A stretch of 64,000 nucleotides of DNA, from NCBI GenBank assembly GCA_025057935.1, contig JANWUW010000046.1, forward strand, positions 1 through 64,000. The letters run 5' to 3'. Of the stretch, positions 1 through 64,000 are shown piece after piece; the stretch's first letter is position 1; the number at the start of each line of letters is the position of its first letter. Origin of the DNA: Thermoflexales bacterium. Lineage in GTDB: Bacteria; Chloroflexota; Anaerolineae; J036; Brachytrichaceae. Both the position numbers and the translations under genes were made by a program. A model generated the notes under the pieces. It was not told the origin of the DNA and did not search any database. It worked only from the letters and a program-made list of their open reading frames with translations.

Positions 1-470
1 TAGGTGTTGACCCGGGTTTAGCGACCACTGGCTACGGCATTGTGCGTGAGCAGCGCGACGGCAGCTTGGACGCGCTCGCCTACGGCATCATCGAGACGCC
101 GAAAGGATTCACGCTTCCACAACGGCTAGCAGCGCTGCACGATCAACTGCGCACGCTGATCGCCAAATGGCAGCCCAACGCAGCTGCGATCGAGTCGCTG
201 TTCTTCGCTACCAATGCGCGCACGGCGATGAGCGTGGGACAAGCGCGCGGCGTGGTCTTGCTCACCTTGCACCAAGCGGGCTTGAGCATTGCCGAATACA
301 CACCCCTGCAGGTAAAACAGACGGTCTCTGGTTACGGTCAAGCCGATAAGCAGCAGATGCAGCGCATGGTGCAGTTGCTGCTCAGGCTGCCAACTCTTCC
401 ACGTCCCGACGATGCCGCAGACGCGCTTGCTGTGGCGATCACCCACGTGCATCACCAGCGCTGGTCCTAA
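1..470 (+). CDS. ruvC: Holliday junction resolvase RuvC (5' truncated)
   Basis: Crossover junction endonuclease that cuts Holliday junctions together with RuvAB during recombination repair. The window opens inside the gene, a few codons after the start; the reading frame begins with GVDPGLATTGYG, which holds the first catalytic Asp of the family. IESLFF supplies the catalytic Glu, and the closing PDDAADALAVAITH carries the C-terminal Asp pair. A GTG at 42 lies inside the conserved N-terminus and is not the start. The gene converges on cofE with a 5-base gap. Family assignment is secure; only the first few residues are missing. Confidence 0.93.
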   Translation, partial: GVDPGLATTGYGIVREQRDGSLDALAYGIIETPKGFTLPQRLAALHDQLRTLIAKWQPNAAAIESLFFATNARTAMSVGQARGVVLLTLHQAGLSIAEYTPLQVKQTVSGYGQADKQQMQRMVQLLLRLPTLPRPDDAADALAVAITHVHHQRWS

Positions 471-475
471 GAGCG

Positions 476-1222
476 TCAGGGGAAAAGGTCAAGCGCTGGC
501 GGTCGGATGATTTCTGCTGCACTGCCCTCGCGCGGCGTGAACTTCAAGCCGCGCACCAGCACAGCGGGCACACCCTCTGCTGCTTGCCCCATGACAAGCG
601 TTGCCGCGCTTGCGACCATGTCGGCGAAGCCGATCTCTGTGTGCTGCAGGCGGTAGCCGAAAAGATCTGCCCGGCCGCGCCAATCCTCCACGCCGGGCAA
701 TCCTGCAACGCCCACAGCAACCCCCACAGTGCCAAGGCGATGAGGGCGACCGTGGCTGTCCGCAATCACTACGCCGAGCCAAACCCCGAGGCGATCATGG
801 AGCGCTGCGCGCAACGCGCGCGCGCTCGCGTCCGGATCGCGCGGCAACAGCAGAACGATGTGCTCATCCGCGCTCACGTTGGAGTGATCCACCGCAGCAT
901 TGGCTGAGACGAAGCCTAAGCGATGACGCGTGATCAGCACCCCCGGCGCTGCGCGCACCACTGCCTGTGACTCGCGCAAGATCACCTCCACCAGCCGCGG
1001 GTCTTTTTGCGTGCGCGCTGCAAGGGCATGCGCTTCCTCCGAAGGCACCACATCGCGCAAGTCCACGAAGCGCCCTTCTGCCTTGGCGATGATCTTCGAG
1101 GCGACGACGAGCACGTCGCCTTCTCGTGGATCGAAGGCGCGCAACGACTCCGCGAGCAACGCCGCAAGGTCATCGCCCGCTTGCACTAGAGGCAGCCCGA
1201 TGAGTGGATGCAGCGCAAGCAT
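476..1222 (-). CDS. cofE: Coenzyme F420-0:L-glutamate ligase (CofE/FbiB N-terminal type)
   Basis: GTP-dependent ligase that adds glutamate to F420-0, the last stage of coenzyme F420 synthesis. The 248-residue protein has the single-domain CofE length and shows family blocks: VVASKIIAKAEGR, the HRLGFVSANAAVDHSNV stretch, LLLPRDPDASARALR, and the metal-binding ADSHGRPHRLG region, where most relatives have SDTFGRPWR. It lacks the extra nitroreductase-like domain of mycobacterial FbiB. It starts 6 bases after npdG ends, so the two are very likely one transcript, pairing cofactor synthesis with an F420-using enzyme. Confidence 0.9.
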   Translation of the reverse strand: MLALHPLIGLPLVQAGDDLAALLAESLRAFDPREGDVLVVASKIIAKAEGRFVDLRDVVPSEEAHALAARTQKDPRLVEVILRESQAVVRAAPGVLITRHRLGFVSANAAVDHSNVSADEHIVLLLPRDPDASARALRAALHDRLGVWLGVVIADSHGRPHRLGTVGVAVGVAGLPGVEDWRGRADLFGYRLQHTEIGFADMVASAATLVMGQAAEGVPAVLVRGLKFTPREGSAAEIIRPPALDLFP

Positions 1223-1228
1223 GCATGC

Positions 1229-1873
1229 TCAAGCGCCAGTGATGCGAATGCCCGCGCCTTTGACCTTGTGACGCTTGTTGATGCCAAGCAAGATCGGCGT
1301 TAATCCCTCAACGACTACCGCGTTATCCAGCGGTCCTGCGTCCCATGCCTTCATCCCTGCATCCTGCACGAGTTGCATCCCCACGCGCCGCGCCTCCTCG
1401 TCATCGGCACACACTAACACGTCGCATTCGATCACGGCATCCAGCTTTTTCAAGTGCGTTGCGGAGATGTTCTGAAAGGCTGCCACCACGCGCGCCTCGG
1501 GCACTGCTACCTGCGCCTCCTTTGCTGCAGAACCAGCAGGCGGCACATACACGCGCGTGATGTCCTGAGCGTTGAGCGGCACAGTGACGTCCACGAGCAC
1601 CTTGCCACTCAGCGCTGGGCGCATGGCTTGCAGCGTCTCAAGGTGCGCTGCGTAGGGCACGCTCAGCACTACTACCTCGGCGGCTTGCGCTGCGCTTAGG
1701 TTATCCATGCCGTACACGCGCACTTGACCCAGCGTCTGGTTAAGCTCCTCAGCTGCGCGCTTCGCCTTATCGGGATCGCGCGAACCGATGATCACCTCAT
1801 GACCTGCGTGCGCCCAACGCAGCGCCAGCCCAGAACCTTCTTTCCCAGTGCCTCCAATAACGGCGATCTTCAT
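1229..1873 (-). CDS. npdG: F420-dependent NADP reductase
   Basis: Transfers hydride between reduced F420 and NADP+. The 214-residue protein opens with MKIAVIGGTGKEGSGLA, a Rossmann GxGxxG motif typical of this family, followed by IIGSRD, the NADP 2'-phosphate-binding turn. The ATG at 1873 is preceded by a GGAGAG ribosome site; a longer frame reaches 2044 but has no family similarity. First gene of a two-gene operon with cofE. Divergent from the pyrF-like gene at 1956, leaving about 80 bases for both promoters. Confidence 0.9.
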   Translation of the reverse strand: MKIAVIGGTGKEGSGLALRWAHAGHEVIIGSRDPDKAKRAAEELNQTLGQVRVYGMDNLSAAQAAEVVVLSVPYAAHLETLQAMRPALSGKVLVDVTVPLNAQDITRVYVPPAGSAAKEAQVAVPEARVVAAFQNISATHLKKLDAVIECDVLVCADDEEARRVGMQLVQDAGMKAWDAGPLDNAVVVEGLTPILLGINKRHKVKGAGIRITGA

Positions 1874-1955
1874 GATCTCTCCTTTGTGCGGGAATGCAAC
1901 TGATGATTGTATGCGGCGATCGCCCACACCGCTTTTTACAATCAGGTGTGCCGCA

Positions 1956-2720
1956 ATGAAGCCCTTTCTGGAGAAATTGCACTGTGCCCAGCAGACGCGC
2001 CGATCTTGGCTTGGGATCGCGCTGGACATCCTGACGGCAAACACGCCGCTGCCTATCCAGCCCTACGACGAGCCAATGTTGCCCTTCGCGCGCGCCGTCA
2101 TCGAGGCGACTGCCGATCTCGCCTGCGCCTACGTAGTGAACCCAGCGTTCTACCTTGCCGAGGGCGCTGCTGGTGTAGTCGCGCTAGAGCGCATTGTGCG
2201 ACTTGTGCCCTCGGAAGCTGTGCTGATCTTCGACAGCGCCTTCGCAGGAGCCGAGCACGATGCCTACGCACACGCGCGCGCTGCCTTCGAAGCATTCCGC
2301 GCCGACGCTGCGACACTTGCCGCATGCGTTGCGCCGACAGCGCTGACGCCTTTTCTGGGCGCACGCGACAAGGGCATCTTCTTCTGGTGCGAGACCACCT
2401 CAGAGCTGGCACAAGCACGTGCAAAGCTTATAGACGGCGCTGAGGCAGCTGTCGGGTTTGCTACCTCCCATGCCGAAGAGGCGTGGCTGCGCGCGGCGCG
2501 CCCTGATGCGCCTGAAAGCGTCTTGCTCATTCGCACAGACGCAGCAGAGATGGACTACGCTGCGCTCGCTCGTTGGGGCAAAACCCAAGAAGGGGTTGGC
2601 GCTTTAGTGATTGCCTCGCACGCCGTGATCTACGCATCACGACGCATGGATTTCGCCGATCAGATACGCGCAGCCGCACTGGCGCGCGTGCAGGCGATGC
2701 GCATGCACGGCTTGGTCTAG
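1956..2720 (+). CDS. OMP decarboxylase (PyrF type 2) homologue lacking catalytic residues
   Basis: The 254-residue protein aligns along its whole length with type 2 orotidine-5'-phosphate decarboxylase: FLEKLHCAQ at the N-terminus, AVIEATADLACAY, AYAHARAAFEAF, GARDKGIF and IYASR near the end. The active-site motif DAKRGDIGNT is replaced, without gaps, by D93-S-A-F-A-G: the Asp is kept, but Lys becomes Ala95 and the second Asp becomes Gly98. The YKPN lysine, the CKTSN lysine and the phosphate-binding GIGAQGGD and SSR loops are also lost. It should not decarboxylate OMP; it may be a ligand-binding or structural pseudoenzyme. Followed 29 bases later by an Uma2-like gene. The frame continues upstream to 1848 without family similarity. 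Confidence 0.8.
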   Translation: MKPFLEKLHCAQQTRRSWLGIALDILTANTPLPIQPYDEPMLPFARAVIEATADLACAYVVNPAFYLAEGAAGVVALERIVRLVPSEAVLIFDSAFAGAEHDAYAHARAAFEAFRADAATLAACVAPTALTPFLGARDKGIFFWCETTSELAQARAKLIDGAEAAVGFATSHAEEAWLRAARPDAPESVLLIRTDAAEMDYAALARWGKTQEGVGALVIASHAVIYASRRMDFADQIRAAALARVQAMRMHGLV

Positions 2721-2749
2721 CTGCGCTACACTGCGCACCGCTGTAGCCC

Positions 2750-3256
2750 ATGACGCCTAACCCGTTCGCTGTGCTGCGAGCCAAACAGCGCGCTTGGTTG
2801 ATCACGCTGCTCAGCACAGTGGTCGATGCCTACGAGCTGGGCGCGGTGCTCGGACCCGGCGCAGTGATCCGCAGCAACGGCGAAACGCTCACCCCCGATG
2901 TGGTCTACCTCTCCAACGCTGAGCGCGCCATCACCAAAGCCAATGCTGTGCATGGGGCTGTCCCGCTCGCCATTGACGTGCTGCACAGCGGCGTAGATGA
3001 GACCACGCGCGCAGCTTTGCGCGCGCGCTATGCTACCGCGCGCGTGTTGGAGTACTGGCAAGTGGACGCCGACCGCGGGCGAGCCACGTTCTACCAAGCC
3101 GACGCTCACTGGCGCTACGACCCCATTCCTCCCGATGCAAAAGGCGTTTACTACTCCGCGGCGATTGTGCAGCTCATGCTGCCTGTTGTTTGGCTGCGGC
3201 ATCAACCAAACTTGTTGACCATGCTGGAGTGGTGGGGGCTGTTGGAGCCGAAATGA
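2750..3256 (+). CDS. Uma2-family (DUF820) PD-(D/E)XK nuclease-like protein
   Basis: A 168-residue protein with the Uma2/DUF820 layout: TPDVVYLS (first acidic position), LAIDVLHSG (usually VEVLSPS), then RARYATARVLEYWQVD (usually KLxLYxxxGVxEYWLVD). The fold belongs to the restriction-endonuclease superfamily. The Lys normally four residues before the Tyr is Leu here, with Arg beside it, and the usual Glu is Asp, so nuclease activity is doubtful. Its stop overlaps the helicase start (ATGA), implying translational coupling. No cellular role is established for most Uma2 proteins. Confidence 0.72.
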   Translation: MTPNPFAVLRAKQRAWLITLLSTVVDAYELGAVLGPGAVIRSNGETLTPDVVYLSNAERAITKANAVHGAVPLAIDVLHSGVDETTRAALRARYATARVLEYWQVDADRGRATFYQADAHWRYDPIPPDAKGVYYSAAIVQLMLPVVWLRHQPNLLTMLEWWGLLEPK

Positions 3257-5472
3257 CGCCACTAACCTTACGCCCCGAACAAGCGCGCATTGTTGCTTAC
3301 CGCGGCGGCAAGCTCGCAGTGAACGCCGTGCCCGGCAGCGGCAAAACATTCACGCTAGCGGCGCTCGCCGTCGAGCTAATCGCCAACACGCTGCCGCCAG
3401 AGAGCGAGGTGCTGGTGGTCACCTTCACCAACAGCGCCGTGGATAACATCCGCAAGCGCATCCGCGAACGGCTCAAGTCACGGGGCTTGCCCGATGTTGG
3501 CTACCGCGTGCTCACTTTGCACAGCTTAGCCAACACCATTCTGCGCGAGCGCCCAGACCTCGCTGGGCTCAGCGACGACTACCGACTCGATGACGAGCTC
3601 AGTGGCGAGCGCACGATCCAAGACGCGGTGAGCTGGGTGATGAACGTCGAGCGCGGCTACTGGGAGAGCTTTTTGCCCTCCTCGCTCAGCGCACGACAGC
3701 GCGAGGAAGCGCTCGAGCACTGGCGTGACGCCACGCGCGACCTCGGCGAAGAGGTGGTCCGCCTCGCGAAGAACTTGCGCTTGCGCTCAGATAAACTCGC
3801 AGCACTGCTTCGGGCACACAGTGGCATTTCGCCGTTCCTTGAGCTCGGTGCAAAGATCTACCAGCGCTACGAGCAAGTTCTACAGGCCGCAGGGCGCGTG
3901 GACTTCGACGATCTGGTTTGGGGAGCAGTGCGCGCGCTAGACAACGACGACGCCTTCCGCGAGCGGCTTGGCAAGCGCTGGCTGTTCATCCTCGAAGACG
4001 AAGCGCAAGACAGCACACCGCTGCAAGAGGAAATCCTCGCCCGCCTCGCTAAAGACCATGGCAACTGGGTGCGCGTGGGCGACGCCAACCAAGCCATCAT
4101 GACCACTTTCACAACCGCCAACGTGCGCTTCTTCCGCGACTTCTGCGAGCGCCCCGACGTCACAGCGCTGCCGCTTAGCGTGAGCGGGCGCAGCGCTCAA
4201 CCCATCATTGATCTCGCCAACGCGCTGGTCGAATGGGCAACGCAGCATCATCCAGAACCCATCGTGCGCAAACAAGCGCTCTCCGCTCATGCGCTGATCC
4301 GCCCTGCGCCGCCCGGCGACGCACAACAAAACCCTGCGCCTGAGACGCACCCTATCGTCGCTTGCGCGTTTGGCACTCAGGAGGAAGAGGTCAAACACGT
4401 GGCGCGAAGCGCGGCGAACTACGTGCTGAAGCATCCTGATCGAACGTGTGCCGTGCTTGCGCCGACCAACGCTTACGGCTTGAAGGTCGTCGCTGAGCTT
4501 GCAGCAATCCAGAGCTCCTGCCAACGCCCCATTTACCAAGACCAATTGCGCAATGCACAGCCCGTGCGCGATGTAGCGCGGGTGCTCGGCGCGGTAGTGC
4601 GCTTCTGCGCTGCACCAGCGCGTCAAAACGCGCTCGCTGACCTGCTGCGCGAAGTGGCGCTGCGCGTGCCAGCATTGATGCCATTTGCTGAGGACAAGGC
4701 GCTCCTTGCCGTCCTGCGCAGCGTGAGCATCGAGCAATGGCTCTTCCCTTCACCGAACGCAAGCCTCACGCTGCCGCCCAACGTCGTGCTCAGCCAAGCG
4801 CAGGCGCACGCGCTGCGCCACCTCACATCGCTCGCTGCGCGATGGTTGCGCGCGAGCTTGCTGCCCGTCGATCAGTTGATCCTCACCGCTGCCCAGGATC
4901 TGCTGCAGCGGGAGAACGAGTTCGCCATCGCACACAGCATTGCGATCAGCCTGCGGCGTTACGTGGTCAACGCGCCTGCCGCGCAACTTGCTGACGCAGC
5001 CATGCTCTTGCACGACATCGCCGCCAATCAGCGCCGCTACCTGAGCAACACCCTGATCGAAGCCGGCTTCGAGCCCATCCCTGGGCAAGTGACCGTGACC
5101 ACCATGCACAAGGCGAAAGGGCTAGAGTGGGATCGCGTGTACCTCGTGGGCACAGATGAGCTGGAGTTCCCTCACGATCCAGAGGGGCGCTTCCGCGGAC
5201 AACTGTGGTATCTCAATGGGCACGACCCACGCGCTGAAGCGCGCAAAGTGTTGGAACATTTGCACGCAGGACTGCCGATCGGCGACCCGCGCGTGCTGAT
5301 CCGCGAGGCGTATCTTGAGTACATCGCTGAGCGCCTGCGCCTGCTCTACGTAGGCATCACGCGCGCAAGACGCGCCCTACGTTTCTCCTTTGCGCGCGAA
5401 CGCAACGGTCAGCCCAATCAACTCGCGCTGGCGCTGCGCGCGCTGAACATCCCGCTACAAGCGTGCCACTGA
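3253..5472 (+). CDS. UvrD/Rep-like superfamily 1 DNA helicase
   Basis: ATP-dependent 3'-5' DNA helicase of the UvrD group, 739 residues. Motifs in order: Walker A AVPGSGKT, motif Ia VVTFTNSAVDNIR, Walker B ILEDEAQD (E for the common V/D), GDANQAI (motif III), TMHKAKGLEWDRVYLV (motif V) and LLYVGITRARRAL (motif VI). The ATG at 3253 overlaps the Uma2-like stop; the frame continues to 3190 without similarity. No C-terminal nuclease domain is present, so the adjacent nuclease-fold protein could be its partner. Its end overlaps the convergent QueF-like gene by 18 bases. Confidence 0.88.
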   Translation: MTPLTLRPEQARIVAYRGGKLAVNAVPGSGKTFTLAALAVELIANTLPPESEVLVVTFTNSAVDNIRKRIRERLKSRGLPDVGYRVLTLHSLANTILRERPDLAGLSDDYRLDDELSGERTIQDAVSWVMNVERGYWESFLPSSLSARQREEALEHWRDATRDLGEEVVRLAKNLRLRSDKLAALLRAHSGISPFLELGAKIYQRYEQVLQAAGRVDFDDLVWGAVRALDNDDAFRERLGKRWLFILEDEAQDSTPLQEEILARLAKDHGNWVRVGDANQAIMTTFTTANVRFFRDFCERPDVTALPLSVSGRSAQPIIDLANALVEWATQHHPEPIVRKQALSAHALIRPAPPGDAQQNPAPETHPIVACAFGTQEEEVKHVARSAANYVLKHPDRTCAVLAPTNAYGLKVVAELAAIQSSCQRPIYQDQLRNAQPVRDVARVLGAVVRFCAAPARQNALADLLREVALRVPALMPFAEDKALLAVLRSVSIEQWLFPSPNASLTLPPNVVLSQAQAHALRHLTSLAARWLRASLLPVDQLILTAAQDLLQRENEFAIAHSIAISLRRYVVNAPAAQLADAAMLLHDIAANQRRYLSNTLIEAGFEPIPGQVTVTTMHKAKGLEWDRVYLVGTDELEFPHDPEGRFRGQLWYLNGHDPRAEARKVLEHLHAGLPIGDPRVLIREAYLEYIAERLRLLYVGITRARRALRFSFARERNGQPNQLALALRALNIPLQACH

Positions 5473-5820
5473 GGGCACGTCGCCTTGCGACGCCTCGATC
5501 ACGATCACCACGCCGTGCTCGCGCTCCGTGCGCAGGCGCACATGCGCCCAGATGGGCTGCAGCACCTCGAACACGTCGTCCAAGATGCGGTTCGCCGCGG
5601 ACTCCAATGAAGTAGGCTCACTCTCGTAGCTGCGCAGGTAATCCATGAACGTCGGGAAGTCGAACAAAAGCGCGTTCGGCGCATAGGTGAGCGTGAGCGT
5701 CGCGAAGTTCACCTTATCTGGCTCCATCTCATAACGGCAGCGGAACGCTGCATAGGTGAACGTGACAGTGTAGGTGCGCAAGCTGCGGGTGTTCGGGATG
5801 GTCTTGAATGGCGCAGACAT
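5455..5820 (-). CDS. QueF-like T-fold protein lacking the catalytic cysteine
   Basis: The 121-residue protein resembles the nitrile reductase QueF of queuosine synthesis: FKTIPNTRSLRTYTV matches the FPNPxxxRDY opening, NFATLTLTYAP matches DFATIxIxYxP, and MDYLRSYES...AANRILDD matches the helix after the active site. In QueF the segment before this is FTSLCPxTGQPDF, with catalytic Cys and Asp. Here it is FRCRYEMEPDKVNF: the Cys position is Arg or Tyr and the Asp is Asn38. The only cysteine (Cys28) is offset. Reductase activity is therefore unlikely. It may be a repurposed T-fold protein. Confidence 0.7.
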   Translation of the reverse strand: MSAPFKTIPNTRSLRTYTVTFTYAAFRCRYEMEPDKVNFATLTLTYAPNALLFDFPTFMDYLRSYESEPTSLESAANRILDDVFEVLQPIWAHVRLRTEREHGVVIVIEASQGDVPSVARL

Positions 5821-5826
5821 GGAGCG

Positions 5827-6861
5827 TCAGAAGAAGCGCTTCGCCAGCGCCAACGCGCCCTGCTTCCAAGGCACGCGATGCGAAACACCCGCCTGCCCTT
5901 GAAACGTGTGCTTGTTGGCGAGATACCACTGAAAGTTGCGGATCAGCGCGTCCTTGTTGCTGTACTTCGGCTTGAAGCCAAGCACGCGCTCGGCTTTCTC
6001 AATAGAGACGAACGAGTCCTTGCCCACCGTCTCGTACACCCACTTGTAGAGCGGCGAGAGGCGGAAAAACTCCAGCACGCGCAGCGCCCAGATCAGCGGC
6101 GCGGCTGGCAAAGGGCGCACCTTCTTGCCGAAGCCAGCATAGTCCAAAACCGCTTGGAAGTCTTCAGCAACGGTGCCGAACTCTTTCGCGCCGATGTTGA
6201 AGGTATCGTTGGCGCGCTCGCACGGCAGCGTGCTGCACAACCAGATCGCCTCGCACAGATCCTCCACATCAAGAAGCTGATAGCGGTTCTTGCCGCTGCC
6301 GAGGATCGGGAAGCCATGCCCACTGCTCGCCCAGTCATAAAGAAGCGCGAAGACCCCAAGTCGCTCTGGACCAACAAACGATTTCGGTCGCAAAATCGGC
6401 ACGCAATGCCCGCGTTGACGGAACTCCAAGCAGATGCGCTCCGCCTCTACCTTTGCCTCGCCGTACGGCCCGACGCCGCGCAACGGGTCGTCTTCGTAGA
6501 TCGGGTGGTGATCGGGAATGCCATACACGGCGGTGGAGGAGATGTGGATCACGCGCCGCGCGCCATGCGCGAATGCAGATTCCAGCACGTTGCGCGTGCC
6601 GATGACGTCGGTGGTGTAGATGTCCTCCTTGGAGTAAAGCGGCAACGCTGCCGCCGCGTGCACGACGATGTCCACACCTGACATGGCGCGATCCAGCGCT
6701 GCTCGATCGCGGATGTCAGCTTTGTAAAACGCGATGCGGTCGCGCTCAGGATAGTTAAAGTCGGCGATGTCGTAGCAGACGACCTCTTGACCCTTCGCTA
6801 ACAGGTAGCGCGTCAGGTTGATCCCCAAAAAGCCGGAACCGCCCGTGATGAGGAAGCGCAT
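5827..6861 (-). CDS. NAD-dependent epimerase/dehydratase (extended SDR)
   Basis: Extended short-chain dehydrogenase of 344 residues, likely acting on a nucleotide sugar or a sterol-like substrate. GGSGFLGINL binds the dinucleotide, YDIAD supplies the acidic residue favouring NAD, DIVVHAAA and HISSTAVYG follow, and PYGEAKVEAE holds the Tyr-Lys catalytic pair. The C-terminal half (RPKSFVGPERLGVF, YQLLDVEDLCEAI) matches the substrate domain. Substrate cannot be read from sequence. It lies 21 bases downstream of the foldase lipoprotein gene and 6 bases upstream of the QueF-like gene on the same strand. Confidence 0.85.
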   Translation of the reverse strand: MRFLITGGSGFLGINLTRYLLAKGQEVVCYDIADFNYPERDRIAFYKADIRDRAALDRAMSGVDIVVHAAAALPLYSKEDIYTTDVIGTRNVLESAFAHGARRVIHISSTAVYGIPDHHPIYEDDPLRGVGPYGEAKVEAERICLEFRQRGHCVPILRPKSFVGPERLGVFALLYDWASSGHGFPILGSGKNRYQLLDVEDLCEAIWLCSTLPCERANDTFNIGAKEFGTVAEDFQAVLDYAGFGKKVRPLPAAPLIWALRVLEFFRLSPLYKWVYETVGKDSFVSIEKAERVLGFKPKYSNKDALIRNFQWYLANKHTFQGQAGVSHRVPWKQGALALAKRFF

Positions 6862-6882
6862 AGCGGCGCGATCATACAGAAG

Positions 6883-7815
6883 TCACTCGCCCACGCGCTC
6901 CACGCGCGCCTGCGCGCGCAAGCGCATCATCCAAGCTTCAAGTGCGGCTTGCTGCATGTGCACGAGGTCAGCCTCGTCCAACGGTCGCACAGCGCGCGCC
7001 AGCACTGTGATGATGTGATAGCCAACTGGGCTGCGCACTATCTCGCTGATCTCGCCGGGCTGAAGCGCAAACGCTGCCTCCTCGACCTCAGCCCATAACA
7101 CAGTTTGACCATTGCGCGTGAACCAGCCGAGATCGCCGCCAGCAGCGCGCGTGCTTTCGTCGAGCGAGAGCGTGCGCGCCAAGGCATCAAAACGCGCGCC
7201 GTTGCGCAATTGCTGAAGCACGCGCCGTGCCTCGGCTTCGCTGTCGAGCAGGATGTGCGCTGCGTGCACGTATTCGGCGGTGCGCGGCATCTCTGCAAGC
7301 ACGCGCTCGCGCAGCGCGTTCGCCAGCAGGTCGAGGTAGATCTGCCTGCGAATATCCTGCTCGCTGTAGCCGATGCCGCTCAGCCAGGCGCGGAACGCTT
7401 CGGCGCCCCCAGCGCGCTCTCGAGCAAACGCCAGCTCTTCCTCAACTTGCTGATCGCTCACCGTAAGACCAAGGCGCTGTGCCTCTTGCTCGAGGAGCAC
7501 TTCTTCAATCAGCATCTCAAGCGCTGCCTCGCGCAGCGTGGCGAGCAGCTCTGGGCTAGGCGGCTCGTCCAGCGCCAAGCGCGCGCGCTGCACTTCAGCT
7601 TCGAGCGCCTCACGGGTGATCGGCTGACCATTCACCCACACGACCACGTTGCTTGGCGTGGGCGAAGCAACAGCGATGGGCGCGCCTAAGGTCGGCGTGG
7701 GCTGCGGCAACAGCGTGAGCTGCACGTGCGGCTTTTGCGCAGGCGACGAAGCGCCGCTGCACGCCATCAGCCCTGCACTGGCGAGGATCAAGGCAATGCA
7801 GTGAAGCCCCTTCAT
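6883..7815 (-). CDS. Peptidylprolyl isomerase lipoprotein (SurA/PrsA type)
   Basis: Extracytoplasmic foldase of 310 residues. The N-terminus is a lipoprotein signal (LILASAGLMAC, lipobox Cys at 19), followed by a Pro/Thr linker. A SurA-N-like helical region runs from about residue 65 to 170. The parvulin domain follows: HAAHILLDSEAEARRVL, GGDLGWFTR, AFALQPGEISEIVRSPVGYHII. Its start overlaps the polA stop by 4 bases, so it is probably co-transcribed and coupled with polA, an unusual partner for a secreted chaperone. Confidence 0.88.
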   Translation of the reverse strand: MKGLHCIALILASAGLMACSGASSPAQKPHVQLTLLPQPTPTLGAPIAVASPTPSNVVVWVNGQPITREALEAEVQRARLALDEPPSPELLATLREAALEMLIEEVLLEQEAQRLGLTVSDQQVEEELAFARERAGGAEAFRAWLSGIGYSEQDIRRQIYLDLLANALRERVLAEMPRTAEYVHAAHILLDSEAEARRVLQQLRNGARFDALARTLSLDESTRAAGGDLGWFTRNGQTVLWAEVEEAAFALQPGEISEIVRSPVGYHIITVLARAVRPLDEADLVHMQQAALEAWMMRLRAQARVERVGE

Positions 7816-10640
7816 GCCACCTCGTCCCAGTTCGGTCCGCTGGCAACGTCGGCTTTCAAGCGCACGCTGAGCGGAAAGGCGCGTTCCATCTCTTCTCGGA
7901 TCAGCGCTTTGGCGGCTTCTAGCTCAGTGGGCGGGCAATCGAACACAAGCTCGTCGTGCACTTGGAGCGTCATGCGGCATTGGAAGCCCTCACTGTTCAG
8001 TCGTTGGTGAATGCGAATCATGGCGATCTTGATGATGTCGGCAGCACTGCCTTGGACTGGGTGGTTGATCGCTTCGCGCTCAGCGCGACGGCGCAATTGC
8101 TCATTGGTGTCCTTCGCGCGCAGCTCTGGGAAGTATCGCCGGCGCCCCATCACAGTTTCCACATAGCCGCGCTCGGCAGCCATGCGTTTAGTGTCGTCCA
8201 ACCACTGCTTCACCTTGGGAAAGCGCGCAAAGTAACGCTCGATGAACGCTTGTGCCTCGCTCACGCTCATGCCTGTGTTCTGCGCGAGCGCATACGCGCC
8301 CATGCCGTAAGCAATGCCAAAGTTGATGCGCTTGGCGTTGTTGCGCTGCATGGGCGTGACCTCGCTGAGCGGGACGCCGTAGATCACGCTTGCGGTTGCG
8401 GCATGGATGTCCTCGTCGCGCGCGAACGCGGCTTTAAGCGTGGGATCGTCAGCAAGATGAGCGAGGATGCGCAGCTCCACTTGCGAGTAATCCGCGCTGA
8501 TCAAGCGCCAACCCGGGCGCGGCACGAACGCTTTGCGCACGCGCCGACCCATCTCAGTCTTGATCGGGATGTTTTGCAAGTTTGGGTTCGAGGACGAGAG
8601 CCGCCCGGTGACCGTGCCGGTTTGGTTGAAATCCGTGTGAATGCGACCCGTGCGTGGGTTCACTAACTTCGGCAGCGCCTCGACGTAGGTGCCGAGCAGT
8701 TTGGAAAGCTCGCGGTGCTCCAGCAGGTAAGGGATGATCTCGTGCTTATCGCGTAATGCCTCGAGCACCTCTGCGGAGGTGGAGTAGACGCCGCTGCTGG
8801 TCTTCCAAGCGCCTTGCGTGGGCAAGCCGAGCTTGCCGAAGAGCACATCGCTAAGCTGTTTTGGCGAGTTGATGTTGAACGCCAGCCCCGCGATCTCGAA
8901 GATGGTGCGCTCCAATGCGCGCAGCCGCTCGGTGATCTCACGCGCCAGCTCGCCAAGGTAGCGCACATCCACCGCTACGCCGGCAACTTCCATGTCCACC
9001 AGCACATGGATCAACGGCAGTTCCACCTCGTAGAACAAGCGCTCTTGGTTGCGCTCGCGCAGCAGCGGCGTAAGCACGTCCACGAGGCGGAAGGTGGCGT
9101 CGGCATCAGCAGCCGCGTAGGGCGCGATGCTCTCTAAGGGCACGTCGCGCATGGAAAGCTGGTGCTTGCCCTTGCCGATTAGCTCAGCGATCTCGGTCAT
9201 CTGCCAGCCGAAGTAGCTGTACGCGAGCGACTTCAGCCCTAAGCTGCGCCCACTCGGCTCGCAGAGGTACTGCGCGATCATCGTATCGAAGATCGGGCGA
9301 GACAGGGAGACGCCAGCTTGCTGCAGCGCCTCGAGGTCAAACTTGGCGTTGTGCGCCACAAGCTGCACCTCGGGGCGCATGAGCGCGTGGCGAATCGGCT
9401 CGAACTTCAGCGATCGCGGATCGAGCGTCCATGATGCGCCGCTCACGGGCACATACCATCCCTCCCCTTCACGCACGCAAAACGAAAGCCCGACCAGCTC
9501 ACCGTTGAGCGGATCAGGGGTGCTGGTTTCGGTGTCGAAGGCAATGCGCTGCGCGTTGTGCAGCGCTGTGAGCAGCGCGCGGTAATCCTCATCGCTGCGC
9601 ACGATGCGCGTGCGCGTTGGCGCGCCTGGCTTTGGCAGCGGCTCGGCAACCTCAAGCGCGCCAAACAAGCCCATCTGCTGTGGCTCTCCACTCGGCGCAG
9701 GTGGTGACTCGGGCGCAAGCGCACGACGCAGCTCCTCGAAACGCTTGGCGCTGGTGTTAAAGCCCAACTCTTGGAACAGGCGATTCACGCGCTCAAGGTT
9801 GATGGCGCCAAGGTCAGCGCGGCATGCTTCCCAGTCCACCTCGAGCGGCACGTCGGTTTTAATGCGCGCCAGCTCGCGGCTGAGGTAGGCGCTTTCGCGC
9901 CCTTGCTCGAGCAGAGCGCGCACGCGCTTCGGCTCAACTTGATCGAGATGCGCGTAGATGCCGTCGAGCGAGCCAAACCGCTGGAGCAAGTGTTGTGCGG
10001 TCTTTTCGCCAATGCCGCGCACACCGGGGATGTTGTCGCTGGCGTCGCCGACCAGCGCCTTGAAGTCCACCACTTGCTCTGGTTGCACACCAAGCGCGGC
10101 TTGCACGGCGGCTTCGTCATAGAGCATGGTGTCCTCGAAGCGCTGCCTCGAAGCAAGCACCTTGACGGCAGGCGAGACCAGTTGCAGCGCATCGCGATCA
10201 CCCGTGACGATGATCACTTCAAATCCCTCTCCACTGGCGCGACGCGCCAGCGTGCCGATCACGTCGTCAGCTTCATAGCCCTCGGCAGTGAAGACAGGTA
10301 TCTCGAAGGCATTGACGACTTGCTGAATGCGGCGCATTTGGGCAGCGAGATCATCGGGCATCTTGTCGCGCGTGGCTTTGTAGTCGGCGTAGAGGTCATC
10401 CCGAAAGGTGCGCCCCACATCAAAGGCAATGGCAATGTAGTCCGGCTGGAGCTCGCGCCACACCTTGATCAACATGTTGGTGAAGGCATACACTGCACCC
10501 GTTAGCTCCACACGACCATCTGGATGCGTGACAGCGAGTGGCTCGCCTTTGGTGTTGAGCATGGCGTAATAGGCGCGGTAAGCGAGCGCATGTCCATCCA
10601 GCAACACAAGGCGCGGGCGCGACCGAGTGTTTGCGCTCAT
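7812..10640 (-). CDS. polA: DNA polymerase I
   Basis: Replication and repair polymerase, 942 residues, with three domains. The 5'-3' exonuclease begins LLDGHALAYRAYYA and includes GDRDALQLV and the helix-hairpin-helix at GVRGIGEKTA. The 3'-5' proofreading domain appears active: FDTETS, HNAKFDLEAL and the DAD near AAADADATFRL. The polymerase domain holds motif A DYSQVELRILAH, motif B KRINFGIAYGMGAY and motif C QVHDELVF. All metal ligands are present. Upstream, 3 bases away, lies a methyltransferase gene on the same strand. Confidence 0.96.
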   Translation of the reverse strand: MSANTRSRPRLVLLDGHALAYRAYYAMLNTKGEPLAVTHPDGRVELTGAVYAFTNMLIKVWRELQPDYIAIAFDVGRTFRDDLYADYKATRDKMPDDLAAQMRRIQQVVNAFEIPVFTAEGYEADDVIGTLARRASGEGFEVIIVTGDRDALQLVSPAVKVLASRQRFEDTMLYDEAAVQAALGVQPEQVVDFKALVGDASDNIPGVRGIGEKTAQHLLQRFGSLDGIYAHLDQVEPKRVRALLEQGRESAYLSRELARIKTDVPLEVDWEACRADLGAINLERVNRLFQELGFNTSAKRFEELRRALAPESPPAPSGEPQQMGLFGALEVAEPLPKPGAPTRTRIVRSDEDYRALLTALHNAQRIAFDTETSTPDPLNGELVGLSFCVREGEGWYVPVSGASWTLDPRSLKFEPIRHALMRPEVQLVAHNAKFDLEALQQAGVSLSRPIFDTMIAQYLCEPSGRSLGLKSLAYSYFGWQMTEIAELIGKGKHQLSMRDVPLESIAPYAAADADATFRLVDVLTPLLRERNQERLFYEVELPLIHVLVDMEVAGVAVDVRYLGELAREITERLRALERTIFEIAGLAFNINSPKQLSDVLFGKLGLPTQGAWKTSSGVYSTSAEVLEALRDKHEIIPYLLEHRELSKLLGTYVEALPKLVNPRTGRIHTDFNQTGTVTGRLSSSNPNLQNIPIKTEMGRRVRKAFVPRPGWRLISADYSQVELRILAHLADDPTLKAAFARDEDIHAATASVIYGVPLSEVTPMQRNNAKRINFGIAYGMGAYALAQNTGMSVSEAQAFIERYFARFPKVKQWLDDTKRMAAERGYVETVMGRRRYFPELRAKDTNEQLRRRAEREAINHPVQGSAADIIKIAMIRIHQRLNSEGFQCRMTLQVHDELVFDCPPTELEAAKALIREEMERAFPLSVRLKADVASGPNWDEVA

Positions 10641-10643
10641 GGC

Positions 10644-11447
10644 TCAGCGCGTGCCGACGGCAAACACCTCGCGCTGGAAGAACCAGGCGAAGGGCAACCA
10701 GTTAAACGCGATGTGGCGCAGGGCATCCAGCACGGCACCTTCGCGGCGCTGCTGCGGTGGTGTGTCGAGCCACACGCGCACTTGCTGAAAACCAGCGCGC
10801 TTAAGGTAGCGGCGCAGGCGCAAGATGTCTTGCTCGTTCACGTGCACTTCAGTGTTGATCGCCACGTTGAGCGCACGCGGGTTCTTCGGATAGCGTGCGC
10901 CCTGGCCCATCAGAGTGCGCACCAAGCGCACGATGGGATAAGCGTAAGCGTCGTACCAGCGATTGGGTGCGGTATGGATAACGATCTTGCCACCAGGCCG
11001 CAGCACGCGATGCGCCTCGCGCAGGCAACGCTCGAGCTCCCATGGGTAGAGATGCTCCACCACGTCGAAAAGCAGCACGCGGTCGAAGTGCGCATCGGTG
11101 AAGGGCAACGCTTTGGCGTCAGCGCGCGCAATGCCGAAGCTGCCACGTTCGCCTTGCATGATGCGGCGCGTGAGCTGCACGGCAGCGCGCGAGTAGTCAA
11201 CGCCGAAAGCGTGCGCTCCCAGCCGCGCCACATGACGCACGATCTCCCCGCGCCCACACCCTACGTCCAACACCCACATCCCCGGCTGGACCTCGGCGAA
11301 AGCAAACGCCTGCCGCAGCCGCCGCGAAAGATGCTCACCCTCGGTCTTGATAAACTCGTCGTAGCCCTCACACGCGGTGAGAAAGTAGGTCTCGTCGTAT
11401 AGGTCCGGCGGCAGCGATGCCTGCTGCGGCTGCTGTCCCTGCGTCAT
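10644..11447 (-). CDS. Class I SAM-dependent methyltransferase
   Basis: The 267-residue protein has the Methyltransf_11/25 pattern: WVLDVGCGRGEIVRHVA (motif I), VDYSRAAVQL (motif II acidic residue), ARADAKALPF, and LFDVVEHLYPWELERCLREAHRVLRPGG. An amphipathic C-terminal segment (HIAFNWLPFAWFFQREVFAVG) may sit at the membrane. The ATG at 11447 begins a Gln-rich leader; an earlier in-frame start at 11543 adds residues unrelated to the family. Substrate unknown; related proteins methylate lipids, quinones or glycans. It lies directly upstream of polA. Confidence 0.82.
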   Translation of the reverse strand: MTQGQQPQQASLPPDLYDETYFLTACEGYDEFIKTEGEHLSRRLRQAFAFAEVQPGMWVLDVGCGRGEIVRHVARLGAHAFGVDYSRAAVQLTRRIMQGERGSFGIARADAKALPFTDAHFDRVLLFDVVEHLYPWELERCLREAHRVLRPGGKIVIHTAPNRWYDAYAYPIVRLVRTLMGQGARYPKNPRALNVAINTEVHVNEQDILRLRRYLKRAGFQQVRVWLDTPPQQRREGAVLDALRHIAFNWLPFAWFFQREVFAVGTR

Positions 11448-11650
11448 CAAGGCAGATTTGAGTATAGCTAAGACAGAACCCGCGTTCGGCGATCGCCGTT
11501 GCGAAGAACCTCGCACATGCCCTAGGACTCTCAGCCCTTTCACCTCCGTCGCTTCAGTTTCCTCTCAGTCTCTCAAGCAAAATCAGAAAGCGTTTGAGAA
11601 TAGAGAGTCGCGCACAACACCGCAGTTGTTGCGACGCTGTGGAGATAGGC

Positions 11651-12238
11651 TTGCTTAAGGTGGCTCGCTGGATCAAATACCCAAGTGCAACGGTCACGGC
11701 GCTGATCACAGCGCCGTGTGAAGTGTTGTTTGAAATCGTGAGCGACCCGCTGCGTCATCCCGAGCTGGCTGGCAGCGGTGAGGTGATGGATACGCGCTGG
11801 GTAACACCGCCGCCGATTGGCGTGGGATCGTGTTTCCAATCCCGCCAGTGCTTCGGCTGGTATCAATACCCCACGCGCTCTTACATTCAGGTCTATGAGC
11901 CGCCCTACCGCTTCATCTGGCTCTCCGGTCCCGGCTTCAAGAAGCCTCCCTTTGGGCAGCTCTGGGGGTTTGAGCTAACGCCGATTGATGAACGCGCGAC
12001 GCTTGTGGCGCACTTGATGCGCGTGCCGCTTTACCCCTTGCCAGCCATCTGGCCCTTCACCTGGCTCGCCGACCGTGGTGCCTTGCACGAAGTCAAGAAC
12101 ATGAAGCCAACGCTTTACAACTTGGCGCGCATGGCAAACGCACAGGTGATCGGCGACCTGCAAGTGGTGCTCGATTGGTGCGAGCGCGCCTCGCCATGTG
12201 GCGAGCGTCTTGTGCTTGTGGGGCAGCCGGCCCGTTAA
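11651..12238 (+). CDS. SRPBCC (START/polyketide cyclase-like) protein
   Basis: A lipid- or ligand-binding fold protein of about 195 residues. The pattern ARWIKYPSATVTALITAPCEVLFEIVSDPLRHPELAGSG is the SRPBCC opening, followed by a strand-rich middle (GSCFQSRQ, YEPPYRFIWLSG, LWGFELTPIDERATLVAHLM) and a long C-terminal helix. The start is uncertain: TTG at 11651 has GGAG 6 bases upstream, and GTG at 11660 is an alternative. The end overlaps the convergent ProRS-like gene by 4 bases. The upstream gap (11448-11650) shows no gene. Confidence 0.7.
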   Translation: MLKVARWIKYPSATVTALITAPCEVLFEIVSDPLRHPELAGSGEVMDTRWVTPPPIGVGSCFQSRQCFGWYQYPTRSYIQVYEPPYRFIWLSGPGFKKPPFGQLWGFELTPIDERATLVAHLMRVPLYPLPAIWPFTWLADRGALHEVKNMKPTLYNLARMANAQVIGDLQVVLDWCERASPCGERLVLVGQPAR

Positions 12239-13746
12239 CGCAGCGCGGCGCGCACATGCTCGAGCACTGCATCCAGCGGCACTAGCGTAGCGTTCTCCTT
12301 GCTGCTGCCGCGCCGACGCATCTCTACGCTGCCCGCCTGCAACGCGCGCGTGCTCACCGTAAGCCGCAGCGGCACTCCCATCAGGTCAGCATCGTTGAAT
12401 TTGACCCCCGGCGATTCCGCGCGATCATCGTAAAGCACTTCCACGCCGTGGCGCGCGAGCAGCGCGTAGAGTTGCTCTGCGGTGCTGACAACAGCCTCGT
12501 CCTTGCCCAACGCTACGAGGTGCGTGTGAAAAGGCGCGACGGTGCTCGGCAAGCGCAGACCAAACTCATCGCGATGGATAGCGGCGAGCGCCCACAGCAG
12601 CGCCTCGAGATCAATGGCGAAGTGGCGCAACAGAGGCACGCGCTCACTGCCCTGAGGGTCGAGATACGTGCCTTCGTAACCCTGCCGATGCTCGCGCATC
12701 AACGCGACGCCCTGCACGGGACGCAGCGGTGCATTGCACTGCGCACACGCGCTCTCTAATGGCGGCATAGCGATGTCGGCAACGCAATCCGCGGTGTAGT
12801 CGCGCCCGTAGTTGGTGTTGCGCAGGTGATACTCCGCCACATTCGCCCCAGCGACGAGATTGGGCGCGCGCGCCACGACCTCATCCACGACGAGCATCCA
12901 GCGTCCATCACGCACAAGCCCGATGGGCGAAGCGTAACCCGGCTCAGCGCCAATCGCGCGGATCTCGGCTTCAGTCGCAGGACGCAGGCGATATGCCCCG
13001 ATCGCCTCGCGCAGCTTGGCTTCGCTGAGCATCATATCGCCGCGCACCACAGCAAAGATGAGCTGATCGCCGCGCTCACGCTCTGCAACGAAGAACAACG
13101 CCTTGGCAGTGGCTGCTGTTGAGATGCCCAAGAAACACGCCAACGTCTCGATCGTCTTACATGCGGGTGTGTGCACGCGCTCCAGCGGTTGCGCCGCAGT
13201 GGTTTCATGCTCAGCCGCCGCGAACCGAGCGTGTTCGACGAAGTCGAGATACCCACAACGGTCGCATGCCAACAGCGCCTCTTCTTTCTCGCCTAGGCAA
13301 ACTAAGCCGTGCGCTGCGCTGTGCACTTCAAAGCCACACTGCTCAAGTGCCGCGCTGAGCGCGCGCCTGATCGCAGCACGCTGTGCTTCATCTTGCTCCG
13401 CGTCGCGCGTGAATGACCATAGATGGAGTTGCGCCTTAGGCGCGCCAAGCTGAAGCGCATAGGCGAGCACGGGAAGCTGGCGATAGGAGCGAAGCACGCT
13501 CCGCCCAAGTAGTGCGATCGCCCGCGGCTCGGCGATCGCCACGGGCTGGGCATTTAGAGCATGCAGGGCTTCCTCCAACACGCGCGCCAACTTGGCCAGT
13601 GCGCGCTGACCGAGAGGGAGATAAGCTCGCCCGCCGTTCTCAAGAAGTCGCGCGTAACCCGCTCGCACTAAAAGGCGCAGCCCCTCATGGCTGACCCCCG
13701 CAGGCATTTCCCGCAGCGTAGTGGAGAACAAAGACGCGAGCCGCAT
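12235..13746 (-). CDS. Prolyl-tRNA synthetase-like protein lacking motifs 2 and 3
   Basis: About 503 residues, against roughly 570 for bacterial ProRS. It keeps the ProRS opening MRLASLFSTTLRE, LRAG/YLPLG-like residues 28-46, SYRQLPVLAY (87-96), a cysteine-pair region near 161-164, an INS/YbaK-like editing domain (about 195-330, with VVRGDMMLSEAKL and LVAGANVAEYH), and the anticodon-binding domain (STVAPFHTHLVAL to the end, with DDRAESPGVKFNDADLMGVP). The block that should carry motif 2 (FRDExRPRFGLMRxREF) is collapsed to LGAPKAQLHLWSF, and motif 3 (GxGxxR) reads AIDLEA. It should not form prolyl-adenylate. It could be a trans-editing factor. An upstream ATG at 13758 is also possible. Confidence 0.82.
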   Translation of the reverse strand: MRLASLFSTTLREMPAGVSHEGLRLLVRAGYARLLENGGRAYLPLGQRALAKLARVLEEALHALNAQPVAIAEPRAIALLGRSVLRSYRQLPVLAYALQLGAPKAQLHLWSFTRDAEQDEAQRAAIRRALSAALEQCGFEVHSAAHGLVCLGEKEEALLACDRCGYLDFVEHARFAAAEHETTAAQPLERVHTPACKTIETLACFLGISTAATAKALFFVAERERGDQLIFAVVRGDMMLSEAKLREAIGAYRLRPATEAEIRAIGAEPGYASPIGLVRDGRWMLVVDEVVARAPNLVAGANVAEYHLRNTNYGRDYTADCVADIAMPPLESACAQCNAPLRPVQGVALMREHRQGYEGTYLDPQGSERVPLLRHFAIDLEALLWALAAIHRDEFGLRLPSTVAPFHTHLVALGKDEAVVSTAEQLYALLARHGVEVLYDDRAESPGVKFNDADLMGVPLRLTVSTRALQAGSVEMRRRGSSKENATLVPLDAVLEHVRAALR

Positions 13747-13797
13747 GGTGGCGTTCATTGTACGGGTCAGTGTTGTGATAACATGCAGGCGCAAGGC

Positions 13798-14445
13798 ATG
13801 CCGGAGCGCCACGTTCCAGACATCGTTGTCGCTCGTTTACCGCTATACCTGCGCGCGCTGAGCGCTATTCAGAGAGAAGGGCTGGCTTTCATCTCCTCGA
13901 AGGAGCTGGGCGAGCGGCTGAGCATCAGCCCAGCGCAAATTCGCAAGGATCTCTCGTTGTTCGGGGATTTCGGTCGGCAGGGTAAAGGCTACGAGGTCAA
14001 CGCTTTGCTTGCACGTCTGCGGCGAATCCTAGGCGTTGACCGAGAGTGGCTGATGGTGCTTGTTGGCGCTGGCCATCTGGGCAGCGCGGTAGCAAACTAC
14101 ACCGGATTTGCTCAGCGGGGATTCCGCATTGCTGCGGTCTTCGACAATGACCCTCAGCGCATCGGCGTACGCTTGGGCGAGCACGTGGTGCGGTCAGCAG
14201 ACGAGCTAGACGCGTTTGTGCGCGCGCATGCCATCCGTTTGGCGATGATCGCTGTGCCTGCTTCAGCAGCACAAACAGTTGCTGACCAGCTCGTGAGGGC
14301 GGGCGTGCGCGGCATTTTGAACTACGCGCCGGTGACGCTCACCGTGCCTCCCTCGGTGCGCGTGGAGAACATTGACCCCGTGCTCCACCTCCAGCACATG
14401 ACGTACTACCTTAGCGCGGAGCCAGAGGCAGCTGGCACATCTTGA
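13798..14445 (+). CDS. rex: Redox-sensing transcriptional repressor Rex
   Basis: NADH/NAD+-sensing repressor of fermentation and respiration genes, about 215 residues. The winged-helix region begins MPERHVPDIVVARLPLYLRAL and contains ISSKELGERLSISPAQIRKDLSLFGDFGRQGKGY, the Rex recognition helix. The NAD-binding domain follows (LVGAGHLGSAVANY, VFDNDPQRIG) and ends with NIDPVLHLQHMTYYL. The start at 13798 gives the usual Rex N-terminus; an ATG 15 bases upstream is an alternative. Transcribed divergently from the ProRS-like gene with a very short gap. The end overlaps the DtxR gene. Confidence 0.93.
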   Translation: MPERHVPDIVVARLPLYLRALSAIQREGLAFISSKELGERLSISPAQIRKDLSLFGDFGRQGKGYEVNALLARLRRILGVDREWLMVLVGAGHLGSAVANYTGFAQRGFRIAAVFDNDPQRIGVRLGEHVVRSADELDAFVRAHAIRLAMIAVPASAAQTVADQLVRAGVRGILNYAPVTLTVPPSVRVENIDPVLHLQHMTYYLSAEPEAAGTS

Positions 14446-15095
14446 ATGAACACGTTCTGCGCAAGGGAGTCCTCCACCTCAACTTCAGCGCCGTTGCTTA
14501 GGTGCAACACACGGCTATTCCGCTCAGGGTTGACGGTTTTCACAACGAAGCACGTGTTCGGGAACAGCCCTAGCGCTGCTAAGCGTCGCAAGACATCCGC
14601 ATCTTCATCGCGCACGCGCTGAACGCAGAGCATTGCCCCAGTCGGCGCGTCAACCAAGGTGCGCCGCGAGGCGAGTGGCATCTCTCCTTCGCGCGTTGGG
14701 ATTGGGTCGCCGTGTGGATCCACTTTGGGATCGCCGAGCAACTGCGCAATGCGCTCAGCGAAGGCTTGGCTCACGGCGTGCTCAAGGCGCTCGGCTTCAG
14801 CGTGCACCTCGTCCCACGAGTAGCCCATGACTTCCATGAGATAAAGCTCGATCAGCCGATGATGGCGAATGATCTCGAGCGCGATGCGCTTGCCGCTAAG
14901 CGTGAGCGCCGCGCCTTGGTACGGCTCGTATTCCACGAGTTTCAGCTCCGCAAGCCGCCGCAGCATGCCTGTGACTGAAGCCGCCGAGACTCCCAACCGC
15001 GCCGCCAGCGCGTTCGTGGTGACGCGTTCAGACTCTTGGTGTAGCTCGAAAATTGCCTTCAGGTAATCCTGCACGGACTCCGAGAGGCGTAGCAT
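14406..15095 (-). CDS. DtxR/MntR-family metal-dependent regulator
   Basis: Iron- or manganese-responsive repressor of 229 residues. The N-terminal winged helix (SVQDYLKAIFELHQ, ALAARLGVSAASVTGMLRRL) is followed by a dimerisation domain with metal ligands (HHRLIELYLMEVMGYSWDEVHAEAERLEHAVS) and a C-terminal FeoA/SH3-like domain (RVRDEDADVLRRLAALGLFPNT). A TATACT -10-like box lies at 15105-15110, only about 10 bases before the ATG at 15095, so the transcript may be nearly leaderless. Converges on rex with a 40-base overlap. Confidence 0.9.
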   Translation of the reverse strand: MLRLSESVQDYLKAIFELHQESERVTTNALAARLGVSAASVTGMLRRLAELKLVEYEPYQGAALTLSGKRIALEIIRHHRLIELYLMEVMGYSWDEVHAEAERLEHAVSQAFAERIAQLLGDPKVDPHGDPIPTREGEMPLASRRTLVDAPTGAMLCVQRVRDEDADVLRRLAALGLFPNTCFVVKTVNPERNSRVLHLSNGAEVEVEDSLAQNVFIQDVPAASGSALR

Positions 15096-15108
15096 GCCGT
15101 GCAAGAGT

Positions 15109-15150
15109 ATAAAAGCAAATCGGCACAGGCTGCTTCTAGCGCCTGTGCCG
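15109..15150 (-). terminator. Hairpin with T-rich tail after ccdA
   Basis: A perfect 10-base inverted repeat (15121-15130 with 15141-15150, arm CGGCACAGGC, 10-base loop) is followed on the minus strand by ATTTGCTTTTAT. It sits between the ccdA stop at 15182 and the dtxR start at 15095, so it probably ends the ccm transcript. The T-rich tail also overlaps the dtxR promoter region, so an operator role is an alternative. Confidence 0.65.
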
Positions 15151-15181
15151 AGCGCAGGCAGCATTTGCGCAAAGAGTCAAC

Positions 15182-15973
15182 TCAAGCCCGGCGCACTGTC
15201 GAGCCCTGCACTGCCACGCCGCCGATGAAGCCCAGATATGCTGGCACAAGCGGCAACACGCATGGCGAGAGGAAGGAGAGCAGCCCGGCAATCGCGGCAA
15301 CAGGAATGCTCAGCACTGCTTCTTCGCCGAGCACTTGCGCTTCAAGCTCGAAGGGCACAGCGGCTAACGCAGCGCTGAGCTGTGAGATCTGCCCCACTAG
15401 CAGCGCCACGCCCACCCCAATCAGCAGCACGCCGCTGATCACCTCGATGAGGCGGGTGTGCCGCTGCACATGCCGCAAGAATGGAATCGCGCGGTCGGTG
15501 AGCGCTGCCACCATCAAGAACGGCACCCCTAGCCCTAACACGTACGCCAGCAACATCACCATGCGCGTGCTCAGCTCAGTGGTCACGCTCATGGAGAGGA
15601 TCGCACCTAGGAAGGGACCGATGCACGGTGTCCAACCTGCAGCGAAGCCCAGCCCTGTCAGGAACGCGCCGGCTGCTCCAGCCACACGGTGAAGCGCGCT
15701 TAAGTCAGCCCGCATCTCACGATAGAGGAAGGGAATGTTCAGCACCCCCAGAGTGAACAGTCCTAATCCGATCAGCGCTACGCCGCCAACCACACGCACT
15801 GCCTCGCGTGCCTCGTAGAACACATCGCCAAGAACGGTTCCTGCCACACCGAACGCGCCCATGATGAACACGGCGAAGCCAAGCACAAAGAGCACTCCCT
15901 GGCGGAAGGCATACCAACGCTGCATCTGTGTCAGCGACGCTGTCCGCGCCACTGCGACTGACCCTTCCGACAT
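15182..15973 (-). CDS. ccdA: CcdA/DsbD-family thiol transporter, circularly permuted
   Basis: Membrane protein that passes electrons across the membrane to cytochrome c and thiol-redox partners. CcdA has six helices, with SPC in helix 1 and TPC in helix 4. Here the 263-residue protein begins with what is normally helix 2 (RQGVLFVLGFAVFIMG), then GGVALIGLGL, GWTPCIGP (114-120), LLAYVLGLGVPFL, GVLLIGVGVALL, and ends with the normal helix 1, AGLLSFLSPCVLPLVPAYLG (229-248). Both redox cysteines are kept, but helix order is 2-3-4-5-6-1. The ATG at 15973 has a GAGAGGTGAGG site; an in-frame stop lies just upstream, so no first helix is missed. Confidence 0.88.
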   Translation of the reverse strand: MSEGSVAVARTASLTQMQRWYAFRQGVLFVLGFAVFIMGAFGVAGTVLGDVFYEAREAVRVVGGVALIGLGLFTLGVLNIPFLYREMRADLSALHRVAGAAGAFLTGLGFAAGWTPCIGPFLGAILSMSVTTELSTRMVMLLAYVLGLGVPFLMVAALTDRAIPFLRHVQRHTRLIEVISGVLLIGVGVALLVGQISQLSAALAAVPFELEAQVLGEEAVLSIPVAAIAGLLSFLSPCVLPLVPAYLGFIGGVAVQGSTVRRA

Positions 15974-16058
15974 GACCTCACCTCTCAACTTTAGAGGTCA
16001 ATCCTTCGCCCATCGTAACACCTTCTCACGCGCGGCGGGGATGTAACACCAAAGCGCC

Positions 16059-16256
16059 CTAACTGCTGGATTGCATGCGGGAAGCCTTCGCATCTGCACC
16101 ACGCTGCTCACGCTCGACCTCGTCTAAGACCATCGCCTCGCGGTCGAGGGCGCGATGGCGCAGCCACAAAAACAGCGCGTAAATCGTCAAGGCACCGATG
16201 AACACGCCGTAGGCTGTGAACAGGTAGACAGCGTTCTTGTCCGCAAGCAGGTTCAT
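16059..16256 (-). CDS. ccmD: CcmD-like small membrane protein
   Basis: A 65-residue protein with a single membrane segment (AVYLFTAYGVFIGALTIYALFLWL) and a charged cytoplasmic tail (RHRALDREAMVLDEVEREQRG). Size, topology and position directly after ccmC fit CcmD, the small helper of the CcmABC heme exporter. The start is immediately adjacent to the ccmC stop. CcmD sequences are poorly conserved, so context carries much of the call. Confidence 0.72.
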   Translation of the reverse strand: MNLLADKNAVYLFTAYGVFIGALTIYALFLWLRHRALDREAMVLDEVEREQRGADAKASRMQSSS

Positions 16257-16994
16257 TCAAGCCTCCACCAGCGCCGCCTTGCGCACGCTTAGCGCCTCCT
16301 CGCGCGCCAGCAGCGCGATGCGCGCGCGCACTAGGAACAGGTAAACCACCGTCAAGGCAACCATCGAGACGACCAGCACAAGCATGCGATCGCCAGACAC
16401 GCCGAAGCCACCTTGCTGGGCCGCATTCACGCTCGGACCAAACACGGCTGGGTGGATGCTTTGCAGCACGCGGCTGATCACGAAGTTCAGCGGGATAGTG
16501 AGCGAGCCGATGATCCCGTAAACAGAGGCAAAGCGCGCGCGCCGCTCTGGGTTCTCGATGCCGCTGCGCAGCATCAAGTAAGCGACGTACATCAGGAACT
16601 GCAAGGCGGTGAGCGTCAGCTTGAAGTCCCACGTCCACCACGTGTTCCACGTCGGGCGACCCCACAGCATTCCGCTGAGCAGCGTCGTGGTGATGAACAC
16701 CACACCCACCTCAGCGCTCGCGTATGCGCGGCGATCCCAGACCATGTCGCGCGTTTGCAAGTAACGAATGCCGAAGACCGCCGTCAACAACCAGGCACCG
16801 AATCCAACCCACGCTGACGAGATGTGGAAGTAGAAAATGCGCTGGGCTTCGCCACCTGAGCGCACATCACCAGAGGGCGCAACGAAGAACACCAACCCCA
16901 AAGCCAACACCACCAACGCCACTGCTAATACGCCTAAGGTGCGCGTTGTAACATCCAGCCTGTTTGGTCGTGCTAACGGAACTACACCTTGCAT
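16257..16994 (-). CDS. ccmC: Heme exporter/chaperone CcmC
   Basis: Membrane protein that loads heme onto CcmE in System I cytochrome c maturation, 245 residues with about six helices. The tryptophan-rich heme motif is GRPTWNTWWTWDFKLT, and the flanking conserved histidines lie in FYFHISSAW and SIHPAVF. It is followed by ccmD and then ccdA on the minus strand, so these form a cytochrome c maturation group. ccmA, ccmB, ccmE and ccmF are not in this window. Confidence 0.9.
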   Translation of the reverse strand: MQGVVPLARPNRLDVTTRTLGVLAVALVVLALGLVFFVAPSGDVRSGGEAQRIFYFHISSAWVGFGAWLLTAVFGIRYLQTRDMVWDRRAYASAEVGVVFITTTLLSGMLWGRPTWNTWWTWDFKLTLTALQFLMYVAYLMLRSGIENPERRARFASVYGIIGSLTIPLNFVISRVLQSIHPAVFGPSVNAAQQGGFGVSGDRMLVLVVSMVALTVVYLFLVRARIALLAREEALSVRKAALVEA

Positions 16995-17068
16995 GGCAAC
17001 CTCTCGTGCTCAGATTGGCAAGCGCAGCCCTCTCAGGCTGCGTCATGCTTACTTTTGCTTAGGATTAT

Positions 17069-18430
17069 ATGCTCTTTGCTATGCATCCAGGCGTATCTGA
17101 AGGCGAAGCTTATGCGCTCACATCGCCAGCAGCAATGCAGCGCAGCGTCTCTCTAATCCTGGCGCACCCAGCAGCATTCAGCATCCTCAGCGCGCTCACT
17201 TTTGGCACCGTTGCCTTTGTGCAGTGGATGGTCGCCAGCTTCGCTTTTCTGGCAGTGCTCCAGTACGCGCTTGCAAATCCGTTCAGTGTGTCGGCGCTGA
17301 TGAACGCGCTTCCCTTTCTCGCATTGGTCTGGCTAATCATGGTGACAGTTGTGAAGCCAATCGGTGAGGGAGCGATTGTTTCTGCAACCTTCCAAGCAGC
17401 GGAGGGCGAGGTTGCCGTACGGCGCGCGTGGAGCGCTGTGCTGGAAGTGCTCGAGGCGTTGATAGGTGTGCGCCTCGTCGTGCTCGCTTTCACGCTGCTG
17501 CCAGCGGCGCTGGTCATCTCCGCTGGTTTCCTCATCGCACTAGCTGGCAACCTCTTCGAGGTGCTGATGCCCTTTGTGCTGCTGATCGGAGCGATCACGG
17601 CGCTGGTGGGAAACGCGCTGGTTGGGCGCTTCCGCGCTTTCGCTGTGCCGCTGATCGTGCGTGATCGTCTTGCGTGGCGCGAGGCGATGCGGCGCAGCGC
17701 AGCACTCGTGCGCGAGGCGCGTCCACACCTGCGCCGCCATCTGCTGCTTTCCAACGCCATCTCAGCCGCTCTGCCGGCACTGGTCCTCGGGTTGGTGGTG
17801 CTTGCTTTTGCCCTTGCCCTCGTTGTTACGCCCGAAGCGCTGCCACAGATGATCATCCTCGCACTTGCAGCATTCGGCATCGCAGTGGCGATCGCTGCGC
17901 TTGCAGAAGCATGGACGCAAGTAGTCAGAACAGTGGTGTTCCTCTCAACCGTGCAAAGCGCTGACCAAGCTGCCGCGCAGCCGAACGTGACGCCTATGCC
18001 TGCGCCTGCGCCTTCGCTCTCCGTTGCCACAGCGCAACCTGCCTCGTCGCCGAGGTCAACGCTCCTCCCTCGCTGGGAAGCTCCGCTCGACCAACTGACG
18101 CCGGGACAGCGGCTGAGCTTCTACTACGAGAAAGTGCGGAGGCACGGCGAAACCGCCCATGACCTCAACGAGATGGCAGCAGCATTGATGGAGATCGGCG
18201 ACTGGTGGGGCGCGCAGTCATGGCTCAATCGCGCGCGAACGCTCGACCCCCGCAACGCTGATGTGGTGCTCAACTTGGCGACGCTCCATTACCGCCGCCG
18301 CGACTACGACGCCGCGCGCGATCTCCTGCGCGAATACCTCCGGTTAGAGACAAACCCAGAAAAGTTAGCCCGCGTTCAGCGGTCTGATATGCTGCGCGCG
18401 CTCTTAACCGATGAATCAGAAAACGCTTGA
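17069..18430 (+). CDS. Multi-pass membrane protein with C-terminal TPR domain
   Basis: Unassigned 453-residue protein. The first 290 residues contain about six hydrophobic segments (such as TVAFVQWMVASFAFLAVL, AFTLLPAALVISAGFLIALAG, ALVLGLVVLAFALALVV), resembling the glycerophosphodiesterase-type membrane domain found in many bacterial integral proteins. A Pro/Ala/Ser linker (about 300-330) leads to two or three TPR-like helical repeats (LNEMAAALMEIGDWWGAQSWLNRARTLDP; ADVVLNLATLHYRRRDYDAARDLLREYL). Probably a scaffold at the membrane. Its 3' end overlaps the next gene by 20 bases. Confidence 0.7.
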   Translation: MLFAMHPGVSEGEAYALTSPAAMQRSVSLILAHPAAFSILSALTFGTVAFVQWMVASFAFLAVLQYALANPFSVSALMNALPFLALVWLIMVTVVKPIGEGAIVSATFQAAEGEVAVRRAWSAVLEVLEALIGVRLVVLAFTLLPAALVISAGFLIALAGNLFEVLMPFVLLIGAITALVGNALVGRFRAFAVPLIVRDRLAWREAMRRSAALVREARPHLRRHLLLSNAISAALPALVLGLVVLAFALALVVTPEALPQMIILALAAFGIAVAIAALAEAWTQVVRTVVFLSTVQSADQAAAQPNVTPMPAPAPSLSVATAQPASSPRSTLLPRWEAPLDQLTPGQRLSFYYEKVRRHGETAHDLNEMAAALMEIGDWWGAQSWLNRARTLDPRNADVVLNLATLHYRRRDYDAARDLLREYLRLETNPEKLARVQRSDMLRALLTDESENA

Positions 18431-19271
18431 CGGGGCAATCGTCGTCGTCACAGGGGCGACTTCCGGCATCGGTCGCGCGACAGCAGAGGCGCTCGCAGGC
18501 AAAGGCGCGCACGTGGTGATCGTCAGCCGCGACGCTTCACGTTGCGCCGAGCTCGCTGAGCATATCGCCCGCACTGGCGGTGTTGCGACGTTCTTCGCAG
18601 CCGACCTCTCCAATCAGCGCGAGGTGCGCGCGGCTGCCGAATTCATCTGTGCTCGCTTCCCGCGCGTGGATGTGCTGGTGAACAACGCAGGGGCTATCTT
18701 CGAGAAGCGGCTCGTGAGCGCGGATGGGTTTGAGATGACCTGGGCATTGAACCACCTCAGCTACTTCCTGCTCACCCACTTGCTGCTCGACGCCTTGAAG
18801 GCTGCGCCTGCCGCGCGCATCATCAACGTGTCTTCAGACGCGCACTTCGCAGTGCGGCACATTCCATTCGACGATCTGAACTTCGAGCGCCGACCGTATC
18901 GCGCCTTTGGCGCGTATAGCCTCTCCAAACTGGCAAACGTGATGTTCACCTACGCGCTTGTGCGACGGCTCGAGGGCACGCGCGTGACCGCCAACGCGCT
19001 TCACCCCGGCGCTGTCGCCACGAATTTTGGGCGCAACCTAGGCGGCTTGCTCGGGTGGGCGTTCCGCACCCTTGTAGCGCGCTTCGCGCTCACGCCGCAG
19101 CAAGGTGCGCAGACCAGCATCTACCTTGCCACCACACCCGAGGTTGCACGTCAGAGCGGTTTGTACTTCGATCGCTGCCGACCCAAGCGCTCATCCCCGC
19201 TCTCCTACGACCGCGACGCCCAGGAGCGCCTGTGGGCGATCAGCGCGGCACAGACGGGGCTTGCCATCTGA
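18411..19271 (+). CDS. Short-chain dehydrogenase (retinol-dehydrogenase-like SDR)
   Basis: Classical SDR of 286 residues. VVTGATSGIGRATAEALA binds the cofactor, DVLVNNAGAIFEKR follows, IINVSSDAH gives the catalytic Ser, and YSLSKLANVMF the Tyr-Lys pair. HPGAVATNFGR matches the retinol dehydrogenase/protochlorophyllide reductase-like subgroup. The ATG lies inside the end of the TPR membrane protein gene, so translation is probably coupled. Substrate unknown. Confidence 0.85.
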   Translation: MNQKTLDGAIVVVTGATSGIGRATAEALAGKGAHVVIVSRDASRCAELAEHIARTGGVATFFAADLSNQREVRAAAEFICARFPRVDVLVNNAGAIFEKRLVSADGFEMTWALNHLSYFLLTHLLLDALKAAPAARIINVSSDAHFAVRHIPFDDLNFERRPYRAFGAYSLSKLANVMFTYALVRRLEGTRVTANALHPGAVATNFGRNLGGLLGWAFRTLVARFALTPQQGAQTSIYLATTPEVARQSGLYFDRCRPKRSSPLSYDRDAQERLWAISAAQTGLAI

Positions 19272-19429
19272 AGCGCACAAGCCTTGCGCCGAAAAAATTG
19301 CCGATGCTAGCTTGTCGCTCTGCTTCGCTCCACTGCAAATCAGGTTTTCCGCGTCGCCATCAACGTTCGGCTGCCCCTCTCGACAGTGGCGCAAGATCGA
19401 GAAAGCGCGTATAACACCGCCTTGAGAGC

Positions 19430-20287
19430 ATGATCACCGTAGCATTCCAAGGCGAGCCTGGCGCATATAGCGAGCAAGCTGCTTTCGACTTCTTCGGTGC
19501 TAACATTGTCCCGCTGCCACATCCGACATTCGACGCCGTGTTTGAAGCCGTGGAAAGCGGCGCTTGCTCTTTTGGCATTGTGCCGATGGAGAACTCGCTG
19601 GGCGGCAGCGTGCACCGCAACTACGACCTGCTGATGCGCTACACCCTGCACATCGTGGGCGAGGTGATCGTGCGCATTCGCTGGTATCTTTACGCGCTGC
19701 CCGGCGTGAGCCTGGGGGAGATTCGGCGCGTGATCTCACACTGGCAAGCGCTGGCGCAATGCGAGCGCACGCTTAGCACCCTACTCCCTCAAGCCGAGCG
19801 CGAGCAGGTCTACGACACAGCTGGGAGCGTCAAACTACTTGCCGAGGAGGGGCGTCGCGACACAGCGGCGATTGCGGGGCGTCGAGCACACGAGCTTTAC
19901 GGCGTGCCCATCATGCGCGAGGGCTTGGAGGACGACCCGAGCAATTACACGCGCTTCATCATCCTCGCGCGCGATCCGCACGTTTTCAGCGAGCCGCTGG
20001 GCACACCGCGCAACGACGCGGACTACAAAACTTCCATTGTCTTCGCCATGCGCAACCGACCCGGCGCGCTGTTCCGCGCGCTAGCAGCATTTGCGCTGCG
20101 CGACATTGACCTAACCAAGATCGAGTCGCGCCCGTTGCAGGGATCGCCGTGGGAATACCTGTTCTACATGGACTTTGTTGGGCACGCCCAATCGCCCCAT
20201 TGTGAGCGGGCGCTTGCTCATTTAGGCGAGATGGCAACATTGCTGCGTGTGCTCGGGAGCTACCGCCGGGCTAAAATGCCTGAGTAA
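19430..20287 (+). CDS. pheA: Prephenate dehydratase
   Basis: Converts prephenate to phenylpyruvate in phenylalanine synthesis. The 285-residue protein has the dehydratase domain (FQGEPGAYSEQAA, FGIVPMENSLGGSV, SHWQALAQC, DDPSNYTRF with the catalytic Thr-Arg-Phe) and a C-terminal ACT domain (NRPGALFRALAAFALRDIDLTKIESRP) that binds phenylalanine for feedback control. There is no chorismate mutase domain. The 158 bases upstream include a TATAAC box at about 19412, a plausible -10. Confidence 0.94.
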   Translation: MITVAFQGEPGAYSEQAAFDFFGANIVPLPHPTFDAVFEAVESGACSFGIVPMENSLGGSVHRNYDLLMRYTLHIVGEVIVRIRWYLYALPGVSLGEIRRVISHWQALAQCERTLSTLLPQAEREQVYDTAGSVKLLAEEGRRDTAAIAGRRAHELYGVPIMREGLEDDPSNYTRFIILARDPHVFSEPLGTPRNDADYKTSIVFAMRNRPGALFRALAAFALRDIDLTKIESRPLQGSPWEYLFYMDFVGHAQSPHCERALAHLGEMATLLRVLGSYRRAKMPE

Positions 20288-20305
20288 GCTCGGAGATGCA
20301 TACCG

Positions 20306-20626
20306 ATGAAGATGATCATGGCTGTCGTGCAAGCTGACGACGCCAACAAAGCCATGCAAGCGCTCACTGAGGCTGGCTACCGCGTCACGCGCATCGCCAC
20401 TCAGGGCGGCTGGCTGCGGCGCGAGAACGTCACTTTCCTGCTCGGTGTGCCCGACGAGAAAGTGGACGACGTGCTGAGCATCCTGCAGCACACGGCGCGC
20501 CGGCGCACATCTTACGTGAGCGTGCCGCGCGAAATGCCCGGGGCGATCAGCGCCCAAGTCATCGACGTCGAGGTGGGCGGAGCGACGGTGTTCGTGCTGA
20601 ATGTGGAGCGCTTCGAGACGCTCTAG
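20306..20626 (+). CDS. darA: PII-like cyclic-di-AMP receptor (DarA/PstA)
   Basis: Trimeric PII-like protein of 106 residues that binds c-di-AMP. Characteristic blocks are MKMIMAVVQADDANKAM, the TQGGWLRRENVTFLLGV loop (family consensus TGGFLxxGNTTLLIGV) and DEKVDDVLSIL. Starts 18 bases after pheA and may share its transcript. c-di-AMP usually controls potassium, magnesium and osmolyte balance; mgtE is the next plus-strand gene. Converges on the DUF1992 gene with a 4-base overlap. Confidence 0.9.
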   Translation: MKMIMAVVQADDANKAMQALTEAGYRVTRIATQGGWLRRENVTFLLGVPDEKVDDVLSILQHTARRRTSYVSVPREMPGAISAQVIDVEVGGATVFVLNVERFETL

Positions 20627-21081
20627 GGCGCAGGCCCATTCTCAAGCCGCGCGTACTCTTCTGCGAGCCGCAGCGGTAGGCGCTGCACCAGCGCTGAAGG
20701 CGCGCGCAGGTTATACTCAAAAATGGCTCGGTTGATCTGCGCGACGGTGTCTTCAAACTGCTTGCGTGCCTGTTGCCAAATTTCCTCCGCGCGATGGCGC
20801 TCCTGCGGGCTTCGCGCATTGGTCATTGCCTGACGGTAGCGCTGGTAAGCATGCGCGAGCGCAGTACGCGCTGTGCTGATCTGTTCGCGGATGGACTTAT
20901 CGGTCTCGATCCACTCTGGGAGCATTTCGTTCTGCTTTAGCACGCGCACCGCAAGGCGATCTTCCTCAGGAACGAGGTCATCATCTTCGAGGTTGAGCCG
21001 TCCGCGGCGCGGCAAATTGTCAAACACACCATGCTCGCGCGCCTCAGCTAACAAGCGCTCTGCTACGCGACTGAAGTCCAT
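20623..21081 (-). CDS. DUF1992 (DnaJ homologue subfamily C member 28-like) protein
   Basis: The 152-residue protein carries the DUF1992 signature: VAERLLAEAREHGVFDNLPRRGRLNLEDDDLVPEEDRLAVRVLKQN, followed by a long helical C-terminal half with LRAPSALVQRLPLRL. The family is conserved from bacteria to animals but its bacterial function is unknown. The ATG at 21081 begins the conserved part; a frame extending to 21387 runs across the mgtE leader and is not coding. Confidence 0.85.
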   Translation of the reverse strand: MDFSRVAERLLAEAREHGVFDNLPRRGRLNLEDDDLVPEEDRLAVRVLKQNEMLPEWIETDKSIREQISTARTALAHAYQRYRQAMTNARSPQERHRAEEIWQQARKQFEDTVAQINRAIFEYNLRAPSALVQRLPLRLAEEYARLENGPAP

Positions 21082-21210
21082 GGAGCGATTGTATAAGTGC
21101 AATTCGGTAGAATGGGAGGGCTTTGCGTGCAATAAAGCGCAAGGCGCATCGCTGCGCTCCGAGCCGTGCCGCAGTGTGCAGCGGTGGTTCAACAAGAGAA
21201 AAAAGGAGGT

Positions 21211-21330
21211 GTGAAGGCGCAATTGGACGATCTCAGTAATCATGTGTCTGCGTCCTGCTCGGCAAGGCTGCATGAGCATGCAGCACTCGCCCTCGTTGCG
21301 CCGCACCTCTTTGTCAGTCAAAAGACTTAG
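21211..21330 (+). CDS. Possible leader peptide upstream of mgtE
   Basis: A 39-codon frame beginning GTG follows almost immediately after a near-perfect ribosome site (AAAAAAGGAGGT). It ends at TAG 21328-21330, exactly one base before a GC-rich hairpin. The peptide shows no known family. A perfect 8-base inverted repeat with a 2-base loop lies inside it at 21267-21284. The SD-to-GTG spacing is very short, so a downstream TTG (21223) could be used instead. It may be a regulatory leader, or the SD-like stretch may be part of an RNA structure. Confidence 0.3.
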   Translation: MKAQLDDLSNHVSASCSARLHEHAALALVAPHLFVSQKT

Positions 21331-21385
21331 CCCGCGGCGCTTCGGCGGGGGAGTGTGCTGTTCTCCCTCGTGAGCCTTCCCCCGC
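21331..21385 (+). promoter_or_regulatory. Competing hairpins in the mgtE leader
   Basis: Segment 21345-21352 (GCGGGGGA) can pair upstream with CCCGC at 21331-21335 or, over 8 bases, with TCCCCCGC at 21378-21385. The two structures exclude each other, as in attenuators and riboswitches. The whole 455-base gap 21082-21536 holds this, the candidate leader peptide and the mgtE ribosome site. I could not match it to the M-box (ykoK) magnesium riboswitch or the ydaO c-di-AMP riboswitch. Confidence 0.4.
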
Positions 21386-21536
21386 ATTTCGCAGCAAAGT
21401 CTAGCAGCCTTGTTTGCTGAGCGACTGGGCGCTCGTTTTCACCGCATCCCAGTTCGCCTACGTCCTCAACCCTCGTGTGTCAGCGCTTCGCATGTGCTGT
21501 CGTTACCGTGCCTAAAACAACTAGGAGGTGAGCAAG

Positions 21537-22897
21537 ATGCTGCTGTGTCAAACCTTGAACGAACTGCTCAATGAGCAGCGCCTTGAGGTTGAGGCTGCGA
21601 AGACGGCGCTCAGCGCCGCGACTCCTGAAGAAATCGTGGGCTGCATGCGTGACCTGGATCCACGAACGCGCGTCCTGCTCTTCCGCTTGCTTTCAAAACA
21701 GCAGGCTCTTCAGGTGTTCGAACAGCTTGATCGTAGTGAACAAAGCCAACTTGTGCGTGCGATGGAAGACCCAGACCTCGTGCGCCTAGTTGAGGCAATT
21801 GACGCAGAAGAGCGCGTGCAGCTTCTCGAAGAACTGCCCGCCAAGGTGGTCAAGCGCGTGTTGCAGGAGATCGGCCCCGAAGCACGAGCCTCTGTGCAGC
21901 TTCTGCTGGGGTACCCCGAAAACAGCGCTGGGCGAGCGATGAACCCAGATTACCTTGCGCTGCCCGAGACGATGAACGCTGCTGCCGCGCTCGAGCGCGT
22001 GCGCCAAGCAGCGCTCTCACCAGAACATCTAGAAGTGGTGTTTGTGCTCGGCGAAGGGCGCACCTACCGGGGCTACGTTAAGCTAGCACATCTCCTAAAA
22101 GCTGCGCCTGAGACCCCAATCGGCACGTTGATCGAGAGCGACTCAATCGCTGTTTCGGCAACTGACTCCCAGGAGAAAGTCGCAGCGCTTTTCAATATCC
22201 TCTGATCGCTGTCCTCGACAGCGAGGGGCGGCTTGTCGGAGCAATCGACGCGCAGCGCGGCTTGCAGCTTGTAGAGGAATTGGAAGCGAAGCGCCTGACC
22301 ATTTTCGGCGGCACGCTCGCAATGAGCGGTCCAGATATTGATGTGGTCTCCACTCCGCTGCGCCGCATCTTCACAGCGCGCGTCTTTTGGCTGATTGTGC
22401 TGACGCTGTTTGGCGTCGCAACCTCCACCTTCGTCGCTCAGCAGGAGGAAATCCTCGCCGAAGCGATTGTGCTAGCAGCATTTATCGCGCCGATCATTGA
22501 CATGGGTGGCAACACAGGCAGCCAAGCCTCAACGCTAGTGATTCGCGCGATGGCGCTTGGGCGAGTTCAACTGCGACTGCGTGACTTCCTCTTCATCCTC
22601 AAGCGCGATTTCCCCGTTGCGGTCGCAATGGGATTGATCATTGGCGTTCTGGAAGCCGTCCTCGCCTTCCTCTCCAAGGGCGTCGGTGCCGACATCTTGC
22701 TGGTCGTTGGACTAGCCATGCTTGCCGTGACGATCACTGGAAGTCTGATTGGCGTGGGGCTTCCTTTCATAGCGCGTCGACTTGGCCTTGACCCCGCAAC
22801 GCTCTCTGGTCCAACCATTACCTCCATCATGGACTTGCTCGGCATAATGATCTACTTCGGACTTGCCTACGTATTCCTCGGTCACCTGCTAGAGTAG
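21537..22897 (+). pseudogene. mgtE: Magnesium transporter MgtE, interrupted by a frameshift
   Basis: Mg2+ channel with cytosolic N and CBS domains and five membrane helices. The first frame (21537-22205) gives the N-domain (ELPAKVVKRVLQEIGPEARASVQLLLGYPENSAGRAMNPDYLALP) and the first CBS repeat, ending QEKVAALFNIL-stop. From about 22196 the next frame continues LIAVLDSEGRLVGAIDAQRG and the full membrane domain (IAPIIDMGGNTGSQASTL, MDLLGIMIYFGLAYVFLG). One base appears missing near 22193-22197: adding it restores ALFNKYPLIAVLD-like sequence. A sequencing error or recent mutation are both possible. ATG 21537 has AGGAGG 8 bases upstream. Confidence 0.85.
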
Positions 22898-23053
22898 AGC
22901 AAACGAGACAAGAAACGGCGCCCTGAATGTGCCCCGCGCTAACGCCGGTCTGACGGCACATGTGTTAGACTTTGTGACAAACCGAGCAATCCGGAGGGCA
23001 TGGTGTGCCGAAAGGCGCGCTATGCCCTCTTCGCTTTTGCAAGGAGGATCGCC

Positions 23054-24049
23054 ATGACGCCATCACAGGACGCGCTGGAGTTTCGCAAAGCGCGCGCGAA
23101 AAGTCGGCTGCGCTGCATGTGGGCGAGGCTGGTGCGCCGCAACACTGCACTGCTCTCTTGGGATGAAGCGCGCGCTAAGCTCCATGTGCGCAGCTTCATC
23201 CACCGCGGCGTTCAAGCCGTGCCCCTACAGCACATCGTCGGCAGTGTGGGGCGCTACCGTGACTTCGACAACGCCTTCCTGCCGCTGCACGACCACACCT
23301 TCGAGCGTTGGCGCCGCATCAACCAAGCCTTTGACCATGACGTGAACTTGCCGCCCGTCCAGCTTTACAAAGTGGGCGATGTGTACTTCGTACTGGACGG
23401 CAACCATCGCATTTCCGTCGCACGTGAGCACGGCGCGGCTTTCATTGACGCTGAAGTGCTGGAAGCTGTGATGCGCGTGCCCGTAACCCTTAACGACGCA
23501 AATCCTGAGGCGCTCGCGCTGCTGGGCGAATACGACGAGTTTCTCAGGCGCACCCGTCTAGATGTGCTTCGCCCTGAGCAGGACATCCGCTTCAGCACAT
23601 GTGGTGGATATGCGCGTGTGCTCGAGCACATCGCAGCGCATCGCTACTTCATGGGCATTGAACAAAAGCGCGCCGTCAGCGAGGAAGAAGCAGTTACAGA
23701 TTGGTACGACAACGTCTATCTCCCAGTGGTTGAGGCCATTCGCAAGGAGAAGCTGCTCGCGGACTTCCCGGGGCGCACTGAAGCTGACCTCTACCTCTGG
23801 GTGGTCGAGCATTTGCACTATTTGAGGGAGGCGTATGGGCGGGATCTGCCGCCTGAGGTGGCTGCGCACAGCTTCGCATCTCAGTTCGGCAAGCGCCCAT
23901 GGTCCGCGTGGATGCACAACGCAGCAGACCAGCTGCTCCGATGGCTGCGCCATCTGCTTCATCGCGCTGGCGCAACCGATCGTCAAGCCGCAGCTGCAGC
24001 GTCTCCTGCTGATTCGCCTGCAGGATGGGCAATGGCAGCAAGCAGGTGA
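23054..24049 (+). CDS. ParB-like/DUF4032 family protein
   Basis: The 331-residue protein has an N-terminal ParB/sulfiredoxin-like segment (VQLYKVGDVYFVLDGNHRISVAREHG, about 115-145), whose GNHRI turn is typical, and a C-terminal part resembling DUF4032 (TDWYDNVYLPVVEAIRKEKLL...TEADLYLWVVEHLHYLREAYG). Function unknown; it is not the partitioning ParB, which has a helix-turn-helix. The ATG has a perfect AAGGAGG site. The last 67 bases overlap the convergent phosphatase gene. Confidence 0.75.
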   Translation: MTPSQDALEFRKARAKSRLRCMWARLVRRNTALLSWDEARAKLHVRSFIHRGVQAVPLQHIVGSVGRYRDFDNAFLPLHDHTFERWRRINQAFDHDVNLPPVQLYKVGDVYFVLDGNHRISVAREHGAAFIDAEVLEAVMRVPVTLNDANPEALALLGEYDEFLRRTRLDVLRPEQDIRFSTCGGYARVLEHIAAHRYFMGIEQKRAVSEEEAVTDWYDNVYLPVVEAIRKEKLLADFPGRTEADLYLWVVEHLHYLREAYGRDLPPEVAAHSFASQFGKRPWSAWMHNAADQLLRWLRHLLHRAGATDRQAAAAASPADSPAGWAMAASR

Positions 24050-24624
24050 TGCTGCTCATTAAGTGTGTGCACGCGCCAGCGCCCATGCTCGAAGCGCACC
24101 TCGCTGATCGAAGCATTGCCGAAAGTGAACGGCTGCCTGCGGCGTGGCGGCAAGCCAACCATCACGCCGATCATTGCGCTCAGCGTGCCGCCGTGCGAAA
24201 CAATCGCCACTTGCGCCCCGTCGGGGTGACGCACCAACAGATCATCGAGAAATGCTGAGACGCGCTGCGCGACCTCAAGCGCGGTCTCGCCATTGGGCGG
24301 CGCGTCGAGCTGCTCGGCATCAGGCCAACGCGTGCGTATTTCCTCACTGGTGAGATCGGTCCAGTCGCCCATGTTGTATTCACGCAGGCGCTCATCGGCG
24401 TGCGGCTCCAACAAGCAAGCACGCGCGATGATGCTCGCCGTCTCCCATGCGCGCGCCAGCGGACTGGCATACACCGCATCCAGTGGCAGCGTCGCCAACC
24501 GCGCAGCGAGAAGATGAGCTTGTTGTCGCCCCACTGTATCGAGTGGGATGTCGCGCCAACCCTGGACGCGTCCTTCTGCGTTGTAATGCGTGCGACCGTG
24601 CCGTATTAGGTAGAGGATGAGCAT
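23983..24624 (-). CDS. Histidine phosphatase family protein
   Basis: Phosphoglycerate-mutase-like phosphatase of about 213 residues. The catalytic signature is [25 protein letters not shown], with the phosphohistidine in RHG. YASPLARAWETA, the acid region around YNMGDWTDLTSEE, and VAIVSHGGTL (second His) follow. The motif set resembles alpha-ribazole phosphatase (CobC) and broad-specificity phosphatases; substrate is open. Its start overlaps meaB by 19 bases. The neighbouring B12-dependent genes make a cobalamin role conceivable. Confidence 0.85.
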   Translation of the reverse strand: MLILYLIRHGRTHYNAEGRVQGWRDIPLDTVGRQQAHLLAARLATLPLDAVYASPLARAWETASIIARACLLEPHADERLREYNMGDWTDLTSEEIRTRWPDAEQLDAPPNGETALEVAQRVSAFLDDLLVRHPDGAQVAIVSHGGTLSAMIGVMVGLPPRRRQPFTFGNASISEVRFEHGRWRVHTLNEQHHLLAAIAHPAGESAGDAAAAA

Positions 24625-25619
24625 AGCTTGGGCAGAATGGCTTGAAGGAGTGCGCGCGCCGCTTCTTCGGGATGCGCGCGGTGCTGGGCGCACTGGGCTG
24701 CCCAGCGCTCGAGCGCACCATGCTCTATATGTGCCAACGCAGCGCGCATGAGCTGCGCATACAAACGCGCGCGAATTTCCGCTTCGGCTTGGCGCAGCCG
24801 CCGATGCTTGCCCTCCTCACTGGTCTCCAACCAGGCGCGATGTTGCTGAAGTGCGTCAATGAGCGCGGCAACGCCCTGATCGTGTGCAGCGCTCGTTAGC
24901 AGCACCGGCACGCGCCAACCTGCTCTCCCCGAAGGCGCGCCAGCCTGCGGGGACGACGCAAGCGATGGACCGTGATGTCCTTGCGTCTCGAATCCTAACG
25001 CCAGCGCCGCGGCAAGGTTCTGCGCCGTGCGCTGAGCGTCGGGCAGGTCAGCTTTGTTGACCACGAGGATGTCGGCGATCTCGATCAGCCCTGCCTTGAT
25101 GGCTTGGATGTCGTCGCCTAGCCCAGGCGCCTCCACCACTACCACAGTCTCCGCAAGGCGGGCGATGGCTACATCATCCTGACCCGCACCAACAGTCTCA
25201 ACAAAGATCACATCGAACCCTGCTGCGTCAAGCGCCGTCACCATATCCGCGGTTGCTGCGGCTATGCCTCCTGGCGCGCTTCGACTGGCTAAGCTGCGGA
25301 TGAACACGCCGGGATCGCCAGAGATGCCGCGCATGCGGATGCGGTCGCCGAGAATGGCGCCGCGGGTGAACGGACTGCTCGGGTCAACGGAGAGCACTGC
25401 GACCGTGCGTGATTGTTCGCGCAAGGCGCGCGTTAGCGCCGCAACTAAGGTGCTCTTGCCCCCGCCTGGCACGCCAGTGATGCCGACGATGTGCGCGCGG
25501 TGCGCTGTTTGCCGATAAAGCGTTTGCACCTGCGCCAATGCTTCGGGCGCGCCATTCTCGATAGCAGTGAGCAGGCGCGCCAACGCACGCGGCGCGCGCC
25601 AGGATAGCTGCTCACTCAT
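24606..25619 (-). CDS. meaB: Methylmalonyl-CoA mutase-associated GTPase MeaB/ArgK
   Basis: G-protein chaperone of 337 residues that protects and reloads adenosylcobalamin mutases. P-loop [29 protein letters not shown], switch-region [12 protein letters not shown], and NKAD (base recognition) are all present. Overlaps the B12-binding subunit gene by 4 bases (ATGA), showing coupling with its client. The large mutase subunit is not in the window. Confidence 0.92.
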
Positions 25620-26035
25620 GTCGCAGAGGGTTCGGGGCGTGCACGGCGCGGCGTATGCGTCTCGATGAAATGCACGATGGTTTCCAAAGGCGTGCCAGGA
25701 CCGAAGACCTCTGTAATGCCATGCGCTTTGAGGAATGGCACGTCTTCTTCAGGGATGATGCCACCCGCGAAGACAGGAATATCGCCCAAACCGCGCGCGC
25801 GCAGCGCCTCGACCACGCGCGGCAGCAAGGTGTTGTGCGCTCCGCTAAGGATGCTCAGTCCCACAGCGTCCACGTCTTCTTGCAGCGCCGCCTCCGCGAT
25901 CATCTCTGGCGTTTGACGCAAGCCAGTGTAGATCACCTCCATGCCAGCATCGCGCAGCGCGCGGGCGATGATCTTTGCACCGCGGTCATGCCCATCCAGC
26001 CCCGGTTTGGCAATCAAGATGCGCAGCGGGCGCAT
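25616..26035 (-). CDS. B12-binding subunit of methylmalonyl-CoA mutase type
   Basis: Stand-alone cobalamin-binding protein of 139 residues. [33 protein letters not shown] contains the DxHxxG motif whose His ligates cobalt; LSILSGAH and [19 protein letters not shown] complete the Rossmann-like fold. This matches the small C-terminal part of methylmalonyl-CoA mutase. The conserved part starts at 26035; an upstream frame extension to 26137 has no similarity. Coupled to meaB. Confidence 0.9.
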
Positions 26036-26126
26036 ACAGAGCACCATTGTAGGGCGTATGGCGTTTCCCGCGCAAATTTGCGTGCGCAGCTTGCTTAGCT
26101 CAGCGACATGCCTGTGTTCATCGGTT

Positions 26127-27347
26127 CTACTCAACACTTGGCGACCACAGTGGAGGAGCGGTGACTATTGCATCGGGGCTGCGCCCAAGCGCGCGCAGCG
26201 TGCGCCAATGTGCCAACAAAGCAGCGCGCCAGCGCGGGTAGCTATGGTATTTCACGCCGAATTCGGCGCACACAGCGCGCACAATCGGTGCGATCTTTGG
26301 GTAGTGCACGTGGCTGATGTGCGGGAATAGGTGATGCTCGATTTGGTAATTCAGCCCACCCGCGTAAAAGTTTAGGAAGCGGTTGCGCGGCGCGAAGTTC
26401 ACTGTCGTCTCCACTTCGTGGATCGCCCACTCGTTGGCGATGTGCAGTGGGTCGCCCTCAGGTTCTGGAAATTCGGCATGCTCCATGACGTGCGCGAGCT
26501 GGAAGATGGATGCCAAGATCAAACTCACCACGATCAGCATGACCAGCCACCCAATCAGCGCAACCCACCAGGGCATCATCACCAACGGAAGAACCAGCGA
26601 GATGCTGAAAAACATCGCCTTGCCGACCATGAAGATGAAGCGCTCTTTCACATTCATCTTTGGGTAGACATGCCAGGGACTTGAGCGTCCTGTGAAGAAC
26701 ACGCGAAAGTCGCGCAGCAGAAAGCTGAAGCCAGTTAACGCATACACCAGCGGGCTGTACCAGTGTTGCCAACGGAAGCGCAGCTTCCAAGGCTCATGGG
26801 GGCTCATGCGAAGCATCCCTTGTGTTTCTAAGTCCTCGTCCAAGCCAGCGATGTTGGTGTAGGTGTGATGCCACACATTGTGCTTGTGTCGCCACACGAA
26901 GCTGCTCACGCCGAGGAGTTCACTAGAGAAGCCGAGCACGCGATTTATCCATGGGCGATCGCTGAACCCGCCATGGATCGCGTCGTGCATCACATTGAAG
27001 CCGATGCCAGCTATGACGAAGCCCCACAGCGCATACATCGCCCATACGCCCAACGGGTGCACTCGTTCGCCGAGCCACAGGATTGCGGCGTAGATCAACC
27101 CATAAGCCACGAGATGCAACACTGCCTTGGCGTACATCTGCGGCACGTCGCGACGCGGTAGCCCAGTTGCTGCGAAGAAAGCCTCAACCCTTGCGTTGAG
27201 CGCTTGACGGAAGCCGAGGCGCTTGGTGAAGGGCAGGGCTTTGACGGGCGTTTGCTTGAGGATAGGCAGTGGCGTTTCGTGCGTTGCGATTTCGGTTGTT
27301 GGAGTCACGGGAGTTGTTTGAACCTTCCTTTCTTGGGAGCTTATCAA
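26127..27347 (-). CDS. Membrane fatty acid desaturase
   Basis: Di-iron acyl desaturase of about 406 residues. Three histidine boxes are clear: [17 protein letters not shown] and QIEHHLFPH, the Gln in the last box marking the front-end (delta-5/6-like) group. Four membrane segments surround them. There is no cytochrome b5 domain, so electrons must come from a separate carrier. The start is unsure: the TTG at 27347 gives the longest frame, and the first 40 residues are Thr/Pro-rich and may not all be translated. Confidence 0.87.
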
Positions 27348-27410
27348 CTCTGCATGCGGAGTTGTGAGGGCAGGCTACCATACTCTCGTTGAGGGGCGAT
27401 AATCGTCGTC

Positions 27411-28202
27411 ATGTCTCAGCTTTTCTTCGTGGAGCGCGGCGATCCTGAAGCGCCTGCGGTTGTTTTCCTACACGGCTTTCCGTTCAACCACGCCATGTGG
27501 CAAGCGCAGGTCGAGGTGCTGAGCCAGCGCTATCGCTGCATTGCTCCTGATCTGCGCGGCTATGGGCGCTCGCCTCAGCCTCCTGACTGCGCTGCCTGGA
27601 CGATGGACGACTTTGCTGATGACGTCGCGGCGCTGATGGACGCGCTCGGCATTGCACGCGCCACGGTATGCGGCCTCTCAATGGGAGGCTACGTCGCCTT
27701 CGCGCTGTGGCGACGACATCGCTCATGCATCAGCCGGCTGATCCTCGCCAACACCAAAGCAGCAGGCGATTCGGAGCAGGCAAAGCAGAACCGCCGTCGT
27801 CATGCAGAGCTAGTGCGCACACAAGGCATGCGCGCATTTGCCGACGAGATGCTGCCCAAACTGCTCGCACCGAATGCCCATCCTGCAGTCGCCGAAGCAG
27901 TGCGGGCGATGATCGAAAGCACACCGATTGAGACAGTGCTGGCGACCTTGCCCGCCCTCGCCGACCGGCCTGACATGAGCGAGGCACTGAGCGCCATCTC
28001 CGTCCCCACGCTAGTGGTCGTCGGCGAACAAGATGCCATCTCGCCGCTGAGCGAGGCGCAGTTCATGCAAGCGCGCATCCCAGGCGCGCGACTAGCGGTC
28101 ATCCCGAACGCTGGGCATCTCAGCCCGATGGAGCAACCCGAGGCATTCAATCAAGCAGTGCTCGCGTTCCTCTCCGAGACGGACAGCGGCAGCGCCAAGT
28201 GA
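27411..28202 (+). CDS. Alpha/beta hydrolase
   Basis: The 263-residue protein has the full hydrolase pattern: VVFLHGFPFNHAMW (oxyanion region), APDLRGYGRSP, GLSMGGYVAF (nucleophile elbow, Ser), VVGEQDAISP (acid) and NAGHLSPMEQPEAF (His). Closest in style to esterases or 3-oxoadipate enol-lactonase-like hydrolases; substrate cannot be inferred. Divergent from the desaturase gene. Overlaps the convergent GNAT gene by 52 bases. Confidence 0.85.
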   Translation: MSQLFFVERGDPEAPAVVFLHGFPFNHAMWQAQVEVLSQRYRCIAPDLRGYGRSPQPPDCAAWTMDDFADDVAALMDALGIARATVCGLSMGGYVAFALWRRHRSCISRLILANTKAAGDSEQAKQNRRRHAELVRTQGMRAFADEMLPKLLAPNAHPAVAEAVRAMIESTPIETVLATLPALADRPDMSEALSAISVPTLVVVGEQDAISPLSEAQFMQARIPGARLAVIPNAGHLSPMEQPEAFNQAVLAFLSETDSGSAK

Positions 28203-28885
28203 TAAACGCCGAGATCGTCGCGCGTCTCGAACCCAACAACGACATATCCTTCAGCGAAAGCGCGCTCGAACTGCTCGCGTGTTTGCAATCGCCACGCCAA
28301 CGCAGCGCTCAAATCAGCGCGCTTGAGCGCTTGGAAGTCACGAGGGATCGCGATCATGCGCGTGGGCGGCTGGAACACTGGTCGCTCTTCGAGCCACCAC
28401 TCCACCTCGAAGCGGTCTGAGGGCAACCCTGCGTTGAGCGCGTCAGGCATCTCGCCGTAAGCGTTGCGGATGTAAGTGCGACAAATGCAGCCGAGCTTGG
28501 CGATGTTCAGATGCGCGTTGCGCGCTTCGAGTGGGTCATAGGTCCAAGTGATCAGGCGCACGCCCTGCGCCAACACTGCCTCGCGTTGGGCGCGCTTGAG
28601 CGCCGTGCCTACGCCGCGATCGCGCCAGCCCTCCGCCACTGCAGCCATGTGCGAGTGATGGCACAGCACGCCCTGCGCCGACCAACCAAGAAAGCTGAGC
28701 ACAAAACCGATCATCCTCCCCTCGGGCGTGAACGCGCCGAGCGCAACGCCGCCATGCCTCGTGAGCGCAAGCATCATCTGTGCGGGCACAGCGAGGTCAC
28801 CGCTCCACACTGCTTGCTGCAGCGCTACGCATTGCACATAATCGTCGAACGTCTCGAAGGGGCGAATGACGTACTCGCCGCTCAT
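28151..28885 (-). CDS. GNAT family acetyltransferase
   Basis: A 244-residue acyltransferase-fold protein: IRPFETFDDYVQCVALQQAVWSGD, MIGFVLSFLG, and the acetyl-CoA loop GWRDRGVGTALKRAQREAVLAQG. The WTYDPLEARNAHLNIAKLGCICRTYIRNAYG stretch matches the COG3375 group, whose substrates are unknown. Overlaps alr by 4 bases and probably belongs to the same transcript. Confidence 0.8.
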   Translation of the reverse strand: MSGEYVIRPFETFDDYVQCVALQQAVWSGDLAVPAQMMLALTRHGGVALGAFTPEGRMIGFVLSFLGWSAQGVLCHHSHMAAVAEGWRDRGVGTALKRAQREAVLAQGVRLITWTYDPLEARNAHLNIAKLGCICRTYIRNAYGEMPDALNAGLPSDRFEVEWWLEERPVFQPPTRMIAIPRDFQALKRADLSAALAWRLQTREQFERAFAEGYVVVGFETRDDLGVYHLALPLSVSERNASTA

Positions 28886-30009
28886 TGCTCAGCCTCAGCT
28901 TCGTCGTAGTAGACGCGCGTTGGACGCGCTGTGAGCGCCGTGACCACTTCGTAGTTGATGGTGCCGAGGCGCGTTGCGACCTCTTCGGCGGTGATCACTG
29001 CTTCGCCTTGGCGCCCGATCAGCACCACTTCGTCGTCGCGCTGCGCTTCTGGGATGTGCGTCACGTCGATCATGCTTTGATCCATGCACACGTTGCCTAC
29101 CACGGGCGCGCGCTGACCGCGCACCAGCACCTCGCCGAAGTTCTGCGGCGCACGTCGGAAGCCATCACCGTAGCCGATGGGGATCACTGCGATGCGGCAT
29201 GCGCCTTTGCAGCGATAACGTCCGCCGTAGCCCACGCGCGCGCCATCGGGCAGCCATTTCACCGAGGCGATCACGGTCTTAAGCGTAAGCGCAGGACGCA
29301 ATTGCGCCACTAGCGGCGACGCAGGCGGCAACGGCGCATAGGGCGAAAGCCCGTAGATCGCGATCCCCACGCGCACGAGGTCGTAATGGGCTTGTGGATA
29401 CCCCAACGTGCCAGCAGAGTTGCACACATGCCGCAGCGCGATGTTCGCGCCGTTGATGGCTTCGCGGAAACGCTGAAGTTGCCACTGCGTGTATTCCGGG
29501 TCAGAATCGGCAGAACTCAAGTGAGTGAACACGCCCTCGAGATGCACGCCGGGCGTATTGCGTATTTCAGCAATTGCATGCTTTGCTTCGTGGGGCAAGA
29601 AGCCCAAGCGATGCATGCCTGTGTCTAGCTTGACGTGCACACGCGCGAGGCGGTCGAGGGCGCGCGCGAGACGACCGATCTCTCGGACAACGCTCAAGTC
29701 GTAAACCGTTAGCGTGAGATCGTGGCGCAGCGCCTCAGCCGCGAGCGTCGGCGGCGTGTAGCCGAGCACAAGAATGGGCGCACGAATGCCAACATCGCGC
29801 AACGCGATGCCTTCGCCAACGGAAGCAACGCCAAGCCAAGTTGCGCCTGCCTCGAGCGCAGCGCGCGCCACCGACACTGCCCCATGCCCATACGCGTTCG
29901 CCTTCACCACTGCCATCACTTGCACGCGCTTGCCGACATGGCGGCAAATGAGGTGCACGTTGTGCCGAATGGCGCTGAGGTCAATCTCCGCGCGAGTCAA
30001 CGCGATCAT
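28882..30009 (-). CDS. alr: Alanine racemase
   Basis: PLP enzyme making D-alanine for peptidoglycan, 375 residues. VVKANAYGHGA contains the PLP lysine, VKLDTGMHRLGF and HLSSAD follow in the barrel, GYGGRY holds the catalytic Tyr, and NVCMDQSMIDVT the C-terminal active-site region. Starts with ATGA overlap to the upstream 123-residue gene. Confidence 0.94.
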   Translation of the reverse strand: MIALTRAEIDLSAIRHNVHLICRHVGKRVQVMAVVKANAYGHGAVSVARAALEAGATWLGVASVGEGIALRDVGIRAPILVLGYTPPTLAAEALRHDLTLTVYDLSVVREIGRLARALDRLARVHVKLDTGMHRLGFLPHEAKHAIAEIRNTPGVHLEGVFTHLSSADSDPEYTQWQLQRFREAINGANIALRHVCNSAGTLGYPQAHYDLVRVGIAIYGLSPYAPLPPASPLVAQLRPALTLKTVIASVKWLPDGARVGYGGRYRCKGACRIAVIPIGYGDGFRRAPQNFGEVLVRGQRAPVVGNVCMDQSMIDVTHIPEAQRDDEVVLIGRQGEAVITAEEVATRLGTINYEVVTALTARPTRVYYDEAEAEQ

Positions 30010-30377
30010 GCACCACGTTCGATGATCAGGCGATTGAGCGCTTCACGTGCAGCAGGCAACGCCTGCATCAACTCCCAACTGCCGACAAATTCCGTCGCCT
30101 GTGCTGGGCGCAGCATATCCATGAAAGGGTCACTCTGGCACAGCCTACCCGCCCGCTTAGCGCTGCGCCAATGCGGCTCAAGCGCAGCTTGCCACTCAGC
30201 GTAGTGCTGCAACAACCAACTGCGCAGCCGCTCGTACTCCGCCTCGTCTTCAGGCGTGGCACGTTGCGCACGGTACACGCGCACCACAAGCGCCTCTAGC
30301 GCATCCCAGCGCGCGATGAAATCGCGCAGACGCTGTTCCTGCAGACGCGCAGAGAGCATCTTAGTGAAGGGATTCAT
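30006..30377 (-). CDS. Uncharacterised helical protein
   Basis: Unrecognised protein of 123 residues, mostly amphipathic helices rich in Arg, Glu and Trp (LQEQRLRDFIARWDALEALVVRVYRAQ, YERLRSWLLQHYAEWQAALEPHW). No signal peptide or membrane segment. The ATG at 30377 is chosen because the frame further upstream overlaps the divergent modA gene. Its coupling to alr suggests it is real and expressed with the cell-wall gene. Confidence 0.6.
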   Translation of the reverse strand: MNPFTKMLSARLQEQRLRDFIARWDALEALVVRVYRAQRATPEDEAEYERLRSWLLQHYAEWQAALEPHWRSAKRAGRLCQSDPFMDMLRPAQATEFVGSWELMQALPAAREALNRLIIERGA

Positions 30378-30447
30378 CGACTGCACGTGAGATTGTAGTG
30401 CGCGCAAACGCAGGCGCGATGCGGTTTGAGATAGGATTTTGCGCTCA

Positions 30448-31272
30448 ATGAGCCCTCGAAGGTTGCGCATAGTTTGGCTGTGTGTGCTGAGCGTGGCAAC
30501 AGCATCTTTTGTCTCTTGCGTCCCTGAGCCAAAGACACACTCCAAGGCGCTTCCCTCGCCAGCCGCTACGCTCACAGTCGCAGCCGCATCTGACCTGAGG
30601 GCACCCATGCAAGTTCTAGCGCCGATGTTCGAGCAGCAACAAGGCTTCGCCGTGCAACTTGTATTTGGATCGAGCGGCTTACTCGCTGAGCAAATCGCCA
30701 ACGGCGCGCCCTATGACGTGTTCGCCTCGGCGAACCGCGAGTTTGTGGATCGGCTTGTGGCGCAGGGCTTGATTGATAAGCGCACTGTGGCAGTGTATGG
30801 CTATGGCTACCTAGCCGTAGTGGTCCCGGCGGACGATAGCCGTTCCATCGCACCCTCACTGGAGAACTTACGCGACGCAGCGATTCGCCGCATTGCCATC
30901 GCCCATCCCGACCACGCGCCCTACGGCATGCTTGCGCGCACTGCGTTGACGCGAGCAGGATTGTGGGAAACGCTGCGCCCGAAGCTCGTACATGCCGAAA
31001 ACGTATACAGCGCAGGGCAGCTCGTGAGCGTCGGCGAAGTTGACGCTAGCATCGTAGCGCTATCAGTGGCAAAGGCGCTGCCGAGCGTGCGCTACAGCGT
31101 GGTGCCCACTGCCCTATACACCCCTTTGGCTCAAACGCTGGGCGTCGTCGCTACCTCGCCAAACCGCGAAGGGGCTATGCGCTTTGCAGCCTTCCTGCTC
31201 AGTCCTCAAGCGCAAGCCGTGCTAAGGCACAGCGGCATCCCTGCGCCCGATGATCCTCCTCTGCGGCCATGA
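30448..31272 (+). CDS. modA: Molybdate ABC transporter substrate-binding protein
   Basis: Secreted binding protein of 274 residues, with a signal peptide ending at a cysteine (ATASFVSC), suggesting a lipoprotein. TVAAASDLRAPMQVLAPMFEQQQGFAVQLVFGSSGLLAEQIANGAPYDVFASAN is the ModA fingerprint; HAENVYSAGQLVSVGEVDASIV matches the second lobe. Coupled to modB by ATGA overlap. Tungstate is an alternative ligand. Confidence 0.9.
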   Translation: MSPRRLRIVWLCVLSVATASFVSCVPEPKTHSKALPSPAATLTVAAASDLRAPMQVLAPMFEQQQGFAVQLVFGSSGLLAEQIANGAPYDVFASANREFVDRLVAQGLIDKRTVAVYGYGYLAVVVPADDSRSIAPSLENLRDAAIRRIAIAHPDHAPYGMLARTALTRAGLWETLRPKLVHAENVYSAGQLVSVGEVDASIVALSVAKALPSVRYSVVPTALYTPLAQTLGVVATSPNREGAMRFAAFLLSPQAQAVLRHSGIPAPDDPPLRP

Positions 31273-31940
31273 GCATTATTGAATCGCCACTCACTCTTTC
31301 GCTGTGGGTTTCTGTGCTAGCAAGTGTGAGTGCGCTTCTCCTTGGCTTAGCTCTAGCATGGCTTTTCGCACGCCACAACTGGCGCGGCAAATGGCTTTTC
31401 GAGGGCTTGGTAGCGTTGCCGCTTGTGTTGCCTCCAACAGTGCTCGGCTACTATCTCCTGCTCGTGTTTGGTCGGCGCGGGCTCGGCAGCTTGATCGAGC
31501 AAATCAGCGGGATCGCCATCGCCTTCAATTGGCCCGGCGCAGTCATCGCGGCTGGAGTATCAGCGCTGCCGCTGGTGGTGCAAACCGTGAAGCCCGCCCT
31601 GCTGAGCACAGCTCAAGAGATCGAAGATGCAGCCCGAGTGGATGGCTGCAATGAGTGGTCTGTGTTCTGGCTGGTGACCTTCCCTCTAATTCGCGCAGCA
31701 GTAGTGGGCGGCTGGCTTTTGGCGTTCCTGCGCGCGCTAGGCGAGTTCGGCGCCACAATGATGATTGCGGGAAACATCCCCGGACGCACGCAGACTCTCT
31801 CCATGGCTGTCTACGACGCAGTGCTGAGCGGGAACTTCGAGCTGGCTGGGCAGTTGGTATTGCTGCTGTCCGTGATCACATTTGCGCTGCTATTCGTTGC
31901 TCTCCTGCTGAGCGAGCGCCAGCGTAACCTGCACGGCTGA
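31269..31940 (+). CDS. modB: Molybdate ABC transporter permease
   Basis: Inner membrane permease of 223 residues with about five helices. The EAA loop reads IEDAARVDGCNEWSVFWLVTFPLIRAAVVGGW; LPLVLPPTVLGYYLL and FGATMMIAGNIPGRTQTLSMAVYDAV are typical of ModB. No modC ATPase gene follows: the next gene is cystathionine beta-synthase, so the ATPase must be supplied elsewhere. Confidence 0.93.
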   Translation: MSIIESPLTLSLWVSVLASVSALLLGLALAWLFARHNWRGKWLFEGLVALPLVLPPTVLGYYLLLVFGRRGLGSLIEQISGIAIAFNWPGAVIAAGVSALPLVVQTVKPALLSTAQEIEDAARVDGCNEWSVFWLVTFPLIRAAVVGGWLLAFLRALGEFGATMMIAGNIPGRTQTLSMAVYDAVLSGNFELAGQLVLLLSVITFALLFVALLLSERQRNLHG

Positions 31941-32042
31941 GTGGAGGATCCACCCCTGCAAGCGACTGTGCTCGGTCCTAATTGTGAATGTTGTGCAGCC
32001 CACGCTCCTGAGACTCATCACTTTCAGCCGTACAATGCCCTC

Positions 32043-33440
32043 ATGAAGACTTACCCCGAGGTGCGCGATACCATCTTGGAGACCATCGGGCGAACCCCGC
32101 TTGTGCGATTGCACAAAGTGACGCGCGGCGTGGAGCCTGAAGTGCTTGCCAAGATCGAATACTTCAACCCCGGCGGTAGCGTCAAGGATCGCATCGGCTG
32201 GGCGATCATCGAAGACGCAGAGCGCAGCGGGCGGCTCAAGCCCGGCGGCACCATCGTAGAAGCTACTAGTGGCAACACAGGCATTGGGCTGGCGATGGCG
32301 GCAGCCGTGAAAGGTTACAAGTGCATCTTCGTCATGCCCGACAAGATGAGCGAAGAGAAGATCCGCATGCTGCGCGCGTATGGCGCAAAAGTGGTCATCA
32401 CACCTACGGCAGTGGACAAAGATGATCCTCGAAGCTACTACAAGGTCGCTGAACGTCTAGCCCGCGAGACGCCGAACGCAATTCTTGCCAACCAGTATCA
32501 CAACCCAGCAAACCCCGCCGTGCACTACGCTACCACTGGTCCGGAGATTTGGGAGCAGACTGGAGGACAAGTGGACGTGTTCGTCGCTGGCATGGGCACT
32601 GGCGGCACAATCACCGGCGTAGGACGTTACCTCAAAGAGCGCAAGCCCAGTGTGAAGATCGTGGGCGTGGACGTAGTTGGCTCGTTGCTCTACGACACTT
32701 GGAAGCAAGGTCGCGTGCCAGAAAACCCCTTCCTGAAGACGTATAAGCTGGAAGGGATCGGCGAGGACTTTGTGCCGAGCACGCTCGACTTAAGCGTGTG
32801 CGACCTTGTGGTGCAGGTGAACGATCGCGAGTCGTTCCTGATGGCGCGGCGACTTGTACGCGAAGAGGGCATTTTCGTCGGTGGCTCTTGCGGAGCAGCC
32901 GTCGTGGGCGCGCTCAAAGCCATCCCGCAGCTCGGCTTGACGCGCGAGCACACTGTCGTGGTGTTGCTGCCCGACAGCGGCTCACGCTACCTCACGAAGT
33001 TTCTCGACGACAACTGGATGCGCGAGAACGGCTTCCTCAACACCGACTGGAACCAAGGCACTGTGGGCGACTTCATTCAGGCTAACCCGCTGCGCGCAGT
33101 GATTTGCGCTCACCCTCGAGAGTCGCTTGGCACGGTCATTCGACGCATGAAGCAGCATGACGTCTCGCAGCTGCCCGTGGTTGCGGAAGACGAGACGTTG
33201 ATCGGCATCATCACCGAGAGCGATGTGCTCAGTTACATGCTCGAGCATCCTCACGCGCCCATTGACGCTGTGCCTATCCAACCGCTGGTGCACGACGCAG
33301 CAACAGTGGACGAGCAGACCCCACTGAACACCCTCAGCGACGTTTTGCAGAAATCGAAAGCCGCCGTGCTTGTTGATGAACGCCGACGTGTGCGCGGTGT
33401 GATCACGATGATCGACGTGATCGACTTCCTAGCAGCGTGA
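32043..33440 (+). CDS. Cystathionine beta-synthase
   Basis: PLP enzyme that condenses serine and homocysteine, 465 residues. [24 protein letters not shown] (PLP lysine), [16 protein letters not shown] and [15 protein letters not shown] (phosphate loop) define the fold-type II catalytic domain. The C-terminal 115 residues form two CBS domains ([53 protein letters not shown]), as in eukaryotic CBS. The ATG at 32043 has a weak ribosome site. Cysteine synthase activity is an alternative. Confidence 0.9.
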
Positions 33441-33447
33441 GCGCGCT

Positions 33448-34029
33448 GTGGTCGAGCTACCATCAACAGAGAGCCGCAAGCAGCGTTGTCAAGCATTTCC
33501 TGCCCTCGGCGAGCGCGCGGCGCTGTGGTACTTCCCACAGCTCACGGGCGGCGTCGGGCGCGTCTTGCGCAATGCGCTGCTGATTTACGCCGCGCGCTTC
33601 GCACCGACGTTTGGCATTAAGCGCGCGCTGTTGCGCTTGACTGGCGCAAAGATCGCGCCGCATGCCGCCATTGGGCTAGGCGTGGTGCTCGACATTTTCT
33701 TCCCGCAAGACATCACTATCGAAGACGACGTCACTATCGGTTTCAACACCACTATCTTGGCGCACGAGTTCACTTACCGCGCTTGGCGGCGCGGACCAGT
33801 GCACATCCGCCGCGGCGCGACCATCGGCGCAAACTGCACTATCCTGCCCGGCGTGGTGATCGGCGAGGGCGCTGTAGTAAGCGCAATGAGCTTGGTCAAC
33901 CGCGATGTGCCTGCAGGAGCGTTCGTCGGGGGCGTGCCGATTCGGCTGCTGCGCGCGTCCGCGCACTCAGCGCCGACGAGCGCGGATCACCCAGAAAGCG
34001 AGGAGACCGAGGATCAGCACCAGCGCTAA
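33448..34029 (+). CDS. Hexapeptide-repeat acyltransferase
   Basis: Left-handed beta-helix acyltransferase of 193 residues. Repeats: [66 protein letters not shown], ending [13 protein letters not shown]. The layout is that of maltose/galactoside O-acetyltransferases. It starts with GTG 7 bases after the cbs stop. The 3' end overlaps the anti-sigma gene by 63 bases on the opposite strand. Confidence 0.82.
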
Positions 34030-34668
34030 CAATACCATTGTCGTTGGGCGCGGTGAACGCGAGGGCATTGCCTCCGAAGGCGCGCCTGCAGGGGCGAGTG
34101 CTGGCGGCGTCGTGGGAGGCGCCTCCGCCGCTTCGCCCGCGGCAGCGCTCTGCTGAGATAGCGATTGTGGAGCAGCAACCATCGGCATCATGCGCTGTGC
34201 AGCGTCATCTGCTGCTTGTGGCACGATTGGCGTGGGCTGCACGATCACGGGCGCTGGTGAGCGCGGAACGAGCAAAGGCGGCAACAGGTTCAGCGCCCCT
34301 ACAAAGACCACCGCAAACACGATCAGCGCTGCGCCTAAGCGCACCAACACGCGCAGCGCGTTCTCGCGCGGCACAGGTTGTTCCTCCTCCGAAGGCGAAG
34401 ATGCGTTCGCCTGCTGTTGTTTCGCAGCATCGCGCGGCAGGATGAAGTTACGCGGCACAGCGAGCGCTTCCAACGCGCGTGCCTCCTGCACCAAAAGCCG
34501 CGTGATGGCAACCTTGCGGCGCAAGGCAGCATCTTGAGACATTCTCGACTCGAACGCAGTGCGTTCTTCGTCGCTCATCTGACCATCCACGTACTCGGAG
34601 ATGCGTTCATCCTCGAGCAGGCGATTCGGATCCATTTCCTCCGTACACTCAGAGAAGACTTCAGACAT
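33967..34668 (-). CDS. Anti-sigma factor, membrane-bound
   Basis: The 233-residue protein has a cytoplasmic N-terminal domain ([37 protein letters not shown]) like RskA-type anti-sigma domains without a zinc motif. A membrane helix follows at [19 protein letters not shown], then a Pro/Ala/Gln-rich periplasmic stretch, and a second helix ([23 protein letters not shown]) at the C-terminus. Its ATG overlaps the stop of the ECF sigma gene, the standard arrangement for a cognate pair. Confidence 0.8.
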
Positions 34669-35263
34669 CAGGCAAAAGTTCCGCGTGGCGAAGCAACACC
34701 TCGCGCAAATGGGCACGCGCGCGGCTCAGGCGGCTCTTCACTGTGCCCAGCGGCACGTCGAGGACTGCTGCGATTTCCTCGTAACTCAAGCAGTGCACGT
34801 CGGCGAGCACAAACACACTGCGTTGTTCAAATGGCAGCGAAAGCACAGCACGCGCGATGAGTCGCCGCAGTTCGCTGCGCTCAGCAAGCTCAAGTGGGGT
34901 GGATGCCTCGCTCGCAACCGACTCGGCACGCGGCATTGCTTGTGCTTCATCGGTTGCGTCGTCAAGCGACAGAGCTGCTTCGCGACGGCGCTGACGCAAG
35001 GCGTCGTAGCACGCATTGGTCACAATGCGCAGCAGCCAAGGACGAAACGTGTGCCCGCGCAAGGCGCGTATGTGGCGAAAGGCGTTGAAGAATGCCTCCT
35101 GCGTCACATCAGCAGCGAGATCAGCGTCGCCTACAAGGCGGAAAGCCACGTTATACGCCAATGCTTGGTATGCCAAGACCAGTTCGTTGAACGAGGCAAC
35201 ATCGCCCCGCTGTGCAGCTTGGATCAACGCAGCCTCGTCTTGGGGAGAGACCTCAGCGCTCAT
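34661..35263 (-). CDS. ECF-family RNA polymerase sigma factor
   Basis: Alternative sigma factor of 200 residues. Sigma region 2: FNELVLAYQALAYNVAFRLVGDADLAADVTQEAFFNAFRHI and FRPWLLRIVTNACYDALRQRRR. Region 4: LPFEQRSVFVLADVHCLSYEEIAAVLDVPLGTVKSRLSRARAHLR. The ATG at 35263 is preferred; the start overlaps aroQ by 11 bases, so it may be transcribed through the aroKB-aroQ operon. Likely held by the adjacent anti-sigma factor. Confidence 0.9.
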   Translation of the reverse strand: MSAEVSPQDEAALIQAAQRGDVASFNELVLAYQALAYNVAFRLVGDADLAADVTQEAFFNAFRHIRALRGHTFRPWLLRIVTNACYDALRQRRREAALSLDDATDEAQAMPRAESVASEASTPLELAERSELRRLIARAVLSLPFEQRSVFVLADVHCLSYEEIAAVLDVPLGTVKSRLSRARAHLREVLLRHAELLPDV

Positions 35264-35705
35264 CGAGCCAATCCAGAAGTGCAAGCAATCCTAGCATATA
35301 GCTGCGCCAACCAAAGCCGCTGATCACCCCAACGGCGACGCCAGAGATGTAAGAATGTTGACGGAACGACTCTCGGCGGTAGATGTTGGAGAGGTGCACT
35401 TCGACGCAGGGAAGCGCTACCGCGCTGATTGCATCTCGCAGCGCGATGCTCGTGTGGGTCAACGCGCCGGGGTTGATTAGGACGCCATGCGCCCACTCCC
35501 TTGCTTCATGAAGCGCATCAATCAGCACACCTTCATGATTCGACTGCACGATGCGCAACGTTGCATTGCGCGTTGCCGCAAGCGCATGCAGGCGCTCGTT
35601 AATCGTCTCCAGCGTGGTCGAGCCATACACCTCCGGCTCGCGCAAACCCAGCAAATTCAGGTTAGGTCCGTGGAGCACAAGGATGTGTCGCAACTCAGAC
35701 GTCAT
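35253..35705 (-). CDS. aroQ: 3-dehydroquinate dehydratase, type II
   Basis: Third step of the shikimate pathway, 150 residues as usual for type II. LVLHGPNLNLLGLREPEVYG contains the catalytic Tyr, QSNHEGVLIDALHEA the next loop, INPGALTHTSIALRDAI the Asn region, and EVHLSNIYRRESFRQHSYIS the His and lid residues. Overlaps the end of aroKB by 11 bases. Confidence 0.95.
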   Translation of the reverse strand: MTSELRHILVLHGPNLNLLGLREPEVYGSTTLETINERLHALAATRNATLRIVQSNHEGVLIDALHEAREWAHGVLINPGALTHTSIALRDAISAVALPCVEVHLSNIYRRESFRQHSYISGVAVGVISGFGWRSYMLGLLALLDWLDER

Positions 35706-37359
35706 CGTGGTTCAGAGCCTCCAACACTTGCCGCACTAACGCGGGGGGAGCCTCATCGAGCAATACGTCACCGGGCGCACGCAGCAACACGAAGCGCAGC
35801 CGACCTCCTCGGCGCTTCTTATCTTGCCACATGAACGCGTGCACTGCCTCGGCATCGAACAACGAATTGCCGATGAGCGTTTGCACTTCGCGCGATGCAG
35901 TTGGCAAACCCACAGCGCGCAGCAGCGCGATACCCTCTTCGACGAGTTGAGCCGTGCATAACCCCATAGCGTTGGACAAGCGAAGCGCGCACACGAGCCC
36001 TAGCGCCACCGCCTCACCGTGCTTCAGGCGGTACTGGCTCCACGCCTCAAGGGCGTGGGCAAACGTGTGTCCGAGATTGAGCCAAGCGCGCTTGTCATGC
36101 TCCTCGAAGGGATCTTCCTGCACGATAGCGCGTTTGAGCTGAATTGCATCGGCAAGCAGCGGCAGCAATCGGTCAAGATCGCCTGGATGCAAGCCGTCGT
36201 GCAGCAGCGTCTCTCGGAGGCGCGCGTATGCCTCGCCGCCTGCGATAAAAGCCGCCTTAATGATTTCCGCCATCCCGCAGCGCCATTCTCGCGCTGGCAA
36301 TGTGTGGAGCATGCCCAAATCAGCCACGACCAGATCTGGCTGCTTGAACGCGCCCACGAGGTTTTTCCCGAAGGGCATGTCGATGCCCACCTTGCCGCCG
36401 ATGCTTGCATCAGCCATAGCCAACAAAGAAGTGGGCACTTGAACGAAAGGAACGCCGCGCAGAAAGGTCGCTGCCGCAAATCCTGCAGCATCACCCACTA
36501 CACCGCCGCCTAATGCGATCACTGCGCTGCGGCGCTCCATGCCTTGCTTGCTGAAGGCATGGTACATTGCTTCCACGTGCGCGAGTGTCTTGGATTCCTC
36601 GCCAGCGGGCATCACATGCACAAACGACTGAATGCCGACCTCTTGCAACGCTGCCTGTGCCCGTGCTGCATAGTGTGCGCCTACTTGATCGTCCGTGACG
36701 ATGGCAAAAGGAGCATGCCATCCACGACCAGCAACAAGATAGCCGAGCGAATCCAACACCCCGTCACCCAGCACGACAGCGTAGTGAGCATGCGCTCTTG
36801 GGATATTCACTGGGATTCGCATCCACTCGCGACGGTAGATAGCACATACGCGGTCGGCAACCTGTTCGGGAGAAAGCGCTGTCGTGTCCACATGGTAAGG
36901 CAGCGCAGCGTAGTGAGAGGCGCGCTCGCGCAGCAGATTTCGGATCGTGGCAAGCGGGTCGGACGTGCGCAGCAGAGGGCGCGCCTCTCCAGCGTGTTCA
37001 CCACCGACTCGCGCGAACACCACCTCGGGCGCAGCCGTTAAGCACACGCCAACTGCATTGTCCAGCAGCCTCGCGCGCGCTTCGGCATCCATCATCATGC
37101 CGCCACCAGTGGCAATGACCGCGCCTTGCTGCGCCGCTAGGCGTGCCGCAAGCTGGCGCTCCAACCAGCGAAAATGTGCCTCGCCGCGCCGTGCGAAGAT
37201 CTCCGCGATGGGCATGCCTTCTTCTTGCTCGATGATGGCGTCTGTGTCGAAGAAGGGCAAGCCAAGCTGAGCTGCACACAGCCGCCCCACAGTGCTTTTG
37301 CCTGTGCCCATGAATCCGCCGATCACGAGGTTGCGCAGCGGCAGACGGCGCTCAGCCAT
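35695..37359 (-). CDS. aroKB: Bifunctional shikimate kinase/3-dehydroquinate synthase
   Basis: Fusion of two shikimate pathway enzymes in 554 residues. The kinase domain (about 1-170) has GGFMGTGKSTVGR, DTDAIIEQEEG and VIATGGGMMM, with the lid at EARPLLR. The synthase domain (about 180-545) has ALGGGVVGDAAGFAAATFLRGVPFVQVPTSLLAMADASIGGK and the zinc ligands in MAEIIKAAF, NLGHTFAHALE and LKHGEAVALGLV. With aroQ downstream it forms a three-activity aro operon. Confidence 0.93.
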   Translation of the reverse strand: MAERRLPLRNLVIGGFMGTGKSTVGRLCAAQLGLPFFDTDAIIEQEEGMPIAEIFARRGEAHFRWLERQLAARLAAQQGAVIATGGGMMMDAEARARLLDNAVGVCLTAAPEVVFARVGGEHAGEARPLLRTSDPLATIRNLLRERASHYAALPYHVDTTALSPEQVADRVCAIYRREWMRIPVNIPRAHAHYAVVLGDGVLDSLGYLVAGRGWHAPFAIVTDDQVGAHYAARAQAALQEVGIQSFVHVMPAGEESKTLAHVEAMYHAFSKQGMERRSAVIALGGGVVGDAAGFAAATFLRGVPFVQVPTSLLAMADASIGGKVGIDMPFGKNLVGAFKQPDLVVADLGMLHTLPAREWRCGMAEIIKAAFIAGGEAYARLRETLLHDGLHPGDLDRLLPLLADAIQLKRAIVQEDPFEEHDKRAWLNLGHTFAHALEAWSQYRLKHGEAVALGLVCALRLSNAMGLCTAQLVEEGIALLRAVGLPTASREVQTLIGNSLFDAEAVHAFMWQDKKRRGGRLRFVLLRAPGDVLLDEAPPALVRQVLEALNHDDV

Positions 37360-37404
37360 TGTTCGAATTGTAGCGGCAGCAAACTACGTACAATCCGCGC
37401 GCAC

Positions 37405-38427
37405 ATGGAGCTTGAGCGCTTTTGGGAAGATCTTTTCAGCGAGGAAACCCTTCGCGTGCGCCGTGCCTGGCGCGCGCTAAGTGCGGAAGAACAATCAGCC
37501 GTGCGCGGCTTCCTCGCGCGCGTGAGTACTGATGAGACGCGCATAGTGGAGCAGCGCCGCGCTGCCGCGGTCGCGCTTCAGGTTATAGAAGACGAGACGC
37601 GTTACGCCATGCTCCCGTTGCCCGAACACGCGCTCCACTTTGCGCGTGCCCTTGCGCGTCAAGTTGGTTTGCAGTTGAAAGCAGCGCTTGGGCAAGCAGA
37701 AGTAACCCAGAAGCATGATGGCACTTTGCTCACCCCTTATGACCTGCGTGCCGACGCCACCCTACGTGCTGCTATTTCCGAGGCATACCCTGATCATGCA
37801 GTGCTCTCCGAGGAGAGTGAGCATGTGTGGCGAGGGCAAGAGTGGTGCTGGGTGATCGATCCCATTGACGGCACGACAAACTTCGCGTGGGGCTTGCCAA
37901 CATGGGGCGTGCTGATTGCGCTTCTCCACCGCGGCGTGCCCGTGCTAGGTGTGGCAGAGTTCCCCCTCCTGGGTGAACAATACTCAGCTGTGCGTGGCAT
38001 TGACGCATGGTTGAATGGCGCGCCGATTCGAGTCTTGTCACTTTCCCTCGAATCACCAAAGCCTGAACACCTCTTCGCCTGCTGCACGCGCAGCTTGAAG
38101 CGGGGTATGCCGGACGTGCGTGCCAAGCTGCGCGTGCTTGGCTCAACAGCTTACAACATTGCTTCTGTGGCTCGCGGCGCTTGCGTAGGTAGCTTTGATC
38201 TCACTGTGCACGTCTGGGATGTCGCTGCAGTTTGGCCTCTGATCGTTGAAGCCGGCGGCTTTCTATCCACATCATTGCCGCAACCCCTTTTTCCCCTGCG
38301 CGAAAACGTAGACTACAGCGGCGTGGAGTTCTCTGTGCTCGCTGCGTGTTCCCTTCCAATGCACAACTGGCTCGCTGCTCGCTTTGAGTTGCCGCCACTT
38401 GCCTCAAAGCTCCCCGAGCTGAGCTAA
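37405..38427 (+). CDS. Inositol-monophosphatase-family protein with N-terminal extension
   Basis: The C-terminal 250 residues match inositol/histidinol phosphatases: VTQKHDGTLLTPYDLRADATLRAAI, LSEESEH, VIDPIDGTTNFAWGLP (metal site), and VHVWDVAAVWPLIVEAGG. Metal ligands are intact. The first 85 or so residues (MELERFWEDLFSEETL...) are helical and not part of the enzyme fold; many relatives begin near residue 80. Substrate not determinable. Its end overlaps ksgA convergently by 24 bases. Confidence 0.85.
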   Translation: MELERFWEDLFSEETLRVRRAWRALSAEEQSAVRGFLARVSTDETRIVEQRRAAAVALQVIEDETRYAMLPLPEHALHFARALARQVGLQLKAALGQAEVTQKHDGTLLTPYDLRADATLRAAISEAYPDHAVLSEESEHVWRGQEWCWVIDPIDGTTNFAWGLPTWGVLIALLHRGVPVLGVAEFPLLGEQYSAVRGIDAWLNGAPIRVLSLSLESPKPEHLFACCTRSLKRGMPDVRAKLRVLGSTAYNIASVARGACVGSFDLTVHVWDVAAVWPLIVEAGGFLSTSLPQPLFPLRENVDYSGVEFSVLAACSLPMHNWLAARFELPPLASKLPELS

Positions 38428-39222
38428 CCTAGCCCATTCCTCCAGGCTTAACGTCTCTGCGCGACGCTCAGGATCTACGCCCACGCGAACAAGTAACTCC
38501 CTGACCTTCTCCTTAGGCTGACCAAGTGCTGTGGCGATCGCGTTGGCAAGCTGCTTGCGCGGCTGGCTGAAGCCAGCCCGCACCCACCCGAAGAAGCGAG
38601 CCTCATCAAGGTGGGCAAAGCGCCGATGAGGGCGCAAGCGTATGACCGCCGAGGTCACCTGAGGTCGTGGGAAGAAGTGGTGCGGGGGAATGCGGAAGAG
38701 AAGCTCTGGGTCTGCGTAGAACTGGACGCTCACCCCAAGCAGGCTCATCGCTGGTGGCCGTGCAACGATGCGCTCAGCGACTTCCGCTTGAACAGTGAGC
38801 ACGATTAGGTCGAAGAAAGCAGCTTGCTGCAAAATCTGGCGGATTGCGGTCGATGTTATGTAATAAGGTAGATTTGCAACCACACGAAAGTGCAACAAGC
38901 TGGGGGAAAACTTATTCGCTACTTCCCGACACAAGGCAGCAAGGTCGAGCGCTCGCACATCGGCTTGCATGAGGTAGAGATGCTGTGCTGAGAGAAACCG
39001 ACGCTGCAAGAGTTGAACTGCGCGCGGATCAATCTCAACGGCAACGACAAGCCCTGCTCGTTCAAGGAGCAAGCCCGTCAACATTCCGTCGCCAGGTCCT
39101 ATTTCCAGCACGACGTCATGCTTGCTAATTTCTGCTGCATCCACAATGCGCTGGGCGATTTGGCGACTGCGCAAGAAGTGCTGCCCTAAACGCTTGCGAG
39201 GCGTGAATGTGACTTCACTCAC
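38404..39222 (-). CDS. rsmA: 16S rRNA dimethyladenosine transferase
   Basis: Dimethylates two adjacent adenines near the 3' end of 16S rRNA (KsgA). 272 residues. RKRLGQHFLRSRQIAQRIVDAA, EIGPGDGMLTGLLLE (SAM motif I), VEIDPRAV, VVANLPYYITS (NLPY catalytic motif), and the C-terminal FFPRPQVTSAVIRL and GFSQPRKQLANAI are all present. It lies 5 bases after the G5/3D protein gene, a neighbourhood like yabE-rnmV-ksgA in Bacillus. Confidence 0.95.
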   Translation of the reverse strand: MSEVTFTPRKRLGQHFLRSRQIAQRIVDAAEISKHDVVLEIGPGDGMLTGLLLERAGLVVAVEIDPRAVQLLQRRFLSAQHLYLMQADVRALDLAALCREVANKFSPSLLHFRVVANLPYYITSTAIRQILQQAAFFDLIVLTVQAEVAERIVARPPAMSLLGVSVQFYADPELLFRIPPHHFFPRPQVTSAVIRLRPHRRFAHLDEARFFGWVRAGFSQPRKQLANAIATALGQPKEKVRELLVRVGVDPERRAETLSLEEWARLAQLGEL

Positions 39223-39227
39223 TCAAC

Positions 39228-40676
39228 TCAGTTCAGGCGGTAACGGATGTTTTGGGGAACTGGGGGCAATAGATACACATCCACCCAGGCACGCCAGAGC
39301 CTGAGATTGCTGTCGTCGTAGCCGAGATCGATGCGTTTACCAATGATGGCGCTCCCAGTATCACAAGCTAGCCCTTGACCGTAGCCAGGGACGTAGACAT
39401 TTGTGCCCAAGGGAATCACACGCGGGTCAACCGCAACAATGCCGAAGCGCATGGGCTGACCACATCGTGTGCGACCGTACCATGGTGAGCTGCGCGGCAC
39501 CCCTGCTGTGCTGGCTGAGTATGAGGTCGCAAACATGCGAAGCTTTCGCCAATACTGGAGGGGACCGTTTGGAGTCTCGAGGGTGCGGATCACCACCTTT
39601 GTGCCGTACTTGTAAATGCGCGGAAGCGGAGGACGGGCGACAAAATCCGCGACCAGCTCGCTACGGACCTCTAAGCCGTCCTCCAAAGTAACTAAGCTGC
39701 GACGCTCACGTATCCCAGGCACACCTTCCTGCGCCAGCACCTCAGTATCCAGCTCCAATTCGGGATCTGGTTCCCAGAGCGTCTCGAAAGGAATCGGTGT
39801 TTGCTGAACGCGAAGTTCGCGCTGAACGCGCACCACGCGAATTTGCATGTCTGGCTGGACTGGTGTGGAGAGCGAAGGTATGGCGTAATCCTCACCGATC
39901 AACGCTATGCCCATTTCAGCAAGCACATCTTCTACTTTGGGCTGGAGGGTGCGTGTACGGATTGGGCGCCCGTCCACCCAGAGGGTTACCGGCTTAGCAC
40001 GCTCGAGGATGATCTCCATGTTTGGGCGAATGGGGCTGCTTAATGAGGGCTTCACTGCATCGGCAAGGTAAACCACATAGCCAGCCTCGAGCAGTGCCTC
40101 ACCCACGGTGTGTGCTGCTGTTTTTATTCGCTGCTCACTACCTCCTATCTCACGGATGACCACGGGCACACCTCGGCGTACCACAACCTCAGCGTCCACT
40201 GTGCCATCATTCTTTGCCTGGGCAGGCAATCTCTCCTCGAAGCGACCATTTATGCGCACCGCGTCATCCACGCTAAGAACCAAACCAACTTCGGCGAGAA
40301 GATCGCGCACATTTGTGTGCTGGGTGCGCAGCAGCCGTGGTGCTTCCTCGTCAATTTGAAGGCGAATTAGGCGCGCGCGCTGGATGACGACCTGAGCGTC
40401 CCGAGACACCGAAGCAGATGGAGGCGGCAAAACGCGATCTTCGGGATGAAGCGCAACACCCGCCTCACGCAATACGCCTTCGATGGTGGGCTGAAGGGTG
40501 CGCAGCTCGATCACACGTGCGCCGTCAACGATGCGTACGGGCTTCAGTGAGCTGAGGTAGCTAAGAGCAAGAAGCGCCAGCAAGCCAGCCAGGACGAGGA
40601 GAGAGAGCCATCCGCGCCGCTGAAAAGTCAAAACAGTCGCAGCAGCCAACCGTCTCAACTCACCTGCTAACGTCAT
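39228..40676 (-). CDS. YabE/Rpf-like cell-wall protein with DUF348, G5 and 3D domains
   Basis: Secreted cell-wall protein of about 482 residues. An N-terminal membrane anchor (WLSLLVLAGLLALLALSYL) precedes three DUF348 repeats (VIELRTLQPTIEGVLREAGVAL; RLLRTQHTNVRDLLAEVGLVL; IRTRTLQPKVEDVLAEMGIAL), a G5 domain (GIRERRSLVTLEDGLEVRSELV) and a C-terminal 3D domain (MFATSYSAS, GIVAVDPRVIPLGTNVYVPGYG, DTGSAIIGKRIDLGY), with the three conserved Asp of a lytic transglycosylase-like fold. The start is uncertain: ATG 40676 lies 8 bases after the SRP RNA and has no clear ribosome site; TTG 40658 is possible. Confidence 0.87.
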   Translation of the reverse strand: MTLAGELRRLAAATVLTFQRRGWLSLLVLAGLLALLALSYLSSLKPVRIVDGARVIELRTLQPTIEGVLREAGVALHPEDRVLPPPSASVSRDAQVVIQRARLIRLQIDEEAPRLLRTQHTNVRDLLAEVGLVLSVDDAVRINGRFEERLPAQAKNDGTVDAEVVVRRGVPVVIREIGGSEQRIKTAAHTVGEALLEAGYVVYLADAVKPSLSSPIRPNMEIILERAKPVTLWVDGRPIRTRTLQPKVEDVLAEMGIALIGEDYAIPSLSTPVQPDMQIRVVRVQRELRVQQTPIPFETLWEPDPELELDTEVLAQEGVPGIRERRSLVTLEDGLEVRSELVADFVARPPLPRIYKYGTKVVIRTLETPNGPLQYWRKLRMFATSYSASTAGVPRSSPWYGRTRCGQPMRFGIVAVDPRVIPLGTNVYVPGYGQGLACDTGSAIIGKRIDLGYDDSNLRLWRAWVDVYLLPPVPQNIRYRLN

Positions 40677-40683
40677 GTTGGGC

Positions 40684-40779
40684 TGCCGGGCGACCTGCAG
40701 CGCCCAAAGGGAGTGCCTTACCGTTGCTTCCTTCCGGACCTGGCGGGGTTCGGCAGCCTTTGCCGTGCAGGACCCGGCA
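40684..40779 (-). ncRNA. ffs: Small signal recognition particle RNA (4.5S type)
   Basis: On the minus strand the segment contains GAACCCCGCCAGGTCC, then GGAAGGAAGCAACGGTAAG, the conserved Ffh-binding domain of bacterial SRP RNA with its GGAA tetraloop and asymmetric loop. The ends pair: TGCCGGG-CCTGCA at the 5' side with TGCAGG-CCCGGCA at the 3' side, giving a hairpin of about 96 nt without an Alu domain. The exact ends are inferred from this pairing. Confidence 0.92.
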
Positions 40780-40788
40780 TTAGCAGAC

Positions 40789-40816
40789 ATGATAGCATGT
40801 GATAGGATAGTAGCAA
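40789..40816 (-). promoter_or_regulatory. Promoter for the SRP RNA
   Basis: Reading the minus strand, TTGCTA (40811-40816) and TATCAT (40789-40794) are separated by 16 bases and end about 10 bases before the predicted RNA 5' end. This fits a housekeeping-sigma promoter. The same 40 bases also lie directly upstream of the divergent tRNA-Arg gene. Confidence 0.6.
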
Positions 40817-40819
40817 CGG

Positions 40820-40893
40820 GCGCCCATAGCTCAATTGGATAGAGCACTTGACTTCGGATCAAGGGGTTGTGGGTTCGAGTCCTGCTGGGCGCG
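40820..40893 (+). tRNA. tRNA-Arg (anticodon TCG)
   Basis: A full cloverleaf of 74 bases: acceptor GCGCCCA pairs with TGGGCGC, the D arm is AGCTCAATTGGATAGAGC, the anticodon stem CTTGA/TCAAG holds loop CTTCGGA with anticodon TCG, and the T arm contains GGTTCGAGTCC. It reads CGA and probably other CGN codons. CCA is not encoded. Confidence 0.95.
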
Positions 40894-40903
40894 CTTTACG
40901 GGG

Positions 40904-40919
40904 TGTTTCACGTGAAACA
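40904..40919. other. parS centromere-like site 1
   Basis: Perfect 16-base palindrome TGTTTCACGTGAAACA, identical to the consensus chromosomal parS bound by ParB. Located 10 bases after the tRNA-Arg gene. Confidence 0.9.
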
Positions 40920-40960
40920 CAAATTCTCGCTCCCCTAAAGTGCTTCTTACATGAGGCACA

Positions 40961-40976
40961 TGTTTCACGTGAAACA
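40961..40976. other. parS centromere-like site 2
   Basis: Second perfect TGTTTCACGTGAAACA palindrome, 57 bases from the first, and 27 bases before the ATG of the EAD7-domain gene. Paired parS sites strongly suggest a ParB nucleation point. Confidence 0.9.
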
Positions 40977-41003
40977 GTCTCGAAGTCCTGGGAGAGCTTC
41001 TCA

Positions 41004-41999
41004 ATGAACGACCCGGCAACTGCGAAACTTCGTGAGCTTCTCCTTGCAGAGTTCACAGAAGCTGAGCTTGTGCAACTGTGCAAGGAGCTGGGTCTTAACT
41101 ACGAAGCATTGCCTGGCATCGGAACCTTCGGGAAAACACGTGCCCTTATCGAAGAAGCACGGGTACAAGGCAAGCTCAGATTGCTTCAAAGACGCGTGCG
41201 CGACCTAAGACCGCTCGCTTATCTGCAGTCTGGCATCCCTACCGAAGACTCTGGGCTTCAGAATCTTCCACCTCCTTCGCAGCGTTCTTTCCCTGCTGCA
41301 AGCAAGAGAACAACTGCTGTTCTTATCCTTTTCATTGGAGCTGCAGTAGCAGTTGTTAGCGGGCTAGTTCTGTTACAACCTTCCCCGTCTCCCCTTATGA
41401 TGGACTCAGCAACGCAACCCGGCGCTACTCCAGAGACCATTGCAACGAGCAATCCCCCTCTTCTTGCAGAGAGCCCAACCCCGCTCATTGCGGCTCTGCC
41501 CACCTCCTTACCTTCACCGACTCCTTATGCCTCCCCAACGCCAATGCCAACTCCAACCTCAGTGCCGACGGCTACACCTGAACTCGGGTTGCGTGATGCT
41601 CACCCTGCAGTCCGCGCAGTGTATGAGGCAAATGAGCGCCTCAGAGAGTTCTTCATAGGCAAAGAAGATTATCGCGCTCTAGAGTCCCAATGGTCCTCAT
41701 CACTCGTCGAGCGGTTGCGTAAGTTCGCAAATGAGCGTCTTTTGCGTCTGATGCGTCTCACTCCTGAGCAGCGCACTGCACTCAATGTCCAATTTAAATA
41801 CGTAAGGCCGCCTACCCTCGTTGACGAATTCGCAAGCGAAGCTGTGGTCTCTACACGCGAGTATTGGGAGTACACCACCTCGCTTAACACAGCACAGATA
41901 TGCGAGACGCGCGATTACTCTTACCGGCTGCGCAAAGAGGGAGATGGATATCGGATCTACGCTTACAACAGCCGATTGATTAGCTCACGCTGCAATTGA
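41004..41999 (+). CDS. EAD7-domain transmembrane protein
   Basis: The 331-residue protein begins with an effector-associated domain 7-like module (about 6-70: LRELLLAEFTEAELVQLC, ELGLNYEALPGIG, LIEEARVQGKL, DLRP). A membrane helix follows (AVLILFIGAAVAVVSGLVLLQ, about 108-128), then a Pro/Thr-rich PTPTP-like spacer (130-195). The C-terminal 135 residues (HPAVRAVYEANERLREFFIGKEDY...EGDGYRIYAYNSRLI) look like a SnoaL/ARC6-IMS-type fold outside the membrane. EAD modules usually tether conflict-system effectors; no effector is visible here. The start has GGGAG upstream. Confidence 0.72.
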   Translation: MNDPATAKLRELLLAEFTEAELVQLCKELGLNYEALPGIGTFGKTRALIEEARVQGKLRLLQRRVRDLRPLAYLQSGIPTEDSGLQNLPPPSQRSFPAASKRTTAVLILFIGAAVAVVSGLVLLQPSPSPLMMDSATQPGATPETIATSNPPLLAESPTPLIAALPTSLPSPTPYASPTPMPTPTSVPTATPELGLRDAHPAVRAVYEANERLREFFIGKEDYRALESQWSSSLVERLRKFANERLLRLMRLTPEQRTALNVQFKYVRPPTLVDEFASEAVVSTREYWEYTTSLNTAQICETRDYSYRLRKEGDGYRIYAYNSRLISSRCN

Positions 42000-42000
42000 G

Positions 42001-43083
42001 TCATGAGCTAACTGGAAGCTGGGATGTCTCGCCCTCACAAGTAAGCGCCTCAGCGATCACCCATCCCACCGCATCTCTCAGGCGAATGAGCAGCCAGCGC
42101 CCATCTTTACTTCGAGCAATCGCCTGAACCACGGCGTTGGGTGATAACGCGGTCACGCGCTGCGACTCCCTCGAAGGCGCAGTTCGCACATTTACGTTGG
42201 AGGCAGCCGTGACGCGGCAAGTCAACAAGCGTTGATTGTCTGCACCTGCTTTCGGAGTCGGCAGCGGCGTCACGTCGAGCACTGGCTGCGGCGCGAGAAG
42301 CAAGGTCAGCAGGTAGGGCGTCGCCTCTATTTCAACCTGCAGCGTCAGCGGCTCGTTGGGACGAAGCGCAATGCGAACTACCGGCATGTATCCCCCAACG
42401 GTTGGCTCCGGTATCGCTGTGGCAGCAGGAGTTTGAGCTGGAGAGATCGAGTCATGCGTCTCCACTGCTGTAGGTGAGAGCACTGGGCTTGGGAAAGGCG
42501 TTGGTGTGATCAAATTTGTCGGAGCAGCTGCGGTAGGAGAGGGTGCAGCTTGGGTGCTCGCTGGTGTCGGCAAACTTGCTTGTGCAACGACGATAGGCGT
42601 CGCAGTGGCGCGCGTCAGCAGTTGAGGGTCTGTGGGTTTTAGTTCGACAATGGGCACAGAACAACCTACGTTCTCAGTGGTGACCCATCCATAATCGCGC
42701 TCCTTGTTCCAACCGACTATCCACTTCGCGTTGCGAGTGCGACCGTAAACCGTAAAGACCTCGCGTGCCTGAAGTGTTGCCACCACCTCTGCTTCACTGC
42801 GAGGCTCGAGATGCATGGTTAGCGAGACGCGCGTGATGCATCGCGCAAACACAGGTGGTAGGTCAGGTGTTGGTGTCGGGGTAGGCGATGCTGTTGGGGT
42901 ATTGTCTTGCGCTGGTTCGTTTAGCTCTCCGCTAACAGCAGTTGCAGAAGCAACTGCTGTTAGGATGCGCTCCGCAGCACGACCTGCCCGCTCCGTCGTT
43001 CCAGGAGCACACGCACTCAAGGTCAGCACCCCAGCAGCTATAAGGCCTCTGCAGCGCAGCAGAATCAAGCGCAAAGAACACAT
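42001..43083 (-). CDS. SH3b-domain lipoprotein
   Basis: The 360-residue protein has a lipoprotein signal (GVLTLSAC) and two bacterial SH3 domains: about 82-142 (ITRVSLTMHLEPRSEAEVVATLQAREVFTVYG...YGWVTTENVGC) and near the end (VTAASNVNVRTAPSRESQRVTALSPNAVVQAIARSKDGRWLLIRLRDAVGWVIAEALTC). A long Pro/Thr/Ala linker separates them. Probably binds cell-wall or surface glycans. One base separates it from the convergent EAD7 gene. Confidence 0.8.
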   Translation of the reverse strand: MCSLRLILLRCRGLIAAGVLTLSACAPGTTERAGRAAERILTAVASATAVSGELNEPAQDNTPTASPTPTPTPDLPPVFARCITRVSLTMHLEPRSEAEVVATLQAREVFTVYGRTRNAKWIVGWNKERDYGWVTTENVGCSVPIVELKPTDPQLLTRATATPIVVAQASLPTPASTQAAPSPTAAAPTNLITPTPFPSPVLSPTAVETHDSISPAQTPAATAIPEPTVGGYMPVVRIALRPNEPLTLQVEIEATPYLLTLLLAPQPVLDVTPLPTPKAGADNQRLLTCRVTAASNVNVRTAPSRESQRVTALSPNAVVQAIARSKDGRWLLIRLRDAVGWVIAEALTCEGETSQLPVSS

Positions 43084-43110
43084 TGCAAGAAATGCAGCTC
43101 CGCCAGCGCT

Positions 43111-43497
43111 TTACCCAGTGAGCGCGATGCACTCAATCTCAACGAGCACGCCGCGTGGCAATCGCGCCACTTCTACCGTTGAGCGCGCTGGAGGGTTATG
43201 GGGGAAATAGGAAGCGTAGACCCCATTCATCAGCGCGAAGTCGTCAATGTCTTGCAGGAAGACCGTTGTTTTCACCACGCGATCAAGGCTGGAGCCAGCC
43301 GCTTCGAGCACCGCTTTAAGGTTTTGCAACACGCGATGTGTCTGCGCTTCGATGCCACCACTCACAACCTCGCCAGTTTCAGGATCGATAGGGATCTGAC
43401 CTGAGCAAAACACAAACCCATGCGCCACGATGGCTTGTGAGTAGGGGCCGATCGCCTTCGGAGCATTCAGCGTCTGGACGACTTGTTTGTTGCTCAT
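43111..43497 (-). CDS. ridA: RidA/YjgF family deaminase
   Basis: Hydrolyses reactive enamine/imine intermediates such as 2-aminoacrylate. 128 residues with the full pattern: [68 protein letters not shown], including the catalytic Arg. A GGAGG site sits just upstream. It is 27 bases upstream of the SH3b lipoprotein gene. Confidence 0.93.
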
Positions 43498-43511
43498 CCG
43501 GGCCTCCGGCG

Positions 43512-43616
43512 CTAAGGAGTGACAGGTAGTATGGCAGAAGCTATCATGCTAAGCACCAGCGCGGTTACAACTACAACACCCAATGCTGCTGCAAGGCGTC
43601 GATTCTTCACGCGCAT
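43512..43616 (-). CDS. Possible 34-residue membrane peptide
   Basis: ATG at 43616, TAG at 43512. The peptide has a basic start (MRVKNRR) and one hydrophobic stretch of about 24 residues ([21 protein letters not shown]-like), typical of a small membrane protein. There is no clear ribosome site. It lies just upstream of ridA, so it could be a small co-transcribed gene or chance. Confidence 0.3.
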
Positions 43617-43664
43617 GATCGCATTGTAGTGGTAGAAGCAAGGTCACTTGTTATGTAGTAAGCC

Positions 43665-44579
43665 ATGCACATTGCAGAAGTCTTACGCCAGCCAGGTCCT
43701 CACTTTAGCTTCGAGTTTTTCCCGCCAAAGACTCCAGAAGGCGCGGAACAACTCTTTGAGACCATTCGCGATCTTGTGGCGCTGCGTCCGTCTTTCGTGA
43801 GCGTCACCTACGGCGCAGGGGGAAGCACGCGTGAGCTCACCCGCGATCTTGTCATCCGGCTTCAACGTGAGACGCAGCTCACTGTTGTGGCGCACATCAC
43901 CGCGATCGGTGCTAGTCGCTCGGAGATTCATCGGTTGTTAGAGGATTACGCACAAGCTGGCGTACAAAACCTGATGGTCTTGCGCGGCGACCCTCCACGT
44001 GGTCAACCCAATTTCGTCCCTCATCCTGACGGATTCAAGTACGCCGCAGAGATCGTCGCCTACGTTAAGAAACACTTCCCCCACTTCGGCATAGGTGTGG
44101 CTGGCTTCCCAGAGGGTCATCCAGAGACACCCAATCGCCTGAAAGAACTGGAGTACCTTAAAGCCAAGGTGGACAGCGGAGCTGATTACATCTGCACACA
44201 GCTCTTCTTTGACAACCGCGATTTCTACGATTTCCGTGAGCGTTGTGAAATCATCGGGATACGCGTTCCAATCATCGCAGGCATCATGCCAATCACGACC
44301 AAGCAAGGGATGATGCGCATGGCTGAGCTAGCACTCGGCGCGCGCATCCCTGCGCCCTTGCTGCGCGCTGTGCTCCAAGCACAAGATGACCAAGCCGTCG
44401 AGGCAATCGGCATCCACTGGGCAACGCAGCAGGTCTTCGATCTGCTCGAGAACGACGTGGCTGGCGTGCACTTCTACACTCTGAACCGCTCAAAGCCAAC
44501 GCTAAAGATCTACGAAGTCGTCGGTTGGCGCCGTTCTGTCGGTAATGCTGTGAGCGAGAACCTCTTGCTGAGGCAATAA
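43665..44579 (+). CDS. metF: Methylenetetrahydrofolate reductase
   Basis: Reduces methylene-THF to methyl-THF for methionine synthesis, with FAD. The 304-residue protein begins with FSFEFFPPKTPEG, then SVTYGAGGSTRE, VAHITAIGASRSEI, NLMVLRGDPPRG, FGIGVAGFPEGHPE and GADYICTQLFFDN, as in MetF. First gene of a plus-strand operon with gaps of only 3 bases or overlaps onward to 48115. Confidence 0.95.
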   Translation: MHIAEVLRQPGPHFSFEFFPPKTPEGAEQLFETIRDLVALRPSFVSVTYGAGGSTRELTRDLVIRLQRETQLTVVAHITAIGASRSEIHRLLEDYAQAGVQNLMVLRGDPPRGQPNFVPHPDGFKYAAEIVAYVKKHFPHFGIGVAGFPEGHPETPNRLKELEYLKAKVDSGADYICTQLFFDNRDFYDFRERCEIIGIRVPIIAGIMPITTKQGMMRMAELALGARIPAPLLRAVLQAQDDQAVEAIGIHWATQQVFDLLENDVAGVHFYTLNRSKPTLKIYEVVGWRRSVGNAVSENLLLRQ

Positions 44580-44582
44580 CTC

Positions 44583-45206
44583 ATGCACCCTTTCGTGCTC
44601 GCGACGAACAATGTAAACAAGCTTGCGGAGATGCAACAAATCACCGCTCTGCTCGGTTGGGAAGAACACCTCAGCTGGCACACACCGCAGGCGCTCGGTA
44701 TTCGCTTTGAGGTTGCAGAGACGGCGACCACCTACCTCGGCAATGCACGATTGAAGGCTCACGCGTTGCGAGCGCTGCTCGAGCAGGGCTTCTGGGTACT
44801 AGCCGACGACTCAGGCTTGGAGGTGGATGCACTTGGAGGGCAGCCCGGTGTCCTCTCCGCGCGCTTCCACCTGCGCTCGCCTGGAGGCGATGGCTGTAGC
44901 GCGCTGCTGCAGACATTGCATGCTTTTCCAGAGAAGAAGCAACGCAGTGCCCGTTTTCGCTGCGTGCTGGTAGTCCTAAGCCCACAGGGCGAGTACGTAT
45001 TCGAAGGCGTTTGTGGCGGCCACATTGCATCTGAGAAGCGTGGAGATCGCGGCTTTGGCTTCGATCCCATCTTCATCCCAGGTGGCGAGCGCCGCACTTT
45101 TGCGGAGATGTCGCCTGAAGAGAAGCACAGCATGAGTCATCGCGGCATGGCACTGCAAGCCTTGATCGCCTGGTTAGGATCATCGTCCTCGAGGACATCA
45201 TGCTGA
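44583..45206 (+). CDS. rdgB: XTP/dITP diphosphatase (RdgB/HAM1)
   Basis: Removes non-canonical purine nucleotides. 207 residues with LATNNVNKLAEM, VAETATTYLGNARLKAHAL, VLADDSGLEVDALGGQPGVLSARF and GDRGFGFDPIFIPGGERRTFAEMSPEEKHSMSHRGMAL. The 7-base overlap with the following acetyltransferase gene indicates coupled translation. Confidence 0.93.
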   Translation: MHPFVLATNNVNKLAEMQQITALLGWEEHLSWHTPQALGIRFEVAETATTYLGNARLKAHALRALLEQGFWVLADDSGLEVDALGGQPGVLSARFHLRSPGGDGCSALLQTLHAFPEKKQRSARFRCVLVVLSPQGEYVFEGVCGGHIASEKRGDRGFGFDPIFIPGGERRTFAEMSPEEKHSMSHRGMALQALIAWLGSSSSRTSC

Positions 45207-46066
45207 TACGGGCAAGCTCCACACGCGGATATTCCTTAGCACAGCTTGAGCACCAGCGCCGCGTCGGAGATTGGCTCTACTGGTGGGAGGCATCAGAGTG
45301 GGAAAAGAGCGCGTGGGTCTTCCGCACCTCCAAAGCAGCGCTCATCGCAGTGCCGACGGGGTTCGGACCACAAGACGATCTCCACATCAGGAGCGACGGG
45401 AACGCGTGGGTGCGCTGGCTCGCTGTGGCAGATAGTGCATCTGAGACTTTCCACCTGCGACGCGTGCTGGGGCTTGCCGAGAATAAGCTGAGGGCTCATG
45501 GAGTGCAACACCTTTGGGTTCTCACCACACCCTTTAGCTGGCCTTCGCGTACCTTGCTGACAGCTCTCGGTTTCTCACAAGCTGAAAAGTTGATCACCTT
45601 GCGCAAACTCCTGTTTGCATCATCGCAGCTACCCACAGCTTGGCATGTGCGCGAAATAACGCCAGATGACATCCCCGCGCTTTTGGATCTCGACACACAG
45701 GCGTTTAACCCACCATGGCGTCTCGGCTCTGCTGACCTGCAGCGCTTGCTTTCACGCGCTTTGCTGGCGTTGCTCGTCGAAGCAGAGGGCAAAGTGGCAG
45801 GCTACCTGTGCGCCCTTGACCAATCAGGAGGTGAGAGCGCTCACATCGTGCGACTTGCGGTCTCGCCTGCCTATCGCCGCCAAGGTATTGGCACTGCCCT
45901 GCTGCTAGAGGCAGAACGGCTTCTGGCGCAACATGGTGCACAGAGCGTGTCGCTCAACACTATGGAGAGCAATCAGCCCGCACGGCAACTTTACTCAGCG
46001 CTTGGTTTCAAACCCATGCGGACGCCGGCTTGGGTGTGGCGGAAACCGCTCATTGAGCAGCCATGA
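45200..46066 (+). CDS. Two-domain GNAT acetyltransferase (RimI-like C-terminus)
   Basis: 288 residues. The second half is a clear GNAT domain: VREITPDDIPALLDLDTQAF, AHIVRLAVSPAYRRQGIGTALLLEAERLLAQHG (acetyl-CoA loop) and NTMESNQPARQLYSALGFK. The first half (about 1-145) resembles a second, degenerate GNAT domain without the acetyl-CoA loop. Substrate unknown. Confidence 0.82.
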   Translation: MLIRASSTRGYSLAQLEHQRRVGDWLYWWEASEWEKSAWVFRTSKAALIAVPTGFGPQDDLHIRSDGNAWVRWLAVADSASETFHLRRVLGLAENKLRAHGVQHLWVLTTPFSWPSRTLLTALGFSQAEKLITLRKLLFASSQLPTAWHVREITPDDIPALLDLDTQAFNPPWRLGSADLQRLLSRALLALLVEAEGKVAGYLCALDQSGGESAHIVRLAVSPAYRRQGIGTALLLEAERLLAQHGAQSVSLNTMESNQPARQLYSALGFKPMRTPAWVWRKPLIEQP

Positions 46067-46872
46067 CGAGAGCCAAGTTCAGCTCGCAGCGCCACACTCG
46101 TCGTCTGGGCAAACGATCTACTAGCCAACGCAACACTTTTCGGCTTTTTCACTCCGCGCCCCGCGCCTCCGGGTCACCCGACTCACGAGCGCGTGCACTT
46201 GCGTTCGTGACTCGCTGGGCAGTTGTTTTTGTGCTTGCATCAGCAGTAAGCCTTGCAGTGGTTTTGCTTGCTGCAAATGGCACACGATGGTTCGCCGTAC
46301 TCGGTGGGGCTGTTGCCACACCAACCCTGGCTGCGGAATCTCAGGCGCTGCGCGTCGGTCTTGTGAGCGGTCACCGCAACAGCGACAGCGGCGCCGCCTG
46401 CTCGGACGGGCTTACCGAAGCGCAGCTAAACGAGAGCCATGCGCAGCGCGTTGCCAGCATCTTACGCACACGTGGCTACGCAGTGGACATCCTCGACGAG
46501 TTCGATCCGCGGCTGAGAGGCTATCGTGCTGCAGCATTGGTCAGCATTCATGCCGATTCCTGCGCCTACATCAACGACTTCGCCACTGGCTTCAAGGTAG
46601 CACGAGCCGCAAGCCGAGCAGCAGGACCGGACGACTATCTGGTGGAGTGCCTCATCAAGCATTACGCAGCGGCCACTGGGCTGCGCTTCCACGCTAACAG
46701 CGTTACGCGCGACATGACTCACTACCATACCTTTCGCGAAATCGATCCAAGCACACCAGCTGCTATCATCGAGACCGGTTTCATGTATCTCGATCGGGAT
46801 GTGCTCACCCGCCGCGCAGACCGCGTGGCGCAGGGCATTGCTGAAGGCATCTTGTGCTTCTTGCGCAGATGA
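46063..46872 (+). CDS. N-acetylmuramoyl-L-alanine amidase (Amidase_3)
   Basis: Zinc amidase that cuts stem peptides from glycan strands. 269 residues; a basic cytoplasmic N-terminus and one membrane helix (VVFVLASAVSLAVVLLAA) anchor it. Zinc and catalytic residues are visible: VSGHRNSDSGA (His), EAQLNESHA (Glu), SIHADS (His) and AIIETGFM (Glu). Coupled to the L,D-transpeptidase gene by an ATGA overlap. Confidence 0.88.
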   Translation: MTRAKFSSQRHTRRLGKRSTSQRNTFRLFHSAPRASGSPDSRARALAFVTRWAVVFVLASAVSLAVVLLAANGTRWFAVLGGAVATPTLAAESQALRVGLVSGHRNSDSGAACSDGLTEAQLNESHAQRVASILRTRGYAVDILDEFDPRLRGYRAAALVSIHADSCAYINDFATGFKVARAASRAAGPDDYLVECLIKHYAAATGLRFHANSVTRDMTHYHTFREIDPSTPAAIIETGFMYLDRDVLTRRADRVAQGIAEGILCFLRR

Positions 46873-47333
46873 GAGTGCACAACTCCATCCACCGACGCAC
46901 GCTCCTGCGCGCGATGCTAAGCGCAGCAGCACTCACACTCTTGGCACGAACCCCTGCGATTGCAGAAGCCCAGCAGAGCAGAAAGCGATGGATTCAGGTG
47001 CTTCTGAGGCAACAGCGGCTCATCGCTTGGGAAGGGAACCGCATGGTGCGCTCCATTGCAGTCTCCACTGGCAGAGCCCGAACGCCAACGCCTCGAGGAC
47101 GATTTCGCATCTACCGCAAATATCCCAAGCTGCGCATGCGTGGACCCGGCTATGACCTGCCCAATGTGCCCTACGTGATGTTCTTCCGCGCAGGAGGATA
47201 CGCCATTCATGGTGCGTACTGGCACAACAACTTTGGTCGTCCCATGAGCCACGGTTGCATTAACCTGCCTATCGGCGAGGCAGCTTGGCTATATCGCTGG
47301 GCGCCGATCGGCACACCAGTAATCATTCAATGA
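46869..47333 (+). CDS. L,D-transpeptidase (YkuD domain)
   Basis: Secreted cross-linking enzyme of 154 residues. A signal peptide with twin Arg (RRTLLRAMLSAAALTLLA) precedes the YkuD domain: VSTGRARTPTPRGRFRIY, YAIHGAYWHNNFGRPMSHGCINLP, the last carrying the catalytic His and Cys. Forms 3-3 or lipoprotein cross-links in peptidoglycan. Start ATG overlaps the amidase stop. Confidence 0.9.
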   Translation: MRVHNSIHRRTLLRAMLSAAALTLLARTPAIAEAQQSRKRWIQVLLRQQRLIAWEGNRMVRSIAVSTGRARTPTPRGRFRIYRKYPKLRMRGPGYDLPNVPYVMFFRAGGYAIHGAYWHNNFGRPMSHGCINLPIGEAAWLYRWAPIGTPVIIQ

Positions 47334-48115
47334 GGCGACTGCCCCTCCTAATCCTAGCAGCGGCAGTGGCTGCTGCGGCAGTGATTGCCCTTTCGACAGT
47401 ACGGTCTGCAATCATCGCAGAACAGAAGTGGCAGGCGTTTCGATCGCGCGGCGTGCTACGAGTGGGGGTTGATCCAAGCGTTCATCCTTTCTCTTTCTTC
47501 GGCGCTTCCGGTTGGGATGGTTTTGAAGCGGAGCTTGCGAAGTTGCTTGCCAAGCAACTCAGCGTCAGATTGGAAGCCATTCCTGTGGGCTACGACGGTC
47601 TTTACGATGCCATGATAGCTGGCTACGTGGATGCCTCAATGTCCATGCTGACCCCCGATCCGCTCCGCACCGCCGACTTTGCTTACTCGCGGCCGTATTT
47701 CGACGCTGGCTTGCGCGTGTATGCACCACGCCACCGATTGCGCACCATGGACGACTTGCGCGGCTTGCGTCTTGCCGTAGCGCGCGGGAGCGAGGCTGAT
47801 CGCCTTGCACGCTGGTTAGAGCGTCGCGTGCCTCGCTTGCAGCGCAACTCTTTCGCAACAGACATCGAAGCGCTCGCAGCAACAAAAGCAGGATTGACCG
47901 ACGGCGCGCTCCTGCCTGCTGAAGTGGCTATCGCAAATGGCTGCCCGCCGATCAACCCTGCTGATGGTGGCAGCTGCCTATCGCTGCACCCGATCCCTTA
48001 CGTTGTAGCCGTCCCGCGCTCCGAAGCGCGCTTACTTGAGGTCCTCAACCGCGCGCTCGACGACTTGGATCGTGATGGCGCGTTAGTGCAGCTTGCCCGA
48101 CGCTGGTTCCGATGA
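47330..48115 (+). CDS. Membrane-anchored solute-binding protein (SBP family 3)
   Basis: The 261-residue protein has an N-terminal uncleaved-looking anchor (LPLLILAAAVAAAAVIAL) and a type 3 binding domain: RGVLRVGVDPSVHPFSFFG, GWDGFEAELAKLLAKQL, AMIAGYVDASMSMLTPDPLRTADFAYSRPYFDAGLRVYA and LAVARGSEADRLARWL. Relatives bind amino acids. No permease or ATPase gene is nearby, while the coupled upstream genes remodel peptidoglycan, so a sensing role like the binding domain of MltF is plausible. Confidence 0.8.
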   Translation: MRRLPLLILAAAVAAAAVIALSTVRSAIIAEQKWQAFRSRGVLRVGVDPSVHPFSFFGASGWDGFEAELAKLLAKQLSVRLEAIPVGYDGLYDAMIAGYVDASMSMLTPDPLRTADFAYSRPYFDAGLRVYAPRHRLRTMDDLRGLRLAVARGSEADRLARWLERRVPRLQRNSFATDIEALAATKAGLTDGALLPAEVAIANGCPPINPADGGSCLSLHPIPYVVAVPRSEARLLEVLNRALDDLDRDGALVQLARRWFR

Positions 48116-48119
48116 CGAG

Positions 48120-48443
48120 CTACCAGCGATCAGTGCTGCGACGCCCGCTGCCGAACCGCGGATTGCGCTCGCGTCCACCTCCGCCACTGCGCGGCTCCAT
48201 AGGTCGCGCAGCGTTCACCGTGAGAGGACGTCCACCCATGAGGTGACCATTGAACACGCGAATAGCAGCAGTGGCTTCGTCGGGGGTTTCCATCTCAACG
48301 AAGGCGAATCCTCTCGGTCGCTGGGTCTCGCGATCAAGTGGGATGGTGATTGAGCGCACGTTACCAACGCGTTGGAAAAGCAGGCGCAGTTCGGTCTCAG
48401 AGGTCGAAAAGGGCAAATTGCCCACATACAACTTCGTGTTCAT
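48120..48443 (-). CDS. RRM-type RNA-binding protein
   Basis: The 107-residue protein has one RNA recognition motif: RNP2 KLYVGNLPF and RNP1 RGFAFVEM, followed by a Gly/Arg-rich tail (RSGGGGRERNPRFGSGRRS). This is the cyanobacterial-type Rbp family, often cold-induced. It converges on the binding-protein gene. A hairpin sits just before its ribosome site (see 48469-48488). Confidence 0.92.
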   Translation of the reverse strand: MNTKLYVGNLPFSTSETELRLLFQRVGNVRSITIPLDRETQRPRGFAFVEMETPDEATAAIRVFNGHLMGGRPLTVNAARPMEPRSGGGGRERNPRFGSGRRSTDRW

Positions 48444-48468
48444 CAGACTCTACCTTTTTGTGAAAGCC

Positions 48469-48488
48469 ATGGCGCGCTCGCGCGCCAT
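48469..48488 (-). promoter_or_regulatory. Hairpin in the RRM gene leader
   Basis: Perfect 8-base inverted repeat ATGGCGCG/CGCGCCAT with a 4-base loop, about 26 bases upstream of the RRM gene start, next to its ribosome site. It could mask or expose translation initiation, for example with temperature. Confidence 0.45.
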
Positions 48489-48654
48489 TTCAGCAATACA
48501 CCGTGCACAAACTGCGGAGCAAGTAGCGAAGCAATCAAGCAGAGGATCAGGAACGCGGTCTGAACACTGCCTAATCGCGGGCTAGCACGCCGTAGCTTGT
48601 TTTCGGCTATGCAACAGTGTAGCATGGAAACGCTGAGCATGTGCTCTTCGCGAA

Positions 48655-48692
48655 GCTTAAAAAACTGCTGCAAGCTTTGCGCTTCCCTTGCA
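48655..48692 (-). terminator. Rho-independent terminator or attenuator upstream of the RRM gene
   Basis: On the minus strand, GCTGCAAG (8 bases), a 12-base loop and CTTGCAGC are followed by AG and TTTTTT. No minus-strand gene lies directly upstream, so it either ends an unseen transcript or attenuates a long RRM leader. The 377-base gap 48444-48820 otherwise holds a weak TACACT -10-like box near 48614 and no convincing gene. Confidence 0.55.
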
Positions 48693-48820
48693 GCCGATGC
48701 GGTTCGCCCATCGCGCCCGCATTGAAAGCCTCGCACTGCCTCGGAGCAGCAACATCAGCAGCAGCCGAATTGTGCTCCTTCGCAGGGCTACCCGCTACAA
48801 CAGGCGTAGAATCTTCACCA

Positions 48821-49273
48821 ATGCGTATCGCCATTGCAGCCGATCATGGCGGCTTCGCGCTGAAAGCGCAGATGGTTGAGCAGTTGCGCGCCGAGGGACA
48901 CGTTGTGCTTGACCTTGGCACGCACAGCGCTGAGCGCTCGGATTACCCCGACTTCGCCCGCGCTGTCGGATTGGCGCTACAGGAGGGGCGTGCAGAACGT
49001 GGCATCCTCATCTGCGGCAGTGGCGTTGGCGCGACAGTCGCTGCGAACAAGATGCGCGGTATTCGTGCCTGCGTGTGTCACGATACCTACTCCGCTCATC
49101 AAGGCGTCGAGCACGACGACATGAACGTTCTAGTGCTGGGTGGGCGCGTGATCGGCATCGCATTGGCGATGGAGATCGCGCGTGCATTTCTCGGCGCGCG
49201 CTTCAGCAACGCGGAGCCGTATCTTTCGCGGCTTCGGAAAGTCCAACAGATGGAAGACGATCTCAAACACTAG
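48821..49273 (+). CDS. rpiB: Ribose-5-phosphate isomerase B
   Basis: Interconverts ribose-5-P and ribulose-5-P, 150 residues. MRIAIAADHGGFALK, DLGTHSAERSDYPDFARAV, GILICGSGVGATVAANKMRGIRACVCHDTYSAHQGVEHDDMNVLVLGGRVIG contains the catalytic Cys and the phosphate loop. The ATG at 48821 begins the conserved protein; an upstream extension is not conserved. First of the pentose phosphate genes. Confidence 0.94.
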   Translation: MRIAIAADHGGFALKAQMVEQLRAEGHVVLDLGTHSAERSDYPDFARAVGLALQEGRAERGILICGSGVGATVAANKMRGIRACVCHDTYSAHQGVEHDDMNVLVLGGRVIGIALAMEIARAFLGARFSNAEPYLSRLRKVQQMEDDLKH

Positions 49274-49326
49274 CGGGCGCAGACTTGCAGCAATGCGCTT
49301 GCGCCTGATGCTGAGGGAAATGCAAA

Positions 49327-52158
49327 ATGAGTGAGCTCAATCACAACCCCACAATTGCTGTACAGCGTTACGGTCAAAGCCTGTGGTACGACAACATTCA
49401 ACGCAGCTTGATCACCAGCGGCGAGCTGCAGACCTTGATTAACGAGTACGGCGTGCTCGGTCTCACCTCTAACCCCACTATCTTCGAGCGCGCCATCACT
49501 ACGACCGCGGACTACGACGAAGAGATCGCGCGCCTCGTTCAACAAGGTGCCGACACCAAGACCATCTACGAAGCGCTCGTCGTCGCAGATATCCGTGCTG
49601 CTGCTGATACCCTCGAGCCTGTCTTCGAGCAGACCAACGGCGTAGACGGGTATGTGAGTCTCGAAGTTTCGCCCCTGCTCGCTCATGACACCGAGGGCAC
49701 GATCCAAGAGGCGCGGCGTCTCTTCCAGACCGTCGGTCGCAAGAACCTGATGATCAAAGTGCCCGCAACGCGCGAGGGTTTGCCTGCTATCCAGCGGCTG
49801 ATCGCTGAGGGCGTCAACGTGAACGTGACGCTGATCTTCTCGCTGGAGCGCTACGAGGCTGTGGCGCGCGCATACCTTGCTGGGTTGAAGGAGCGACTTG
49901 CGCAGGGCAAGCCGCTCGATGTCGCCTCAGTAGCTTCGTTCTTCGTAAGCCGCGTGGACACCTTAGTCGACAAGAAGCTGGATGAGAAGATGGCGGCACT
50001 ACCAGAAAACGCCGTTGAGGAGCGGAAGCGCCTACAGGCTCTCAAGGGCAAGGCAGCGATCGCCAACGCCAAGCTTGCCTATGCCATCTTCGAGCGCCTG
50101 TTCAGTGAGCCTGAGTTTAAGGAACTCGCAGCGCATGGCGCGCGCCCGCAGCGCTTGCTCTGGGCAAGCACCAGCACCAAGAACCCTGCATACAAAGACA
50201 CTTACTACGTCGAAGCGCTGATCGGCAAAGACACTGTGAACACTGTGCCTCCAGCAACTTTGAAGGCGTTCCGCGATCACGGTGTGGTTGCGCCAACGCT
50301 ACACGAGGGCTTGGACGAAGCCAAGCGCATCATGGCTGAGTTGGAGGCGGCAGGGATCAACCTAGCTGAGGTCATGGAGACCTTGGAAGCCGACGGCGTG
50401 CGCCTGTTCGCCGAATCCTTCGAGGCGCTGTTCAAGAGCATCGAGCAGCGCCGCGCTGCAGTGCTGGCTCGTGGAGAAGCAAGCGGTGTGGATTCAGCGC
50501 TTGGCTACGTCGAGGAGCTAGTGAAGATGCGAGCTGCCAGCCGCATCTGGCAACGCGACGTGCAATTCTGGACGAGCGAGCCCGATCACATCAAGATCAT
50601 CGCCAATCGCCTGGGCTGGCTCTCAGTGGCGGAAACGATGCTCAACAAAGTCGGCGAGCTCGTGGCTTTCCGCGACGAGATGCTCGCGCGCGGCTTGACT
50701 GATGCAGTAGTGTTGGGCATGGGCGGCAGCTCGCTCGCGCCAGACGTGCTTCGCGCCACCTTTGGCACACAAGCGCGCGGCTTGCGCATCCATGTACTTG
50801 ACACCACTGACCCGACAACCGTGCGGTTGTTGGAACAACAGCTTGACCTCAGCAAAACGCTCTTCATTGTCGCCAGCAAATCCGGCAGTACGCTCGAAGT
50901 GAACGCCTTCTACAAGTACTTCCGCGCCAAAGCAGATGAGCAGCTGGGCGAAGCGGCTGGCTTGCACTTCATTGCTATCACTGATGAAGGCACCTCGCTT
51001 GAGCAATTGGCGCAAGACGAGAAATTCCTGCGCGTCTTCATTAACCCGAGCGACATCGGTGGGCGCTACTCGGCGCTCTCCTACTTCGGTCTGGTTCCAG
51101 CCGCGCTTCAAGGGCTCGACGTGGAGACCTTGCTGCGGCGCGGCGTGCAAATGATGCAGTGGTGCAAGCCAGATAGCGCCATTAACCCAGGGCTTTACCT
51201 CGGTGCGATCCTCGGCGGCATGGCGCTGAACGGTCGCGATAAAGTCACGTTCATCCTCTCGCCGCAGATTTACACCTTCGGCTACTGGCTAGAACAGCTC
51301 CTAGCAGAGAGCACTGGCAAGCGCGAGCGCGGCATTGTGCCCGTTGAGAGCGACCTCACCTACAAGGGGCAGCCAGTCATTTTGCCTGAAGCCGTTTCGG
51401 CGCTGAGCGAGGATCGCCTATTCGTGCACATTCGCCTCGCCGATGATCACACGCACGAGGCGCTCGTGCACGCGATTCGCCAAGCAGGGCGCCCGCTGAT
51501 CGTGTTGACGCTCAATGACCTCTACGACCTTGGCGCGGAGTTCTTCCGCTGGGAATTCGCCACGGCTGTCGCCGGCGCGGTAATCGGTGTGGATCCCTTC
51601 GACGAGCCGAATGTCACTGAGAGCAAGCTCAACACACGCCGCTTGCTGGATAGCTACGAGAAAACTGGCACGTTTGAGAACGAGCAATCCAGCCGCTCGG
51701 CGCTCGCGCAGCTCAACAAGTTCCTGCGCCAAGCGAAGCCTGGCGACTACGTGGCAGTCCAAGCATACTTGCCCTACACTGAAGCCGTCGCCGACTTGCT
51801 GGCGCAAATCCGCGCGCGCATTCGCGAACGCATAGGTGTGCCGGTCACAGTCGGCTACGGGCCGCGATTCTTGCACAGCACTGGACAACTGCACAAGGGC
51901 GGCGACAACAACGTGGTTGCCCTGCAGCTCACCTACGATCCAGCCGAGGAGACGTTGATCGCTGGCGAGCCGTTCTCCTTTGCTACTATCATCCGCGCGC
52001 AGGCACTGGGCGATTACGAATCGCTCAAGGCACATGGGCGACGCGTGATGCGTCTGCACTTGGGACGCGATGTTGAGGCGGGTCTGCAAAAAGTGCTGCG
52101 CGCTTTGGAAGGGCAGCGCAGCACAACAACCACACGACGGCGGAGGAAGAAGGCTTAG
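49327..52158 (+). CDS. tal-pgi: Bifunctional transaldolase/phosphoglucose isomerase
   Basis: Fusion of two sugar-phosphate enzymes in 943 residues. Residues about 1-370 are transaldolase (LTSNPTIFERAI, NLMIKVPATREGLPAIQ with the Schiff-base Lys, NVTLIFSLERYEAV, ASTSTKNPAYKDTYYVEALIGKDTVNTVPP). Residues about 390-925 are phosphoglucose isomerase (VVLGMGGSSLAPDVLR, FIVASKSGSTLEVNAFYKYF, YFGLVPAALQG, STGKRERGIVPVESD). A Lys/Arg tail ends the protein. Such fusions are known in Chloroflexota and some actinobacteria. Starts 53 bases after rpiB. Confidence 0.95.
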   Translation: MSELNHNPTIAVQRYGQSLWYDNIQRSLITSGELQTLINEYGVLGLTSNPTIFERAITTTADYDEEIARLVQQGADTKTIYEALVVADIRAAADTLEPVFEQTNGVDGYVSLEVSPLLAHDTEGTIQEARRLFQTVGRKNLMIKVPATREGLPAIQRLIAEGVNVNVTLIFSLERYEAVARAYLAGLKERLAQGKPLDVASVASFFVSRVDTLVDKKLDEKMAALPENAVEERKRLQALKGKAAIANAKLAYAIFERLFSEPEFKELAAHGARPQRLLWASTSTKNPAYKDTYYVEALIGKDTVNTVPPATLKAFRDHGVVAPTLHEGLDEAKRIMAELEAAGINLAEVMETLEADGVRLFAESFEALFKSIEQRRAAVLARGEASGVDSALGYVEELVKMRAASRIWQRDVQFWTSEPDHIKIIANRLGWLSVAETMLNKVGELVAFRDEMLARGLTDAVVLGMGGSSLAPDVLRATFGTQARGLRIHVLDTTDPTTVRLLEQQLDLSKTLFIVASKSGSTLEVNAFYKYFRAKADEQLGEAAGLHFIAITDEGTSLEQLAQDEKFLRVFINPSDIGGRYSALSYFGLVPAALQGLDVETLLRRGVQMMQWCKPDSAINPGLYLGAILGGMALNGRDKVTFILSPQIYTFGYWLEQLLAESTGKRERGIVPVESDLTYKGQPVILPEAVSALSEDRLFVHIRLADDHTHEALVHAIRQAGRPLIVLTLNDLYDLGAEFFRWEFATAVAGAVIGVDPFDEPNVTESKLNTRRLLDSYEKTGTFENEQSSRSALAQLNKFLRQAKPGDYVAVQAYLPYTEAVADLLAQIRARIRERIGVPVTVGYGPRFLHSTGQLHKGGDNNVVALQLTYDPAEETLIAGEPFSFATIIRAQALGDYESLKAHGRRVMRLHLGRDVEAGLQKVLRALEGQRSTTTTRRRRKKA

Positions 52159-52313
52159 CCATAACCACATCGATCCTTTTGCCGAGATCCGCTTTATGCG
52201 CAAGTCGCAGGCGCAGCTTAGGTGGACAAACGTTGCAACCCAACCGCGCTGACCGCGAAGAACCAACACTTCAGCCCTAGCGCTGCTACAACCTCACCAA
52301 AGGAGCACTAACT

Positions 52314-53219
52314 ATGCAAATCGGTTTATTCGGTCTTGGACGCATGGGTGCCAACATGGCACGCCGTTGGCATCGTGATGGTCACGAAGTGATCGTCTGC
52401 AACCGCAGCCCCGGACCCGTGGACCAGCTCAAAGCCGAGGGCATCCGCGGGGTATATACCCTGGAAGAGCTTGTTGCCGCACTGCAGCCACCGCGCGCAG
52501 TGTGGGTGATGGTGCCAAGCGGCGAACCCACCGAGACGGTAATCCGTCGTCTGCTCGATCTGCTTTCGCCCGGTGACGTGATCGTGGACAGCGGCAACAG
52601 CTATTGGAAAGACAGCAAGCGCCGCTATGCTGAGTGCAAAGCCCGCGGCATCCACTTCATGGATCAGGGCACCAGTGGCGGCATCTGGGGCTTGCAGAAT
52701 GGCTACTGCTTGATGATCGGCGGCGACGAGGATATCTTCCATCGCCTCGAGCCCGCATTTAAGTCGCTAGCCCCAGACGGCAAACACTACTTGTATTGCG
52801 GCCCTGCTGGCGCTGGTCACTTCGTCAAGATGGTGCACAACGGCATCGAGTACGGCATGATGCAAGCGTACGCTGAAGGCTTCGAGATCATGGAGAGGAG
52901 CGAGTTCAACCTCAAGCTCGATCAAGTCGCTTGGGTTTGGACCAAGGGCAGCGTTGTGCGCTCGTGGCTGCTCGAACTGCTCGCCGATGCGCTGCGCGAA
53001 GACCCGAAGCTGAACAACGTTGTGGGCTACGTTGAGGATTCTGGCGAGGGTCGCTGGACGATCCAGGCTGCAATCGACGAAGACGTGCCTGCGCCGGTGA
53101 TCACGCTTTCGCTCTACCAGCGCTTCGTCTCGCGGCAAAAGGAATCCTTTGCTGCCAAGGTTTTGGCGATGATGCGCAAAGGGTTCGGTGGGCACGCCGT
53201 GAAGACGCGCGAGGGTTGA
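52314..53219 (+). CDS. gnd: 6-phosphogluconate dehydrogenase, decarboxylating (short form)
   Basis: 301 residues, the short GntZ/YqeC class. GLFGLGRMGANMARRW and VCNRSPG bind NAD(P), VWVMVPSGEPTETVI and VDSGNSYWKDSKRR follow, DQGTSGGIWGLQNGYCLMIGG and GAGHFVKMVHNGIEYGMMQAYAEGFE give substrate and catalytic residues (Lys and Asn-Gly-Ile-Glu-Tyr). ATG has AAAGGAG upstream. Begins the gnd-zwf-pgl block; the 155 bases before it show no gene. Confidence 0.94.
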   Translation: MQIGLFGLGRMGANMARRWHRDGHEVIVCNRSPGPVDQLKAEGIRGVYTLEELVAALQPPRAVWVMVPSGEPTETVIRRLLDLLSPGDVIVDSGNSYWKDSKRRYAECKARGIHFMDQGTSGGIWGLQNGYCLMIGGDEDIFHRLEPAFKSLAPDGKHYLYCGPAGAGHFVKMVHNGIEYGMMQAYAEGFEIMERSEFNLKLDQVAWVWTKGSVVRSWLLELLADALREDPKLNNVVGYVEDSGEGRWTIQAAIDEDVPAPVITLSLYQRFVSRQKESFAAKVLAMMRKGFGGHAVKTREG

Positions 53220-53237
53220 CACCTACCTCCAGGAGTC

Positions 53238-54728
53238 ATGTTCGGTAAGAAACCTGAACCTTGCATCATGGTGATCTTCGGCGCCTCGGGTGATCTCACC
53301 TATCGCAAGCTGATCCCGGCGCTCTACGACCTCGTCGCCGATGATTTGCTGCCAGCCGAATTCGCCATGATCGGCTTCGCTCGCAAGCCGAAAACGAACG
53401 AATCATTTCGCCAAGAGATGCGCTCCGCAGTCGAGGAGTTTTCGCGACGTAAGCCCATAGACGAGCGCATCTGGGAGCGTTTCGCGCGCGCGCTGCACTA
53501 CCAGCAAGGCGATTACAGCAATCCAGACGACTATCGCGTGCTCTGTCAGCGCCTGGAGGCGATTGACCGCGCCCACGGCAGCGGCGGAAATCGCCTCTAT
53601 TACCTCGCCACACCCCCAGAGGTGTACAACACCATCATCGAACACGTCGGGACCATCCTTTGCCCAGAACGCGAGGGCAGTTGGGCGCGCATCATTGTTG
53701 AAAAGCCATTTGGCCACGACCTTGCCTCGGCACGCGCGCTGAATGAGCACCTACACCGTTGGTTCCGCGAAGACCAAATCTACCGCATTGACCACTACCT
53801 TGGCAAGGAGACGGTGCAGAACATCCTCGTCTTCCGTTTCGCTAACGGCATCTTCGAGCCGATCTGGGATCGGCGCTACGTTGATCACGTGCAGATCACC
53901 GTGGCAGAGACCATTGGAATCGGCAACCGCGGCTCATACTACGAGCACGCTGGCGTCATCCGCGACATCATGCAGAACCATATGCTTCAGCTTGTCGCGC
54001 TCACAGCGATGGAGCCGCCAGCGGAGTTCACCGCCGATGCTGTGCGCAACGAGAAGGTGAAAGTGCTCAAAGCGCTGCGCGTGGACACCAGCCGCGGCGA
54101 CGGCACTGTGCGCGGGCAATACGGACCCGGAGTGGTCAACGGGCAGTTTGTGCCTGGCTACACCCAAGAAGAGGGCGTTGCTCCCGACTCCACCACAGAG
54201 ACCTACCTGGCGATGAAGTTGCTGATCGAGAACTGGCGTTGGGCAGGTGTGCCGTTTTACGTGCGTAGCGGCAAGCGACTACCCAAGCGCGTGACTGAGA
54301 TCGCTATTCAGTTCAAGATGCCACCGCTGCTGCTGTTCAGCCAGCGCACCGCGAGCGAAATTCAGCCCAACTTGCTCGTGCTCAACATTCAGCCCGATGA
54401 GGGCATTTCGCTGCGCTTCGGCGCCAAGGTGCCCGGCAGCGGCGAGAACATTCAGCCAGTGGTGATGGACTTCAAGTATGGGGCGTCGTTCAAGGTCCCT
54501 GCGCCCGATGCTTACGAGCGGCTATTACTCGACGCCATGCTCGGCGATGGCACGCTGTTCACGCGCAGCGACGAGGTGGAGGCTGCCTGGGCGCTGATCA
54601 CGCCCGTAATCGAGCGCTGGAAGGCAGGCGAGGGGTCCTTCATCGAGCTCTACCGCGCTGGCACGTGGGGACCAAAGCAAGCCGATGACTTCATCGCTGC
54701 CGATGGGCGCGCTTGGCGTAAGCTATGA
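53238..54728 (+). CDS. zwf: Glucose-6-phosphate 1-dehydrogenase
   Basis: First step of the oxidative pentose phosphate pathway, 496 residues. IFGASGDLTYRKLIPALYDL is the cofactor motif, IIVEKPFGHDLASA and YRIDHYLGKETVQNILVFRFANG (active-site His and Lys) are intact, as is GIGNRGSYYEHAG. It sits 18 bases after gnd and overlaps pgl by 4 bases. Confidence 0.96.
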   Translation: MFGKKPEPCIMVIFGASGDLTYRKLIPALYDLVADDLLPAEFAMIGFARKPKTNESFRQEMRSAVEEFSRRKPIDERIWERFARALHYQQGDYSNPDDYRVLCQRLEAIDRAHGSGGNRLYYLATPPEVYNTIIEHVGTILCPEREGSWARIIVEKPFGHDLASARALNEHLHRWFREDQIYRIDHYLGKETVQNILVFRFANGIFEPIWDRRYVDHVQITVAETIGIGNRGSYYEHAGVIRDIMQNHMLQLVALTAMEPPAEFTADAVRNEKVKVLKALRVDTSRGDGTVRGQYGPGVVNGQFVPGYTQEEGVAPDSTTETYLAMKLLIENWRWAGVPFYVRSGKRLPKRVTEIAIQFKMPPLLLFSQRTASEIQPNLLVLNIQPDEGISLRFGAKVPGSGENIQPVVMDFKYGASFKVPAPDAYERLLLDAMLGDGTLFTRSDEVEAAWALITPVIERWKAGEGSFIELYRAGTWGPKQADDFIAADGRAWRKL

Positions 54729-55597
54729 GCATACATAGCTCATCCACAACGCCTTTTGTCATCTTCCTCAATGAGGCACGAACCTACACCTTGCATGTTG
54801 CACCCTCAGCAGAGGCGCTTGCAGAGCTTGCTGCCAAGGCGGTTGCCTTCACAGCGCAGAAAGCAGTGGAGCGGCGCGGCGTGTTTCACTGGGCGCTCAG
54901 CGGTGGAAGCACGCCGCGCGCACTTTACGCTCTGCTAGCGCGCACGCCATTCGTCGAGCAGATTGCCTGGGAGCACGTTCATGTGTGGTGGAGCGATGAG
55001 CGCAACGTGCCCGCTGATCACGCGGAGAGCAACTACCGCATGGCCCATGATGCGCTGCTCGCGCATGTGCCGATCCCTCAAACTAACATTCATCGCGTGC
55101 GCACCGAGCTCGGCGCAGAACATGCAGCAGCCCATTACGAAGCCGACCTGCGCGCCACCTTTGGTGTCAACACACCAGCGCTCGGGAATGTTCCCGGCGC
55201 TGGTGTGCCGCGCTTCGATCTCATCCTGTTGGGCATGGGCGACGATGGTCATACCGCGTCGCTGTTCCCTAGCACCGCGGCACTTCAGGAGCAGGCGCGT
55301 TGGGTAGTTGCGAACGCAGTTCCTCGGCTCAACGCGCTGCGCATTACTTTTACGTATCCGCTCATCAACGCTGCGGACGCGGTGTTGTTCCTTGTCAGCG
55401 GCGCAGGCAAAGCTGAAACGCTGCGACGTGTGCTGCTTGGCACGTGGCAGCCAGAAGTGCTGCCGGCGCAGGGCGTGATGCCCCTCACGGGCAGGTTGAT
55501 GTGGATGGTGGACGCTGCAGCAGCGTCTTTGGTGATGTCGTCAGCCGGCTATCTAGCCAGCGAGGTTATTTATCGGCGAGCGGCGCCGAGCGCGTGA
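54725..55597 (+). CDS. pgl: 6-phosphogluconolactonase (DevB type)
   Basis: Hydrolyses 6-phosphogluconolactone, 290 residues. FHWALSGGSTPRALYALL, VHVWWSDERNVPADHAESNYRMAHDALL, ILLGMGDDGHTASLFPSTAAL and LFLVSGAGKAETLRRVL are family blocks. ATGA overlap with zwf. Its end overlaps the convergent dedA gene by 32 bases. Confidence 0.94.
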   Translation: MSIHSSSTTPFVIFLNEARTYTLHVAPSAEALAELAAKAVAFTAQKAVERRGVFHWALSGGSTPRALYALLARTPFVEQIAWEHVHVWWSDERNVPADHAESNYRMAHDALLAHVPIPQTNIHRVRTELGAEHAAAHYEADLRATFGVNTPALGNVPGAGVPRFDLILLGMGDDGHTASLFPSTAALQEQARWVVANAVPRLNALRITFTYPLINAADAVLFLVSGAGKAETLRRVLLGTWQPEVLPAQGVMPLTGRLMWMVDAAAASLVMSSAGYLASEVIYRRAAPSA

Positions 55598-56234
55598 CGC
55601 GCCCTTCAGCAAGCGCTGGGCGCATGCGTCGCACAACGAACACAGCTGCAAGCGCTACAAACCCAACGCCCAGCGTCGCCATGGTGAAGTTCTGGTAGGT
55701 CTTGAGGAACTCGACGACGATGCGCCAATTCTGACCCAGCAGCATCCCGGCATATGCCAGAACACCCGACCAAATCGCCGACCCCCCCGCCGTGAACGCA
55801 AGGAAGCGCGCGAAGTGCATGCGATGCATCCCTGCGGGGATGGAAATCAGGCTGCGAATCAGCGGAATCAAACGCCCCACAAAAACGATGACTTCGCCGT
55901 AGCGGTCGAACACGCTCAAGGCGCGATGAATGTCGTGCGTAGAAACCCCGATCCATCGCCCATAGCGCTTGATGAAGCGCAGAAGCACAGCGTGGTTCAC
56001 CCAAAAGCCGATGTAGTACAGGACGACCGCCCCCAGCACTGATCCCAACGTGCCGGCAATCCACACGCTGACAAATTCGAACTTGCCCTCGCCAGCGAGA
56101 AAGCCCGCAAGCGGCATCACCACTTCAGAGGGGATGGGAGGGAATACATTCTCGATGAACATGACAAGGGCAATCCCAACGTACCCCAGCCCCAGCATGA
56201 TCTGCTCGATGAGTTTCGCTAACTGTTCCAGCAT
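55566..56234 (-). CDS. DedA-family membrane protein
   Basis: Undecaprenyl-phosphate or phospholipid flippase family, 222 residues with about five membrane segments. YVGIALVMFIENVFPPIPSEVVMPLAGFLAGEG holds the FPPIPSE motif, and VFVGRLIPLIRSLISIPAGMHRMHFARFLAFTAGGSAIWSG the conserved G-R-PxxR region. Start at 56234 has GAGGG upstream. Confidence 0.9.
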   Translation of the reverse strand: MLEQLAKLIEQIMLGLGYVGIALVMFIENVFPPIPSEVVMPLAGFLAGEGKFEFVSVWIAGTLGSVLGAVVLYYIGFWVNHAVLLRFIKRYGRWIGVSTHDIHRALSVFDRYGEVIVFVGRLIPLIRSLISIPAGMHRMHFARFLAFTAGGSAIWSGVLAYAGMLLGQNWRIVVEFLKTYQNFTMATLGVGFVALAAVFVVRRMRPALAEGRVTRSAPLADK

Positions 56235-56293
56235 CGTGCCCTCGACCCGTGCCAAGCTTTGCTTTTGGATAGCATACCACTGCTTTCAGGCGG

Positions 56294-56923
56294 TTAGCCG
56301 GTGCCGAACTGGCGATCGCCAGCATCGCCTAAGCCAGGCACGATGTAGCCTTTGTCATTCAGTCGCTCATCGAGCGCTGCAAGGTAAATCGGCACGTCTG
56401 GGTGCGCCTCGCTGAGGCGTCGCACACCTTCCGGCGCGCCGATCAACCCGACGAACTTGATGCGCTGAGCGCCCCAACGTTTGAGGATATCCACCGTCGC
56501 AGTGGCGCTGCCGCCAGTTGCCAACATGGGATCGAGTACCAAGCAGACTTGCACTGTGGGGTGCACGGGCAGCTTGTTGTAGTACTCCACTGGGCGCAAA
56601 GTGCGCTCGTCGCGATACAACCCAATATGCCACACCTCGGCTTGCGGCAACATCTCCAGCGCGCCCTCGACCATTCCTAAGCCAGCGCGCAAGATGGGGA
56701 TCAAGCCAATGTTGTCCGCCAATTTCTTACCGACAGCCTCGCCAATCGGGGTGGTGATTGGCACATCGATGGTTGGCAGGTCGGCGGTAGCTTCAACGAT
56801 AAGCATCGCCGCTAACTCGCGCACTACTTCGCGGAACTTCTTCGGCTCGGTGTTCTGATTGCGCAGGATGGTGAGTTTGTGTTGCGCGAGAGGGTGGTTG
56901 CAGATGTGCAGTTGCGGTACCAC
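56294..56923 (-). CDS. upp: Uracil phosphoribosyltransferase
   Basis: Salvage of uracil to UMP with PRPP, 209 residues as in the family. [70 protein letters not shown] (PRPP site) and [13 protein letters not shown] (uracil site) are complete. The GTG at 56923 has AGAGGA 8 bases upstream and matches the usual length; the frame continues upstream without similarity. Confidence 0.93.
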
Positions 56924-57059
56924 GGCAGACGTCCTCTTGCGAGCGTTTTTGGCATTGTACTTGGTTGCTCGCTTCGCCACTTGCTCACTATGCCTCAAGC
57001 TCTCGCGAGCTTGAGGCGTATAATGCACGGGAAACTCTCTTCATAAGGGCCACTTTCGC

Positions 57060-58628
57060 GTGATACATCGGCAAACGCAAACGGCGGAGTATTGGAACGC
57101 TTTCGCCGTCACAGCACAGGACATTGACTTCATCTACGGCTATATCTTAGAGGCGAGTCGTCCCGTTCCTGCTCATGAGTTGGCGTTGGCGCTCATGCGC
57201 CACCGTATGGAGCAAGAAGCCGCACAGATTCGCCGCCAACTCAGCACACACAAAATCTATCAACCTAAGCAGACATACGCAGAGGGGGAATGGCTCGCCT
57301 TTCCCGCGTTGCAATTCGCAGTGGGGCGCGTAGTTAAGGTGCGCCGCGGCAATAATCCCGAGATCGGTGACTTCGATGTGATCGAGGTCGAAATGGCGAA
57401 CGGCAAGCGGCGCAAGTTCGCAGCTCGCTACCCGCGCATGCATCGCCTTAACGAGGAAGACTTCACTGTGCTCCTCGATGAGAAACCGATACAGACGCCT
57501 GAGGCGCTTTACAGTGCCCATGGCGAGCACGTCACCGTCGTGCTCAACACGGCTCTCGAGAATCACCCAGACTTCATCCGCATCGGCGGAGACTGGTTCT
57601 TGCGCGCGCTGCTGGTCGAGATCGGCGTAGGGCATCTCAACCTCGCCGAGGCAGTGCTCGATATGGTCGGCGGCGGTCCACTCTCGACAACTGAGATCCT
57701 GCGCGAGCTTCAGCTCACTGCAGATGCGCCACAGTCTGTGTTAGAAGCCTCGCTCAACGTTGCTCTTTACGACGACTTGCGCTTCGTCGAGGTTGGCGTA
57801 GGTCGGACGCCAATGTGGTTTCTGCGTCGCTTGCAGCCTCGCGAAGTAAGCGAGACACCTCATGTGTTACGCCTAGCGCAGCAGAGCGAGCCCTCAGCGC
57901 TTGACCCAGCGCTGGAAGCGTTGGCTCGCGCGCTGGACGACGAGTGGGAGTTTTCTCCTGGCGAAGAGCGTCCCAGCAATCAGGCAACGCTCATCCTTAC
58001 CCCACCTCACCGCTTGGCGGGCACACTGGGCTGGAACCGTAGTCTCGCTGGGCTGTTCCGCGTTAGCACCAAGCCTTTCGCAGCGGTGCGCTTAGTTGAC
58101 CAAATCAGCGGCGAAGCAATGATTGCATGGCTATCACGAGAGGGTCGCTACTTGTGGGGACTCGGCCGTTGGTATGCCAAGCACAATCTCCAACCTGGCG
58201 TCTACATCGAGCTGCAGCGCGGCAACACACCTGATGAGTGGTACATCAGCTACCGACGCCAGCGTCCACGCCGCGACTGGGTGCGCACGGTGAGCATCCG
58301 CGATGGGCGGTTTGTGCTTGAAACAGCTCAGCGCACAGTCAGCAGCGAGATGGAAGACTTGATGACGGTCTTCCTCGACTCACCGCAGGCAATTCTCGAG
58401 TGGCGCGCCACACGTCGTTATACCGTGACACAAGCTGTGCAGGAGGCATTCGCGGCGCTCAGCGCGCAGAGTGTGCAAGGCAACGTGCACGCGCGAACGC
58501 TCTACGTCGTGGTCAACATCTTGGTGCGCAGCACGCCGCGCAGCGTGTTCGCGGCGCTCAGCGCAAGCCCACGCTACATGCCGCTCGGCGACAACTACTG
58601 GCGCAGCGTTGAGCCCGAGGCACCATAG
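57060..58628 (+). CDS. Uncharacterised protein with winged-helix and SH3-like segments
   Basis: Unrecognised protein of 522 residues. The N-terminus (DIDFIYGYILEASRPVPAHELALALMRHRM) looks like a helix-turn-helix of winged type. Residues about 75-125 (GEWLAFPALQFAVGRVVKVRRGNNPEIGDFDVIEVEMANGKRRKFAA) resemble a KOW/CarD-like barrel. A second helical repeat (AEAVLDMVGGGPLSTTEILRELQL) follows near 195. The C-terminal half is mixed. GTG start with AAGGG upstream. Such organisation suggests a nucleic-acid or RNA polymerase partner. Followed by a small related-looking gene. Confidence 0.6.
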   Translation: MIHRQTQTAEYWNAFAVTAQDIDFIYGYILEASRPVPAHELALALMRHRMEQEAAQIRRQLSTHKIYQPKQTYAEGEWLAFPALQFAVGRVVKVRRGNNPEIGDFDVIEVEMANGKRRKFAARYPRMHRLNEEDFTVLLDEKPIQTPEALYSAHGEHVTVVLNTALENHPDFIRIGGDWFLRALLVEIGVGHLNLAEAVLDMVGGGPLSTTEILRELQLTADAPQSVLEASLNVALYDDLRFVEVGVGRTPMWFLRRLQPREVSETPHVLRLAQQSEPSALDPALEALARALDDEWEFSPGEERPSNQATLILTPPHRLAGTLGWNRSLAGLFRVSTKPFAAVRLVDQISGEAMIAWLSREGRYLWGLGRWYAKHNLQPGVYIELQRGNTPDEWYISYRRQRPRRDWVRTVSIRDGRFVLETAQRTVSSEMEDLMTVFLDSPQAILEWRATRRYTVTQAVQEAFAALSAQSVQGNVHARTLYVVVNILVRSTPRSVFAALSASPRYMPLGDNYWRSVEPEAP

Positions 58629-58654
58629 GCGATCACGCGAACAGGAGCAACGCC

Positions 58655-59068
58655 ATGAAACTTTCGCGACTCGACGAGACGACGCGCTTGCAGATTGACT
58701 TTGACTGGTTCGTGCAGCAAGGTCAAGAGGTCAACGTGCTTCTGGCGCGTTACCTCCCTCCCGAGCAACAAGCGCAGCTCAGCGCAGACGACAACACCCT
58801 ACTGGACTTCGTGGACGAGCAGACAGGCGAGGTGTACTCTGTGCCGCGAGCTGTTCAACTTGTGCGCGAGCACTGTGCTCATGATCCCAACTTCATCCGC
58901 GCTGGCTTGCCCATCGCAGAGGCAGTCTTTCGCTTGCTGCTCATCAACGCTAACCGTCCGATGAGCGCCGCAGAAATCGCGGCATGCATCGGCCGCAAGC
59001 CCAGCGAAGTGCTCGCGCAAATTAGCGGGCGCGTTGTTTATAATGGAATCAAGCCAGTGTCTGAATAG
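58655..59068 (+). CDS. Uncharacterised winged-helix-like small protein
   Basis: 137 residues, no clear family. The C-terminal third (EAVFRLLLINANRPMSAAEIAACIGRKPSEVLAQISGRVVYNGIKPV) reads as a winged helix-turn-helix similar to the repeats in the preceding protein. ATG has AGGAG 7 bases upstream. Its stop codon TAG shares its final G with the first base of tRNA-Arg. Confidence 0.6.
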   Translation: MKLSRLDETTRLQIDFDWFVQQGQEVNVLLARYLPPEQQAQLSADDNTLLDFVDEQTGEVYSVPRAVQLVREHCAHDPNFIRAGLPIAEAVFRLLLINANRPMSAAEIAACIGRKPSEVLAQISGRVVYNGIKPVSE

Positions 59069-59141
59069 CCCCCGTAGCTCAATTGGATAGAGCAGGGCAC
59101 TTCTAATGCTCGGGTTGTGAGTTCGAGTCTCGCCGGGGGCG
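59068..59141 (+). tRNA. tRNA-Arg (anticodon TCT)
   Basis: 74-base cloverleaf: acceptor GCCCCCG pairs with CGGGGGC, D arm AGCTCAATTGGATAGAGC identical to the other tRNA-Arg here, anticodon stem GGGCA/TGCTC with one G-T pair, loop CTTCTAA giving anticodon TCT, and T arm GAGTTCGAGTCTC. Reads AGA and AGG. CCA is not encoded. It begins on the last base of the preceding stop codon. Confidence 0.94.
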
Positions 59142-59149
59142 TTTCGCCA

Positions 59150-60697
59150 CTAGGGTTGCGGCGTTGGGGTGGGCGTTGGCTTCTGTGCGGATTCGCGCTG
59201 TTTGGCGCGCCAGTAGCAAGGCTCGAAGTCTTCACCTGCAATGATGCGGTAGCGCGGACCATTGGGGCGTGGCTCGCGCACGATGTTCTCTTGACGCACC
59301 CCAAGCGCGCGTTGCAACTGTGGCAGCACGCCTCCCTTCGAGCTAGCCGTGAAATCGTAAATCACCGTGCGTGAATACACCTGCCCTGCCTCTTGAACAC
59401 TTGTCACATGAAACCCTAGTTCGCGCAGCCGCGCCGCTGCCACGACGCCAAACTCGGCGCGGCGCGTTCCGTTCCATACCTCCACTGGGATCAGCAGCGC
59501 CTGCTGGTTTGCGGACACGCTGAAGGCACGCTCCATAAAGCGCGGCACGGCCTCGCGGTTCGCAACCTCAAGCACAGCGCCGATCTGCGGCAAGTTTCTC
59601 GAGGTCAATCCCACTTCGTCAAGGTAGGCGCTGCGGATGGCGGCTTCGTCGAGCTTGCTCGCAGGCTGCGCCAACGCAAGCATCTGCTCCGCACTGAGGT
59701 TGGTCTTGACGTTCGCACCCAGTTGCACGATCAAATTCGGCAAGCGCGTCAGCAGCGCAACTGGATCGGCGGTTACCTTGCGGTAAAGCGCGCGAAGCAA
59801 CTGCTGAGCGCGCCGCGTGCGGTCAAGGTCGCCGCCGGGCACTCCCTGACGCGCGCGCACAAAGGCAAGCGCCTGCAAGCCGTCGAGCCGATACACGCCA
59901 GGCTGCGACAGGCTGATCGTTAGAGTCGGCACGGCTTGACCCACTTCCCACACCTCGCCAGTGAAAGTGTTGGTGTAGGGCGCTGTCACAGTGTATGGCT
60001 GGTTGGCGTTCGGAGGCATGTAGTAAGGGTCAGCAGGGAAGACTTGGTAAAGCGGACAAGTGGCGACGACTTCAACGCCGCCCACTGCGTTCACAGCGCG
60101 CACAAAGCCGAAGAAGTTAACCGCAACATAGTAATCCACATTCACACCAAAGTTATGGCGCATCGTTTGGCGAAATGTGTTCCAGCCGCGCGCAAAAGCT
60201 GTGTTCACCTTCGCCAAGCCGCGCTGCGGGATGTAAACCAGAGTGTCGCGCGGGATGGAGACGAGCGAGACTGCGGGCAGATCAGGGTAAACCGCAGCGA
60301 GGAAGATGACGTCGGTATTCGCGCCGCCTGTCTGGGGGCGCGTGTCTACGCCAAGCAGCGCAACAATCACGGCACCCGGCGGTGTGCGCACTTGGCGCAC
60401 CGCAGGAAGCACTACGTGAGCGGAGATGGTCTCCGAGGCTGTGACTTCTACTGTGACGGTGGGCGTCGGACTCACCGCTGGCAAGCGCACTGGCGGCGCC
60501 GTCGGCAAAAGCTGGAGAACGCTAGGCGTAGGTGTCTGCGGCAACTCGGTCGGGTCGAAAGGTGCCGATGGCGTTCGCTCCTGAGCGCGTGCAGCGGTTG
60601 AGCAGAGGACGGCAAGAGCAGTCATGCAGGCTGCACAGATCAAGCCCCTCACTTTTCGCTTGTGAACTCCCCACATTCGGATTGGTTCAGCGCGCAT
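59150..60697 (-). CDS. LytR-CpsA-Psr family protein with LytR_C domain
   Basis: Cell-wall glycopolymer ligase family, 515 residues. A signal peptide (AACMTALAVLCSTAARA) and a Pro/Thr linker lead to the LCP domain (about 105-345): LLGVDTRPQTGGANTDVIFLAAVYP, SLVSIPRDTLVYIPQRGLAKVNTAF, VNFFGFVRAVNAVGGVEV and FVRARQGVPGGDLDRTRRAQQLLRAL, with the conserved Arg and Asp. A LytR_C-type domain (about 395-485) follows, then a Pro-rich tail. Attaches glycopolymers to peptidoglycan or proteins. Confidence 0.88.
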   Translation of the reverse strand: MRAEPIRMWGVHKRKVRGLICAACMTALAVLCSTAARAQERTPSAPFDPTELPQTPTPSVLQLLPTAPPVRLPAVSPTPTVTVEVTASETISAHVVLPAVRQVRTPPGAVIVALLGVDTRPQTGGANTDVIFLAAVYPDLPAVSLVSIPRDTLVYIPQRGLAKVNTAFARGWNTFRQTMRHNFGVNVDYYVAVNFFGFVRAVNAVGGVEVVATCPLYQVFPADPYYMPPNANQPYTVTAPYTNTFTGEVWEVGQAVPTLTISLSQPGVYRLDGLQALAFVRARQGVPGGDLDRTRRAQQLLRALYRKVTADPVALLTRLPNLIVQLGANVKTNLSAEQMLALAQPASKLDEAAIRSAYLDEVGLTSRNLPQIGAVLEVANREAVPRFMERAFSVSANQQALLIPVEVWNGTRRAEFGVVAAARLRELGFHVTSVQEAGQVYSRTVIYDFTASSKGGVLPQLQRALGVRQENIVREPRPNGPRYRIIAGEDFEPCYWRAKQRESAQKPTPTPTPQP

Positions 60698-60786
60698 CTA
60701 CGCTGCTAACTATAACCCCAGCACTGGGTGAGGCGCACGGGCAAGCATGGTAGCACGACAAGCGTTACACTTTGCCGCAAAAAGCC

Positions 60787-62295
60787 ATGCATCCTCAGAC
60801 CCTTGCTGCCCGCTTCTACGAGGTGTTCGGAGCCCATCCCACTTTCTTGGCACGCGCACCAGGTCGAGTGAACCTGATCGGCGAGCACACGGACTACAAC
60901 GAAGGCTTTGTGTTGCCGATGGCAATCGACCGCGAGGTGCGTCTTGTGGGGCGTCCACGCGCAGACGATTGGGTGCGTCTCTACTCGTTGAACTTCGAGG
61001 CGCACGCTGCGTTTCGGCTCTCGGCGCTGCAGCGTGATAATCCCCCGGGATGGGCGGATTACTGCAAGGGCGTTGCGTGGGCGCTGCAGCAGGCAGGCTA
61101 TGCGCTGCATGGATTCGACGCTGTAGTGCACGGTGACGTGCCAATAGGTAGCGGGCTTTCCTCCTCAGCTGCTATCGAGATGGCGACGATCATGGCGTTC
61201 CAAGCCAGCAATCCAGAAGTTTGTCTTTCACCCGAAACCGCGGCGCGTCTTGCACAACGTGCCGAGAACGAGTTTGTGGGCGTGCGCTGCGGGATCATGG
61301 ACCAAATGATCGCGGCGCTTGGGCAAGTCGGTCATGCACTGCTGATTGACTGCCGCACGCTGGAGCACACGGCTGTCCCCCTGCCCAAAGGCGTGGCTGT
61401 GGTCGTCGTAGATACAGGAGCACCGCGCGCGCTCGCTGCGAGTGCATACAACGAACGGCGAGCACAATGCGAAGCCGCTGCGCAGATGTTGGGCGTGCCC
61501 GCGTTGCGCGACCTCACCCCTGAGGAGTTTGAAGCGCGTCGCACCTCGCTGCCTCCCTTGCTCGCGCGCCGCGCAGAACATGTTGTGAACGAGAACGCAC
61601 GCGTCCTTGCCGCCGTGGAAGCGATGCGCGCGAACGATATTCACCGCCTCGGTGCCTTAATGAGCGAATCACATATGAGCCTTCGCGACCTGTACGAGGT
61701 TAGCAGCCCAGCGCTCGATGCTGTTGTAGAGATCGCTTTGAGCACACCAAGAGTGTATGGCGCGCGCATGACCGGCGCTGGGTTCGGAGGATGTGCGATC
61801 GCGCTAGTGGATGAGGCGCAAGTAGGCGTGTTCATCGCGCGCATTCAGTACGAGTACCCACGCCGTACAGGCTTAACCCCGAGACTATACGTTAGTGCTG
61901 CAAACGAGGGCGCGCGTTGGCAACCGTTCACCCCTCCCTCCTCAATCCCCACCCATCGCGCTATCTTGGCACACCAGCCGCCTGCTGAGCCACCGCTATG
62001 TGCCGAGCGCGGCGACTCCATCTTCCGCGAGATACCCGACCCAGAGACGCCTCACTGGTGGTGGTGTCGAGACAAACGCGGGCGACGCGGGCGCGTGCAT
62101 GAGCGCTTCTTCGAGGAAGAAGATTACCGCTTTGTTCTGCGCGAGGACTTTTGTGCCCAAGAGCTTCCGCTATCAGTGGGAGAGTGGGTAATGCTCATCG
62201 AGGCGTACGATGGTTGGGCGCTGGTTGAGAACGCGCATGGTGAGCGCGGCTGGGTTCCTGAGCGTGCTCTCGTCCCCGCTACTCCACCACGCTAA
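60787..62295 (+). CDS. galK: Galactokinase with C-terminal SH3-like domains
   Basis: About 502 residues; normal galactokinase is about 390. The GHMP kinase core has ARAPGRVNLIGEHTDYNEGF, VPIGSGLSSSAAIEMA (ATP loop), CGIMDQMIAALG (catalytic Asp) and MTGAGFGGCAIAL. After residue about 385 comes an extra 115-residue region with one clear and one partial SH3-like unit: HWWWCRDKRGRRGRVHERFF, and then YRFVLREDF, ELPLSVGEWV, YDGWALVENA, RGWVPERAL. ATG 60787 has only a weak ribosome site. Divergent from the LCP gene. Confidence 0.9.
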   Translation: MHPQTLAARFYEVFGAHPTFLARAPGRVNLIGEHTDYNEGFVLPMAIDREVRLVGRPRADDWVRLYSLNFEAHAAFRLSALQRDNPPGWADYCKGVAWALQQAGYALHGFDAVVHGDVPIGSGLSSSAAIEMATIMAFQASNPEVCLSPETAARLAQRAENEFVGVRCGIMDQMIAALGQVGHALLIDCRTLEHTAVPLPKGVAVVVVDTGAPRALAASAYNERRAQCEAAAQMLGVPALRDLTPEEFEARRTSLPPLLARRAEHVVNENARVLAAVEAMRANDIHRLGALMSESHMSLRDLYEVSSPALDAVVEIALSTPRVYGARMTGAGFGGCAIALVDEAQVGVFIARIQYEYPRRTGLTPRLYVSAANEGARWQPFTPPSSIPTHRAILAHQPPAEPPLCAERGDSIFREIPDPETPHWWWCRDKRGRRGRVHERFFEEEDYRFVLREDFCAQELPLSVGEWVMLIEAYDGWALVENAHGERGWVPERALVPATPPR

Positions 62296-62310
62296 CCCCA
62301 GCATTACCTT

Positions 62311-62349
62311 AAAAAGCCGAAGACCCCAGCGCTCGCTCGAGCACCGGGG
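62311..62349 (-). terminator. Rho-independent terminator
   Basis: On the minus strand an 11-base stem (62339-62349 with 62324-62334, two G-T pairs) with a GAGC loop is followed by TCTTCGGCTTTTT. It would end the transcript of the small gene at 62415-62630. Confidence 0.75.
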
Positions 62350-62414
62350 CCTTCAGCCACCCGAGAATCCAACCCGGAGGGACCCAGGAGGAGGAAGTTA
62401 GCGCACCTAGAACA

Positions 62415-62630
62415 TCACTCAGCGACCCACCCGCGCTGCACTGCGTTGTAGTATCGGAACGCCGTCCACGCTGCTGCTAGCCGCGCTGGGAGGGTCTTAA
62501 GCACAGCAGCTATGCGCTCGGCGGGGCTTGGGAAGTATTCCACATTAGGCCCCACTGGCAGTGGCTTGCTTGCTGCGAGGAGTTCCTCGTAGCGCATCCG
62601 AGCCGCCAGCATCCGATCGAAAGTCAGCAT
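62415..62630 (-). CDS. Uncharacterised small protein
   Basis: 71 residues from the second ATG (MLTFDRMLAARMRYEELLAAS...). No known family. The AGGAGG ribosome site fits the ATG at 62630 (7-base spacing) better than the ATG at 62636, which would be one base away. Basic N-terminal helix, no membrane segment. Followed by a strong terminator, so probably a separately transcribed gene. Confidence 0.6.
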   Translation of the reverse strand: MLTFDRMLAARMRYEELLAASKPLPVGPNVEYFPSPAERIAAVLKTLPARLAAAWTAFRYYNAVQRGWVAE

Positions 62631-62803
62631 CTTCATGCCTCCTTGTGTTGGGCTATCCCTGCCTCAACACGCCCAAAAGTGTATAACAAACACTTGTGGA
62701 AAAGTTGACTTTTCTTGCCAATCTACTTGCCAACTTGTGACAGCAGGCGCAAACTGAAGCGGTAAAGGGATGAGTAGAATCCCTCATAACTCGATGCCTT
62801 CTC

Positions 62804-64000
62804 ATGCAGGACTCATCTGGCGGAAAGGATTCGCTTAGTTTTGGCGAGCTGCTGCGCTTACTGCGGCGTCGCGCTGGCTTAACACAGCGCGATCTCGGCA
62901 TTGCAGTTGGCTACTCAGAAGCTCACATTGCGCGCCTTGAGAGCAACACCCGCACACCCGACCCCGTGAGCGTTCGCGCCCGCTTCCTAGAAGCGCTGGG
63001 CATTGAAGGCACGCCAGAGGCAGAGCAGTTAGTAGCGCTTGCCCATGCAGCCAAGGCGCGCGTGCGTCGTGGTCGCCGCAGAGCAAGTGAGCTCGCCCAA
63101 GGTGCAGCGCTCGCGCCTGCAGCGCGGCTTGAAGCAACGTTAGAGCCATTGCGCTCGCTCCCTGTCCCGCTTGCCGAATTGGTAGATCGCCAGCGAGAGA
63201 TGGAGGACCTCAAGGTGCTGCTGCAGACCGCGCGCCTGCTCACTTTGCACGGAAGTGGGGGCGTGGGCAAGAGCCATTTGGCACTGCATCTAGCCGCTGC
63301 CGTCGCACCATGGTTCCGAGAAGGCGTTTACTGGGTCGAGCTGGCGCTGATCTCCGACGCCAGCTTGGTCAGCGACGCAGTGGCGATGGCGCTGGGCTTG
63401 CGCCCAGCAGGCGCTGACTCGCAACAACTGCTCATCGAGTTTTTGCATAGCAAGCATGTTTTGCTTGTGCTCGACGGCTGTGAGCGTGCGGTCGACGCTG
63501 TTGCCTCGCTGGTGCTCCACCTCCTGCGTGCCTGCCCGCAGCTTTCCGTGCTCGCCACTAGCCGCGAGGTATTGGGCGTGCCTGGTGAGATCACTTACCC
63601 GATCGAGGGATTAGCTCCACAGGACGCGGCGGCTCTATTCGTGGCACGCGCGCTGGCAGCACGCCCAGAACTAGAGTTGAGCGAGGCAGACCGCGCTTTG
63701 ATCCACGACATTTGCGCACAACTCGACGGTTTACCGCTCGCCATTGAGCTTGCAGCGTCGCGCGTGCGCGCCATGACCATCTCCCAGATCGCCGAGCGCC
63801 TCGCCGACCGCTTCCGCTTGCTGAGCGGCGGCACGCGCCCAAGTCTGCCGCACCATCAGACACTGCGCACTTTGATCGACTGGAGCTACGATTTGCTCAG
63901 CGAGCCGGAGCGCATGCTGCTGCGGCGGCTCGGCGTGTTCGTCGGCGGGTGGACGCTCGAAGCTGCTGAGTTTGTGTGCGCTGACCCAACACAGGAGGAA
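62804..64000 (+). CDS. XRE-type HTH STAND ATPase regulator (3' truncated)
   Basis: The frame is open to the window edge (399 codons). An N-terminal XRE helix-turn-helix (FGELLRLLRRRAGLTQRDLGIAVGYSEAHIARLESN, about 13-48) precedes a STAND/NB-ARC ATPase: LVDRQREMEDLKVLL, Walker A LHGSGGVGKSHLALHLA, Walker B VLLVLDGCE, sensor LATSREVLGVPGE, LAPQDAAALF, and GLPLAIELAASRVRAM. Relatives (COG3903) continue into TPR or effector regions beyond the window. Probably a signal-activated regulator; some STAND proteins act in phage defence. Confidence 0.88.
   Translation, partial: MQDSSGGKDSLSFGELLRLLRRRAGLTQRDLGIAVGYSEAHIARLESNTRTPDPVSVRARFLEALGIEGTPEAEQLVALAHAAKARVRRGRRRASELAQGAALAPAARLEATLEPLRSLPVPLAELVDRQREMEDLKVLLQTARLLTLHGSGGVGKSHLALHLAAAVAPWFREGVYWVELALISDASLVSDAVAMALGLRPAGADSQQLLIEFLHSKHVLLVLDGCERAVDAVASLVLHLLRACPQLSVLATSREVLGVPGEITYPIEGLAPQDAAALFVARALAARPELELSEADRALIHDICAQLDGLPLAIELAASRVRAMTISQIAERLADRFRLLSGGTRPSLPHHQTLRTLIDWSYDLLSEPERMLLRRLGVFVGGWTLEAAEFVCADPTQEE

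Follow-up and report, generated by a model that had tools for sequence, protein, structure and literature searches.

A minus-strand gene at positions 12235..13746 of the window (the whole stretch of DNA analysed, 64,000 nucleotides) very probably encodes a bacterial-type prolyl-tRNA synthetase (ProRS) that has turned into a free-standing proofreader ('ProRS-ed'), clearing Ala-tRNA(Pro) with its own anticodon-binding domain (ABD) for tRNA choice. The synthetic site was found to be lost, the editing and tRNA-binding sites to be kept, a second synthetase to be present in the genome and selection to be specific to domains. A tRNA-binding editing factor unable to charge, with a presumed activity, had been proposed in the preliminary description, and fits the architecture, the selection, the residue retention and the occurrence of decayed copies almost only beside a type-I ProRS.

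The gene starts with an ATG at 13746, its stop codon ends at 12235 and the product is a ProRS-derived, editing-only protein of 503 amino acids; a plus-strand frame over the same interval was ruled out by its many stops. An alternative upstream GTG start at 13812 is possible, but would result in an overlap with the divergent neighbour rex, the likely start of which lies near 13798. On the other side, a plus-strand ORF of 214 amino acids at 11594..12238, which has no Pfam match and is context outside the proposed mechanism, overlaps the ProRS-like gene tail to tail by 4 bases. G015, an independent assembly from the same genus, has a counterpart of this ORF that is 95% identical and lies on the same side and in the same orientation. 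It also carries an ortholog of the ProRS-like gene with the same architecture (64% identity), and with the frame open throughout this agrees with the earlier view that the gene is not a simple truncation. An assembly artefact or one-off truncation was ruled out by the copies in G015, G014 and L019 and by dozens more. The source genome (G000) comprises 2.27 Mb and is 97% complete.

Alignment to intact relatives (L097 among the references) upheld the earlier claims on the synthetic site, and neither motif 2 nor motif 3 was recovered in intact form. Motif 2, which reads FRDE..R..GL.R.REF.MKD.Y in the intact relatives, is collapsed to the short unrelated stretch LQLGAPKAQLHLWSF (13411..13461, minus strand), forming two strands (residues 93-99 and 106-113 of the structural model) with a short turn and lacking the ATP- and proline-binding Arg and Glu. 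The GxGxxR of motif 3 (GIGVGR in the intact form) reads AIDLEA at residues 377-382 (12601..12618, minus strand), the THEE proline loop is deleted together with 30-odd preceding residues, and the IFKLG (IFKLGT) block is missing. The signature residues retained (one of 13 in motif 2, two of eight in motif 3 and none of four in THEE) fall short of a functional synthetase, and the catalytic signature as a whole amounts to 5/40, compared to 26/26 for the editing/ABD signature. Pfam matched tRNA_edit and HGTP_anticodon alone and found no class II core, while in the intact relative L013 the core domain (PF00587) scored 104 bits. Among the NCBIfam models the protein matches type II ProRS but falls below every curated proS cut-off, with 252.9 bits for NF006625 (cut-off 558; L013 684) and 165 bits for TIGR00409 (cut-off 306.7; L013 583). 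As judged from its sequence, the protein is a bacterial-type (type II) ProRS without its synthetic site.

The INS/YbaK-like domain and the C-terminal tRNA-binding domain had been described as remaining, and both were identified by Pfam with their signature residues kept. The INS (tRNA_edit) domain, PF04073, spans 12811..13170 (minus strand; 85-87 bits, cut-off 25.5) and includes the lysine, GxxxP and histidine of INS-superfamily editing domains: K215 (13102..13104, minus strand), which aligns with the catalytic lysine of INS, K279 in the E. coli ProRS, the GxxxP loop GYASP at residues 270-274 (12925..12939, minus strand) and the active-site H307 of the GANxxxYH block (12826..12828, minus strand). 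The RGD of INS is also kept. The anticodon-binding domain, PF03129 (12250..12516, minus strand; 59.7 bits), carries DDRAESPGVKFNDADLMGVP at residues 440-459 and retains the block DDRxExxGVKFNDADLxGxP. Beyond what was described earlier, motif 1 of the class II dimer interface is not lost (GLRLLVRAGYARLLENGGRAYLPLGQR; 13603..13683, minus strand), and two CxxC pairs are kept, C161 and C164 (13255..13266, minus strand) and C334 and C337 (12736..12747, minus strand). An AlphaFold2 model of the protein (pLDDT 94.1, pTM 0.88) still shows the motif 2 hairpin, as two strands connected by a short turn, and the best match in the PDB is 2j3l, the bacterial ProRS of E. faecalis (TM-score 0.77/0.70). Together with the full-length alignment to intact relatives, this match supports the overall fold and the descent from type II ProRS.

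A search of the genome for a second, complete proS, advised in the preliminary description, identified an archaeal-type (type I) ProRS on a different contig from the window gene; it has no editing domain and scores 522 bits for TIGR00408 (cut-off 437). The window gene is therefore not the only proS of its genome and is not needed for charging; it does contain the only tRNA_edit domain detected in that genome. An editing domain combined with an ABD, no working synthetase site and a partner lacking editing constitute the arrangement known from ThrRS-ed. The genome has three tRNA(Pro) genes (TGG, CGG and GGG; L266, L278 and L283), all of which keep bacterial C1:G72/A73 ends although the charging ProRS is archaeal-type.

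In the mechanism proposed, the archaeal-type ProRS, having no editing domain, would charge tRNA(Pro) and be unable to remove alanine, while the old type-II ProRS has lost its site for ATP, proline and adenylate and kept the dimerising core scaffold, the INS hydrolytic domain and the anticodon-binding domain. The window protein would bind tRNA(Pro) through the anticodon bases G35/G36 and place the tRNA 3' end in the INS pocket, where Ala-tRNA(Pro) mischarged by the archaeal-type synthetase would be hydrolysed, the residual core holding INS and ABD, perhaps as a dimer, in place. That the protein hydrolyses Ala-tRNA(Pro), does not charge tRNA and dimerises is predicted. Editing by the INS domain of E. 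coli ProRS relies on G35/G36, read through the ABD, with little influence of the acceptor stem, in which INS of the intact enzyme tolerates changes (PMC3973320); dependence of INS on the ABD for selecting its tRNA (PMC3973320) would explain why the two domains are kept together. Amino-acid choice varies among members of the INS superfamily (PMC11295145), and free-standing editors in some of the genomes with decayed copies could take Ala-tRNA(Pro), leaving the decayed protein to act on Cys-, Ser- or alpha-aminobutyryl-tRNA or on several tRNAs. Such a different substrate is improbable, as the INS domain is that of a ProRS (62% identity to the intact L097) and the ABD signature is intact.

Residue retention and selection separate the domains sharply. 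In each of the 37 decayed copies, 25 or 26 of the 26 editing/ABD signature residues are retained. Among 36 complete decayed copies, retention is 100% for the INS lysine (K215 in the window protein), for the glycine and proline of GxxxP, for the histidine and for the R and P of motif 1. In the same set the ABD signature residues are 97-100% kept and the INS and ABD residues together 94-100%, with the exception of the alanine beside the lysine (83%), and nearly all residues of motif 2, THEE and motif 3 are only 0-60% kept, the exceptions being a motif 2 G (89%), a motif 2 L (78%) and the L following motif 3 (61%). At matched INS/ABD identity (45-75%), identity in the catalytic N-terminal part is 30-47% for decayed pairs compared to 53-77% for intact pairs. 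The dN/dS of this part is about 0.27 (typically 0.15-0.43) in decayed copies and about 0.05 (0.03-0.13) in intact copies, i.e. approximately five times higher in the former, while that of INS is about 0.13 (0.08-0.19) and 0.12 (0.07-0.20), respectively. A raised dN/dS in the catalytic part with an unchanged INS indicates that constraint has been lifted from the synthetic site alone, and that the gene is not a pseudogene. A redundant type-II ProRS being lost after its replacement by the archaeal-type enzyme would be expected to show the clearly relaxed catalytic part and the fast evolution of the protein, and a stop is found inside the aligned stretch in three genomes (G026, G043 and G321). However, no domain reaches a dN/dS of 1, the constraint on INS equals that in intact enzymes, the INS and ABD signature residues persist in the 36 complete decayed copies, and whole frames of 500-600 amino acids persist in many genera, which makes gene loss in progress very unlikely.

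The speed of protein change is apparent from the comparison to G015, where identity is 64% for the ortholog but 95% for the type-I ProRS of the same two genomes. Synonymous distances of the window gene and two other genes to G015 range from 0.95 to 1.75, near saturation. Horizontal replacement behind the 64% identity is disfavoured, since synonymous distances are high for all genes compared, and the simpler, albeit not proven, reading is vertical inheritance accompanied by rapid protein change.

Decayed copies are widespread in the family and the class. The class is taken to be Anaerolineae (Chloroflexota), since two of its proteins match exactly, over INS and ABD, proteins from MAGs named Caldilineales at NCBI (L016 and L020). 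In the same GTDB family, 22 of 28 genomes have a usable type-II copy (12 decayed, two part-decayed and eight intact), and the archaeal-type ProRS occurs in 25 of the 28. The decayed copy is the sole tRNA_edit domain in G000, G014 (where the gene is split across two contigs), G015, G017, G020 and G024 of this family and, outside it, in G077, G148, G129, G271, G107 and G106. Five genomes of the family that lack a type-II copy and have a tRNA_edit match (G008, G009, G010, G012 and G013) contain short free-standing tRNA_edit proteins instead, most of 157-231 amino acids. Several genomes with decayed copies hold further tRNA_edit proteins, and the role of the decayed copy may be partly redundant there. 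No tRNA_edit domain was found in G104 and G273, two Anaerolineae with a type-I ProRS only, in which proline proofreading may be absent or carried out by something else. Two type-I ProRS matches each were found in G020 and G120.

With the thresholds used, the 395 genomes of the class divide into 178 with both ProRS types, 114 with type II-like only, 86 with type I only and 17 with neither. A total of 138 type II-like copies were classified which, other than those picked for short frames, were top-ranked by similarity to the query and not random. Decayed or part-decayed copies make up 39/92 where type I is present and 1/46 where it is not (Fisher 9e-8), or 26/75 and 1/44 (p 2e-5) when loci picked for short frames are removed; these tests ignore kinship, and as the rows are related the p-values overstate the evidence. 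A phylogenetic pairs test of the link between decay and type I had too few informative pairs to take kinship into account. The exception is G019 (same family, 91% complete), in which a decayed copy is present and a type-I ProRS was not detected. The type-I ProRS is present in its g7 sister genomes and its absence from G019 is probably an assembly gap, otherwise a contradiction; the genomes are mostly MAGs, in which absences are uncertain. Of the loci that come from the named genome collection, L019 (labelled Anaerolineales) has decayed completely and L022 (Candidatus Kutchimonas) in part, and L015 (Bipolaricaulota) lacks one segment and one motif 3 glycine; the genomes of all three have a complete type-I ProRS.

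The two proS types adjoin on one strand in G366 (L173, 2748-5903), G280 (L175, 3159-6709) and G186 (L172, 2976-6726), with gaps of about 55, 348 and 580 bp, respectively, which suggests an operon-like pairing. The proximity of the genes, closest in G366, would also suit a decayed protein that acts as a partner subunit, adding editing to the archaeal-type ProRS in a heterodimer or complex and not as a separate factor. Motif 1 is kept, and in Anabaena editing is provided in this manner by heterodimers of the ThrRS T1/T2 (PMC4787780). A shared dimer interface is however unlikely between ProRS types as distant as these two, and in the source genome their genes are on different contigs; a partner subunit is thus highly doubtful. 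A regulator or sensor without deacylase activity, such as some aaRS paralogues with new roles have become (HisZ and YadB; PMC7373986), is scarcely credible given that all complete decayed copies retain the INS lysine, the glycine and proline of GxxxP and the histidine, and given that rex was not found at the G015 locus, so that a regulatory linkage is not supported.

The separate proofreader favoured here resembles known systems in part. Like the archaeal ThrRS-ed (e.g. of Sulfolobus), it is a separate protein with an editing domain and an ABD whose partner synthetase has no editing. ThrRS-ed, however, is a ThrRS derivative whose editing domain is unrelated and DTD-like, whereas the window protein is bacterial, derives from ProRS, retains a remnant of the core domain and has tRNA_edit/INS as its sole editing-domain match, which places it outside the ThrRS-ed family. 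The INS fold and active-site features are common to YbaK, ProXp-x, ProXp-ala and ProXp-ST1/ST2. Of these, ProXp-ala clears Ala-tRNA(Pro) in organisms with an INS-less ProRS by reading bases 72/73 of the acceptor stem, while the window protein carries its own ABD, and with 503 amino acids, an ABD and a core remnant it is not a single-domain protein of the ProXp type. According to a 2024 review, all INS-superfamily members except the INS of ProRS are single-domain proteins, and trans-editors are generally without RNA-binding domains (PMC11295145). The direct ancestor is type II ProRS with INS, which has the same domain order and about 40% identity to the protein among intact same-family copies; INS, ABD, motif 1 and CxxC have been kept from it, and motifs 2 and 3, the THEE loop and IFKLG lost. 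In Anabaena, as here, synthetases are duplicated and one supplies editing for the other, but T1 is a complete synthetase forming a heterodimer with T2, whereas the window protein has lost its synthetic site. No earlier description of an editing-only ProRS was found in the open-access literature, most subscription literature lying outside the search.

Intact, half-decayed and fully decayed copies coexist. A tree of INS and ABD requires nine changes, or 13 if partial copies are counted, but a topology that constrains all fully decayed copies to a single clade is not rejected (p-AU 0.195), and many independent origins are therefore not claimed for them. Separate part-decay is supported because two clades with support 99 (G025/G026/G027 and G186/G366/G346) mix intact and partial copies. 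It is reasonably likely that an archaeal-type ProRS was gained and that the bacterial ProRS was then repeatedly made editing-only across Anaerolineae, and other phyla may hold partial cases.

Decayed genes can pass for ProRS by partial similarity, and annotations of a duplicated proS consequently need checking. The ProRS editing site is located about 70 angstroms from the anticodon, and an INS editor with an ABD is the expected natural counterpart of an INS domain that borrows its tRNA choice from the ABD. The series from intact to decayed copies within one class offers a direct test of how a distant editing site is governed once the synthetic site is gone, and of how a synthetase turns into a dedicated proofreader. 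If the repeated conversion is true, it would constitute a naturally occurring, graded series in which an essential enzyme abandons synthesis but retains proofreading.
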